Source: Echinometra lucunter (lineage: Eukaryota > Echinodermata > Echinoidea > Camarodonta > Echinometridae). From it: 64,000 nt of DNA. Below, piece by piece: positions 1-64,000 of the stretch (within the stretch, counting starts at the first letter, position 1; each line of letters opens with the position of its first letter). The position numbers were made by a program, and so were the translations under genes. Location of the stretch: assembly GCA_029962745.1 (NCBI GenBank), contig CM057156.1, positions 27,470,731 through 27,534,730 on the forward strand. Direction: 5' to 3'. The notes under the pieces were generated by a model that saw nothing but the letters and a program-made list of their open reading frames with translations, did not search any database and was not told the origin of the DNA.

Positions 1-1947
1 CTCTTTCATTTAACCTTTTTTTTTCTTTCTTTTTTTTACTCCCTCCCCTCTCTCCCTCTACCCCCGCTCCTTTCTCTCCGCGCTTGTATAAACCCTACAT
101 ATGCCCCCAATCCTTTCATACCGAGCGTACAAGTCACACCAAGTCTTCTCCCGGTTGACTTTGCCCTGCCTCTATACCATGTAGAGAACGCAGGTGTTTC
201 GGATACGTAAACCATCCAGTATTTCCCTTCTCATTAGGGTACGCCATGTTAACACGAGGGTATATGGATGAAAACCCAAACGACAGCTATCATGCATTAT
301 TGAGGCATAGTAAAGCTGAGAGCAGTTTCATTTTTTTTTCCGAGTGCTTCGTCAAGCAATGATAACATGTCGATACCATGTGCAATGTCTCAGAAGTAGA
401 GATGACCCAGATTTATGACGCGAAGTCCTTTAATCAAGCTCTCTGTTAGGTATATATACTACGTAACCATAACTGAGTTAATGAGTTTGAAAGCGAAAAA
501 AGAAATTCTTAAACACTGTTAAACTATATTTTATCCTAGTATGCAAACAGTCTGATGCCAATTTGAAACTCGATTTCGAAAGCAAACATTGAATCATGCA
601 TGCCGGTAACTTACAGACAAAACCTGAAATTTACTCGCATCATCATGCCTTGAAATATACAGGTCTGTCGGCAGAAGTATCACTTCTTTAATACAAAAAT
701 CACTTCAAAACACTCTGGGTAGATAACCTATTTGTTTATTTGTTTTCTTCCGTTTTGTGTGCATGTTTTTGTTTTGTTTTGTTTTCGTGTCTTGTTTGTT
801 TTATTGTTTTCAGCTGATGTAAAACAAATGAGTGAAGCAGACGGCTGACGGTTTAAAAAGTTCATTTGCTGCTTCCTGCTGTATCTCGCATTAATCATAA
901 AAAGAAACAGCATTGGGAATAGAAATTGTCTGCTTGGTGAAGCACAGGAAAGCTTTATACTTTTGGGTGCTCTTTGATTCATTAACATGATGTAAGATTT
1001 ATTCGGCGCCTGCTTCACTCGGGCGAAACGCTGACCTTTTCATTAACGCCTCATGCTCCTTATAATAAGACTTTAACTTTACTGTATATGATGCATAAAT
1101 TATTGTGCACTTTCAGAAAATGTCATCAAACTTTACGAAGATAGATCTTAAAACTTTAACTTTAAAAAGGCATCCCTGGTTACGTGATGTCATACTCAAG
1201 AAATCTCTGTTCCTTTTCCCTTTCCTATCTCCCCCTTTCACTTATGGGGTGTTGCAAGAAAGTGGCAATCGATTGCAAATAATTTCTAATTTTGAAACGA
1301 CTATTCTGATTGGCTCAGGGTCTACCCTTTCAAGAAGACATGCATGCAACATGATTTAGATTGGCCAGTGACAATCAGTTGCAACTTGCAATCGATTGCC
1401 ACTTTCTTGCAACACACCATAATGACTTACAATTTCCTATAAGTTCTGCCTTACTTCCCTTTCAGTTTATCTTCCTGGATTTAACTCTCGTTTAATCCTT
1501 CTTACATGTCTTGATTCCCTATTCTGCATTAACAGAACATGATTTGTTTTGAAATCCCTCCGTCACCAAGAAATAATTCCTTCTGGGCAATTTTCTCGGC
1601 ATGCTCATGAAGACGATAAGATCATAGCAATCAAACACTGAGAACCAGAACATTAAAATTTCTTAGACATGATAGCTCCTATCAAAACTCGCCACCCCCT
1701 TCATCGAGGCTTCTGTTCTTTTTAAAGAATACCTGCGGTTTATTCCTGCATATTTGACCTCTAAGTTTCTCTACTGTGAAAATCTCCTATAAAATTCGTC
1801 AAACATTTCTTCGAATCGGTAAAATGTGGCGGACGGCAGCTGCAGCAATCTAGGACTGCATGCATAATATATATGTATAATTATCCGTAAACTGCATTTT
1901 ACAAAGCACGATGTGATCATCTCAAAGTTTGTTCTTCTCCTGCGTAG
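1..1947 (+). other. Intron of the HCN channel gene (left part)
   Basis: No coding exon could be recognised before the splice acceptor at 1941-1947. The stretch is AT-rich with pyrimidine runs at its start, and carries one short inverted-repeat element at 1242-1422. It is called intron because the exon at 1948 begins in the middle of a cyclic-nucleotide-binding domain, so upstream coding exons must exist outside the window. Confidence 0.7.
1242..1422. mobile_element. MITE-like element with 37-bp terminal inverted repeats
   Basis: The left end (1242-1278) and the reverse complement of the right end (1386-1422) match over about 37 bp with one or two differences. Both contain a core reading GTTGCAAGAAAGTGGCAATC. 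The 181-bp element has no coding capacity and lies in an HCN intron. Family unknown; no clear target-site duplication was identified. Confidence 0.75.
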
Positions 1948-2191
1948 GATGTGGCAAACTACAACTGTCGTGATCTGGTCGCCTCCGTCCCTTTCTTCGT
2001 CGGAGCCGATTCAAACTTCGTCACCCGTGTGGTCACGCTACTCGAGTTTGAGGTCTTCCAACCCGGCGACACCGTCATCCAAGAAGGTACCTTCGGTGAT
2101 CGCATGTTCTTTATCCAGCAGGGCATTGTCGACATCATCATGTCGGACGGCGTCATCGCGACGTCACTCAGTGACGGCTCGTATTTTGGCG
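1948..2191 (+). CDS. HCN channel, internal exon: first part of the cyclic-nucleotide-binding domain
   Basis: This exon codes for 81 residues plus one base of a hyperpolarization-activated, cyclic-nucleotide-gated (HCN) cation channel of the plasma membrane. The reading frame starts DVANYNCRDLVASVPFF, runs through FEVFQPGDTVIQEGTFGDRM and FFIQQGIVDII, and ends at SDGSYFG. This is the A-helix and beta-roll of the CNBD, placed just after the C-linker. The acceptor is ...ctgcgtag before 1948 and the donor is G|gtaagaa after 2191 (phase 1). The next exon at 2766 completes the split Glu of the FGE motif, which confirms the pairing. The exon lacks its own start codon; the GTG at 1951 is internal. 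The sequence most resembles, from memory, the sea urchin sperm HCN channel. Family is secure; which paralogue is uncertain. Confidence 0.93.
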
Positions 2192-2525
2192 GTAAGAATA
2201 CTCCGTTTTTCATCATGTTTCATGAACGGTTTCTTTGATTAATGCACAAACAATTTTGCACTTCTGATTCATACATGCATGTCATCAACTTTACATTTTG
2301 CATAAATATTTTCATCAACAGGATTGCTAATTTGTATACATGTATCCTTGATCTCTTTAGTAATCTGTCTTGACGATTTGATTGGTAAATGATCAGTCCA
2401 ATACACTGCATAATGTCTTTAAAAGTACAAAACTAAATGATAACGTCATAATATGATAATTGAAAGAACGACTATTTTGTAACCAGTGACACTGTTACAT
2501 GCTCCTGGAAGTTAGATTAAAAAAA

Positions 2526-2578
2526 ATAGATAGATAGATAGATAGATAGATAAATAAATAAATAAATAAATAAATAAT
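2526..2578. repeat. GATA/AATA tetranucleotide microsatellite
   Basis: About seven TAGA/GATA units are followed directly by about seven AAAT units. This is a compound tetranucleotide repeat inside the HCN intron between 2192 and 2765. Confidence 0.9.
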
Positions 2579-2765
2579 TATTGTCTCATCATGTTTCGAG
2601 TTTTTTAAAGATCAGGAACCCGAAGAAAAGAAAGGATTGTTCTCAAGATCTTAATAATAATGCATAAACGACTTTCCTGTGTGCCATTTTAAAAACGATA
2701 TAACCGAAATTTATCGTTTTCCCTCCTCTCCCTCCCTCTTATTTTCATTCTCTCGCCACTGATAG

Positions 2766-3030
2766 AAATATGTCTTCTAACCCGAGAGCGCCGTGTAGCA
2801 TCGGTCAAGTGCGAGACGTACTGCTCGCTCTTTTCTCTCTCCGTCCAGCATTTCAACCACGTGCTCGAAGAGTTTCCCGCCATGAGGAAGACGATGGAAG
2901 AGATAGCCGTTCGTCGTCTGACACGGATCGGCAAAGAATCGAGCATGCTGAAATCACATCTACAGAGCCCCACCATCAGGGACACCGCCCCTCTCTTCCC
3001 GATCCCGCCTGATACGCCGTCTTTCGTCGC
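2766..3030 (+). CDS. HCN channel, internal exon: phosphate-binding cassette and C-helix of the CNBD
   Basis: The first two bases complete Glu of FGE, giving EICLLTRERRVASV, the phosphate-binding cassette that contacts the cyclic nucleotide. It continues YCSLFSLSVQHFNHVLEEFP (P- and B-helix side) and then the C-helix, whose RRLTRIG keeps the Arg and Ile positions that cap the ligand in mammalian HCN2. After the C-helix come a short Pro-rich stretch (LFPIPPDTPSF) and the donor GC|gtaagta (phase 2). The acceptor is gatag before 2766. In vertebrate HCN channels the cassette reads RGRRTAS; here the Thr position is Val. Longer open frames on the opposite strand here are shadows. Confidence 0.93.
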
Positions 3031-3528
3031 GTAAGTATAGAGACTTTCTGCAACAGACAGATTCCGGAAAAAAACATATCTCAGAGCATAAAATTTCTCA
3101 GATTTATTGAAGAAAAAATGTATTTTGTCATTTTGTACTGCAACGTACAAAAATAAAAAAAATAAGACAAAATTATAGAATATGAATTTCTTGAGTAAGA
3201 GCTGACGGAATACCAAATATTTTCATTTTAAAACACTGAGGACTGTATAACCCACTACCTTTCATCCCCCCTCCCCCCTCCCCCCCTCCCCCCCCCCCCT
3301 CCATCGTCCGTTTACATTATGGGCAAGAAAGTACATGCCTTTTCAACTTCTGGAATCGGAAAACTTCCCGACATCTCCGAATAAAAAATAAAAAATAAAA
3401 AAACATCTTTTCTGAAAGTTTGCCCCCGCCCCGTTAAAATACTTGTGTCGCCGATTGATCAGGTTGGATAGAATAGCTTCTTCAACTTTTCATCTACCCT
3501 TTTTAATATTTTATTCACCATTACACAG
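3031..3528 (+). other. Last intron of the HCN gene, with a poly(C) tract
   Basis: Donor gtaagta at 3031 and acceptor ttacacag ending at 3528 bound this intron. It contains a C/T-rich tract at about 3264-3302 with a long C run, and an A-rich AATAAAAA stretch near 3381. No exon is seen inside. Confidence 0.85.
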
Positions 3529-3745
3529 CGACATTGAGAAGAACCGTTTCTTTAACGACGATGTGGACGATGAACCGCACACCACTACCAGGACCCGTGT
3601 CGACGTCGAGCATGGATCACACGAGAACGTCATTGCCATCATGGACGGGAGCATATCCGATCTCAGGATGGAGAATGAAGTCCAACCTCGTAAATCGTCT
3701 GCCGGAAAGAAGAAGAAATTCCAACACCAAACAACCGAACTTTGA
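3529..3745 (+). CDS. HCN channel, terminal exon: C-terminal cytoplasmic tail
   Basis: One base completes the codon split at the previous donor (GC|C, Ala). The frame then reads DIEKNRFFNDDVDDEPHTTT and continues for 71 codons to a TGA at 3743-3745. The tail is hydrophilic, with an acidic start and a Lys-rich end (AGKKKKF). It has no recognised domain; HCN C-termini diverge quickly between species. The tail is short compared with vertebrate HCN2 and HCN4. The stop is followed by AT-rich DNA without further coding signal, consistent with the 3' UTR. Confidence 0.88.
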
Positions 3746-4840
3746 CATGTTAAACAAAAATCGTCATTTACTTACGCAGACGCAGACCTTTAATTTTTGT
3801 ACTTGAGGGTTAAGATATTGAATTTGCAAACGATTCGCCATATAAGGAAGGTTTTTGATAAGGAAGTTCTGAAAAGGATTACAATACGAGCAGTTTGGAC
3901 TGTATCGACGATTTTCAAGGAAACATTTGGGTCTTCTTGAACAAGCTGTTCGAAAAGACTAAGTCTTTGTCATTTTATGCGAATCGATTCCGTTATGATT
4001 ACTGGTCTGTGTGTGCTGAGCCTTTTATCCGAAGCTGCGACAGGAATGGGAAAAAAATGTAAAAATGATTGATATAGCTACAGAAGTCTTTTCAAAATTG
4101 TGAACTTTTGAAGGAGGAGGAGGAACGGTTTTGATATATGCAACGAAATGAAGAAATATTTTTGTAACTTTGTCTAGAATGGTACTATGAAAGATATTGA
4201 AATGAAGAAGTCCAATATTGTGTCAAATCTATGACATTTGCCTGGCTCAGACATTATAAAGCTTTGGATCTGCACAACTTTGCCGAAAATCCTTGTGCAA
4301 TATACCACATGTAACATCCTGTATAAAAATAAAAAATGAAAGGTTGCTGCTTTCAAGATATTATGTTTTAGCGGTCCTTCTTTCATTTGATTTTCCTGCA
4401 TTTGTTTCCCTGAATATTTTCTATTCTCTTTCCACGTTTTGCATGCGATAGATTTCTCAATTTCCTTTCCATCTCCCCTCCCCTCCCCCTCTCTTCCTTT
4501 TTCTTTTTCTTTCTTTCTTTTTTTTTTCTTTCTGCCTTTTTCTGTAAATTTTTGTGTTTCTCTGTATCTCATTTTCTGTCTTTCTATCTTTCTATTCTCG
4601 TATATATTGCCTCTATATCGTGAGGGCATTCGTTTTCACTTCTCATTATTTGTTTCTTGCTTCGCTTTCTATTTGCTACTGTCATACATCAGTCTGTTTA
4701 TTTATAGATTTTCTACAATCAATGTCAAACTCTTTCTTGTGTCAACATCTAACGGAATATCGGGCAGGAACATGCTAAATGTATATCAATAGCGAGTCAG
4801 CCTTGTTTTGTAACTCTGGAATTTCCCTCTCTCTCTGTGC

Positions 4841-4985
4841 AGTGAGTGGCTAAATTATGTTTGAAATGAAATAATATCATACTGTGTTTTCTCTTGGAGT
4901 TTTTAAAAAAAATAGATCACTCACTATCGGGCTCACTATTCAGTGAGTGGCTAAAACGTATTTGAAATGAAATACTATTTGATAT
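4841..4985 (+). repeat. Two diverged direct copies of a sequence starting AGTGAGTGGCTAAA
   Basis: The copies start near 4841 and 4943 (offset about 102 bp). Both read AGTGAGTGGCTAAA, then a few variable bases, then TTTGAAATGAAATA. This looks like a small tandem duplication in the HCN 3' flank. Confidence 0.65.
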
Positions 4986-5283
4986 ATTTGGAGTTTTAAC
5001 TAGATTAAAACTAGATTATCTTAACTAGATTATCCTGAAAATCTACAGAGCAGGGCTGGTTCTTTCGAGCAAATACAATGTAGAATACTGTTTTTTGAGG
5101 CTTTAGTGTCATATAACTATACAACTTACATATCTATAGCAAAGTGCATTTTATATTGTGAAGAATGCAATAAATACATATTTATGATTTTATACGGAAA
5201 CAAGCCTGGTGTGTAGAAGTGATGAGTATTGAAAATGTTCAGTAAGGGAGTATGTGCGGGGGAATAGGAAGAGTTAAGTGGAA

Positions 5284-5460
5284 GAGAGGGAGAGAGAGAG
5301 ACACACACAGAGAGAGAGACAGAGAGAGAGACAGAGAGAGACAAAGAGAGAGGGAGAGAGATATAGAGGGAGAGACAGATAGAGACAGAGAGAGACAGAG
5401 AGACAGATAGAGACAGAGAGAGGGAGAGAGATACAGAGGGAGAGACAGATAGAGAGGGAG
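5284..5460. repeat. Purine-rich GA/GACA low-complexity tract
   Basis: About 175 bp made almost only of GAGA, GACAGA and GATAGA units. Translated on the other strand it gives a Leu/Ser-only open frame, which is not taken as a gene. Confidence 0.9.
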
Positions 5461-7092
5461 CTAGGAGACAAGAATGAAAGCATGTAAAGGGGTAGAGTGA
5501 GCAATAATAGGGAAGGGTGATAATTGGTAAAAAGGAGAGGAAAGAGAAAGAGAGAGGGCTGAGAAAAATGAATAACATTATAAGAAGGGAAATGGCACTG
5601 AAAATTTCATTGGTAATTAGAAGAGAAGTGAAAATTAATGGCATATGAAAAAGAAAGGACTGATATGAACATCATTGTTTATCTGCAGCTGAAGCCTTCT
5701 GAAATATTTATATTATAATTTTTCGAAGAATTTTGTATTTGCAGTAAAATTAAATAAGTTTGTACTGACATGAAATTTTTACGGATTAATCATTTTGCTG
5801 TCATCCAAAATATTGAAGAATCTGTATTTTACTATAATTTTACCTTATATTGATTAATGCAGAACATCTTGGGGAAGCTGTGCAAAATACATAGGGATAA
5901 GATGCAAAAGCTCCATAATAAATACATGTATGCTAGAATGATAACATATGTTTTTGAAATAACTATTGTGGTAAACCCGACAGAATCAAACGAACTCAAA
6001 TAATGCAGGATCATAATAATACACGATGGTGTCAAGTTGGTACATGTAGATTTGAGAAGATAGTAACAATCGCCTCAGTGATAAGAGTTTTTAGCTTGGT
6101 TAGTGCTCAGACGGACACAGACAGTTTAGTTTTTTAGTTTTGTTTTTTTTTTTTTTGTTTTGTTTTTTTACTTGTTTGTTAGAGCTAGCAAAAAAACAAA
6201 CAAAAAAAATCAAATGATTTTGGAGCGATATTCTGATAACTTTCAATTCGAAAGAAGATATTTTAAATTTGCTTCTTTTTACAGAAAAATGATAACATTC
6301 TGATTGGTAGAAGAAGGTGGTATTTTATCGTCATGTGTATGAAAAGAAAAAATATTTTGTAAATGATATGCTAGAAGAGAATGAACAATTCACTAGTTTT
6401 CACTATTTTGTTGAAAAATTCGATTTCAAAATCTAGAAGTTTGGGGAATTGTTTCCTCCAGTAAGTCTAATTTGAGAGAGCTATTAACAAGAATTGGGAG
6501 GGGGGGGGGGACTTCAAAATCCAGTCCTGTTACTACAGCAAGTTTTTTTTAGGAAGTGTAAGGAAGGAATAAACGGTACATTTTTAGTTGAAGAAAATTT
6601 GGAAGAGAGTAATAATTACGAGTCTTTAGAATTTGATAAAGCATATGATTCTGGAACCTGGAAAAGCATTTTTGTTCTACCTTTCAAGACGATTAAGGAC
6701 ACCTTAAAGGATTTATATCTTTCATGGCCGCTGACAGCTATAAATCCAATACATAACCACTGTAGAACCAGATATGGTTAAATTTGAACATGATTGGAAA
6801 TTTCTATATTTTCACATAATTAGGTTATTCTGCATTTTATATTCCCTATAACTTTATTTTGAAACTTGATTTTTTTCTGTGTATTCATTTCTTTGTAAAA
6901 TGAAAATGATTCTGAAGTATGTCAATACATGTACAAATTTGAATTACAACAAATAACTACACATTTCCACAATTTTGTATTTACAATGAAATCAAAGAAC
7001 TTTGCACTGACACAGAAATTCTTACACATGACAGCAATAAAAAATTAATGACCACTCATTCTTTCTGTTTTCAATAATTACACACCCAAGTC

Positions 7093-7098
7093 TTTATT
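7093..7098 (-). terminator. Candidate polyA signal of the basigin-family gene
   Basis: TTTATT on the + strand is AATAAA on the - strand. It would lie about 5.6 kb downstream of the stop codon of the basigin-like gene. It is suggested only because it is well placed between two convergent genes; other AATAAA hexamers occur in between. Confidence 0.25.
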
Positions 7099-8104
7099 GA
7101 ACAACCATACAATCACATGTTCTTATAACCCATAATACATTCAAAGCAAAAAAGGACACCATCTTCACTCGTATTTCATTACAAAGTTTTGCAATATTTT
7201 CAGAATTTTGTCTGACCCTTGACAAATCTATTGCAGGTTAAATATCAATTCCTTTACCTTTTTTTCAAAATTCATTCTAAAAGCGGAGTTTATAACTTTC
7301 ATCATTCAAGAGTTATTACTAGGAGGTGAAAATCATATGAACTACTTACACCTTTTGAGAAGTGTCCACGTATGGATATAATGGTTCGTTCTGCCAAAAG
7401 AACATTAACTCATACTATTGGGCATAACGGCGTAACAGCTTCTTTGCACTTAATATCACATCATTTTCTTTGGGATACAATTTGAGATCAACACTTAGGT
7501 TTTTTCTCAACCCTTGTACATTTTAATTATATTAAGACTGGTCTACAAGCATACCATACAGTCCTTATCACTGTAAACCGGGGCCTAAACCAATATACTG
7601 TCTAGTGCAAGATAGGTATTTTAGTCAACAGCTGATGCAGTTCAGACCCTGCATTATTGCTGACCTAGTTTACTGGTTTAGTAATTGTTAATTAATATGG
7701 AAGGTATTTCATGTCTAATTTTACAAGAACAAAAACAAAAATAAGATTATTCATAATATGAACTGATCATAGCAGCAACTAACTGATCACTTCTCATTCC
7801 TGCAGCAATCACTGAGAACAAACTTTCAAGGACAAAATTCTGCAATCGGAGTCTTGTTTTCATCTCTTTCTTGAATTAGGCATTAACTATCTTCCATTTA
7901 AATAAAACCTCACGCATGAGAGAGGGGTGAAAGGGACTGGTCATGGGAAATTTGGGGTGTTTCCCCCCCCCCCCCTTGGGCTGCTTGTGAGATTCACTTG
8001 AAGGGTGTTATATTTGTGCTTTGAGGGTTAGTTTCATGGAGACCTGATCAAATGAAAATCCCTAATCAAATTTCTGTCCCAATCCATTCACTCATGCGAA
8101 GGCC

Positions 8105-8433
8105 GGTTTTCATTGGCACATAACGATTTGCGACGGATGCGAATGTTGAAAAAAATTGCACGGTCCAACACTCGTATTTTAGACTCCAAAAACATGGTTA
8201 AATATGGGCAGGGGTGAGGAAGCGTCGTCAATTGTTTGTTTTCAGTTCGGCGGGAGTTTTAAACAGGTTTTGAATTTTCTTGCGAACGTTTCCAACATCC
8301 CAGAAACAACTGACGATGCTGCTGAACACCCGCGCATATTTGGTGAACTTTTGAAGCCTAAAATATGAATGCTGGACTTCGCCAGTTTTTTTTTTAACAT
8401 CTGAATTATTCACATGCCCCGTGAAAACTGTGC
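8105..8433. mobile_element. Foldback/MITE-like element with long arms
   Basis: The segment 8162-8228 matches the reverse complement of about 8303-8369 over some 65 bp; one arm starts GTCCAACACTCGTATTTTAG and its partner GTCCAGCATTCATATTTTAG. Weaker pairing extends outward to about 8105 and 8433. No protein is encoded; the open frame across it is an artefact of the arms. Confidence 0.65.
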
Positions 8434-9365
8434 TTTTAAATGCTGCCTTTTCTCTTCCTCAGGAAGAAAGGAGGGGGAGGGGGGGGGGGGGTTAAATAGT
8501 GGGAACATAGAAATACCAATCACTTCATCTTCTTGCCCATAGAATTCTGCATAAAGTAATAGCATGCACCATATTAATGAAATCCCTCTATCAAAAAAAA
8601 AAAGGAAAAAAAATTATCCATGCCATTCACCACCTAATCTAGAATACATATACATATATATATATATATATATTATTCATATACATCATTAATGACAATA
8701 ATTTCCAAACCAACGGAAATGGACTAAATGGAAATTTATCATCAATATCTCCTATCAATATACAATACAATGCTTTTGAGACCTATTCAAACAGTTCTAT
8801 TCACGAGTGTTACGTTGCTACCATTCCTTTTCATTTCATCTTTCCTTTATCTAGCCTATACTCAAGAATAATACAAATGTGAACCTTTTGGCATGTAAAT
8901 ATACAAGTGTTACAAGTGTTATAAGTGGTACAAATATGCAAATTTACAATCATACAGTGGTTTCAACGTCACTGCAGGGGTATTATTGGCCAAGAAGTCT
9001 ATTAATTCTCTCAAAATTGCTGCATACTTCCATCATGACAACAACAATATGCCTTTGTAGTGACGGTCAAAATAGAACAGCTCTATGCAGCAAAGCCAAG
9101 AGATCTCATAGCAATGGAAGATACTAGCACAAGTCCAAGTATCCTGTCTCCATAAGCATCTTTTTAACATCCTTTTTGCTATATTTGCCATGCCATCTTA
9201 CATCGAAGCTCAACAGACCCAAGTGCAAAAGACTTCAACTTTCCACTTGGATACAGCTTGTAACTACCACATTTCGTATATGGGTGGGCCAGCAGATGCA
9301 CCCAGTAATAACATAATATATTCTATACAGAGAAAAACATTTTTACTACCTGGTAAATATCAATA

Positions 9366-9640
9366 TAATCATAATTATAATAATAATGAAAATATTGACA
9401 CTGCGCAACATATCCATCCCAAAGGGTGCTCAAGGCGCTTACAATGCATTATCATTATTATTATTATTATTATTATTATTACCCCAGCAGTGCCAGGTAT
9501 CCATTCATTCACCTGGGTAGAGTGCAGCAAAGGTGGATTAAATGCCGTGCTAAAGGACATAGGGAGCAAGGAATCAGTGGGAATTGAACTCACGACCCTT
9601 TTGATTAAGAGTGCATGCTCTTACCAACTTTGCCTCAACA
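9366..9640 (-). mobile_element. tRNA-Lys-derived SINE
   Basis: Read on the - strand, the head (about 9577-9638) resembles tRNA-Lys(CUU). It has an A-box-like GTTGGTAAGAGCATG, an anticodon-loop-like CTCTTAATC, and a good B box in GGGTCGTGAGTTCAATTCCC. The body follows, and then an ATT/AAT-rich tail toward 9366. The head would be an RNA polymerase III promoter. A functional tRNA is rejected because the acceptor stem does not close and a long non-tRNA body follows. Confidence 0.8.
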
Positions 9641-12600
9641 CTTCCTCAATATACATATTGTGCGTGAGGACTAATAAAATTTCCACACACAAATGAGTTA
9701 AGATGCAACCTCTGCACAATGTTATAAATTACACATAAATCAAGCACTGATAATCTGGATACATGATATATAGACAGATTGTAACTATTTAACCAGATGT
9801 TGATACTTTTTAATAGGAAAAAAAAAAAGATTATTACATATCAATATATTATTCACAATACACACAACCCATACATGTCTACATGCAGTCAACACCAGCT
9901 GTTTTGATGCAACATCCAACAGCCGTCCATGTTCACTCAAACACACAAACACACACATAAACACATACGTGGGTATAAAATTAGGCAACAACCACCACTT
10001 AAGTTAACTGGAACTTTAAAAAAATATTCAACAAATCTACTGATTGCTTATCCCGAGATGCAAATTCATGGCAGTAAATAGAGATCAGAAATTAAAACAA
10101 TGAAAAGCATCAACTTGCAGAAACAACAATCTGTGAAAAACACTCCAGTGTGACTACAGGAAAAAATGAAGTTGTGGAAGAAAACCTCTTGCAATCATAT
10201 GTGATTTCCAAATGCCAACTTGGAATAATTAAAATGATAAAAAAATATTGATTAATTATTCACCCAGGATATTCAGGTTTATAAGCATCCTTGTAAAGCA
10301 CGATATTGAGTTAGTATTCATCTCGATGTGCATACAGAATTCTAGGGGTGTGCAACACTGTGCATACACCATTAACAATGCAAGAAATGAATTGAAATTC
10401 TATCAAAAACATTCATCACATACAACTAAAATGAACAAACTGAAATAGATCTTGTAATTCAAGAAACAAATGCGAACGATCAACACACACTCACTACAGT
10501 TCAAGGTAACATTTCAAGCGGATCGATCCTGAAAATCAAGTCCAAACAAAATTTATCTTTTGTTTGGACCAATTCCTCTTTCAATTGATGCTAGAAACGG
10601 TCATTGGCTCTTGATAAATTATAAAAGCGACCCATATTACAAATTAACCATATTGACTCATAGCAGTAAAGTAAAATCATGACTATAAAATGTAGAGAAA
10701 AAAATGTGAGAATACGGGCAATCATGAAAAGCGATATAGAGAATAAAGTTGTACCGCAGATCCGTGATAATAAAAAAAAAAGCATAACCTCACAAATACT
10801 AATTTAACAAAGAAATCACAGCTTCTTGGAACTTTTCAGTGTTTCTATAAAGTGTTGACTACCAACAGTCAAAAGACATTAAAATAAAAAATACTCTATC
10901 AAATTCTCTTGGACTTCATATGGTGTAAAATCAGAAAAAAAAGTAATTTAAAAAAGTTTTGATTATTTCACAGCCTATTTCTCACTCACATACACTGACC
11001 ATTTTTACAACTCACTGCTTTTACCAGTGTTCATGAAGATAACATAATACACAAAACACCTAGCATGGAAAAGTGTAAATCACTTGATCCTACAAAATTA
11101 GATAACAGAATGAGTGTATTGCTCTGATTTTAGAATTCATTTTCAAACAATTAATTTTCATCAAACTTAAAACCATTTCCAAATCAGCTTCTAAAACATT
11201 CAACACACATTTCTGCTCATTGCACCTCTGAAAACATAAAAATAATATTCTCCATATCACAAACACAAGATTCAACAGTAGAGGGCGATATTTCCCACAC
11301 ACAGCACAGACAAGGGCACTTCCGGTTTCCATACAAACGTAATGGGTCGAGTCTTTACATGTCCGATAAGTATCTTAGTTTTTGAGCCCAGAAAATGCAA
11401 GCAACAAATTCTGAGGCTACCTGCATAGATCTAATGAAATTATCAGGAGAGTTTATGAAACCTGGACAATATTTTTGTCAAATGAGGAATTTGTTAACCT
11501 GGCTGTACATTTTCTATGGAAGCTGGAAGAAATCTTGTTAAATTGTCGATGCTGGATTTGTATCTGCATGGTATGCGGGAAATGTCACCCTCTGGGCCTC
11601 TACTGCTGAATCTCATATTTACAATACGGAGAATTGGCTTTGTCTCCGTCTCTTAGATCTTACATGCTAATGCCCATTATCACAAAACACCAAAATGGGT
11701 GGCGAAAGATTTAACTAACTCAAGAGTTCTACTAAACAGTATCTAACAACCAGCTATAACTACTTAAGCCCCCAGTTTTCATTACAATATCTGTTCTAAA
11801 GTATCTTATTTAAACAAACAATAAAGCACTTGTAGCAAAAGAAATGTAGTAGTCTAAACACCAAATAGATATTCCTTAAGAATAACTCATTGTATAGTGT
11901 TAACAAGACTACTAAATTTCTTTTGCTGTTTTATCAGGAAGAAGTGAGAAAAAAACAACAACAAACAAACAAAAAATCCCCCAAACATGTAGATTAAAGT
12001 TCTTCAATTATACAGCCAAACATTTTATACTGTCCAACAGGATAAAGAGAAAGAGATTTAACCTGTAACAATGTATCTACCCATGGGTGGAGAGAGGTAA
12101 TGCAGATAAAGATGTTCTTATTTTCTACCTACCCAACGGTTGACAACATTGTAACAAAAACCAAAAACTCAGATATCATCCTGAATATCATACCAAAAAT
12201 TAAGCGAATTTGTAAAAAGCATCAGTCTATGCCTATAGGAAAAACACAGATGAGAAGTAAGAGAGAAAATAGCTTTCAAATGAAATGGAATCAAACAGAA
12301 AGAAAATACTGAATTTATATTTACAGTGGAAAAAAAAAAAATAATTGTACTTCCTGTGAATAATGACTTTATATAATACCCTATATTCAAAATTAATCTT
12401 GTGTTACTTTACGTTTTCTGATGACAGTATGAACTAACAATTATTTTGCTAACATATACTGAAAGCAGACATGGAAATCGGTTATGAAATTACCAAAATC
12501 CACCAATCGTGTATAAAAATGTAAACAAAGGTCTTCAAAAGTTCATTCTTTAAATAGATATATGATTGAGAGAAAACAAAGTTGGATAATGAGTAGCAAC

Positions 12601-12693
12601 GACTTGATTCCAACAGAAGGTCAGAGGTTCAGATGGTTACTGAGGGCTAGGGTTTGTCTCCTGCCAAGCGGTCCTTCGCTGAGGGACATTCTG

Positions 12694-12757
12694 TCACTCT
12701 TTGGAGCCACGCATCCTCATGTCACTGTCGCCATCGTTGATCTGCTTCTTCTCTTTC
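12694..12757 (-). CDS. Basigin/neuroplastin-family protein, last coding exon (cytoplasmic tail end)
   Basis: Acceptor cttcag on the - strand precedes 12757. The exon begins with G, completing AAG (Lys) with the AA from the previous exon, then reads KEKKQINDGDSDMRMRGSKE and stops at TGA (12696-12694). The charged tail ending in DMRMRGSKE lines up in position and character with the NVRQRNSS-type end of vertebrate basigin and the NLRQRNTN-type end of neuroplastin. Phase and sequence both fit, so this tiny exon is considered real although it has no long open frame. Confidence 0.85.
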
Positions 12758-13324
12758 CTGAAGTGATCAGTCAAATGATGGGTAAGAATGAATTAATAAA
12801 CAAGATATCAAACAAAGGAGACAGAGATTACGTTAAAAGAGGTATATTAGCCAATAACAAAATCATTACGATGCAGGTCAAAATTTACCCTTTCCTTTCA
12901 CATAATTGGAAAAATGGGAGCAGAGTGAAATCATATTTGGTGTAGGAGTTTGCAACATAAAAACAAACTAACAAACGATCATTCCAAATGTAGTTACAAG
13001 TTGTCCCAATACCATTCCTAAACCAGAAGAGAATATACGAGTAGAGTGAATATTGGTGCAATACTGTGAACAGTCTCTGTTAGCAATGCAAATGTGCACT
13101 ACCACTAATATATTCTGAAAATTTGCCTTACATCTTCAAATTCTGACATTATGTTATGCAAAATTTACTCAATTTAAACCCTTTTTTCATGTGAAATCTA
13201 GGGACAAGGTAAAGTTCTGAAGCACATTAGATGGTATCAAAATCTGTCTTTCTAAACCTCTCTTTATCAAAATCACTATTCGTCTGTTCATATAGCCTGT
13301 CATAAAATGAAGGAAGTGTCCTAC

Positions 13325-13460
13325 TTAGGTTCATCGTCATCCTCATCATCTTCACCATAGTCCTCTCCTTTGCTGCACTTCTCATGGATGAAGATGATAA
13401 TGATCAGAATGACGACCTCTGTCACGATGCCAAGGAACGGCCAGAGGGCAGCAAGGCGAT
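13325..13460 (-). CDS. Basigin/neuroplastin-family protein, transmembrane exon
   Basis: Acceptor aatcttcag precedes 13460 and donor AA|gtagga follows 13325. After completing a split Asp codon, the frame reads RLAALWPFLGIVTEVVILII and continues IIFIHEKCSKGEDYGEDDED. This is the signature membrane segment of basigin/neuroplastin/embigin: a hydrophobic helix with Pro and a conserved Glu inside the membrane, followed by a basic stop and then an acidic cytoplasmic stretch. In vertebrates this family escorts monocarboxylate transporters (basigin, embigin) or plasma-membrane Ca-ATPase (neuroplastin), and the helix Glu is implicated in partner binding. The same role here is inference. Confidence 0.93.
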
Positions 13461-13906
13461 CTGAAGATTGGAGAGCGAAGGATGAATACGGACTAGCAAA
13501 AAGGAGTATCCAAAGAGTTACTCTACTGCTAAAATGAATTTCAAGATTCCCCCACAAAGTTACCAATGATCATAAGCTTAAAATGTACCAATCACCAAAC
13601 CCCATGTTGCTCTGTATGTCACTATAATATATTCAAAATATAAGGTACAATACTACTTCTAGTACTAAAATAATGTGAGATATGTTCTAAGAAACACTAA
13701 AAATGGAAGAGTATGCAGATTAGGCAATGTAGTTGAACTTCTTTTCGATTCGGTGGGGTAATCTTATGTGATCCTGAAATTTCTACAAGCACCTTGATCT
13801 TCAACCCCTAGAATATGGGTAAATTTTATTTTTTATTTTTCTTTTTCTTTGGGGGAGAGGAGAGGTTATTTCCTGTACGCAATTTATAGGCAGTTAAAGA
13901 GAAGCT

Positions 13907-13912
13907 TGAGAG

Positions 13913-13947
<35 letters not shown>

Positions 13948-13948
13948 T
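13907..13948. repeat. TA dinucleotide microsatellite in the basigin-family intron
   Basis: A run of about 18 TA units with one interruption lies between the transmembrane exon and the second Ig exon. Confidence 0.9.
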
Positions 13949-14092
13949 CAAAATATGACAAACAGCTTGGTTGCTCTGCCTGAATATATGAAAATAGTCC
14001 ACTTATTTTCTGTGTACAGAGCATGCACTTTTCAGTAAGATCAAGTTATTATTTTGATGATTTCAAAACCTCAAGGTATACCTCAAGGTATG

Positions 14093-14350
14093 CAATTCAA
14101 TTCAATTCATTTATTTGGCATCCTTTAAAATAGATACAAAGATAAAAAAGATAAAACAATACACGATATATACAAGAATGAACTTAATTGCAATAGTACA
14201 TAAAAAACACAAGGAAGATAAAAGGATGAATAGAAATGTAGCGGATGTGGGGAATTGGATAAGGCCGTTGACCTATCACGGCCAACTCCCTTTATTACTA
14301 CATTATACAATGGAAGAAAATAAAGAAGGAAGCAATAAAAGAAGATAAAC
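14093..14350 (-). mobile_element. 3'-end fragment of a CR1/L2-like LINE
   Basis: On the - strand this ends AATAAATGAATTGAATTGAA, the same tail of ATTGA pentamers seen at the end of the LINE fragment at 36007-36947. No reverse-transcriptase sequence remains, so only 3' UTR is present. Assignment rests on the shared tail. Confidence 0.55.
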
Positions 14351-14404
14351 ATTTAAACATTACAACTATTACAACAAAAAAACACCTAAAAACTCACTTG
14401 TTTC

Positions 14405-14465
14405 ATTAATAAGTTCATGGTAAAGCGCATTTGAACATGCAATATGGAAAATGCGCTATATAAAT

Positions 14466-14525
<60 letters not shown>

Positions 14526-14548
14526 CCTCACCCCCCCCCCCCCCCCCC
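14405..14548 (+). repeat. SINE/LINE 3' tail with ATT microsatellite and poly(C) run
   Basis: The motif GCGCTATATAAATGTATT is followed by about 19 ATT units (to 14524) and then a C run at 14528-14548. The same GCGCTATATAAATGT-plus-ATT ending recurs near 53276-53310, so it marks the 3' end of a dispersed retroelement family. Confidence 0.7.
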
Positions 14549-15236
14549 GAAAAACAGGCAATTTGGCAGATTTTAAGAATAGCTAGATAATTGTTTTAGT
14601 TTCAATGTACGTTTTAGAGATGATAATGTAGGGCACCTTTGAAGCATTCATGTAAACCGTTCCAGATAATGGGCCCCTTATAACAAATTGTAGCTCTAGA
14701 GAAGTTACATCACAAAAATGGAACATACAATTTATTTGAATTTCTTATTAATACTATTGTTGAGAATAGAATAATTATTGAAACAATATGGCAAGGTATA
14801 TTTCACACTGAAATATTTATACATAAATACAATAATTTGAGTTTCGTAGAGTTCATTAAGTTTTAAGATTTTAAGCTTAAAAAATAAAATGAGAGTATGG
14901 GCTCTAAACAAGGAATTTGTTATTACCCTTATTGCACATTTCTAAAGTAAATATATCCTTTGGAATAAATAAGATGCACAACCACCCAGACAATTAGACA
15001 ATAATTCAAGTTGGCAAGATCATGGTATACATCAAGATTTATATGCCATTTAATCAAGTTTTCCATACTGCTTTCAAAGAGTTTCATTCACAGTGTCATT
15101 GCATAACTATAACTCATGTTTATCTTTAATGCCAGATGACATAGGTGTTCATCAGGGGCTTTTGAAAATCCATTAGGAAGAGTCCCGTTTCAGCATACAC
15201 AGTTGCATAATTTGAACAAAGACCAACTGATTTCAA

Positions 15237-15413
15237 GATACAGTGGAAATTCAAGAGATCTGATATAACAATACTCCTGATATGACAAGGTAATATTTCG
15301 GTCCCAGCTCTTTATATGCTTTTGTTTTTTAATCTTGATATAACAAAATTCCTACTACAACAAGGGAAGTTTGATGGTCCCAAAGACCTCGTTATACTGA
15401 GTTTCCACTGTAA
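15237..15413. mobile_element. MITE-like element with ACAGTGGAAA termini
   Basis: The left end ATACAGTGGAAATTCAAGAG and the reverse complement of the right end, TTACAGTGGAAACTCAGTAT, define the element. Both arms contain related 'GATATAACA' or 'TATAACGAG' and 'GGTCCCA' segments. CAGTGG-type ends with 'TATAACGAGG' inside are common in Tc1/mariner-related MITEs, but the family call is inference. Confidence 0.6.
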
Positions 15414-15779
15414 CATGAATGATTTTTCTCAGTGGATGCTGAGACTGTTTAACAATTTACCACAACCTGGAGCACATTTAGAGAGTATTTTCCCTGATTG
15501 TGAATCGGTACATAATGTATCTCTTAACCCCACTTAGGATTATTTTCTCTACCACAGGACACATGATAAAACCTTGAGCATATATCCGAATGCACCCCTT
15601 TGAATACCTTAGATGAATCGGCCCTAAGTAGAATACTGTATTAAGTGGAAATTTTCACGCAATTAATTTTTCATACTCAGCCGAGTTAAACACAATCGCG
15701 CAATTTTAATTTTCGTGGACAGTTAGGATAACTGTATTCACGTGCGAAATGAACAAAATATTTTGAGCAGTATTATTTT

Positions 15780-15932
15780 CGTGCAGGTGTCGTGCCACGT
15801 GATAACAAGTTGCAATAACTGTTATAAGCTACTGAAATCCTTGCATCTGATTGGCAGAGAGCAAATTTGTCATAAAAAGAAGGCAGTTGGTTGTTACTGA
15901 TAACAAGTTTTATGAAATGGGGCCCAGAATGA
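15780..15932. mobile_element. Decayed MITE related to the element at 18898-19058
   Basis: The right end reads GATAACAAGTTTTATGAAAT followed by GGGGCCCAGA, which matches the right end of the intact element at 18898-19058. The left part contains GATAACAAGTTGCAATAACT. Only one end is clear, so the copy is probably degenerate. Confidence 0.45.
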
Positions 15933-16017
15933 GTTTATATTGGTCCAATCTACAATATGGTCTAGTGGGGTGGGGGGGGGGGGGGGGGGAATATTCCCAG
16001 TGTGTGACTGGACGTAC

Positions 16018-16323
16018 CTCGAACCCGAAGAAGGATATCACTTGAAACACCCTCAGCAGCATTGGTAGCAATGCAGGTGTAATTCTTCCTGTCCTCCATG
16101 GTGATGGCAACGATCTCCAGCTTGCTGGTGACTGTGACAGTGGTAGTGATGTCTGTGGTATTGGTGCAGCGCTTGGGACAGGCATCCTCGAGGTCCACAC
16201 CATCCACCAGCCAGGTGATCGTCGGCAGCAAGGCAGGTGTGATGACAGTGGCTTCACACTCCATCAGGGCACGGTCACCTTCCGTGTATTTGACAGACTT
16301 TTCGGCTTTGATGGTGATCTCCC
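16018..16323 (-). CDS. Basigin/neuroplastin-family protein, second Ig-like domain exon
   Basis: Acceptor acctttcag precedes 16323; donor GAG|gtacgt follows 16018. The 306-nt exon codes for one complete Ig domain. It runs from EITIKAEKSVKYTEGDRALM through MECEATV (B-strand Cys), ITWLVDGVDL (C-strand Trp), and EDRKNYTCIATNAAEG (D..YxC F-strand motif), to SSDILLRVR, which joins the transmembrane exon as VRDRLAALW. An NYT and an NTT sequon are possible N-glycosylation sites in an extracellular domain. An alternative - strand frame over the same bases is a shadow. Confidence 0.93.
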
Positions 16324-16409
16324 CTGAAAGGTATTCAAAGACACTTTGCTTATCTAAAACTCACAAATGCAGATGTAAATAGTATACATCAGTTACTCCA
16401 GAGTCAGGA

Positions 16410-16909
16410 NNNNNNNNNNNNNNNNNNNNNNNNNNNNNNNNNNNNNNNNNNNNNNNNNNNNNNNNNNNNNNNNNNNNNNNNNNNNNNNNNNNNNNNNNNN
16501 NNNNNNNNNNNNNNNNNNNNNNNNNNNNNNNNNNNNNNNNNNNNNNNNNNNNNNNNNNNNNNNNNNNNNNNNNNNNNNNNNNNNNNNNNNNNNNNNNNNN
16601 NNNNNNNNNNNNNNNNNNNNNNNNNNNNNNNNNNNNNNNNNNNNNNNNNNNNNNNNNNNNNNNNNNNNNNNNNNNNNNNNNNNNNNNNNNNNNNNNNNNN
16701 NNNNNNNNNNNNNNNNNNNNNNNNNNNNNNNNNNNNNNNNNNNNNNNNNNNNNNNNNNNNNNNNNNNNNNNNNNNNNNNNNNNNNNNNNNNNNNNNNNNN
16801 NNNNNNNNNNNNNNNNNNNNNNNNNNNNNNNNNNNNNNNNNNNNNNNNNNNNNNNNNNNNNNNNNNNNNNNNNNNNNNNNNNNNNNNNNNNNNNNNNNNN
16901 NNNNNNNNN
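16410..16909. other. Assembly gap of 500 Ns
   Basis: Exactly 500 unknown bases. The round size suggests a placeholder rather than a measured distance. The gap removes the 3' part of the first-Ig exon of the basigin-family gene, its donor, and part of the following intron. Open frames drawn across it have no meaning inside the gap. Confidence 0.98.
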
Positions 16910-16992
16910 TTTGGTGTTGGAGGGCCCCTTGCAGTAAAAATAAGCCGAGCTTCCCACTTCCACCGTGGGCTCTGGAAGCTGAGCTTGTACCA
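16910..16992 (-). CDS. Basigin/neuroplastin-family protein, start of first Ig-like domain (partial exon)
   Basis: Acceptor tttgtctcag precedes 16992 on the - strand. The exon begins in phase (two bases completing a codon), then reads VQAQLPEPTVEVGSSAYFYC and KGPSN before entering the N gap. This is the A-B strand region of an Ig domain, with the first Cys of the disulfide; its partner Trp and second Cys would lie in the gap. The start codon and signal peptide belong to a further upstream exon (coordinates above 16992) that I could not identify. Confidence 0.82.
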
Positions 16993-17329
16993 CTGAGACA
17001 AAGTGGAGATGGAGAAAACAGAAATGTGAAATCAGTTGGTGTAATTCTCAGTGTTTTGGGCAAGTGATCTCCCCCCACCCCTCCAAAAAGAGATTTTGCA
17101 GGCAATTGACTTAACTCCTTCTTGATCAAAAAAGTCTACGATTACACAGGCTCAATCCTCACACATGCTTGCTCTCTTCTTACAAGAGCATAAACTGGCT
17201 TTAATAAGTATTACTGAGTACACCCCTCCCCCCCCCCTCCCCAACAAAAAGACATACAAACACACTCAACAAAGTTTAACAGCATTTCACTTAATAGTGG
17301 AATCTTGAGCAAGGACTGTCCTAGAGTAG

Positions 17330-17476
17330 TTCCGGGGAGCATTTCATGAAGACTTTTGTCGGTGAAAATCACCAACAAATGTTACAAACTACTGAAAATC
17401 CTCACATCCGATTGGCTGACAGCAAATTAGTGGGTGAAAATCACCGACAAAACTCATCATGAAATGCTCCCCCGGA
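17330..17476. mobile_element. MITE-like element, about 145 bp
   Basis: Left end TCCGGGGAGCATTTCATGAA and the reverse complement of the right end, CCGGGGGAGCATTTCATGAT, are near-identical. Pairing continues through TTTTGTCGGTGA. There is no coding capacity. Confidence 0.75.
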
Positions 17477-18669
17477 TGTACATAGTAACTCTAATAAGAA
17501 CCTGAAAAGCATTGCCCTAGGGTATATTACAAAGTCCACTCATCCACTTTCTGAAAAAAATATTTTCAGGGAGTGAATCAGGGGACATGCATTAGCTGCA
17601 CACAGGGTATTTACAAAGGGGGTTGGATACAGGTGTAAAGGCAAAATTGTTAATACATCCAGAGAAAATTAGGACTGCGATGACAGAGGCAGTAGCGAAC
17701 AAAATTAAAAAAAACAAAAAACAGCAAAACAAAAATACATTAGGTAACTTTGTTTATGTTAAATTTGCATTCATTCTCATTGAATCAAGGAAAAGCAACA
17801 AAAAAAAACAACTTTCAAAAGACCAGAAATACTTAAATTTGCTTGAGTCCTGTAATCTCACATATACTTCAACAGTTTTTTCTCATAACATTACTTCTGA
17901 GTACATTTGAGTAAGTAATGAAATTTTCATTTTAATCAATTAAGGCAAAATAAAAAAATATACATGTTTAGCATCCTCGCCCGATTCCTTTTAGGAGGTC
18001 GCCTCCTTTTTGTGTGTGTGTGTGTGTGTAAAACCAGAAAAAAATGTAAATTTCATGATTTTTTTTTTTCGGGGAAAAATGATCAAAATGATTGCATCTA
18101 GTCTATGTAAAAGCTGTCGGCCAGTTTGGAAAAATAGCCCGGCCAGTTGTTTTGAATAAATGGGTCGGTCAGCCATTTTGAAAAAGAAGAAAAAAAAGGG
18201 CCTCCTCCTTCCTTTTTTTCAGAAAGGCTGAATGCTAAAAATGTTTTTTTTTAATTTTTTTTATTTTGCCTAATTCATTTACTGACTCTTTGCTTGTCAT
18301 CAATTATTTGAGGGCAATATAATTTTGGCAAAACATGACAACTATATTTCTTTCCTTGTCAGACATTTTTCAGAACTGTGCCCCTCCCCACCATCATTAA
18401 TCAAATTTTGCCCCCATTCCTCGTCTTGAAAATTCAGAGGATAATTCAGGGCAAGAAGGACATGACAGTGATCCAAGTCATCTGAATACTTCCACATAAT
18501 GTAACTCCATACATACTGCAGTGAGTCACTTTGTTCCTTCTCTGAATTATAGGCCTATATGTATATGGAAGCCTTCGTTTACAGTTTGTCAAAAAAAAAT
18601 ATCATGAGCATATAAGTATCAGTTATAAAAGAAATCAGTTTTCAATATGAAATGACATTGTAGATTATG

Positions 18670-19685
18670 AAACCATTTACTATTTCTCTACCAGTCAGTG
18701 AAGACCCCATCTGATCCAGTTCAGTAGTCACAAAGAAAAAGAATTTTTTGTAAACAATGTCATAAATCCCTATTGTCCAAGTTTGAAAAGTGGACAAATA
18801 ACACTCCCTTTTTAATTGTTTGTAAGGGAAATCACTATTTTCTTTTGTTTGTGCTATGGTTGTGATGAAAATTTTTTTTGTCATAGTTCCCATCACTTCT
18901 GGGCCCTATTTCATAAAAAGTCATGATGACAACTCCTGCTGGAATGGTAACTACCATGGCAACAGAGAGAATTCTGCTTCCTGATTGACTTTTACAATCA
19001 TAGTTGCCATTCCAGCAAGAGTTTCTATTATAACAACTTTTTATGAAATGGGGCCCAGATGTTGTTGTTGTTGTTGCAAATGAAGGGAATGTGGACGTTT
19101 CCCATAACAAAATAAATCATGAATGAAAACGAATGAGCAGTTTTCAGAATTTCTAAGATGTTAATCATTTGCATTCAGTGATTATAAAACAAAATTATGA
19201 GACTATTTCATAAGAGCCTTGTCTTAATATTTGAAGGGAGTTTTTTTTTTAAAAACATAATCTGGAACAATCTTTGCTGAAATAGTATGCATAAATTTGA
19301 ATAAATTTGTAAACTAATCTCTTGTGAACAAGATATTTTCATTTTGTGGATGCCGAGGACATTATTGATAAAAGATGAAATAAAGTGACAAATGACACAC
19401 TTTACTATTAAACTCTCTGATCCTTTGCAACTATTGGACTACAGAAAGAATTAGTCTATGATGATACACAATCATAGCAAATCAAAACAAAACAGTGATT
19501 TTCTTTGTAAACCATTCAAAAGGATAGTAGGATTGTCCACTGTGCTTGAGTTCTCCCATCTGTTCCAACTTGGACAGGAAGGACCTACATGTATGACATC
19601 CAATACAAAATCTGTATTTCTTCATGACTACTGGACCAAATCAACTGGGATCTTCAATGACTGGTAAAGGAATAGTTATAGTTTC
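18670..19685. mobile_element. Foldback element with about 210-bp arms, carrying a second MITE inside
   Basis: The left arm (about 18670-18880) matches the reverse complement of about 19455-19685, with scattered differences; matched blocks include TTTACCAGTCATTGAAG and GTCCAAGTTGGAA-type segments. The 18898-19058 MITE lies between the arms. Short open frames over the arms are incidental. Confidence 0.65.
18898..19058. mobile_element. MITE-like element, about 160 bp, TCTGGGCCC ends
   Basis: Left end TCTGGGCCCTATTTCATAAA and the reverse complement of the right end, TCTGGGCCCCATTTCATAAA, match closely. Inner arms (GGAATGGTAACTACCATGGC against a GGAATGGCAACTATGATTG-type segment) also pair. A related half copy lies at 15780-15932. 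Confidence 0.8.
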
Positions 19686-21288
19686 TTACTCCAAAATGAA
19701 TTTTCATACTGCAAAATGATTCTTTCATTATCAATACTTACAGGCCCATCATTTTTTTTATTTATTTCTTTATTTCTTTATTTATTTATCTATCATTTTT
19801 TTTTTTTTTTAGGGGGGGGGGGGACATACTGTACATGTCAAAATACAAGTATATGTAACTACAATTCAGAATCATACATCTACATGTCCCACAACAGGGC
19901 TTCACATGACAGGTGCACATTACACTTGGGGGGGGGGGGCTAGGTCCAAACCCCCTCCCCCAAATCTAAAAAAAAAAGGCAAATGCAAAATAATGCAAAT
20001 TCATATCACAGGAAGGTCAATATAATAATGTATAACTCATCAACACTGCTCTTTCAACTGTAGTTTATATTTGAGGTGCCCAATTAAATACTGAGCCTTT
20101 TACCTGACATTTCTGCACACCAGTTTATGAAGAAATGAAATGTATTGACAAAATAATTAGACTGAACTATCTTTGCAATATTACTTAGAAAACATTACAC
20201 CATTTCCCTTTGAAAGTTCAAATCATAAATGGGACACTTCTATGTTCCATAACACACAAGAGATTAATACATTATACATCTTTATCAGTTATTTATCCTT
20301 GGCTGAAGTGCCCATTGTTCTTGCTATAATAACCCTGTGTCGCTTCCAAATAATTTCCTGTGCAACAGTATTCTTTGTATGAAAACAGATAAAGAATCAT
20401 AATAGACAAAGACAGCAACATTGTTGGTGCATGTGCTAATACATGTGACTGCATTGTCTTCATGAACAACTATATCATATATTTGTAAAATGTTCATAAA
20501 GGTGGGGGGGGGGGGGGGGGGGGGTTAGGAATCAAATTTCAGACTTTCAGTACATTGTACTTTACAAGCTTACAATACCAGCAAACAATTTGTTGATGGG
20601 GAAAAACATGGCATCTATCATTTGACAAAGTGATTTAACTTATAAAATATATGTTACTTTGATCATAACTAATGTCCTCCAAACAAAGAACAAAACAAAT
20701 TTTCAATAATCTGTTTAGCTGCCTGAAATGTTATCAATTCAGAATATCTTTGTGCAAGCAACAAAAATATGTTAATTCACTTGCATACTCACACTGTTTT
20801 GATATTCAACCCTTTTGCATATGAAATAGTTTTGTTACTTTCCCTGTACCTAGAGCACTAAATCCATCCTATGCATTAATAAGTGAAAATTTTCAAAGGA
20901 TATCATATGATGAAAGAACAGCTCAAAACATGGAGAGTGCCCAAAAGGAAGGACATGACAATGATTGGAGGAAAAACGTCACCATGTATTGATGTCATGA
21001 AGTACTGTTGACATAATTTCCTTGAATATAAAATATGCCAATTCCTGTTTTCATATACATGTACTGTACATTTGTAAATATGACCTAGTGAAATTTAGGT
21101 GTATCTTTACATGTACTTCAAAGTATCAATTTACTTATTTCAACCATCTGCTTTTCTTTTAAACTGGTCACATGTTTCATGTTTTAGGTGTTTTTAACAG
21201 TTAATTTGTGTAACAATTCAATTTCTTTCAAATCTCTTCCAGGGTTCATTGGAATGAAATATGAGTTTGGTTTAAAACTCCCAATATA

Positions 21289-21320
<32 letters not shown>

Positions 21321-21623
21321 TCTTTTTTCTTTTTCTTTTTTTTTTTTTTTTTTTTTGGGGGGGGGGGGGGCAAATATGAGATACATTTACATGTATTTAA
21401 AATTACATGTAAAGTTACTACACTGTAAAGAAAATAATAAGAAATAAATGATACTCAAGATCATAATTCATTTTTTTCCTTGATATATATTGTAAGGGAG
21501 ATATCACATGAAGGCATTTATTTGTTTCATACAATGGTAGTGTTGTTATAAAAATGTAAAAAAGAAAAGAGAAAAAATGGCCTTTATTGATTTTTGCATT
21601 CAAACTAATTATATTTCACTTTA

Positions 21624-24510
21624 AACCATTCATGACCAGGGTTCTCACTAGAAAATAATCCACACAAGGTTCCCCCCTCTGCACAAAACGAGAAATTTAG
21701 GTGTGGTCGCAGTATATGCTGTAGCAAAAGGATGAAAAGTACTTCTTGGTGAGCAGGAGTTGTCTACTAATTGCCTAATAGCACAAATACATTGCCAAAA
21801 AACAAAACAATCTGTGGCATTTATCATTAATATTAGGAATATATACTCCAATATTTTTTTACCTTTGTCGCCACGCATGGTGCAGCAATTTCACACATGG
21901 TTCTTCCTTGTCTGAAATCCTGTACGCATAGTATTGGTACCATGGGTGTTATGTACTGCAGAGAACCATGTTCATGACATAAATCAGCATTTAGTGGACT
22001 TAACTTGGCTTCATAACTTTTGATGCACAGCCCTAAAAATATTTCTCACACAATAGCAAAAGAAGCACGTAATTTTGACATTATCTTTGTCCACTGCATG
22101 TATCTTTCATTACAACTGGATTTCTGCTCCCAGGAAACTTTGAAAATAAGAGTGATTTTTTTAAATGGGAAAATGTCAAAAGCATATTACTAGAGCATTA
22201 AATCAGACCTTTAATATTCAAAGAGAGTACTTTGCACTTTAATTAGCTTCAAGGGCATGAAATCATAGTATTCAGGATTTTTTTCTTCTTCTTAACAAGG
22301 TCAAGTCTAATTAATCACATATTTTTGTAGTTTTAAACTTTTTAGTTTTAAAAACAAGCCTTAAATCTTTCAACTGGGAAATCGTCAAAAGTCTACATGT
22401 ATACAAACAAGTATTGAAGGGGCACTAATCATATCTTTAACCCGTTGAGCCCTATGCCCAAGATAACTCGGGCTAGGGTCTATGGGAAAGTGTATTATAC
22501 TAAAATCAAATCGTGTTCAACAGGTTAATCTTTATTGGGAAAAGTTCCACAGTTCAGTTATATTGGCTCAAGCATTCATACATGTAGAATTCATGTACAA
22601 TGGACATTACATTATGTTTCTCCTTTTACCCTCTGAATATGTGAACACCCATTTCGCATAGACCCCAGCATGAGTTCCATGTATCTACAGGCTTAGTATT
22701 CTACGGCTGGAATTAAGGAGGTCAAGTCTAATCAATCACAGCTTTGCCCAGATAGGAATATCCACTCACAGTAACATAAGCAATGACCCAGGAAATGAAT
22801 GATCATAGAATCATATTTGTTGGAATATGATTATTCCTTTCTGTCATCCACAAAGATTATATGCCTTAACAGGAAGTGACTTAACTTATTAAGAAAATAC
22901 TCTGTTACCATAAAATCATATTCAGGGCAATTCTACAGGCTACTTGGAAAGTGCGTAGTAGACTGGGGTAATGCAAATATGGCACCCTTTTCATCTTTTT
23001 AACTCAGTCTCAGTCATCAAACTGCTGAGTGATCAGTGATAATGTATGCCTGATACTATAGTCAGTTTAGTCCATAATTGAAGTTTTTAATTAACAATAG
23101 AGATTGTGCGAATTCGAGCCTACCATTCAAAATACACGAACCCGCAATACATGTACACGTACATGATGCTACAAACTTAACAAAGCATTGCAAATACACT
23201 GGGGCAAGTTTGACTCTACAGACAGTCTGACCTAGAAAAAATGGAAGTCAGGCCTCATGAGCTACAAAAAAGGGTTCAAAGGGGGAACAGTTGATATAGT
23301 GTCATAAAATAAATAGCATTTATTGACCCTTTGGTGAAAGAGTCCATATTTTGTGGATTGGTCCAATAACTTTTGATGCAGAGCCCTGAAAATATACCAA
23401 AAAATATGAGCAGAAATAGCAAATTATTCTACAGACTGTGCCCATTTTGGTTGGATCATTACTTGTTATTCAATGCTGAAAATTTTCTACAGGAAAATTA
23501 GCACTAAATTAAAATTTGCCTTAAATTAGCAATGCAATGAAAAGTTAAACAGATTGGCAACTTTTTAACTTCTAATCAAACTTTCTGTATTATTTTACAT
23601 GTAATTCATTACAGACAAATGACATATTAACAGAGTATCGGAAAATAACATTTTTTTGGCATTTCCCCTTAAGTTTATTTTCCAAAAATAAATATTACTT
23701 TGTTTTTCATAAAAAAAAGAAAGAAAAGAAAAAAAAAGAATAGAAAATAAAAGAAAAGAAAAAAGGTTGGTGGTGCTGATGTGAAGAAAAATAGTGAATC
23801 AAATTAGGCTTGAAATAATTTCTATCATGAATAGCATTTTATCAAATACCACTATACCATGCATGCCCTTTTGGTAGTCTTACATTCTTTCCATTGTGCA
23901 TTCTCCAATTTAATATATTCTCAAATCTCAATCTATGGCTAAAATGAATAAATATACATGTATATACAGCATTGTAATATATTTCAAATTTCACATACAC
24001 CTGTATCTACTGGAAATCAACAACTGTATGAGCCTCAAATCTACATGTATACTGCTCTCTTGACATGTGATATTCACAATGATTTGCTACATTAACCCAT
24101 TCATGACAGAGGTCCACATTTTGTGGTTTGGCCTAATATCTTTTGATGCAAAGCCCTAAAAATCATACCAAATACATGAGCAGAAAGAGCAAAAAATTCT
24201 ACACAAACTGTGCCCATGTTGGTTGCGTCTATATTCGTTGTTCGATGCTGAAGATTTTTTAAAGGGAAATAAGCATTAAAATCCTCAAATTCGCAATGTG
24301 ATAGAAGGTTTAAAATCACCGTTTTCCCCCTGCAAATTGGCAACTTTTTGACTTCTCATTATAATTTCTGTCAATTTATATTCATTTCAGATACATGATG
24401 TTTTATAAGAAAATGTAGCAATAAAATAAAAAATGTTGGTGTTGCCAATTTGAAGAATAAAAGCTGATCAAATTAGACTTTAAATAATTCCTGTCACGAA
24501 TGGGTTAAAA
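21624..24510. mobile_element. Cluster of three related MITE copies
   Basis: The clearest copy is 24092-24507. Its left end TTAACCCATTCATGACAG pairs with the right end CTGTCACGAATGGGTTAA. Copies at about 23320-23840 and about 21990-22330 share the inner line 'CTTTTGATGCA.AGCCCT.AAAAT' and related text. The outer two are more diverged. A different 90-bp element with TTAACCCG and CAACAGGTTAA ends lies between copies at 22438-22528 and recurs, inverted, at 27198-27298. Confidence 0.6.
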
Positions 24511-25770
24511 TGTACAGTATTTTTGCATTTCAATTACAATTCCCCTTCAAACTTTTTGAAGTAAAGACAAGATTTCCTAATGGCCTTAAGGGTTACATTC
24601 AAATTTTATTTCATACACCTTCCAAAAGATCTTGTGCACTTCTGGAGCTTTTATAAGTAAACTACTTTCAGGTCATTTACAGGTTCTTCACTCAACTCGG
24701 GTTAACAAATAAGAGGAACAAGTACTAGCAGCAATATTTTTTTTTTTACAAACTACTTGCAAAACAGTTTTAACTTTCATACATGTAGTTCATACCAATA
24801 TGCAGATCAACTGTGGAGTCATTATTGTACTTTATCTTTTAAGTTTATGCCCTTCTCACAAATGTACTTCACTATTTTATAAAGCCTACAGACACTGAAG
24901 TGCACTTAGAAGTAGCAAATGGAGGATTGAACCTACTGAACAATGAGAACAACAGGATTATTTGGATGGGGGCCCCTCTCGCTCTGGATGGTTCATCCAA
25001 CCATGCCAATAACAAATGCAATATACATGTACATGGAGTTTGACTCCAAACCTTTTTGTTTTGCATAGACCGGCCGTGACTGGGGATGTTGCAAAGTTAT
25101 GCTCAACTTTAAGAACGACTCGACTATGCAGAGCCACATGGGAACGCCTCAAGTCTTTCTCTTTATTGTTTTTCAACGAAGTGTGACTGTATTTCCCATA
25201 ATTTCAATTAAATTGTTGGCAAAAACTATAATTTACATTAAAAATCTTTTGTTGATAATAATGTTAATCTACACAGATATTTCAACATTATCTCTTGCAA
25301 TCAGATCTAAGAATCCCAAAGGTCTTTGTGCAAAGCTTTGTGAAACACCTTCCTTTATTCATGAAGCTCATGTATAGTTTTGGTAGTAAAAACAAAACAA
25401 ACTGGCATGAAAAGGATAAAATACAGTCTCACATTGTCCAATGTGCATAAACAGATACACGTGTGAGATCATGTGATATTCCAGTTATTTTCAGTGAATC
25501 TTAATGCAAATACTTGCAATGAACCCAAGGTTTTTGAGGCCCTACCAAAACTGTACATGACCTTTAAGGCCCTTTTCCACCTATAAAACTTATTAAACTT
25601 AAACTTATCAAGATAGGCTATGAATGAAAGGTATCAGATAATCAACTTTAAAAGTTGTAATGAGTCAACTGGACTTACTTTTCAACAGTTTGCCACATTT
25701 CACATTCACCCTGAGACGCTTCATCAGGCTTACTGGTCTTTGGAGGCCTCTTGGAGTGCAAGCTCAGTAC

Positions 25771-25803
<33 letters not shown>

Positions 25804-27340
25804 GAACTTCAACAGTGCTTAATATTATTCCTCCAATAACCACTTTCCTAGGCTATGTACATTTTGTAGGTAAAACAGCAAAGGGAAAGTGGAACATAAA
25901 CCTGACATCCCCCCCCCCACATCCTCCCTACCATGCATACCTTGATTTTGAAATATATTCTTCTTCTCCCCTTGTAAAATTCGTACATGAGACATGAAAA
26001 CTCTGCTTACCTTTATATTTTACTGCATTTTTTTTTCTCTCAACCCCTTTACAGAATCCTGTACTCATCCTTTTAGTATACATGACCTGTATTTAATACT
26101 GATTAATTGATAGCCCTGAATCGTGTCTGTATATTTCACTGTTATTCTTACAATCATGTAGGACAGTCATACCCATCTCTTTCTGTAGTCCATGTGCATT
26201 ACAACTACAAGCACTCCTAAGCCTAGAGTCATCACCAGAGTGGCATTCTCCCACATAAATTAAATGAGTGCCTGTCTATCATGTTATTGGCCATACATAC
26301 ACCAATGCACTGATGCGTATGGTGAACTTAGCCGAGGATAGGGAGGCAGACACGAGCAGCCAGCTAGCACCTCGTCTCCCTCCCTGGCATTTCCAACTAA
26401 TTAGCCGTGCGGAAGGCAACATGTGCTGTTGTACTACTACACATTTACAGTGTTCGAACTGAGACTGAATCAAAGATTTCTGCTCCCGCAAGATGAGCAT
26501 AGTGTACATGTACATGTACATGTATCTAAATGAATAGCATCTCATGTGACATACATGTACATTGTAGTGGTACTCATAGAGAAACAAAATTATAGTAGTG
26601 GTACATACATGTATACAACTTGACAATACATATACATGTAGCTACTAAAAAAAACCCTAAATGTACAATTTCGTATTAAGAGACACAAAGAACAAGGAAT
26701 GTTACAGTTGTTAGAAGTATCTGCCAAATCAACTCAGCTGCAAAACTAGATTTGTAATTCCCTATTTTTTATTTATTTTTTTTTTTTTTTGGGGGGGGGG
26801 GTCTATTTGTGTACTTTCTTATATGCATGGTTCAACAGAATCATTGTTTATTCAATAATTTCACAACAGATTGTCAGTCATTACTCATTCCAATATATAT
26901 TAATATTTCAGAATGAATTATACTTTACCAATTTCTACATGTAACTATAATATTCACTGATACCTCAGTTGCATTACCAAACTGATCAAGCCCATACAGC
27001 AATTGGGAGGGAATGTAAGCTTTTCGTTGGTGTGTTAATTAAGTCTAGTTTAACACTTCAGATGATGTCCAAGGATGCTTTGGTCAAGGTAAATGGCCAT
27101 ATCCTGAAACACTACACACAACACATCCTTGTCTAAAGAAAGAACAACAAAAAAATCAAAGTCAAAACCAAAGTCCAAAAGAAATTGTTGATTGTGCTTT
27201 AACCCATTAAGCATGATATGAATTTGGTATAACACATACATGTATTTTAGTAGACCCCAGCCAGAGTTATCTTGGGCTTAGTATAGTCAACAGGTTAAAA
27301 CACCCATAAGGAGTTAAAAACTCTTGATGGTAACAACAAA

Positions 27341-27514
27341 GGGGTGTTTCATAAAGCTGTTCATAAGTTACGCGTGACTTTACGCACAACTGGAACATGT
27401 TCTTGGGTGCTAATGAGATTCTCAACCATTTACATGTAGCACAAGAACATATCACCAGTCATGCGTAAAGTCGTGCATAACTTACCAGTACTGAACAGCT
27501 TTAAGAAACACCCC
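27341..27514. mobile_element. MITE-like element with GGGGTGTTTCATAAAGCTGT ends
   Basis: The left end (27341-27363) and the reverse complement of the right end (27494-27514) match over about 20 bp. The inner arms with AAGTTACGCGTGACTTTACG and its partner also pair. Length 174 bp, no coding capacity. Confidence 0.78.
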
Positions 27515-29118
27515 GCAGGCCCAACCTTGTTCAACAAAAGAATCCATCAATAAGGACTGAAAATATTTTGTACCCACTGGTTAAAAGATAATGCAAAGTT
27601 TTGGTAAACTTATGATCAGATTTCTTTGTTTTTACATGCAGATGAAAAATGGCAAGATACTAGCTAGACTATGATGCTGTAAATTGTTTCCTCCTTAAGT
27701 TGAATAAAAAAGAATATTTAAAAAACTGGAGGCTAACAAGAGTTTAGACTGGGACAAGGATACTCCAGTATGCCCAACAGCCAACACAGAAATGCACATG
27801 TGAAGGCTTTTACTAAACACTCAGGTCGCGGTGTGCTGGAAACACTTAGGTTGTGGCATGCTATGTATGGGACACCAATTGTTAACTAAGTTATTTGGCT
27901 CAAAACTATTCAATCAGTGTCATAAGTACACTCAAATCTCTATTTCTTTATAGAATTGACGAACAGTGAACCATTTCGTTTCAAAACGAAGTGCAGCAGA
28001 TGATTTTGCAACAAAAACCTCCTACCAATATGAATAAACGGACAGGATTTATAATTATGATCTCTCATTAAGCCTGTTCATTCACTTCGCCCGGGCCATT
28101 GACTTTGTTTTCGTTACAAACACTTTGTGCACAGCAGAGGGCAGGAGGATCAGTTTGCCAGAACATGCTTGTGGGCGTGGCTATAAGGGTTTTGATTTTA
28201 CTGTACATCGACCGTAGTTTTGGACAGAATAACCTAGTTAACACTTGGTGCACCATACCCAGCAGGCCGCAACCCGAGTGTTTTCCAGTGTGACGCGACC
28301 CAAGTGTTATAGTAAAGGCCCATGTGGATATCCCTGTTCAGCATTAGGACAATTGTATGGGAAGCTGTCGGGATGGAAGAGTCCTTGTGCATGGCCATTT
28401 ATAGCCTAGAGTTCCTTTCAGATACTTAAACCAAGATTCACAGGAAATTACAGGTGATATATGACACACTCTAGTACATACATTTTTTGGTGCAAGGAGA
28501 ACAAATGCCATACTTTATTCAACAGGTTGAAAGCCAATTTTCTTTTGCTACCAAAACTGTGCATGAGCTTACAGCATGTGGAAACTAGAATGACCATGAC
28601 TGGTTCTACGAAATATGCAGTGACCACTGATCCTCAATCAATGTCTATCAACTCTAAGCATATTATGATCAATTGTTTGTCAAATGTCAATGTCATCATG
28701 AATAGAAAATGTAAATCCTCAATATAAAGTCATCTTCTATCAGTACAGGTGAATCAGAGCTTGGGACAGTGTTTACATCATTTACATGTAAATCATAGGT
28801 GGCCAACCTGCGGTCTGCGAGCTCTTCTAGTGCAGCCTATTAGCATTGAAAAAATAATTTTAAAAATAGCTCATAAATGAAATGCGGCCTGCGTAGTAGT
28901 GATAGAATTGGGTAAAACATTGACACACAGTTTTTTCCTCTTTCCATATATTTGCTTTCATTATTCACAATATAATTGACTCATGATATGGTATAGACCA
29001 CTGATATAAAACTCCTCTAATTCCCTCTCATTACATTAATAACATTTTTACAAAAACATCGCTCGCCGCATTACTTTTAGTCTGTTATTTCCGCATGCAG
29101 TAACATTAGTAAATGTAC

Positions 29119-29346
29119 AAAATTGTGAACAGAGAAATATGTTTGAAATTCCATACTTGTCTTGTAACTTAGAACCCCTTTGTTTCCCCAGGCTTTGTAT
29201 TTTCTCATGACTCTTAATTGCAGACTGGCTAGGAAGCCTAGGATTGTGAATAGAGAAATATGTTTGAAATTCCATACTTCCCTGGTAACTTACAACCCCT
29301 TTGTCTCCCCTGGCTTTGTATTTTCTCATAACTCTTAATCGCAGAC
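29119..29346 (+). repeat. Two-copy tandem repeat, period about 121 bp
   Basis: Copies starting near 29122 and 29243 share ATTGTGAA.AGAGAAATATG, TTTGAAATTCCATACTT, ACCCCTTTGT and GGCTTTGTATTTTCTCAT. They lie in the 5' region of the hAT relic. Confidence 0.85.
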
Positions 29347-29454
29347 TTCCCTTATACCGCGTTCAATAGCCTTATAATGTGCCAGACTGATAAAGTTTGA
29401 ATTTGCTCTTTCTGCTGTGCCCTTAATTTTTTTTTCCGAATAAGAACCAACAAG

Positions 29455-30720
29455 GCATGGACTTCAAAACCTCTGAAAAAAAGGAAAGTTACTGATGAAG
29501 GCAAAACCTTTAGAATGGTCATTGAAATATTTCTTCATAGTAGAGAAAGGTAAACCAGTCTGCCTCAATTGTCATCAGAGTGTGAATGTAATGAAAGTTA
29601 TCTCTGATATATTTCAACTGTTGGTGTTTGTTCGAGGAGTAAATGCTGACTTCTCGGTTACTGAAAAGTTGGTGGAAAGGTGGCCAATGTCGGCACCACA
29701 ACCGAATTGGACATTGCAGGAGAAACAATCAAGGACAGTGGATTACGGAATTCATGGGGAAAACTCAGTGGAGTAACTACTGGGTGCCCCTGCCAAGACT
29801 GGCACACGAGCAGGAGCAGTGATGAAAGTGACCGAGTAGGCAAAGGAATATGGTGAGACTGGTAATCATCAACATCTGAACCCACGATAATGCGGTATCA
29901 CTGTATTACTCGTCAAGAAGCCCTGTGTCTAAAAGCTCTAGGATTTGAAGATGAGTGCTGTTATCAAAGCAGACGCGGTTCTAGAGCAAAAAATTTGGAG
30001 GGGCTACTGCGGGCTTGGAGAATTATCAGAATATATATGAAATTAAAATTGTACCTTTATGGTCCAAAACTTTTGGGGGGCCTGAGCGATTTTCTTGGGG
30101 GGGGGGGGCTTCAGGGGACTGCAGGGAAAGGCAAAACACATTTTATACATGATTGCCAGTGTCAATGCTTTTACCAAGAAGTTGAAGCTGCTCAAATGCC
30201 AGTTGGCACAAGGAGATCTCAGTCATTTCCATTCATTCAAATCTTTGGGAAATGGACGCAGATCGCAGCAGGACTACATTGCTCGATTGATCAACACATA
30301 GAGCACGTCAGTGAACACTTCACTGATTTCCGCAGGCTTCAATCCGACTTCACCTTGGTATCAAATCCACTTGGATTTGATGTTGATGCTGCACCTACTG
30401 GTACTTGCCTACAGCTTGAACTGTTGTCTCTCCAGAGTGATCCACTCATCAAAGCAGACTTCCAGTGCCAGGTTAGGAATAGGGACTTACATGTACTTTC
30501 ATTCTAACACTGACTTCCATGAGAACGGTTCCTGAACATTCAAAGACACATCAACAGAATCTTCTCTCAGTTTGGGAGCACATTTCTCTGTGAGCAACAG
30601 CTTGAAATGCCATCTCTCCAGAGTGATCCACTCATCAAAGCGGACTTCCAGTGCCAGTCCAGGAATAGGGATTTACTTTCATTCTACCACAGACTTCTAT
30701 GAGAATAGCTCCTGAAGACA
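29455..30720 (+). pseudogene. hAT transposase pseudogene (ZBED / GTF2IRD2 / FAM200-like)
   Basis: Pieces of one transposase appear in several frames. In order: KKRKVTDEGKTFR, EWSLKYFFIVEKGKPVCLNC (zinc-finger start), DIFQLLVFVRGVNADFSVTE, TTTELDIAGETIKDSGLRNS, GAPAKTGTRAGAVMKVTE then stop, YHCITRQEALCLKALGFE, KLKLLKCQLAQGDLSHF and FTDFRRLQSDFTLVSNPLGF. These match from memory the order of hAT-type GTF2IRD2/ZBED transposases (CLVC zinc finger, FIRGV, HCIIHQEALC, GDLSHF, FSNPF). At least four frame changes, stops, and internal deletions (after the zinc finger and after HQEALC) show it is dead. The C-terminal piece is repeated in tandem. Confidence 0.85.
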
Positions 30721-30969
30721 TGCCAAGAGAATCTTCTCTTTGTTTGGGAGCACTGATCCCTCATTAAACTAACTAAATCAAAACTTTGAAACTTCAATTA
30801 AGGTTAATTGACAAACACCTTGAAACGTCTCTCCGGCTTAGTATGAGGGTTTTAAACCTGACCTTCCAAAACTTGCCTTGTGTAAAATTTGTATGTGTGT
30901 GTGTGGGGGGGGGGGGGGGGGGAGGGGAAGGGGAAGAGAGAAGACTACTTGCGGCCCGCCAAATTATCC

Positions 30970-33900
30970 CAAATGTCAGGTGTGAAATAAATATTACATA
31001 TCAACACATACAGTACAGAATTATTTGGAATATTGCACTAAAACAAAGGTGCTGATAAATGCAGAAATTGCAGAATTTAAAACAAAATCAAAGAAAGTTA
31101 CATTGAAATTTTGGAAGCTCTTCAGGCCTGAATACATGTACATGTCTGAACCCCCCCCCCCCCCCTTATAAAATGTATATTCCAATCTAGTCATGCATTG
31201 TTTGTTCTACTACATACATTGTAATTTGATGTAAAATATAAATCAAATCAACTAATTTGCAAGTCATCAGGCTCTCAAAGTAAAAGCAATGTCAAAGCAG
31301 GAAAATCTGCAGTACATGTATATCATACTCTTGAATAAAATCATGCACAAATATAATTTTCGAATTGAAGCAAGGTTATAAACATTTTCAGAATGTAAAA
31401 CATAAATATCAGACAAAAACAGGCAAAAGCTAACTAAATTACTACTTATAAGTGAAAAATGTATAAATTACGAAAATTTCTAATGAATGCAACTGACAAG
31501 TAATTCTACCAATTCTTAAAACAAACAAAAAAACAAGGACAATCGCACACCTTGTTTAAAAAAAAGGGAAGCTAGAGTTTGCTGAGGTTCCAGATGCATA
31601 AAACACAATTGTGTTCGGCATAAAAAAATTGTCAACATACTGTGCTACATAAATCATGAAAATAATAATAATAAAAATCTATGGGTCTCGATGGAGCAAA
31701 TGTTCAGGGTGTGTTAATATTTCATAGGACATCATCTAGAAATAATGCACAGTTTGGATGCAAAGATCTTACCATTAGAGCCTGGATAATTATTAGAAAG
31801 CATTCATGAAAGAAAAAAAAAGAAAGGCATGAAAATCAGTTATATGAAACTAAAAACTGCACACATTTTTTTTTATTTTTAAAGGGAAGAAAAAAAATGC
31901 TGCAGGCACAGTAGAGACACCTTGTAATGAATTAGTGTTTGCAACAATATCAAAGTGCTGTTTTCTATGTTACATGTACATGTACTTTGCATGTATGTAC
32001 ATGTACATGTACATTGTATGTGACTGCATGTACCTGCCAGCATGATATCCCTGTTCATGCATTACATAAAAGCTAGGGTTTGGAAAAAGAAAAACAGTTC
32101 AATGATGGCATATCACTGATCAGTGATCCCCACAATTTAACCAGTTACTACTGAAAGCAATATTTCTACACAAAACAATCACCCAGAATGTCCTGTGAGT
32201 TGTACATTGTGTGTGATAAATTTATACTATAAAGCCTGGAACCTGCATATTCTGATCACTTACAAAATTCATGAAAATTTATTCAGGTGACGGTTTTCAG
32301 TTTACGATTTAGCTAAAAACTTAGTGCTACATGTAAGTAGGCTACAGTACATGTAGATCTATAGACAAATTTGGGAACATGTTTCAAACACCACTTAAAA
32401 TCAAGTCACTGTCTTAAAACTAAATCTAGTCTGCAGGCTCAGACCATTGTAGACACTACTGCATGAATTGTATCTTGAGAGAAGCCTACATGTACATGTG
32501 GCAAAACTGCCTACTGGCTGTCTGGAGCAGCTACATGTACATGTATAGTACACGATCCCCACTGACCACCTTTAAGGCGCTTTCAGATATGATGCGACTT
32601 TGTGCCGCCACTTTGTGTGCACACATTTTTTGTGTTCAGATATGATGCGACTTCGTGTTGCCAATTATTTTATTATGCTTATTTGAGTCAACTCTCAAAT
32701 AAGAGAGCATTTTGTTAAAACTTGCGCAAACAATCTTATGGCAACAATTTTGTGCTAACTTTTTAGGAATTTGATTGGTGCACATTTTTATTGTAGCCAG
32801 GCAGCAAACCAAAATGTGTCCTGCCTCAGCAACATGTTTTTGTCGCCTTATACCCCGTAGACCTGTATACAAAATATGTGTACACTCAATGACACAAAGT
32901 GGCCCCACAAAGTCGCCTCATACATGTACATGTATCTGAAAGCACCTTTAGTGTTTCGGCAAATCAGGGTTTGTGCCTGCAAACTAGTACCCGTATTGAT
33001 CTTAGGATTTTCTATAGCATATTCAGAGCATTTCACAGCCCTTTCAAGTCTCATATATCTAAATGGAATATATTGATACATGTGGGTACAATGTACTTTT
33101 AAGGTGAAATTCTGTTTAAAACAATTAACACTGACCAGTGAAATTTTGCTTATGCAAGAAGAAACAATTGAATATTGCAGCTGTTAAAATATAATAATCA
33201 AAACCCTATAAGGCCATAATGAACCTGAATATTATAAATTTGTAAACAAAATGTATGTACACCTCTACAGTACACATTTCTCATGCAATGTACATGTAAC
33301 ATTTTCTAAAATCCTACTTGAATTTAAAGAAGGAAAATACGAATAGCAAAAACAGACTCGTTCTTTTACTTTCTTCTGTCAGAGGAAGACAAGATTATGA
33401 ATCATTCATTGGTACATGTACCATCATAAAATACAGTGTATGAAATATTGTATTGCAGTGCAATATGTTATAACGAACAACAGATGCAGCCCTTTTGAAC
33501 AATGTACATGTACATGCAAGTGTACATGTTGTCTCCCCTGGTAGGCTGGTAGCTCCTTTTCATTAACATCATGCTAATGGTATAAAAATCATATGCAATC
33601 ACTGTGAATAAACTAGGGTAAGACAAGCTTTGTTTGTCTGCAATGGACTATGGAGAAAGCATACATGTATATGTACATGTACATGTAAATGACATCTTAA
33701 ATTCTGATGAAGTTCTCATTTTGGTTCAATTTGTGATCTATTTTCTGAAGAAAAAAAAAAAATCATATGATTTTTACACTTTATACATAGGCACTGACCG
33801 ACAATAAGCGTTTTATGATGATAGGTACATGTAAATACATGTAGTTTGCGTATGACTGAAATATTTCTGCATACCAGTTCTCTCATATACTCATATTTTA

Positions 33901-35870
33901 ATACACATGTTACCAATTAGCAATTCTACAGTACACAAATCTAAATCTGCAGAGCACTCAACACCAAAGCAGGGATTAGGATGTGACTCAACAGTATCAT
34001 ATGACACACAGTGCCCGATGAATCTGTTTCACCTGATCTGCCTTGCTCTAAAAAATAAGTCAGATTTTTGATGAACTGGCATACTTCAATAGAAAAGCTG
34101 GTAGGCTTACAAGTTAATATAGATACATGTGTATAACTATGCAGGTACATGTATGCATATGCAGCATTTTGAATTCATGTGGTAAAGGGGGTACAACCAC
34201 ATATGCTCAATTATACATGTAATTTACATGTACAAGGTACTTCTAAACTGCAAATTAAACTATCTAACATGAAAGCCTTACAGGTACTTTTTAATGATTA
34301 TTTCAACCCAACGGAGACCATTATAGACACATTTGTATAATTCTATGAGCTTTCTCATACATACGTGTCTGTTATAGGTCAGTTTGGCTGGATATGTTTT
34401 ATAGAAATATGCGATTGAGCTCTTCTTTAGTTCAAGGCACAACTTCTGCCATCTCCATGTTTTATCATTGGTGTAATAATAGTGTAATAGCATATTAAAT
34501 GAAGAAGTCACATCCGCTTCCAGTCTTCCAGAATGTTTTTCACGAAAGTTCTACTTATACTGGAAATATCAGGTATTGTGACCGAGCTTCAAACTTTAAT
34601 CCCCTCGTTTAAGATATAAGTCATAATCAAGTTTCTCACAAGAATAAAATTTGAGCCTAATATCAATAATCCCTAGTATTCACAAATCACATTTTATACA
34701 TGCGTTAATTTTGCCTTTCTTATTCCTACAGGCAGACCTACATGTAGCGTACCAAATAGAAATTAAAAATGAAAATGAAGTAGGGATGTCCAATTTGTGA
34801 CAAAAATTTTGATTCAGAGAAGGAAAGAGAAAACAGTCAATATAACGATTTCTATTGTAAATGTATATGTAGCTCAACTTGGCAAAAATCATGCTACATT
34901 GCTACATGTAAATGACAAGTTGCCTACTGGACAAGAAAAGAAAAAAAAAGAAGAAAAAAAACCTGTAGGCAACTCAAAGATATCACAGAACCCTACAGAA
35001 GGCTCATGAGGAAAATTAAATATATTTTCTTGGTTATGGTTTAAAAAATGATTTAAAAATACTATATTTTGAACAGATGTCCTTGCAGAGCAGATGTAAA
35101 AATTGTTTTTACAGTCTCATAAGGTATTGGTATTATTCAAAACTCAGTCTTTGGGGGACTTTTTATTGTAGTTTTATAATCAAATAAAACCACTTTCGAG
35201 GAAATATGGACACTGAAAGGTCATTTCATACGTGTGAGATGTGGATTTTAGCAATATTTTGGCAGTTATGAGAAAGGCTTTTCTTCCCATCTACTTTTAA
35301 ATGGTTCAACAACCCATATTTTAACGAAGTTAATCGTTTTGCAAAAAAAAAAAAAACCTTATTGACTCAACCCTAGTTTTACTGCAATTTTTTCTCCCAA
35401 GTGATTAGAGCAGTTCTGCACCACATTGAATGATTTAAGAAAAGAAAATGAAAAGGGCTACTTCTCAGCCACAAGACTACAGAATGTAAATGCAGTCTGC
35501 TACACTTTTATGTAACTTAGCCTACATGTACATGCATCCACGTACATGTACAGTGTACGTGCATGTACATGTACAAATGATGCGTTTGTATTTACCATGT
35601 ACATGTACGCTTGTTCACATACTTGTGAAACATCATTACGTCAAAACCCTACAGTAAACTGCATTTTTTTGCTCACGTATGTGTAAATGAATGGCATATA
35701 TGAGGCAGCAAAACAAAAACAAAAAACAAAGGCAAAGCCCCCCCAAAAGAAAATGCTGATGAGGCAAAATCATCTTTATTGTCTCCTACATGTAACTGCA
35801 AAAAGGTATTGACCAATCAAATTCTTATAAAGCTAGTGCAAAATTTGAGCATAAACTACATGTATTATCA
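30970..35870. other. Gene-free AT-rich stretch with TACATG clusters
   Basis: No gene is supported. A C run lies near 31150 and clusters of GTACAT/TACATG motifs near 31971-32020, 32489-32544, 33503-33530, 33666-33688 and 35523-35602. One MITE-like element (32572-32950) is described separately. Confidence 0.6.
32572..32950. mobile_element. MITE-like element with TTAAGGCGCTTTCAGATA-type ends
   Basis: The left end reads TTAAGGCGCTTTCAGATA and the reverse complement of the right end TAAAGGTGCTTTCAGATA. Both arms continue with a GCGACTTTGTG...CCACTTTGTGT block. The left arm carries a second copy of TTCAGATATGATGCGACTT about 57 bp further in. Confidence 0.7.
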
Positions 35871-35874
35871 TGTT

Positions 35875-37006
35875 AAAGGGAAAGTCCACCCCAGAAGTTT
35901 CACTGTTTCAATAAAAGGAGATGAATTTGAACAGCATTTTAAAAAAGAAATTAGCAAAATCAGTCAAAGAATAAGAAACTTACACTCATTTACATTTTCT
36001 AGTAAATTAAAAATAAACTATCTTGGAAAGCGCACACTGACAATATCTGCAAAATCATTGCTCGCAACACTGGTATCCTTAGCAAATTAAGACACTTCCT
36101 ACCCCATTATATTTTGTTATCCTTGTATTCCACGTTAATTCTTCCTTACTTGAATTACGGACTGGGGCAGTGCAGCAACTTCCCAAATTAACAGACTCTT
36201 TACATGTATATTACAAAAAAGAACAATTCATATTATTAATAATGCAGATTTCCGGGAACACACGAACAATTCTTTTTCTGAATGATAAAACTTTGAAAAT
36301 TAAAGACTTGTATATTTTATAGCTTGGACAGCTAATGTACAAGCTCAGCACTAAACAATTACCTATGCCTCTTTAATGTTTGTAAAAAAAGATTCGATTC
36401 ATAGTTACTTCACTCGCCAGGCGAGCTCCTTCCATCTACCACTAAATAGAACATCGTTTGCTCAAAAGACATTTGTTTTTACAGGTCCAAAACTCTGGAA
36501 TTCTCTTCCAAATTATATTATACAATGCAATTCAATACAAATTTTCAAAAGGAGACTTAGAAGCTTTCTTCTGAATAGCTACTAGGTAATTGCTTTTCCC
36601 AAACGAATATAATTTGTAGCGTGACTTTGTGCAACCTTGATGTTTGTGTACCTTGATTACTTTTTTTAAGTATATATTTATCATTGTTTTGCATCTTAAA
36701 ATGATTTTGTCATTACTGAATCAGTTGTTATTGTTGTTTTTTCATAAAATAATAGTTCATGACAATTACTTTTAACAGGGGGGCCTACACCCTATAAGCT
36801 CTGCTTTTTAGTTGGCCCTCCTTCCCTTTCAATTTTTTTTTTCTAATTCATTGTATTGTACAAGCTTATCTATATGTACGTTGTAAATTGTAAATATGAA
36901 AAATTGAAAGAGGAAAAATAAATGAATTGAATTGAATTGAATTGAAACTCATCTCCTTTTATTGATACAGTGAAACTTCTGGGGTGGAGACTTTCCCTTT
37001 AATGCC
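35875..37006. mobile_element. MITE arms flanking a LINE fragment
   Basis: The left arm (35875-35928, AAAGGGAAAGTCCACCCCAG and following AAGTTTCACTGTTTCAATAA) matches the reverse complement of 36949-37003. Between the arms lies a + strand LINE 3' fragment. The simplest reading is that a LINE inserted near the middle of a short palindromic element. Confidence 0.7.
36007..36947 (+). pseudogene. 5'-truncated CR1/L2-like LINE: end of the reverse-transcriptase ORF and 3' tail
   Basis: Broken frames read ARNTGILSKLRHFLPHYILL, LYSTLILPYLNYGL, then SYFTRQASSFHLPLNRTSFA and FTGPKLWNSLPNYIIQCNSI up to the stop near 36585. This is the region after the RT thumb of CR1/L2/Jockey-like ORF2 proteins (ILPYLNYG...W, TRQ, GPKLWNSLP). 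It also recurs, less damaged, in the - strand element at 60766-62334. The 3' end is a run of ATTGA repeats (36926-36945) after AATAAATG. Several frameshifts and stops make it non-functional. Confidence 0.82.
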
Positions 37007-37268
37007 ATCTCATTACCACACATGTAGGTGGCAAGGTAAAAAAAAATGGGGGGGGGGGGGGGGGGTTCCGCAGGGGTCTGGATATTTGAATGAACCTGAA
37101 AATGCTCATGAGTTTGTATCACATTGTAGAGGTGAAATGTATTATCTGGGGGGAGCCAGGAGGTACCCGACATTAAGCCCTTCTGGCTCTCATAAAATGG
37201 TACTTCATTCTTCATACTCCGTACAGATTATCCTGTTTACATACATGTACAGGTGGCAAGATGAGTTT

Positions 37269-37931
37269 TACCGTGTTTACACACGCGAGCCGTGCTCAAC
37301 ACGGCAATTTTATGTTGTGTAAAAGTGATCCGTGTGATCCGCGAGCCGTGTCGAACACCGCTTTTGTGATCTGCCAGAATCGTAGGTTTCAACCCACGAG
37401 CCGAGTCAGACTCATCTATTTTTTTGTGTGTAAACAGAAAGCTGTGTCGAACCCCCGTGACCTAGGTCAAATATGGAATAGCAGCATCCGGTATCGCGCG
37501 AGATAGCTCTCTTGTCCTTGCTATGCCCCTGCCTTTGCTCGATTTCCCAGGTAAAAAATACTCTTCTTAGGAATCGTGAAATTCTACTCTTGCTCATAAA
37601 ATTGTTTGTATGGTATATCATTGTTTGGTATGATCCTTGCATTACTTATTCTTCTATATATTTAATATAGTGCTGTCACCACGGCAGTTCTATAACTAAC
37701 GTAACCCAGCCTCACTCTCGATGTTCAGTGTTCAACGTATTTTGTTGTGAACGTTGTGGGAAAATGTAGTCGGAGGCAAATTTCCCGCATTTGTGACGTT
37801 AATTCTACTTCCGTTCGTGATCCACGGGCCGTGTCGAACTCGCCTTTTTCGTTGCACATTTGCCCTCTTTGCAGCGTTCGACCCTGCTTGAGGATTCAAC
37901 ACTCGAGCCGAGTCACTGTGTAAACACGGTA
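37269..37931. mobile_element. TIR element with TACCGTGTTTACACA ends
   Basis: Exact 15-bp inverted ends lie at 37269-37283 and 37917-37931. TTT flanks both sides (37266-37268, 37932-37934) and could be a 3-bp target duplication. Inside, a CGAGCCGTGTCGAAC-like motif recurs at least four times in both orientations (near 37288, 37343, 37398, 37827, 37902). The element is GC- and CpG-richer than its surroundings. No transposase. Confidence 0.78.
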
Positions 37932-39000
37932 TTTCTTTCAACTTGCTGTGTTAAAAGACTGAAAAAGAGAGGCCTTTATTTAATTCATTTAGGTTATTTT
38001 TTAATAATTCTAAGAGATGAAAAGCACAATTCTCCCTGAATAGGCATCAAGAGGCATTGAATTAGGGCTAGCTATGCATTTTAATTATAGCCACAGGGAG
38101 TATATCCTTCAATTACTGGTATCATACGTCCCTGGAAATCACAAAAATATATAGGGCCTATTTGAAATCTTTTTCATTTTATTTCTTTAAAAGTTTTAAA
38201 AGGCAACTGGAATAGCTGCGCTATTATGTCCTATTGTGCCTGAAAAGGTGAAAATTCACTATATAGTTATGAGTATCAGAGGTCAATCTGCATACAGCCT
38301 ACGTATTAAAAGAGAAACAATGCCTATGAATACAAGGTCACAGGAAGACTGATGTACAGTATAAATTGTCTGGCCTTCGTAAGATTGGTCTAAGTCAACC
38401 AACCCTCTAATACCAAAGACAGGCAAACATGATTTCATTCCAGGGAAATTTTAAACAGAACTTTGGTTATATAAAGGGTAACTATCATATAGGTGGGTAT
38501 ATGTCTACACATGTATATACATTACTTTGGAGGTTTTGTTTGTTTCTTTCCTCTTTTTTTTTTTAAATTCTCGTGGCTCCATTCATAACAAGGACAGCTT
38601 TACTAAAGATCATGTAAATGTACATGTACATGTAATGTACATGTACATGCCACATGGTAAATTGGGAATGTACCCCAAACTTAATGAGACAAATTATAAA
38701 CCAACTCTGAATACCGTCTGTGCATAATAAGACAGACATTAAATATCCGGATTTTGCTATTTCTGCAGGAAGCAACCCATACATTTTTCATGGCCTCAAT
38801 TTGTTTGATTGACAACATAAACCACATGGATTTGAGGATTTATATTTGGCGAATTCAAACCAGACACATCACAAGTGACCAAAATCCATGTAACTCCCAA
38901 TTCCAGTATCAATGCATAGATACACTATGATAATCACAGACAAAATCTGGTGTATAAATGTCAGGATGATGATTTAGTCACACATGGTAAACAAAGAGAT

Positions 39001-39058
39001 CACGTCATTGCTCCAGCTCCTTTCTCTCCCCCCCCCCCTCTCTCTCTCTCTCTCTCAT
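39001..39058. repeat. Pyrimidine tract with C run and TC dinucleotides
   Basis: A run of Cs near 39030 is followed by about eight TC units. Confidence 0.85.
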
Positions 39059-39250
39059 AATGTTTTTGCTACACATTATCAAAAACATGTTCGTATCAGC
39101 AGTTCATAAAAATAAATCATCTTCTCCTTCTATTCACTTTCCTTTATAATAATATCTCCCTTTACAATGTACACTATTCCCATTACACAAGTAGCCCACA
39201 CAAACAATAATCCTGCTCATTCAAACCAAACATAAACACTTTATATTCTC

Positions 39251-39700
39251 CATGGCCGGTATTCAATTCAGCAATTGGATTAAGTCAAACTTTTACTAAG
39301 TATTTTACTTAGCTAAGAAATTTGCTTAAGTCATATTCAATGCAGTACTTTGAATTTTACTTTAGTAAGCCAACTTTAAGCCAAAATTCTTACTTACACG
39401 TATAAGCATTGTGATGTCATATTTTTAATATGCATCAAAATAAGTCGCATCAAATACACTCGAATATGCTTCTGCTCAGCTCATGATAACTGTGTATACA
39501 AACCTATGACTGCCAATCAAAGCCTCCAAAATAATTGGCTTAAGTCTCCTAGGTATGTAGCATAGATTTAGAGTAAAATACTTAGCCAAAATATTGAACT
39601 GAATACCAAATTTTGCTAAGTATTTTATCTAAATAAAATACTAAGACAAATTATAATACTCATATTTCCGACTTAAGTATTGAAATGAATACCGGCCATG
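39251..39700. mobile_element. TIR element with CATGGCCGGTATTCA ends, about 450 bp
   Basis: The left end CATGGCCGGTATTCAATTCA matches the reverse complement of the right end, CATGGCCGGTATTCATTTCA. Inside, TAAGTATTTTA-like and CTTAAGT motifs repeat in both orientations, typical of a foldback. No coding capacity. Confidence 0.8.
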
Positions 39701-40533
39701 TACAAGACTACTCAGAATATAATATCCTCTAGTCCCAAATAAAACATTCATCATATCTCTACCTGACAAGCTACACATGTGGTTATACATTCATTGAGTA
39801 CATGTAGGATGGGAGCCTTGGATAACCCAATCAAATAACCCAATGATGTGTGTATGAACATGTATGTGGAGAAGGAGAAGGGTCCAAAAGACATTTTTTT
39901 CTTTTTTTTTTTTTTACTTTGGAAATAATCATACTACATGTATTTTGGAGCCTTCAATTTCTGCCAAGATGCCTGAGAATTTAGCCCAATGTACATATTA
40001 CCAGTGAACTTTGTAGCTTCATACAAATAATTATTTCCCTAAAAAGATTACTGCAATAAAATAAAATTATAAAATACATTGTACGTGTAATAATAATTAT
40101 AAAAAATAATAGATAAGTAATCATTCTGAGTTTCTCCCACAAAGCATCATCATACCATGAAACTGTTTTGTATTCTTTTGTTTTTTGTTGTTGTATGACT
40201 TTTATCTGTTTTCATCAGCATGTAGCACAGCACATGATTTTCAGTTTAAATGTTCTATTACAAAACTAAACATGCACTACATACATAACTTGAGTAAGTT
40301 GAGTACATCATATTTTATCACGCATTTTAATTAAACGTCTTACCCCAGTACATACCGTACATGTACACGTATCAACCTCTTATTCTAACTGATACACTTC
40401 ACAACATTATGATGTACCAAATGAAAAGAAAAAAAAATGATGAAACAGTCTAAAAACGTACATGTACATGTACATGTATTGAAACTGTCAGTGTCACTCC
40501 TTCATTTACATGTTATACAGTATCTCCTGATGT

Positions 40534-41055
40534 ATCAGGGCTGCCAACATTGGATAATAGTTGAGAGTGAGATTATACGAGAAGCGAAGTGCTAGGCAGC
40601 GAAGCGACCAAGCCCGACCGAGCGAAGCGAGGGAGTGGGGGAGGGTGTGGGAGGGGGCGTTCCCCCTCCCACGGTGTGGAGCTTTTGTATTTTTCAAGGT
40701 GAAATTGTGTGATCTGGTGCATACTTTATAGAGTATTTTAACATATACTGCAGTGCCATCCACGCACGTTAATTCAGACTAGCTAGCTAGACGTGGATCA
40801 GACCTTACAGACGGACGCGCTCGCATCGAAATGAGATCAAGGGCTTTCGACAAAAGCCGGGAAAACTTTTACAAATTTTTCAGTGCTTCATAAATTCTTG
40901 AGTTTGTCGCCATTTTATTGAAATCTATCATTTTTCATTATTATTTAGTTATTTCAGATTCGTGCGTGAGAAATTTCCTGATTAGCGTGAGAGTGTGAGA
41001 AATGGGTGAAATGTGTGAGTCTCGCGCTCAATGCCTGAGTGTTGGCAGCCCTGAT
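40534..41055. mobile_element. TIR element with ATCAGGGCTGCCAACA ends
   Basis: The 16-bp end at 40534-40549 is repeated inverted at 41040-41055. The left part has a GAAGCGAAGCGAGG-type GC-rich stretch and a small CCCTCCCAC/GTGGGAGGG hairpin near 40647-40672. It lies only about 20 bp from the next foldback element. Confidence 0.8.
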
Positions 41056-41073
41056 GTATGAGAGCCAAAGGAC

Positions 41074-41647
41074 ATTAAAGGATAATGCAACCCAGACATC
41101 AGTGTGCTTCCAGTGAATGAAGATGAACAAGAAGGGTATTACAGTGAAAGTTTGAGGAAAATTGAACAATCTTAACAATTTAAAGTAAATCCTTATTGTG
41201 GGGATCCTTAAATTGGCAACTTTGCCAGCATCTGTTATGTCATAGTGGACAACTCTCCATTCATTTTGTACACAGAATTTAACATTTTCTTTATTTTCAA
41301 GAAAAATAAAAAATCTTATGATTCATTGTTTTGAGTATGACATGGCTTTATCAATTCTGCAAGCATTTTGGGAAGAATTATGTTGACTCCTGACTTGAAA
41401 TTTCATATAAATCACTTAAAAAAAAAAAAAATGTACAAAATGAATTGAGAGTTGTCCACAATGACATCACAGATGCTGGCAAAGTTGCCAACTCAAGGAT
41501 CCCCATAATATGGATTTACGGAAACTTTCAAAATTCATAACTCTTGAACAGATTGTCCGATTTTGCTCAAACTTTCACTGTATACTCTTCGTGGTCATCT
41601 TCATACACTAAGAGCACACTGATGCCTGGGTTGCATTCTCCTTTAAC
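41074..41647. mobile_element. Foldback element with about 200-bp arms
   Basis: The left arm 41074-41280 matches the reverse complement of about 41440-41647. Matched blocks include TAATGCAACCCAGACATCAG / AATGCAACCCAGGCATCAG, ACAGTGAAAGTTTGAG, and GGATCCTTAAATTGGCAACT / GGATCCTTGAGTTGGCAACT. The loop is AT-rich, with an A run near 41420. Confidence 0.85.
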
Positions 41648-41659
41648 TGTGTGTTAAGG

Positions 41660-44170
41660 CTAAGGGCTTAACGCACTAATTAACATCCTTCCGTCTCCTG
41701 GCAGATAATGAGCCTGTCCATACATGTTCTTGGTACAGTTCTAGCTGCTCTCAGAACACAGTTCTCGGTACAATGCGTTCAGATTACAAGCCCTGTAAAA
41801 TGTTCTCTGTAACCCTCAGTTCATATTTATAAGCTCTCGGCATGAACTGCAGGCTGTGCAGTGTGACTTCAACTCGATTAAACTGCATATCTTGTAAGGG
41901 TCTACACTGAATGATTTGACAGCAAGGAGAACAACACATGCTCTTCTGTTACCTGCTATTCACACCCAGTTACAATGTACATATGTAGATGTTCTTAATT
42001 TCACAGCATTAAGACTTCGTTCTGGAGACAAACTGAGGGGGCAATTTGTTCCAAGAACATGATTCAACCATGTTCTCACTAGGACAGTGTTCTAGAGGGG
42101 AACAAGTCCCTTTTAACACCCATTCAGATTACAAGAAATGATGGGTATTGAAAACCTGCTTTGAGAACATGTTCCAGAGCTCTAGAACTGTATTTTGAAC
42201 ATGTATGACAACCTGGACAGTATTCCTTTTCCACACAACAGACTTGCCTCTATCAAGACACCCTTGGCAGTGCTTTATAAGTATAACTTGGGGGAGAAAA
42301 GGGATTTTCAAATTTTGCAGTTTATGTTGTGCGTACCCTGATTATAAATCCAAACAACATTTTCCAGTTATGAACTGAATGCACAATCTTCAAAAACAGA
42401 AAGGGTGTTATTTTGTTAAAACTTCAAAAGCTTCCATGCTTTGCCCACCCGCGTCCCTAGGATTGGCAGCACAAGTCCTGACACGTGTGCTGTTTTTCCT
42501 GGCGAGAATGTTGCTGGTATGAAATAAAACAAAGTGGATAGCACCTGTTTTGACCTCGACCTTGGCATCCTCCAAAATAAATCATGCCCAAAATAAAGTG
42601 GTCATGACCTAAATTTAACAAAATTTGATCCTCAATGATGCATCAAATATGAGAAATTTCAAATTTTATCATTTAGACCGGGTATCAAAAAGGTAAACGC
42701 TGCTTTTGTAGCAATTTTCTTCAGAATCTTCAACTTCCAAATTTCATGCAAATATGGATTTCAGTTCTCCGGCAAAAAGGAAAAAATCAACAAAGAAAAG
42801 GTTGCTATTTTTTTTATTAAGTACGTGTACATTTGTCTTTCAATGGCAGATCTGCACTTTCCCATCTGGTTTTACAGTGTAAAATCATTTCAGACAAACA
42901 AGCATAGTGGTGCCTTGAAGAAGCAGCTACAATTTCTATTTTACCCATCTTACCTGTTCCATTTGAGACTTCTGTCGTGCTGCTGACTAAAGTAAGTTTG
43001 AACAAAGCACAGAAATATTTAAATCTAGCTGATGTGAAAGTTGAAGGACTAAAAAAAAAAATTTTCCACTTTAACAATCATCTAGAGCTACATTGTAGCA
43101 TTACATAAACTTTGTAGTTACTGAATTCAAATTTTAAAAAAAAAAAGAAAATAAAGATTAAAAAACACTTAAAAATCAAATCATTTAGACCTAGGTCTAG
43201 AACTGAAGAAAAACAGTTTCTGAAATAACAGCTGGGATTTTAATATATGAGCCCACTCACAAAAATGAGAGGTTATATACAAATAAGGTTTCCTAAAATG
43301 ATATTATGGCTAATTAAGGTCCTCTACATGTATGTCTATTTTTTTCCTATGAACACCAGCTGCTGAGAAGACCTAACTTATATTTGTGGCAATGCAAAAG
43401 TTGATTAATTTCTGTCTGAATGAATTCTGATTGCTCGCCTTAAATTTCTTTCCTATTTGACTAAAAGTTGAATTGTAAAGTCATTTTTATTGATCACCAA
43501 CTGACTTATCACCCAATTGTAGTGATACTGAAGAAGTTCACAACCCCTCCAAGGCTCCAAGTTCCAACCCTAATCCCTCAATTCGTTGAAAATATGGAGG
43601 AGTGTGAACCTCTTCACTGCCCTAATCTCTCATAGACTGAACGAAAGATGTGATCGGTAAACTTTTCTAAGAATATACTAGATATCACACAGGGCTACAC
43701 TGGTATGCTGAGCTGTGCAAATTTATGTGACATGCTGCCATCTATAGTCGAAGTTTGAAATCACAAAATTAATCATCAAATTCCTGTACATGTAGATCAA
43801 AAATATATTCTTTACACCTAGGATAATAAAATATTATCCTATTTCCATTCCATTACTCCAACTGGATGGAAATTATCTTGATCAACTGAATTTTGAAAAA
43901 TATTTTTCTGATCACTGGTGACACAGCTCTTGCTCCTCTGTCCCCAAAAATTCATTGGTAGAACACTACAGTCCTATTGTCAGCAAATTTGCACGCTACA
44001 GCATGTCTGTTGTGTGGGGTTAGTATAGACTAACTGAGCACAAATGCAAGTGACTAGATATATTAGTCTTTTAAAAAATTGTTAAAAATAAAAAAAATGA
44101 TCTTGTCTATGAGCCACTGCCAGTATAAAGGAAAAAATGTGTAAATGTGTTTAGCCAGAACTTTAAGCCC
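41660..44170. other. Gene-free stretch; nothing coding supported
   Basis: AT-rich, with a cluster of TGTTCT/AGAACA-type motifs at about 41725-42190 and a short hairpin near 43531-43611 (GAAGAAGTTCACA and its inverted partner). No exon or RT fragment recognised. Confidence 0.55.
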
Positions 44171-44220
44171 TATTAACTTAGGCAGCGTATACAGCCATGC
44201 ACATGTGTCTTTACCTTGTG

Positions 44221-44711
44221 GCAATATGCGTGTAGTTGTATCCACAGCATTGACAGGAGGATACAGCCACACTCTCCTGAATTCTCACTTGTACTGCATT
44301 GTGCCGCGACAGCTATCACTAGTATGTATACACTGCACAAGCGATGTGTATTCATGTGACGGTATGTCTTGCAACTTGCAAACTCTGATCGTCACAAAGG
44401 TTTTATCTCTCGATTTCACTTATGTACATACAATATCTTCACTTCATTAATCTGATAGGCAAGCAGGTAGCAATAATGAAGTAAAAATATTGTTTGTATG
44501 TCAGTGAATTTCAAGAGATAAAACCTTTGTGACGATTCAAGTTTTGGGATTTTGCAACACATTGTCACATGCATGTACACATCTCGCTTGGGCAATGCGC
44601 TAGCGACAGCGCCGTAGCGTAGGCGTAGCACAGAGTATATGTAAATGGGAATTCAGAAGAGTGTGGCTGTATCCTCGTGTCGATGCTGCGGATACAACCT
44701 CATTCGTGTGG
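44221..44711. mobile_element. Palindrome P2 inserted near the left end of P1
   Basis: Left arm GTTGTATCCACAGCATTGAC and right arm (reverse) GTTGTATCCGCAGCATCGAC pair, as do GGATACAGCCACACTC on both sides and CGTCACAAAGGTTTTATCTC further in. The centre is near 44455-44465. The right arm of P1 lacks this sequence: it goes straight from the CCTTGTGGC block to the TAGTCCAGGGAC block, so P2 is an insertion relative to P1. Confidence 0.82.
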
Positions 44712-44966
44712 CCACAAGTAGTCCAGGGACGTCAGGGGAGTAAAAAAAAAAAAAAAAAAAAACGCTAACGCGATTACTCCCCATTGATGTCCAGTGCTTT
44801 TACCCCCTATTTGTACATAGCAAGCATCTTGGCACTTCAAAACAACCCCTGGAAAATGACTTTCCAATGGGCCAATGAGACGACCAGCCTTGTAATTATC
44901 GGCTGTGTCATTACGAATCCGACTGACACTTGGGACTAAAAATCGGACGTACAAAAACCAAAATTT

Positions 44967-45260
44967 CGTAGGTTAGCTGGAAAAACTCACCGCTTGTTTA
45001 CGTTTCTCCGGCGTCCACTGAAGTGAGAAAGAAAATGGCGACTAACTTGTGCATGCGCGACTAGATGCGAGCGATCTTGCAGACATTTTAAAAAAATTTA
45101 CGGCATATCTTGCCGTAAATTTTTTGAAAACATCTGCAAGATCACTCGCATCTAGTCGCGCATCGATGCGTATGCAAAAGTTAGTCGCCATTTTCTATCT
45201 GCATTTCATTGGACACCAGGGACATGTAAACAAGCGGTGAGTTTTTCCAGCTACCCTACG
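44967..45260. mobile_element. Palindrome P3 inserted in the left arm of P1
   Basis: Ends CGTAGGTTAGCTGG and, reverse, CGTAGGGTAGCTGG, then AAAAACTCACCGCTTGTTTA on both sides. The stem continues through TGGCGACTAAC and ATGCGAG.GATCTTGCAGA to a centre near 45107. The right arm of P1 has no counterpart at the corresponding site (near 46030). Confidence 0.88.
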
Positions 45261-46319
45261 ATAGATTTAGATAGCTATAGGATAGCTATCGTGATTTTAT
45301 TCTGATATTACACGATAGCTATAGATTGCTGCTGTGTAGACCGATGTCAACTTGAAAATATTATGCCCCCAAATCACACTTTCTCATGCCCGGTTAACCC
45401 TGCAAACTACCTTCCAAGTTCGCCAGTGGACCAGTCGATCAAACTGTGATATCAGAACCTGAAATTTATTTTTCAAACTCAAAATATCGACTTTTGATTG
45501 ATACAGGATCCTACCTTCTTGTTGATTTCGCCGCTTGATTAATTTCCATTTCAATAGTGCGACCTCCGACATCTACACCCGCTGGTCTCGGACACAGGCG
45601 CTAGGCGAAGCAGCGTTGCACTCTCGCATGTGTCGGCGAACGCAGAGTGCGTGCGAGAGTGCAACGCTGCTTCGCCTAGCGCCTGTGTCCGAGACCAGCG
45701 GGCGTAGATGTCGGAGGTCGCGCTATTGAAATGGAAATTAATCAAGCGGCGAAATCAACAAGAAGGTAGGATCCCGTATCAATCAAAAGTCGATATTTTG
45801 AGTTTGAAAAATAAATTTCAGGTTCTGATATCACAGTTTGATCGACTGGTCCACTGGCGAACTTGGAAGGTAGTTTGCAGGGTTAACCGGGCATGAGAAA
45901 GTGTGATTTGGAGGCATAATATTTTCAAGTTGACATCGGTCTACACAGGGGCCTATGGCAGCAATCTAGCTATCGTGTAATATCAGAATAAAATCACGAT
46001 AGCTATCCTATAGCTAGATTTAGATCTAAATTTCGGTTTTAGTACGTCTGATTTTTAGTCCCAAGTGTCATTCGGGTTCGTGATGACCACAGCCGACAGT
46101 TACAAGGCTGGTGGGTCATTGGCCCATGGGAAAGTGATTTTTCAGGGGTTGTTTCGAAGTGCCAAGATGCTTGCTATGTACAAATAGGGGGTAAAAGCAC
46201 TGGACGTCAATGTAATAGCGTTAGCGTTTTTCTTTTTTTTTTTTACTCCCCTAATGTCCCTGGACTAGCCACAAGGTAAAGACACATGCATGTGGCTGTA
46301 CACACTGCCTTGAGTTTAC

Positions 46320-47230
46320 TTATTCTGTATTCCTACAGGCTAACCTACACACATTTTCTTTGTCCTTTCCCACACATATATAGACTATTCAACTTCAATA
46401 AGTCACAGAAAATGCAAAATCATTTGAGAGAGACCACAAGCATTGATCAATGACTGAATGAACAGGTACTGTCCTATACTGTATACCATCGTGTTTAAGT
46501 AAAGTAAAGTATACTCGTACATGATGTATAACTCAAAACAGCATTCTTCCAAATATCATTCGGTTACTAAAAATACTGCACCACAGATCGGAGACTCGAG
46601 CACATTAGGGTCTACAGATCTACGTGTATATGTACTCACTTTGTGTTTGTGCACAGGTGAAGTGAAGGGAGACGGCTACCGTGCAAACTGCAAGAGCGAT
46701 AAGTTGCTTCGAATTCAACATTTTAATGACTTTAAAACTGGTTTTTTTTTTAGAAATCAGGGGTCGTAATTCTAATAATCCTTGCAATACCAATACTTCA
46801 GTGATACTTCGAAAAAATTAGATTTGAAGCCACTTTCTATGGACTGGTATCGTCGAACAGTGTTAGATCCGAAGTTGAAGAGTCTAGTCGACTAGTCTCT
46901 CGCCCATATACAACGTAAAAAATATAGCTGTGCGCCCAGCTGAACTAGTCTAATATGTAAAAGAAATAATAGATAAATTGGTGGCAAACTTGATTCAGTC
47001 AATGTTTTGCGACCAACTGTTGATTTTTGTTTAAAGAATACTTTGACACTCTAAAATGAAATTATTTATCAAACTTATAAAGTCAACCATTATAACGTCG
47101 TAAAACCAACTAATAATAAAATAATCTTTGTAGTAAGAATACGAATTTAATTAGTGACGTCATGATAAAAATTACATGAACTCAGATATAGATGGCGCTA
47201 TTCCACTTTTAAAAATGACAGGTACCGAGC
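46320..47230. other. Spacer without supported features
   Basis: AT-rich, no RT or host exon recognised. A candidate splice-acceptor-like TGCACAG near 46652-46658 is followed by an open frame of about 30 codons, but nothing supports it as an exon. Confidence 0.5.
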
Positions 47231-47241
47231 GCGAATTTTTT

Positions 47242-47453
47242 AGTAAGCACTATATAGGTACCAATCCTGCAGACGCAAGCTCATAAATATTCTTAAATAT
47301 TCATAGGATTAGGATTAGGATTAGGATTAGGGTTAGGATTAGGGTTAGGGTTAGGGTTAGGGTTAGGGTTAGGGTTAGGGTTATGGTTAGGATTAGGGTT
47401 AGGATTAGGGTTTCAGCTTGCGTCTGCAGGATTGGTACCTATATAGTGCTTAC
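47242..47453. mobile_element. TIR element with a telomere-like core
   Basis: The 39-bp inverted ends (47243-47281 and 47415-47453) start GTAAGCACTATATAGGTACC and end CTGCAGACGCAAGCT; they appear identical. The element is bounded by CGAATTTTTT on both sides (47232-47241 and 47454-47463), an apparent 10-bp target-site duplication. A short AT spacer is followed by 18 hexamers of TTAGGG/TTAGGA type. No coding capacity. Confidence 0.85.
47305..47412 (+). repeat. Interstitial telomere-like hexamer array (TTAGGG/TTAGGA)
   Basis: About 18 hexamers. A central block of pure GGGTTA units is flanked by a mixture of GGATTA and GGGTTA; one unit reads ATGGTT. TTAGGG is the usual telomere repeat of deuterostomes. 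The array is internal, oriented one way, and enclosed by inverted repeats. Confidence 0.95.
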
Positions 47454-47463
47454 CGAATTTTTT

Positions 47464-47960
47464 TTCCGTACATGGAAACGCAAATCCTCTTTGTGCGCAT
47501 GTGCGTGGACCTTAATTCCATAGGCAATCCACGCAATCCCTTAGACTGTCATGTACGATTCATTGACGATTGTTGGTAGTCTTCGCGCGCAGACCCCATC
47601 GCTTATACTTTTTACGTTCGCGCAGGCACTGATTTTTCTCTCCTTCTCCAATAATGCTCATTCTTTCTCTCTCGCTCTCTCTCTCTCTTTCCAATGTGCT
47701 CGCACTTTCTCTGTCACTCTGTATTAGTACTACTAGTACTTATTTCAAATGTTCTGCTGAGGGCCAGAAAGCCATCAACTACAAGCACAACAAATAAGAT
47801 TGAGGGGAGTCTAACGCTGGAAAAGTATCGAGTCAAAATACTAAATGTATTGCTGAACATATAATTGTATTCCCAAGAGTAAGGAACAGGTATCCCTCGC
47901 ATCACCAGAAGCATACAGGCCTTTTAAAAAAAAAACAACAACAACAGCTTAAACAGCAGA
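47464..47960 (+). repeat. Left arm of a long inverted pair
   Basis: From TTCCGTACATGGAAACGCAA to AACAACAACAACAGCTTAAA. It matches the reverse complement of 55112-55705, including GCGCGCAGACCCCATCGCT, GAGGGCCAGAAAGCCATCAA and GAAAAGTATCGAGTCAAAAT. It contains a TC microsatellite near 47660-47690. The left copy lacks about 60 bp present in the right copy and differs near 47512-47540. Confidence 0.85.
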
Positions 47961-48002
47961 CCTGCTCAGCCAGTTGGCTGTCCTATAATATAATGCCCCA
48001 GT

Positions 48003-48052
48003 GGCGGCTAGGTGGCGGCGGTCAGCTAGGTGGCGGCGGTCAGCGTAGGCTG
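48003..48052. repeat. Short GGCGGC-rich tandem repeat
   Basis: The unit GCTAGGTGGCGGCGGTCA occurs about twice, followed by a decayed third copy (GCGTAGGCTGGCG). Confidence 0.7.
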
Positions 48053-48917
48053 GCGCAGGATGCGTTGCGCACCTCACTCTGCCCAATTTTTATCCATTTT
48101 CATTTCCCTCTGTAGTTTTTTTTCTCCTGCTGCTTTCCCTATTTTTCACTACAGCCTATCTATAGAGATTTGTTCTTGTATTTCCTCGAAATCCACTCAC
48201 TGTTGCATGGTCCTGAATGAATCTCCTGTTCAATAGAGCCTGTAGACGTCTAGGACAAAAGTATCAATGCGGAGCCCCACTAACGATCCATTGTTAACCC
48301 GAGGTGATTAGAAATGCCTACGTTTTCTTAAAGCTACAATTCAACTTTTTAAAGACTCCATGAAATGTGACTATAAGAGTAGGATTGTATTACCAAATGG
48401 TTGGCAGAAATGGTTGGCAGAAATGGTATTTGCTTACGAATTAATGCAAGCTTAATTATACCAACGTTCATCGGACGAATTTATGCATGGTAAAATGTAA
48501 AATTCACTAGAGTAATTCATTTTTTCTTTTGTTTAAGGTCCTCATCAAAGGGACATGAGTGTCAATCACCTTCAATACATTATAAAAAATCATGAATAAG
48601 TTGATTCATATACACAATCTCATATTTTATTCTTGCCTTTTTATATTCAACTGCAAGTCGAATTCGAAAAAAATTCAAACACAAAAGTCCAAATGTTAAT
48701 TGTACGACACTGTGTGAGCTGTGTAATCTTGATCGCACTTTCTCCACCGGTTCGTTTTATTCCAAATCATTCTCCCCTGCTGTTTTTAGTGTGATGCCCG
48801 ATACCACATTTCCTGTTCATGTGTTATATATGCTTATGACATACAGTGAAAATCACTTACATGCATAGTATATTGGACTTTCGTTTAATTTGGGGAAAGA
48901 AGGATCATCCCCTTAAA

Positions 48918-49198
48918 ATGCAAGTATTCACTATGAACATGACTGACAAAGAAAGTGGACAAAATAAACAACCTCTCATTCTGCCCCTCACAATGGTTTG
49001 GGTAGTCAAAGCTAGAACATCCCTTCACAGCTATTATGTTTAATCATGTAGTTCCAGGTGAATATGCATCTTACACCTGTTCCACATATTTTAGATAATA
49101 GCAGTGAAGGGATGTTCTTTTGACTACGAGAACCATTGTTAAGGGTAGAATGAGAATGGCCGCTTTCTTTGTCCACCATTTTCATAGTGATTATTGCT
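48918..49198. mobile_element. Foldback element with about 110-bp arms
   Basis: The left arm (48918-49026) matches the reverse complement of about 49086-49198. Shared blocks are TCACTATGAACATG / TCACTATGAAAATG, GACAAAGAAAG.GG, CTCATTCT.CCC, CAATGGTTT and AACATCCCTTCAC. No coding capacity. Confidence 0.78.
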
Positions 49199-49799
49199 CC
49201 GTCAAGAAGGTCTGGTTACTCAGAGCATCTACCCATCTGTTTCATAAGGAATTTGGCAATTACAAAGAGTGCACTGTCATCAAGCTCTGGTTCACTTCAG
49301 TCCAACTTCAGCTTTTTGTGCTTTGAAAATACTGTACGAGTAAAAAGAAATAAAAGCACTACTCCGCTCAAACTTGAATGATCAAAGCCCTTTCACTAGG
49401 CAACAAGATGGCGTTACTGAGAGCTTAAAATAACATTGCAATGGAAACCCATTCAGTCATGATTGTGGAAGAGCTCTGGAGCAAAGAGGTACCTTGACTT
49501 TTCAGTACAATAAGAAGTCTTCAAGATATGAAAGACTAGTTTGAATGCCTTTAAGCTTCACTTTGAAAAGACACCTTCAAAAGCCGATTTATCTTTGGTA
49601 TGTCACTGAGGCATTGATGTACGGTAATACAAAAAAAAAAACACAAAGAAAACAAAAAAACATGCATGTGACCTTAGGTACATGCTATTTTGGGATTGTA
49701 CAGAAGAGAAAATTCATTTTTTCCCCTTAAAGAGACATTTAATATGACAGAGATACAAGTGTATGCTCGTCGGTGTAAAACACGCTTTTAGATCGTGAG

Positions 49800-50665
49800 T
49801 GGCGCAAAATGGATGTATTTGAAAAATCATCACAAATCGGAAAGAATAAAGGGTACCAAAATACCCTGGAGGCTCGTAGAGGGTCAGCGTAGCCCTCTGC
49901 ATCTCGAGCGATTGACTCGCAATGTGGAGATTTCGCTTCATGGGTTCGAAACCCATGAAGCATTCATTTCTGTTTCAGTACGGGTTTTTTCTGTTTTGTT
50001 TCATTATGTTTCATTGATTTTTTTTTTACATTAACGGATGTTTTCGTATGGCCCAACTTAAAGTTTTAAAAAATCTCTGTGGAGCAAACAGTGTGAAGTT
50101 ATTATTTTGGCTTTTTGCGGCCGTCATTGCAAACTTGCTAACAGGAAAAGATAAAGGGTGAAGATGAACTGAAAGATTGCGGTGAGGCAACGTGTACCCC
50201 TCTGTACAGAGCGATTGGTTCGCATCTCCTCGACAAGGATATTTAGGGTTCGATGCCCAGGAAGCACCTGTTTTGTTTGGGTTTTCCATTTTGTTTCTTC
50301 TTCCTTTTTTTTTTTTAGTATAACTGATTTCATTTTTGCATGCTCCGAACTTTTTAATAAAATATCCCGACGTAGTAAACTGTATGTGTGAGGTTATTAT
50401 TTGCTTTTTTGGCCGCAGTCATTTTCAAACAGGAAAGGATAAACTGGAGGGTGGTAGTGAGGCAGCGTATAGCTCTCTGCATAGAGTGATTGACTCGCAT
50501 CTCCTAACTTGATGGAGAGATTTTGGGTTCAAAACCCAGGAAGCACCATTTTTTGTTTGGGTTTTCCCTTTTGTTTCATTTATTTGATTTTCAGTAATTG
50601 ATTTCTTACCAGCATGCTCCAAAACTTGCTAATAAGAAATCTCTATGCCGCAGACAGTATGCGCG
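49800..50665 (+). mobile_element. Three tandem tRNA-Ser-like SINE units
   Basis: Each unit has a head with GCGATTGACTCGCA-type sequence and a B-box-like GGGTTCGAAACCC (49942-49954), GGGTTCGATGCCC (50246-50258) or GGGTTCAAAACCC (50525-50537). The B box is followed by a GAAGCA end and a 'TTTTGTTTGGGTTTTCC' tail, then a shared linker (GCATGCTCC, TTATTATTT, GGCCG, ACAGGAAA). B boxes are spaced 304 and 279 bp, so the array is tandem, not scattered. The order of arms resembles tRNA-Ser with its long variable arm. Not a functional tRNA. Confidence 0.72.
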
Positions 50666-51354
50666 AAACGGGCTCTCTGGGGAGGGGGGGGGGGTGCAGA
50701 AAGGGGGCGTTTATTTAGGAATCAAGATGTTAACATTATTGGAAGAGAACAGAGGGGAAGAGAGAGAGAGAGTAAGAGAGAGAGAGGGGGGAATGTCAAG
50801 AGGAACGATAGGAGATATTGAAAGTAAAATGAGCTGTGAGAAAAGTATAGAGGAAAAGAACTTGGAAGAATATGCGTGCTCTGTGTCTATCAGTGGGTGG
50901 GATGAGTGTGTGCGTTTATATGCAAAATAGGGTTAGAATATTTCTTTAAAAAAAGAAAAGCTTGTAATTTGCAACAGCCCACTTCGGATGCGGCACCACT
51001 GTATTTTGGTTCATCAGTTCATTAAGAATTATGTTCTAATTGTTGTAACATTTTTTGGTTTCACCACGGTTGTGTAGATCTTCAGAGACTTGGGCATGAT
51101 TTCGTTAGACGATGAAGTGAGAGACGGGATGGGGTGTCCGATTTCGTAGTATCATGAAAAGCATTTTTGCAAACTATTCAAAGTCTAATAAGTTCATACT
51201 CCGGCAAAAGATGAAATTTTATCTCAGAAAATTGATATTAAAAAAGGAATCAATATTAATGAATAGCTGAATGAATGAATGAATGAATGAACGCATGAAT
51301 GATGAATAAATAAATGAGCATCTATATTTATTAATTGATTACACCCTCGTAGCA

Positions 51355-51900
51355 AAGGAGGCGGGGCAGACGCGCCCCCAAAAAAACGCCAACAAAAAAA
51401 AAAAAAAAAAAGATAGAAAGAAAAAGAAGGGGGAAAACGTAAGAAGAGCAGGAGCAGACAAGGAACAATTCGAAGAAAACATCGGAGCTTCCGTGCTTCG
51501 CGGAGAGGGGGGAAAACTCCCCTTATAGGGAGCGCCTTTCGCGCGCTCAGTATTAAGTGTTTCGCAAGTGTTTCGCGTGCTCACTACCGCCCCCTAAAAT
51601 GAAATCCTAGCAAAGCCACTGATTCTGGACTAAGTTACCGGGACATTTTTGGCTCTGCCCCCACCCCCCCCCCCCCCGATAACAGGCAGAGGACGTATTA
51701 AGATGAGCGGGAGCAGACAAGGAACGATTCAAAGGAACGTCGGAGCTTCCGTGCTTCTCGCGGGGGACACTCCCCCCTCCCTGCACCCCCCTTGGGAGCG
51801 CGCTTCCCGTGCTCACTACAGCCCCCCTAAACTGAAATCCTAGCTACGCCACTAATTCTAGACGGAGTTATCGGGAAATATATGGCTCTGCCCCCCTCCC
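51355..51900 (+). repeat. Two-copy tandem repeat, period about 259 bp
   Basis: GAGCAGACAAGGAAC occurs at 51452 and 51711, each followed by CGGAGCTTCCGTGCTT and later CCTAAA.TGAAATCCTAGC and TTTTTGGCTCTGCCCCC or TATATGGCTCTGCCCCC. An A run splits the first copy near 51390. Confidence 0.85.
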
Positions 51901-52030
51901 CCTCTCATAAAAGGCACCTGTTACGCCGCTGCAACAAGGCGCCTTAAACCACTCGACCACGGCACTTGATAAAGGAAAATAAGATACAAAAAAAGTCGGC
52001 CTCGCGGGCCTTCGGTCAAGTGGGCGGACC

Positions 52031-52091
52031 CCACTACTACTACTACTTCTGCTACTACTGCTACTATATACTGCTACTACTACTACTGCTG

Positions 52092-52163
<72 letters not shown>

Positions 52164-52218
52164 TTAAGGCTTCAACACTAGGCTACTTCTACCAATAGTA
52201 CTAGTACTACTACTGCTA

Positions 52219-52298
<80 letters not shown>

Positions 52299-52306
52299 TT
52301 ACTACT
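52031..52306 (+). repeat. ACT/CTA trinucleotide microsatellite
   Basis: Two long ACT arrays (about 52031-52163 and 52201-52310) are split by about 35 bp of unique sequence. A poly-Leu open frame over the first is an artefact of the repeat. Confidence 0.95.
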
Positions 52307-53212
52307 ACTTGCACACACCAACAAAAGTTATTGCCATAGCCTATCTTAGAGTTGTAATTTGTATCAAAAGAATGCTTTCGACTTACCAATTCTTTTCAAT
52401 CACCTGCAGTACTAAAAAAACTGTATCCTCCAAACTGCTATAAATTATCCTCTATGGTGGATTGTGTGGCATTGAACACTAAAGTTTGGAACAATAATTA
52501 CTACATAGCAACAAAATAAAAACTAAAAAAAAAAAAAAAAAAAAAAACTTTGCGTGGGTAGAGTGGTCCTATATACTGTTAAATTTGCCTACAGTGGATG
52601 GCAGCAGAGTTATACTTTATTATAGATCTAAGCCTATGTACCTACTTTTTTTGGGGGGGGGGGCTTCGAGCACTAAGAACAATTCTTTGTTTAATTTTAA
52701 TGTCTGTGTAGGTCTTTCTACAATTCTTTGTTTACTCTTAAATTAATGCTGTCATGATTTGTTACCGCACAGATTCATAATTTCAGGTGTCGGATATTTA
52801 CCTTTAAGTGTTTGCATGCATGAATATATTTATGCAGGTTATAGGCCTTTTGGGGTCTGCCCTTCTGCGCTGCTTTGACAAAAGGAAGCAAAGTGACGTG
52901 ACATCTAAATTTCCCTAAATTTTAGTTAATATTTCATATTTCATCTAAAATATGAAAAATGAAGATTTAAATAATTCATTCTTATCATTTATGTTCATTC
53001 ACAAAGTAAAACATATACAGTGATAAAGTGTATATATTTTGAACTAATATTGTTTGTATGATTATAATCATGGAAATGTCATTGTAGACTTACTTCTTTT
53101 GGAAATGAATAAATATGATTTTGACAATTTAAATATGCTTTTCCTCCAGGCCGAATTTTATACATAAACACCTGCTTGTGAGATATGTTAGATCTGTATA
53201 CTATGGTTTGTA

Positions 53213-53308
53213 GTAATAGTAGTAGTAGTAGTAGTAGTATGCAGATATGCAGCGCTTAGAAACATTTGTATTAAGCGCTATATAAATGTTGCATATTATT
53301 ATTGTTAT

Positions 53309-53393
<85 letters not shown>

Positions 53394-53400
53394 TGCAGCA
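53213..53400 (+). repeat. AGT/TAG trinucleotide microsatellite with a retroelement 3' end
   Basis: Short AGT array, then TTAAGCGCTATATAAATGTT and an ATT run (retroelement 3' tail as at 14450), then a long AGT array ending in GCAGCAGCAGTTGCAG near 53400. Confidence 0.9.
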
Positions 53401-53569
53401 GCAGTTGCAGTTGAATTGAAAAGATTAAAAAAACAGCAGTCCCTTTAACGATTATATTATAACTGCAGATTAGTATTTCATGTTCTTCATTGCCAAAAAC
53501 AGTCTATGTAAAATGAAACACTAAGATTGTCTCTCTACCTTTTTGTTATGTAGGCCTATATTACTGGCC

Positions 53570-55110
53570 TACATTTAACGTGTATGTAAGAAGGTCGTTG
53601 GTGGCGGGTTGCTGGTCCCGTGACCTTCACCCAACGAACGTCCTTCTAGTTCTGTGCCTTCACCCCGCTTTCTCCTTTCCTCGATGAGGTTGTATGTAAA
53701 ATTTACTATTTGATGAAATTGTAGTTATGTTTTCTTATTATTGCTGTATCAGAGAGACAAAACTAAGATGGCCATAAGGGAAATGGTTATGTCTAGAGAG
53801 TGAAATATTTGTTGTGAGAAAATGTACATTTTAAGCGATTTATAAATGCATGTTATGTCATGAGAGAGTGTGATGGATTACACATATAAATGCTTTAGTG
53901 TGTATTGGCCAGCGTAGGGCGCATGCATTGGGCACTGTCCGTTGGCCATTTTCGGGTGAAACGTAGTTGGGGTGTTAGGGCGCTATGGACAGTGGAAATG
54001 GGGTTTGGGTCTGAGTTTACGAATGAAATGATTTGAATATGGCCAGAGGTCGACTGCTTTGTTTTATTTGGTAGTTTTATGAGTTATAGAAACTCTTTAT
54101 AAAGCTTTCTCATTATCAAATTAATGTATGGAAACATGGATTATTAATATCAAATTATGTTAATTGAGATAAGCTTTGGAACGTTTTATTATTCAGCTGT
54201 TCCGGACTCTGTTTATATGTTTATTTTATATTAGGAATATTTCCTTGTTAATTGATTGTAATTGAGAACTGCAACTGATATTGTGACCCCGCTTTCTCCT
54301 TTCCTCAGTGGTGAGTCAAGCCTGGAGAAGAAAATAATGACCACTGAACTCTGACTTCAAGCTGTCAATGTCCTTCTGTCTGTGTCTCCGGTGATGTCTG
54401 CCCCATCCATAAGTCCTTACCACTCGGCCCCTTGTAGTCACTAGTCGGCGTGGTGTGTTTGGTTGCACTTTTATAAACGAAAATAAGAGGAAACATCATT
54501 TTAAATTAAATAAATATGAAACTGATGTGGAGATATGCAACCGAACAATCTTAAAGGCATTGGCTAACTTTGTGAGTAGCTGATTTAAAAAATTCTCAAA
54601 CTAAGATGAAACATGTGTATGAGTACTTGTATTTGTACTCAAAAACCCTGAAACTAACAACCATAATTTGGAATGAAAAAGTGTAAGTTAGACGCAAACG
54701 GCGATTTTATTATCCTTCGTCTCACGAGACAATCACTAAGAGGACCATTTTGCTTGAATTTGAAAATGCCGTTATGTCCCTCCCGCCGCGTGATATGCCA
54801 ATACACACAGTACGATAAGGTGAGTCATGCGCACTCCTTATTCTATTCTGTGCAACCGACCCTCGTATATTTTCGAACATTGGTTCATATTTTTTATATT
54901 TAAAAATACTTCCTGTGGATATTATACTTTGAAACTTTCAGACTGGTATTTTGACACTATAACCCTTATGTTTATCCCATTTTCAAGTAACAAAACAAGA
55001 TTTTTTAAAAATCATAATAATGTTAACCATGTCTTTAAGCTGCCTGATTAATCTTATATTCTGCTTTGGCAGAGAAGAGGTACTTTCTGAGCTGCCATCC
55101 TCTTTTTATG
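53570..55110. other. Stretch with a repeated 22-bp motif, no supported gene
   Basis: ACCCCGCTTTCTCCTTTCCTC occurs at about 53663 and 54287, in direct orientation 624 bp apart. The rest is AT-rich. A possible donor (AAG|gtgagt) follows a short open frame at 54817-54819, but no acceptor or homology supports an exon. Confidence 0.4.
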
Positions 55111-55111
55111 T

Positions 55112-55440
55112 TGTTTAAGCTGTTGTTGTTGTTTGTTTTTTGTTAAAGGCCTGTATGTTTCTGGTGGTGTGATGGATAACTGTTCCTTACACTTGGGAAT
55201 ACAATTATATTTTCAACTGTACATTTAGTATTTTGACTCGATACTTTTCCGGCGTTAGACTCCCCTCACTATGTACCACTCGTACAAACAAAATGGATCC
55301 CATAGTTGGTTGAGAGCCAGAATTAAGAGCATTATTTTGTTGCGCTTTTAGTTCATGGCTTTCTGGCCCTCAGCACAACATTTGAAATAAGTACTAGGGG
55401 TAGCACAAATACAGAGGATAGAGAGAGAGTGCGAGCACAT

Positions 55441-55482
<42 letters not shown>

Positions 55483-55705
55483 ATGAGCATTATTGGAGGA
55501 GAGAAAAATCAGTGCCTGCGCGAACGCAACAAGTATCAGCGATGGGGTCTGCGCGCGAAGACTACTAACAATCGTCAATGAGTCGTACTATACGTGACAG
55601 TCTATAGGATTGCGTGGATTGCAGACGGAAAGGTCCAGCAAGAACGAAGTCCCCGCACATGCGCACAAGGAGGATTTGCGTTTCCATGTACGGAAAAAAA
55701 ATCGC
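55112..55705 (-). repeat. Right arm of the long inverted pair
   Basis: Reverse complement of 47464-47960, from AAGCTGTTGTTGTTGT to CCATGTACGGAAAAAAAA. It holds a GA microsatellite (55444-55478) where the left arm has TC, as expected for inverted copies. It has about 60 extra bases near 55275-55340. Confidence 0.85.
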
Positions 55706-55780
55706 GTACCGAGCACAGAAATATACGTTGCGTTGTTTCAGGGCCCCTGGGAGCCGAGGGTGCTGGGGGGGGGGGGGGTG

Positions 55781-56010
55781 CCATTGGCGTAAATCCCTGG
55801 GGGATGGGGGGATATATCCCCCCCCCCCCCACTTTTTGGAGGGGGGGGGGGGGAGGATGACGTGTACAAATATCCCCAACCCCCACTTTTTAAGGAAGAA
55901 AATATATTTTACTTAATCAGTTAGTAAACATTTTGAATATCTGCCATAAAATCATTTTTTTAGAATTTCTATTTGAAAATGCGATTGAAAACCAAAAAAA
56001 GAAAAAAAAG
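55781..56010 (+). repeat. Dispersed repeat, copy 1 (GGCGTAAATCCCTGGGGG)
   Basis: The sequence ATTGGCGTAAATCCCTGGGG, then long G and C runs, then AAGGAAGAAA.TAT, ATTTTGAATATCTGCCATAA and TTTGAAAATGCGATTGAAAA recurs at 57866-58035 in the same orientation. Confidence 0.8.
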
Positions 56011-57865
56011 AAGATATTTTCGATTTGCATTTTTGATTGATAATTTTCCAAATTCAACTAAGAGTGGGGCACCAGAACCTTTCATTTCAAAAACGCTAAA
56101 AGAGCGATCATGACTGCCTTTGTCTCTTCGCCTGTACGTTTCTTCGAACAATTTACGTAGGCCTATTCTTACGCCTCTCCCACGAAAAAAAAAAAATCCT
56201 GCTACGGCACCAGAGTGTTGGATTTGACGAAACATTTCGATCAGAAAACTGACGCTGGCAAGCCTGGGCAACTTGCACTCATGCTTCCATTCCGTGAAAA
56301 GATCAGAAATCCTCTTTGCTCAGTTCAGGAACGCAAGTGAAAAACACATGTTTAAATCTGCATCCTCTCTAATCAAGCTAATTGAGAGATTTGATGAAAG
56401 AAACATAACAAAGAACATAAACGAAATGATAATGTATCATGCCGTTGGTCATGTTGGTGCATCCTTACAAATCGTGAACACTGTCTTATTCTGTGCAACT
56501 CGATTTTGACATTCGAATTTTAAACTCTTCTTGCTCATCAACGCGTGAACCTTTTGTTTTGTACCAGGTATCAGCAAAAAGGGGAAGACGTGAACTTTAT
56601 GAAGATGCATATGATATTCCATGAATTATTCTATTCAATCTGAAAAAAAATGACTGCAAATCCCGGTTTCCTATTTTCTGGGACGCACTGTATAGGGTGT
56701 TTGTCCGGCAAGATGCCATCTCTCATTTTCGACAACCTATGGCATCCTTTTGGGGGCTGACACTTTTCCTTGGCGGACATCCATTGCCTCATGCATTGGA
56801 ATGACTCTGATCGGCACAGGTTTTGACTGTCTTTAATTTTATACACTACCTCTGTGTTTTTGTTTATACCCTACTGTCCGAAAACAAAGAGATGAAGATG
56901 ACAGCTAGAATCCATTCTGTGAATAGAAACTGCCGTATCAATAGGGGATTTCTGCAACTTTTATTTTGGGGGTATTTGCATATGAATCGTCATTGTGCTC
57001 ACATTGTTTATCCCCCATCCCCCCTCCCGGGATCGACACCCATGAATGAATCATTGTATGACGGAGACCATGAAGATCTCGGGAAGATCTGAAAGAAGAA
57101 ATATTATCGTTGAAGAAACAGGTAATGGAGTTGCAACATGAAAATAAAGAACTTTCAGAAACAATTAAACAAATGGAAAGTGCGGTGATTGAAATCTGTG
57201 ATGATGAAACCCGTTCATTTAAAGTTCAAATGAACAGATGTGTTTATGAACTGCTGAGTCATGTTGGTCTGAATCATGTTCCACCATGTATTAATGCTGT
57301 TATATCTCCTTTGACTGGAAAGTTCATGTCTGCCATCGAAGTCAACCGTTGAGAGCATGAGTACGCAAAGACTCCACATTGCCCAGAAGCAAATAAGCGA
57401 ACAATTCGCAAGTAAAAAGAACACCAGTCTATATACAGATGAAACGAGTAAGTACGGTGCAAAGGTGATGGGGTATCATGCTACGGATGAAGAAAAAAAT
57501 TATTATGTATTCGGGTTGAGAGACATCTGCAAAAAGTCTGCTAAGGATACTCTATGCACATTCAAACAGATTGTTGAGGACATTGATGACATCTGTAGCG
57601 ACTCTGATGGCACCACTGGAAAACAAATTTTTCTCAATATTAGGAATACCAGGTCTGATCGTGCATCCACAGAATTGAAATGGTATGAGCTCCTATAGAC
57701 AATAGGTATTACCTGTAATGACAGAAAACTGGGATGAGCTGACTGATGCTCAAAAAAAGCCTCTGGAAGAACTAACATTCTTCTTCTGTGGATTACATTC
57801 TCTAGTGCAATATGCCGAGGTTACACAGAAAGTGTTAGAGTAAGTGGAGAAGGAGTATTCAGGAT

Positions 57866-58035
57866 TGGCGTAAATCCCTGGGGGGGGGGGGGGGGGGGGA
57901 GGGGATTTGCGCCAATTTTTAAAGGAAGAAATGACATTTTAATTTATCAGTTATTAGAAATTTTGATAATCTGTCATAAACCACCATCATATTTTAGAAT
58001 TTCCATTTGAAAATGCAATTAAAAACCAGAAAGTT
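57866..58035 (+). repeat. Dispersed repeat, copy 2 (GGCGTAAATCCCTGGGGG)
   Basis: Matches 55781-56010 in the same orientation about 2.09 kb downstream, including the long G run and ATTTCCATTTGAAAATGCAA. It lies directly after the third piece of the broken transposase-like ORF, so it probably inserted into that element. Confidence 0.8.
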
Positions 58036-58639
58036 GGTTATTTTTGGCTCGATATAATAAATATGAAACTATGTGTAAGGGGGTCTGTGTGGGTGGGTGA
58101 GGAATATGTTAATACTTAAGTGTGAGTTCGACAGAAAAAAAAAAATCAGTAAAAAAAATCGAACATTCCCCCCCCCCCCCCTCCCCACTCCTCAAAGTGG
58201 ATTTATGCCGGTGGTATTTAGGTGCAACAGCGGACCCTGATGTACAGGATGAAGGCGTGCCTTTGCTGTTTGGCAGCAGGGTGAGACAAGTCTGTTGGGG
58301 GAGGGGAAAGAGCGTTTTTTGTTGTTGTTGTTATATTCCAATTCAACAATTATGATTTATTTTCATTCTTTTATCCTTTTTTTTTCCAAACCAGAAGTGC
58401 ATGTTCCATTGGTTTCTTGCAAAGTATTCAGATGTTAAAGCTATTTTGTGAAAACAGTTTTATGTGCATTATGTTAGTTCGGTGTAAACTATGACTTTTT
58501 AGCTTATAAATTCACTATGTTAGCATGTGGACATTTTAATTTATCAGTTATAAATATTGTTCATAGTTACATGTATTTGATGTTTCTTCTAATTATTTCA
58601 TAGATTATCAGTATCTGGAGTAAAATATTATATTTTGAT

Positions 58640-58978
58640 GTCTCTTTATGCCAAATAAACAAGTAATTTCTCTGCACTCTCATTTTATCTCTCCTTCCCT
58701 CCTGTTTTTCCTTCTTTCCCAAATTATTCCTCCTTTACATTTATTGTTAAATGTTTTTCGATGTTTTTAAATGTATATGTTTCTATCATTTTCTTTAGTT
58801 TATTTTGTATCTCATGTATACTTTTGTATGTATTGGGAGCTCTGTTTATCAAGCCTTGGCTTTTAGGGGCTTCCAAACAATTTACAATGTATTATATTTT
58901 GTTGTACATACATGATTTGTATACTGATTTTAAATGGTTGTAAAAGCGAAATGAAAAATTGAAATTGAAATTGAAAAT
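58640..58978 (+). mobile_element. LINE 3' UTR fragment
   Basis: Contains GGGAGCTCTGTTTATCAAGC and ends in GAAATGAAAAATTGAAATTG AAATTG (space added), a pentamer/hexamer tail like those of the other CR1/L2-like fragments here. No ORF sequence remains. It lies inside the interval that splits the transposase-like ORF. Confidence 0.55.
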
Positions 58979-59865
58979 TGATCTGTCACTTACCTGTTTT
59001 CCAAAGAGAAATTTATGGTTGAACTCATAATTCAAATTCAGCTGGTATTTTCTAGTATGTGAATTCCGAGACAAATTTTGATCTTTATAAAGTCTGAACT
59101 GTAACATGTATTGTCAGTTATTATTTGCATCATTGCTTTTAACATGTTTAATATATTATGATGTACAATCCGTAAGTTGGATTTACAAAAAAAACTTCAA
59201 ATTCAGGGGATATATTTTAAGGTTCATTAACAAAGTGAATTTACAGCATGTGTTAATTATGATGAATATAGGCTATTGTTTCATGTATGCTTTAATATAA
59301 CAGTGTTTTAATACACCAATGCAATGCAATCGAATGCTGTTTTTGTTTTTTAAAAAAGAATGTTGGTATCAATTTATTCTTTGAATAGTTTATAAGGTGA
59401 TTGCTAATTCCTTTTATAGAATTTTTATTTTATCAATGCATCTTATTCACATCTGCTGTTATCCTTCCAAGCTGTTTGTTTTCATGCAAATCTGCCTAAA
59501 CAATATTTCTTCTCCTTCCCACCAACAGATTGAGCACAAATTTGAGGAAGATCATAAGCCAGGTACCAGGATACAGAGAGTAGTACAATGTCAAGTATGA
59601 CGAGGACCCAGCTGTCTATTCCTATCACCTGATGGATGACTACAAAGCTGGAGATGTGCAGATAATTGTTTAGCTAATAGCTATATGTAGACCTTCAAGC
59701 TAAAAAAAAAAGCATTGAAGGTTTACACGTATTTCGCAAAATAATGACATAATGACATATGCAAATGTAGCACAACTGGTATCAATAATTGTTGTTTAAA
59801 GTTTGTACATTTAAATTATTGATTTATGCATTTACTATTTATGAATTGATTCATATCTGAGGCTA

Positions 59866-60484
59866 AGCACCACTGCAGACACACTGCTCATGGCAACTAA
59901 ATCCATTTCCACTGATAATAACATATTGATTATGCAAATTAAAGTAAATTAGAATCAACATTGGATATTCTTGTTTCCTTTTATGAATTGAAACACAAAT
60001 ATGATTTCTATGTAAAACTAAACATTTTGTTAGGCAATGCATAAACTTGCCTTTTGTAATAAGGCTATAAGCACCGCTACAAAAGCACTGCTAATAATGG
60101 CAACTTTAAATCCATTTCCACATGAATGGCGTGACTGATAATAACATAATTATGCAAATTATAGGTAAATTGGTATCAACCTTACATATTCTTGCTTTTG
60201 TTTATGAATTCTAACAAATATGTTTTTTCGTATCAGGACAACTCCCCCGGGGACTGGGGGAGCTGTTCTTGGGGAGTTGTCATCCGGGAAAAGTGTCCTC
60301 CGGGGAGAGCTGCCCTCGGGGGAGCTGTCCTCCAGGGGAGCTGTGCTCCAGGGGGAGTTGTCAGGTGGGAATCGTATCGGGGGAGTTGTCCTCCCGGGGG
60401 AGTTGTCCTAGAACCATGTTTTTTCATTATGTAAAACTAAATATTTTGTGAGGCCATGCATAGAATTGCCTGTTGTAATTAATA
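59866..60484 (+). repeat. Tandem duplication; second copy interrupted by a minisatellite
   Basis: Copy 1 (about 59866-60064) and copy 2 (about 60069-60484) share AAGCACC.CT, GGCAACT, AAATCCATTTCCAC, TGATAATAACAT, TTATGCAAATTA and ATGTAAAACTAAA.ATTTTGT. In copy 2 the minisatellite at 60236-60413 sits between CAAATATG and TATGTAAAACTAAA, where copy 1 has only a few bases. Confidence 0.8.
60236..60413 (+). repeat. GC-rich minisatellite, unit about 17-20 bp (GGGGGAGTTGTCCTC type)
   Basis: About nine to ten units of variable length built from GGGGGAG(T/C)TGTC(C/A)TCC. Open frames on both strands are translations of the repeat. There is no constant spacer/repeat structure, so it is not a CRISPR array. 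Confidence 0.92.
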
Positions 60485-60765
60485 ACTTAAGATCGGCAGA
60501 ATAATTCCGCTAAAATAGCTAATTAAATATTCATCTAATTTGCATATTTGAGCAAACGTCGAAAAACCTACCTTTTATGAGATTCACCACTTCATGAGCT
60601 TTCATTTGAGGGGTCATAAGCTATACTTTACAGCACGTTTTAAAATTCATTTGGCGTCGCTACGAGTCCAGAGCCAGGAGCTTTCAAGGAAATGTGTCCC
60701 ATGCAACTATAACACATGTCTTTACGGTACTTATGCAATAAAAAAAATAACAGTATCTTCATATA

Positions 60766-62334
60766 GTTCAGTTCAAGTTCAGTTCAAGCGTGTTTATTTC
60801 TCATGTATCATATATACATATCAAACAAACAAACAGAAATTACAATATAAGAAAAATGATATACAAAAATTGAAGCAAGTTGGCAATAGATACATATACG
60901 AAACCTATAGCATGCTTATACAGGAAATAGAAAACATGAGAAATGAGGAACTAAAAAAGAAGCAAAGCTTGTAAAACATTAGTTCCTCGGTGATCAAATA
61001 CAATTAGCAAGTTATAAAGTCAGAATAAATTTGTATATACCACATTATGGAGGATTATACATTGCCTTGTAGAAAGAAAGAAAAAAAACCCCATTAAATT
61101 AGAGAAAAAGAAGGCTATAAGAAGAGAAAGATAAATGTGAAAGAGGGAAGAGAGAAGGAACATAAAAGGAAGAAAGGAGAAGAGAAAAGACATAGATGTG
61201 AATAGAGGGTTCCACGTGTCAGACATTTCAAGCTAAACAGCGGCTATGTAAGAGAAGAGAAAAGGAAAATTGTACGATTGTAAAATTAATTGTTTCAATT
61301 GTTTTTTTGAAGGGGAGAGCCTGGGAATCAATTTGAGAGATGGGTGAATTTCATTCCAGTACTTAGGTCCAGTGAAGATTACAGTTTTTTGGGCAAGGGA
61401 TGTCCGTAAGAACGGAGAATGATACTGATTTGATTGTCGTGTGGGATATGAGTGTATTTCACAATTCCTTGTGAAAATAGCAATAAGAGGGGAGGGCAGC
61501 GCGTTTTGTGATAACTGAAACATGAAAATTCCTAAGTGCCAATTATAGAAATCTTCTATTTTTAATATTTTGTTATTGAAAAATAAGATGTCGGTGTGAG
61601 AACGAAAGTGAACATTATGTATTATTCTCAGGATTCGTTTTTGTAAAATAAGTATTCTATTACTGAAAATCTTAGAGGAGTTGCCCCACGCTAAGATTCC
61701 ATATGTTAAATAGGGATAAATAAGTGTCATATAAAGCGACAATAAAAACTGAAAGGGAAAACATATGCTTTAATTTGTTAATAACGCCAATATTTCTTGA
61801 TACTAATCTACACAAGTAGTCGATATGAAATTTCCAGGAGAGTTTGTCATCAATAAAGATCCCAAGAAACTTAGTACATTGAACCCGTTGAAGATCTTTT
61901 CCATTAATATGTACAGGGCCTGGGAGAGAGTTAATAGAATTACTAAATATCATTTAATGTGTTTTGTTGATAGTTAAGGATAACTTGTTTGCTCTTATCC
62001 AGTCTTGTACATAAACTAATTCTGAATTGATTTTATTCAGGAGAACTTGTGGATCACGTTCGGAGAGGAAAATATTAGAGTCATCAGCGAATAATACAAA
62101 TGATAAGATATCAGAAGATTTTTTGAAATCATTGAGGTATAAAATAAAAAGGAGCGGACCCAAAAGGGAACCTTGCGGAACACCGCATCTAATAGTTTTA
62201 GTTGAAGATGTTGTGTTGTTTATATATGTAAATTGCTTTCTTTCGGTCAGGTAGCTCCTGAACCACTCCAAGCCCTCCAAGGGAGGGCCTTGGAGTATCT
62301 TCATATATGATGGACTATTTATTTCTTGTATCAC
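60766..62334 (-). pseudogene. Decayed CR1/Jockey-like LINE with reverse-transcriptase ORF
   Basis: Read from 62334 downward: WFRSYLTERKQFTYINNTTS, then CGVPQGSLLGPLLFILYLND (RT motif with GxPQGS) and FVLFADDSNIFLSERDPQ (the catalytic FADD), continuing to KLSLTINKTH; a stop near 61954; then SLPGPVHINGKDLQRVQCTK, FLGIFIDDKLSWKFHIDYLC and SRNIGVINKL; a frame change near 61735; then LIYPYLTYGILAWGNSSKIF, IHSYPTRQSNQYHSPFLRTS and FTGPKYWNEIHPSLK, ending at 61233. The ~0.4-kb 3' UTR ends at AATAAA (60793-60798) and a TTGAAC-type tail near 60770. The 5' part is missing. One stop and one shift in the RT core indicate a fairly young dead copy. Confidence 0.92.
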
Positions 62335-62442
62335 TAGAATACATCATAGGTCCTTTCATGAAAGTTTTCATTTTTAAAAGGAAACATGGATGAAAGACAT
62401 ACATAAAAGTTGTATTTAGACATAATACTGCACCGTCCTTCT

Positions 62443-62960
62443 ACCCCCCCCCCCCCGTTAAGTGTGAAACTGTTTTTAATACCTCTGACACTTTTTTTTT
62501 CAAGTAGTATTTGATTCATTCAGTTCAAATCATACAAAATATAGTGTATCTCAACATAACATTAACAATATAAATCGAATCATGAACCTGGTAAAATCAT
62601 AACACATAATATAAATTCATAAGACATATGTTAATATATTGCTAATATAACCTAATAACAACTATTGAATGGTCCACAACTTATATCACTCTGAATGAAT
62701 CGGAGATGATTTGGCCATGCTGACCCCGCTTCCGCCCCCCCCCCCCCCCTCCGGAAAGAAAAAAAAAAACACCACAAAAGTCATAAGACAATCAAACAGA
62801 CAACAAAATAAACATAATTAGAATAACCCCTCCCTCACACACACCCACACACCCACACACACACACCACACACGAACATAAACATTCGCACCTACAAACA
62901 AGCAACAAAAAAAGAAAAAGAAAAAGGGGAAAACAAAACGAAGGAAAAAGAAAGAAAGAA
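62443..62960. repeat. Low-complexity zone: C runs, CA and GAAA tracts
   Basis: C runs near 62443 and 62736, A runs, a CACACC tract (62835-62875) and GAAA repeats (62947-62975). No gene. Confidence 0.85.
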
Positions 62961-63039
62961 AGAAAGAAAGAAAGGGAGCAGTCTACAGCGGCGAAGATCG
63001 GTCAAACCCCAGAGGGCGCAAACCCGGCGGACCCCTCCT

Positions 63040-64000
63040 TCTTCTGGTTTTGATTAGTGCTTAATACTTTTAGATGTTCCCATTTTTTATAGTGTCGTGT
63101 TAATGTGTTTCGCTCGAATGCAATCTTCTTTTCTTCTTCCTTATTTTAAGTAGCCTTTCTCGTATCTCTTCAGCAATCGGTGGCTTATTTTTTCCTCTCC
63201 CAAGGTATATCAAATATTTAATTAGTAAAACAATATGATTAAGTAATTGTCTATTTTCAGCTGTCTCATCTACCCCAATATGGATTTCCTTTCAGCTGAT
63301 TTCTCTAAGAATTGGAAGATTAAACAGATCACTGCATAATTTCCACAATGTCCCTACTGTCTCACAATCCAAAAATATATGTCTGTATGTTTCCTCGCAA
63401 AACGCAAAAAGAACATTCATTACTTGCTATAAACTGAAACTTGTGTAAAATTATGATGATTCATAATTTAAATTGAAATTCTCTCAATTTGTTGTCCAGT
63501 GTACTTAATCTAGGACGATAAAAGACTTTTTCAATTTCTTTTACTGACATATTGTATGATGATGCTAAATTGTGAAAACTATAATTGGAATGTCGGCCAT
63601 CTTATTTATACAAGCCCTATACGAATTCTTCGAACATACCGAATCAAATTGAAAAACTTTTTTTACAGAACATGAATTCAATTTTCAACCCATCAACTGA
63701 AGTATGCCTTTTTAATTCACTTTTCCATTCTCCAGGGGTGTCTGCAAATATGTCTTTGATCACTGATATTTCCTCTTCATCTAGTCCCATACATATGAAA
63801 TAAGTGCCTGACTCAAGTGCACCTTCTTCATCTGTAATATGATGCAATTTAAATGTATTTTTAAGGAAAAGATTTTCATGAAAATATGGTTTTCCTTTCT
63901 TCTGAATACACCTGTTGTTAAAGAAAATTTTGTTTCTTTTATTGCTTATATCTTTTTTAATAAACACATTCATATCAAACCAAATACTAAGCATTTCCTG
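63040..64000 (-). pseudogene. C-terminal part of a second LINE ORF2 (L1/Tx1-like), cut by the window edge
   Basis: On the - strand from 64000: MLSIWFDMNVFIKK (start lies beyond the edge), FFNNRCIQKKGKPYFHENLF, HHITDEEGALE, and later ECSFCVLRGNIQTYIFLDCE, TVGTLWKLCSDLFNLP. The CxxC...H/Y..F..C...W pattern is the zinc-binding end found in L1/Tx1/Nimb-type ORF2 proteins. NKKPPIAEEIRERL-like sequence follows. A frame change near 63400, a stop near 63298 (IS*KEIHIG) and other changes mark it as decayed. The reverse-transcriptase core would lie right of the window. The clade is uncertain. Confidence 0.72.

Follow-up and report, generated by a model that had tools for sequence, protein, structure and literature searches.

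A MITE-like family with a telomere-type hexamer core and the dispersal of interstitial TTAGGG arrays in Echinometra lucunter

A 64,000-nucleotide stretch of Echinometra lucunter DNA (assembly GCA_029962745.1, contig CM057156.1, positions 27,470,731 to 27,534,730 of the forward strand), hereafter called the window, contains a MITE-like element of 213 bp at positions 47242-47454. The initial annotation had described near-perfect 39-bp terminal inverted repeats (TIRs) around some 18 TTAGGG/TTAGGA hexamers, and this description was confirmed: the two arms (47243-47281 and 47415-47453, 39 nucleotides each) were 100% complementary, and the hexamer array between them (47304-47412) comprised 18.2 copies with 91% matches. 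The inverted-repeat element proposed there was real, but its length had been given as 212 bp, one base short of the extent set by the family ends GGTAAGC...GCTTACC, which were obtained from a comparison of 71 genomic copies. The features of the locus are listed below; in the array code, 1 stands for TTAGGG, 2 for TTAGGA, and T for TTATGG.

47233-47241, no strand: left copy of the 9-bp target duplication (TSD), GAATTTTTT (window sequence; length set by the 71-copy comparison)
47242-47454, plus strand: whole element, 213 bp, with the family ends, the left terminal G being A here (inverted arms, genome copies, family comparison)
47242-47281, plus strand: left TIR, the terminal base followed by 39 exact bp from 47243 (arm complementarity, family comparison)
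47282-47303, plus strand: A+T-rich spacer from the left TIR to the array (on the same side in 71 of 71 copies when the G-rich strand is taken as plus)
47304-47412, plus strand: telomere-type hexamer array, code 222121-1111111-T-2121 (tandem-repeat detection, copy comparison)
47415-47454, minus strand: right TIR (arm complementarity, family comparison)
47455-47463, no strand: right copy of the 9-bp TSD, GAATTTTTT (window sequence, 71-copy comparison)
47457-47958, plus strand: dispersed host repeat with the element inserted at its edge, and the uninterrupted counterpart of the insertion at locus L032 (repeat alignment)
55109-55702, minus strand: inverted paralogue of the host repeat, aligning as two pieces with 83% and 90% identity and lacking the element (repeat alignment)

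The flanks of the window copy read GAATTTTTT-A-GTAAGC...GCTTAC-C-GAATTTTTT. The base outside the left arm was G in 68 of the 71 copies and A in the other three, including the window copy, and the base outside the right arm was C in all 71. The family end sequence is of the GGTAAGCAC type, and the 40-bp ends start GGTAAGCACTATATAGG... A 10-bp target duplication, CGAATTTTTT, had been proposed for the window copy; its true length is 9 bp, since the tenth base agreed in only 16 (left) and 15 (right) of the 71 copies, which is about the chance level. On the right, the extra C of CGAATTTTTT belongs to the element as its last base; on the left it is a coincidence. Pfam gave zero matches in the ten open frames scanned, out of 34 frames in the window that ran from stop to stop over 110 amino acids or more, and Rfam gave none across the window at the gathering threshold.

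The window also holds other repeats. A large near-perfect hairpin with 297-nucleotide arms, 99% complementary and 23 nucleotides apart, lies at 45332-45948, and it is enclosed by 97-nucleotide inverted repeats, 95% complementary, at 44782-46212; the latter structure is perhaps a foldback-type transposon. Long ACT and TAG trinucleotide arrays, which are mutually complementary, are located at 52033-52309 and 53309-53393.

The initial annotation had suggested that the boundaries are those of a mobile element, in which case a genome search with the 39-bp end was expected to return many copies with the same ends, different flanks, duplications of 9-10 bp, and a variable number of hexamers, and the inverted copy at 55.7 kb might provide an empty site. 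These expectations were borne out. In the 743-Mb genome, the window element belongs to a MITE-like family whose copies are dispersed. The mitochondrial COX1 of this genome (contig C1884), translated with table 9, has four AAA codons decoded as Asn, and three of them coincide with an Asn in the best-scoring COX1 chain of solved structure; this is consistent with an echinoderm, and flatworms use that table too. A search with the whole element, in which 40 of 347 candidates were scored so that its counts are lower bounds, gave at least 123 matches. The exact TIR 20-mer gave 213 matches (105 on the plus and 108 on the minus strand), of which one element can contribute two, and the junction between array and TIR gave 288 matches with at most two mismatches (146 plus, 142 minus); reversed-pattern controls gave 0 for both searches. 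Among the 20-mer places listed, 76 of 100 had a listed exact junction no more than 300 bp away. Ten of the remaining 24 (nine copies) carried arrays, and the other fourteen loci were read separately: twelve carried an array whose junction was mutated, one (L104) left the family after 36 bp, and one (L111) entered Ns. Arrays were therefore present at 98 of the 100 listed exact 20-mer places, and no complete-ended family copy lacking an array was seen among the copies read.

Further comparisons were made with a set of 71 distinct copies, each with both ends within five mismatches and free of N. These copies were retrieved by the window copy or the exact 20-mer and are biased toward well-conserved members, so that apparent youth and duplication quality are shifted upward. 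Element length ranged from 129 to 249 bp in a table of 58 copies, below the approximately 600 bp used as a criterion for MITEs, and there was no coding capacity. The elements thus have the features by which MITEs are recognized, namely short non-coding sequences, TIRs, a TSD of fixed length, and many near-identical dispersed copies. In 64 copies of standard length, the non-array parts differed from the consensus by a mean of 1.7%, and ten were identical to it; with that bias in mind, the family appears to be young, and we claim no absolute date. Two copies lie within about 30 bp of each other at L011 (C21:19560858-19561323), and two others lie a few hundred bp apart at L110 (C5:26012167-26012741), which suggests local clustering of insertions.

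Perfect 9-bp TSDs were found in 51 of the 71 copies, 12 copies had one mismatch, four had two, and four had no TSD. TSDs with at most two mismatches were thus present in 67 of 71 copies, whereas 500 shuffles of the flanks gave 1.4 such copies on average and never more than 6; within these 67 pairs, 20 of 603 sites differed. All 71 left-hand 9-bp targets were different from one another. Empty sites were also identified. For the L039 copy on contig C1815, a query made of the joined flanks matched eight paralogous sites without interruption over the junction, four on C1815 (97-98%) and four on C21 (93-95%), along with a ninth on C21 at 77%. The site of L039 itself split the query into 1-150 and 142-300, an overlap of exactly 9 bp. 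In the window, the inverted paralogue at 55109-55702 is without the element, as had been anticipated, and serves as the empty counterpart of two insertions, because the L032 copy is located elsewhere within the same host repeat: where L032 carries its insertion, neither the window nor the paralogue is interrupted, and where the window carries its own, L032 and the paralogue both run on without a break. At the window point, left-hand homology extends for only a few bases, since the host repeat begins there.

That a segmental duplication or a subtelomeric block had been copied through the genome was also considered, because the window contains an inverted repeat with the element at its edge. This explanation is contradicted by the 71 distinct targets and by the empty paralogue. 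In addition, of 94 copies on C1-C11, five were within 1 Mb of a contig end against 5.0 expected, which gives no sign of subtelomeric enrichment, and the copies were somewhat nearer to contig ends than in a uniform distribution (folded KS p = 0.014; unfolded p = 0.08). Since the flanks differ, TSDs are present, and empty sites exist, mobility accounts for the family in preference to segmental copying, which we regard as extremely improbable. The ends, duplications, and empty sites show that the family has transposed, and copy number, distinct targets, variable hexamer number, and empty sites all support boundaries of a mobile element.

The array itself was compared among the same copies. It held 3-23 hexamers (median 16) in the 71 copies, the 6-bp phase was kept in 65 of them, and the G-rich strand ran from the A+T-rich spacer toward the right end in all 71. 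In the 65 in-phase copies, the share of TTAGGG at successive positions from the left edge was 0.02, 0.11, 0.14, 0.81, 0.34, and 0.88. The left start was exactly 222121 in 26 of these arrays and 22 in 51; right ends were 21221 in 18, 21211 in 15, and 2121 in five; and TTATGG was present in 37. Of the 65, 56 had a 22212 start or, close to the right end, a 2122/2121 motif, and nine had neither. The concentration of variants at the edges with pure TTAGGG in the center, which had been noted for the window copy, is therefore correct for that copy and is the common pattern in the family. Array length correlated with the longest TTAGGG run (r = 0.66), which indicates that part of the length variation resides in the pure TTAGGG center. 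A position-specific code common to most copies indicates descent from one array, because independent addition of hexamers would not give such a code. On this comparison of sequences, the array most probably descends from that of a master copy, and we infer that the edge variants represent an old inherited frame around a slippage-prone center.

These observations bear on the proposal that telomerase or break repair placed TTAGGG into each site independently, the inverted repeats being incidental. All 71 copies examined agree in their ends, spacer, and orientation, the ends being the criterion by which the copies were selected; 9-bp TSDs accompany 67 of the 71, and edge motifs are common to 56 of the 65 in-phase arrays. 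The common ends and the duplications contradict independent repair for the family, and we consider its chance of being correct to be very slight, although 36 of 100 listed TTAGGG array starts lie outside the family and indicate that other routes exist.

This last figure comes from a survey of pure (TTAGGG)>=4 arrays preceded by a base other than G, for which 277 start places were found in the genome. The first 100 listed starts, from C1 to C8 at 2.9 Mb, were classified; four of them fall in one locus at C6:5.42 Mb. Fifty-four of the 100 were within 250 bp of a known family end or junction, and the DNA surrounding the other 46 (43 loci) revealed a further ten family copies, one of which consists of a left half only. 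The family thus accounts for 64 of the 100 listed pure array starts, or about two thirds. The initial annotation had envisaged a mobile element that could spread telomere seeds around the genome, and this holds as far as the dispersal of TTAGGG arrays is concerned, for those 64 of 100 listed arrays. The residual 36 comprised other dispersed repeats with degenerate TTAGGG, a few longer arrays, a few unclassified cases, and a second TIR family. Recurring flanks around TTAGGG tracts that were short or degenerate characterized three groups of dispersed repeats, represented by L129, L131, L137, L140, L142, L145, and L147; by L124, L127, L128, L141, and L150; and by L125, L135, L144, and L152. No inverted ends outside the array were seen enclosing the TTAGGG repeats in seven of these loci that were tested. 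Longer TTAGGG arrays were located inside chromosome-sized contigs at L157 (C6:5418174-5418909), L155, and L162, and two of them adjoin runs of N; it is possible that these are true telomere sequence or assembly joins.

The second TIR family is exemplified by a 309-bp element at L161:98-406 (C6:23310687-23311212), which has inverted repeats of 73 bp (96%), is flanked by the 8-bp duplication TTACTACG, and contains a 163-nucleotide degenerate core of TTAGGG, TTAGGA, and variants. Its end gave 209 genome matches (104 + 105) with at most three mismatches and 0 in the control. Seven copies were read, two from the array survey and five chosen for paired exact ends. They were 279-313 bp long, and all seven had a degenerate TTAGGG/TTAGGA core that was weaker in TTAGGG than that of the first family. 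Perfect 8-bp duplications were present in five of the seven and not in L166 and L167; because the flanks of L169 and L171 are identical, four of the five are independent. Both families begin with GGTAA, and the duplication length and the rest of the ends differ. Second-family ends approximately 1.8 kb apart at C19:1386958-1388774 and approximately 0.8 kb apart at C1:9097205-9098008 mark possible longer members.

The presence of such cores in two families with different ends and with TSDs of 9 and 8 bp, together with the lack of array-free first-family copies with complete ends among those read, could mean that the core helps the element, for example through G-quadruplexes, binding of telomere proteins, or drawing in repair. 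On the other hand, array length spans 3 to 23 hexamers, and presence everywhere also follows from common descent; a functional core is accordingly rated as quite doubtful on the sequences compared.

A transposase gene with the family ends was not found at the 18 MULE loci examined. MULEs have TSDs of about 9-11 bp, and Merlin elements have TSDs of 8-9 bp and GG termini. The 9-bp TSD of the first family falls within both ranges, and its GGTAA terminus fits the GG of Merlin; the 8-bp TSD and GGTAA terminus of the second family likewise fit the TSD range and GG end of Merlin. The genome contains 18 loci with the MULE transposase domain (PF10551) and 33 matches to the Merlin, IS1595-type transposase (PF12762). 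No paired family ends surrounded the transposase at any of the 18 PF10551 loci (1.5-kb flanks, extended to 8-9 kb for four). Only isolated half-matches to the family ends with 4-5 mismatches occurred near these loci, one with four mismatches in L098 and others with up to five in L101-L103, and no two of them flanked the domain as a pair. Four PF10551 loci were also scanned automatically for MULE ends accompanied by 8-10 bp duplications, which yielded one weak candidate (L100), with unlike ends. MULE and Merlin both resemble the family in a TSD range that includes 9 bp, and matches to transposase domains of both kinds are present in this genome. The transposase was presumably supplied from elsewhere, and 9 bp fits either MULE or Merlin.

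Fusion or the repair of breaks is the usual explanation offered for interstitial telomeric sequences. In E. lucunter, we consider it very probable that interstitial telomeric arrays were instead dispersed by transposition of a MITE-like family with a core acquired once. A transposase from elsewhere would recognize the 40-bp ends (GGTAAGCACTATATAGG...) and make 9-bp staggered cuts. A founder element would have acquired about 17 TTAGGG/TTAGGA hexamers a single time, most likely from telomeric DNA, and its copies would carry the founder array in one orientation, most of them with the recognizable edge code that, like the phase, was observed in the copies. Whole hexamers would then have been gained or lost, partly in the pure TTAGGG center, by replication slippage or repair. 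The failure to find a transposase gene with the family ends at the 18 MULE loci, the four of 71 copies without a TSD, and the nine of 65 in-phase arrays without edge motifs are points against the transposition reading, and a telomeric origin of the core is weakened by the other dispersed repeats of the genome that also hold degenerate TTAGGG tracts.

At the six ends of contigs C1, C2, and C6, the terminal 500 bp contained no telomere array, and the host telomere motif was therefore taken from the literature on Strongylocentrotus purpuratus, whose telomere repeat is TTAGGG (PMC3308324, excerpt). By analogy with that species, capture of telomeric DNA would be the likeliest source of the core. 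Alternatively, the core may be a microsatellite that grew within a MITE by slippage from a TTAGGA-like seed, its match to the telomere arising by chance and not by capture. TTAGGA-rich edges around a TTAGGG-rich center are what slippage in mid-array would give, the core of the second family is also largely TTAGGA and variants, and MITEs with slippage-prone cores are known, such as those with GTCY microsatellites (Coates 2011, cited in PMC6947457, excerpt). However, several hundred hexamer motifs are possible, of which we estimate that few would coincide with that of a telomere, and the motif found is the one reported for S. purpuratus in the excerpt cited above; growth from a chance seed is thus unlikely, though well worth bearing in mind. 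A broader possibility is that this lineage repeatedly takes telomere-type arrays as cores of unrelated small transposons, through an advantage of the core or through insertion into telomeres, that transposition is the main source of interstitial telomeres, and that the arrays are able to template or seed failing telomeres; this we regard as speculative and rather improbable.

Whether interstitial telomeres originate by transposition can be tested in any genome by inspecting the flanks of the arrays. No MITE with a telomere-hexamer core, and no dispersal of telomeric arrays by one, was found in the titles and abstract beginnings of the open-access papers searched. Among known transposons, the ciliate TBE/Tec elements have telomere repeats at their termini. 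The present family resembles them in bearing telomere repeats, which are terminal in TBE/Tec and internal here. Tandem-repeat cores in MITEs are already known (PMC6947457 and PMC5874043, excerpts). The family is like the (GTCY)n-containing insect MITEs (Coates 2011, cited in PMC6947457, excerpt) in being short and non-autonomous with a microsatellite core, like the oyster element CvA (PMC5874043, excerpt) in being a short MITE-like element with a tandem core, and like terMITEs, to judge by the title of that report, in placing a microsatellite or other tandem core inside a short element of MITE type. Unlike these three, as far as the cited excerpts and title describe them, its core is the telomere hexamer, so that each transposition plants an interstitial telomeric sequence. 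In Caenorhabditis elegans, for which 1,229 interstitial telomeric tracts are given, such tracts served as templates for alternative telomere lengthening in telomerase mutants (PMC9071541, excerpt), and by analogy copies of the present family might act in the same way. The E. lucunter arrays resemble those of C. elegans: both are short telomere tracts, degenerate in part, that are spread over the chromosome arms. The same 2022 review states, in the excerpt, that the abundance of these sequences on metazoan chromosome arms remains a mystery (PMC9071541); in contrast to the tracts described there, a vehicle of dispersal has been identified here for 64 of the first 100 listed arrays.
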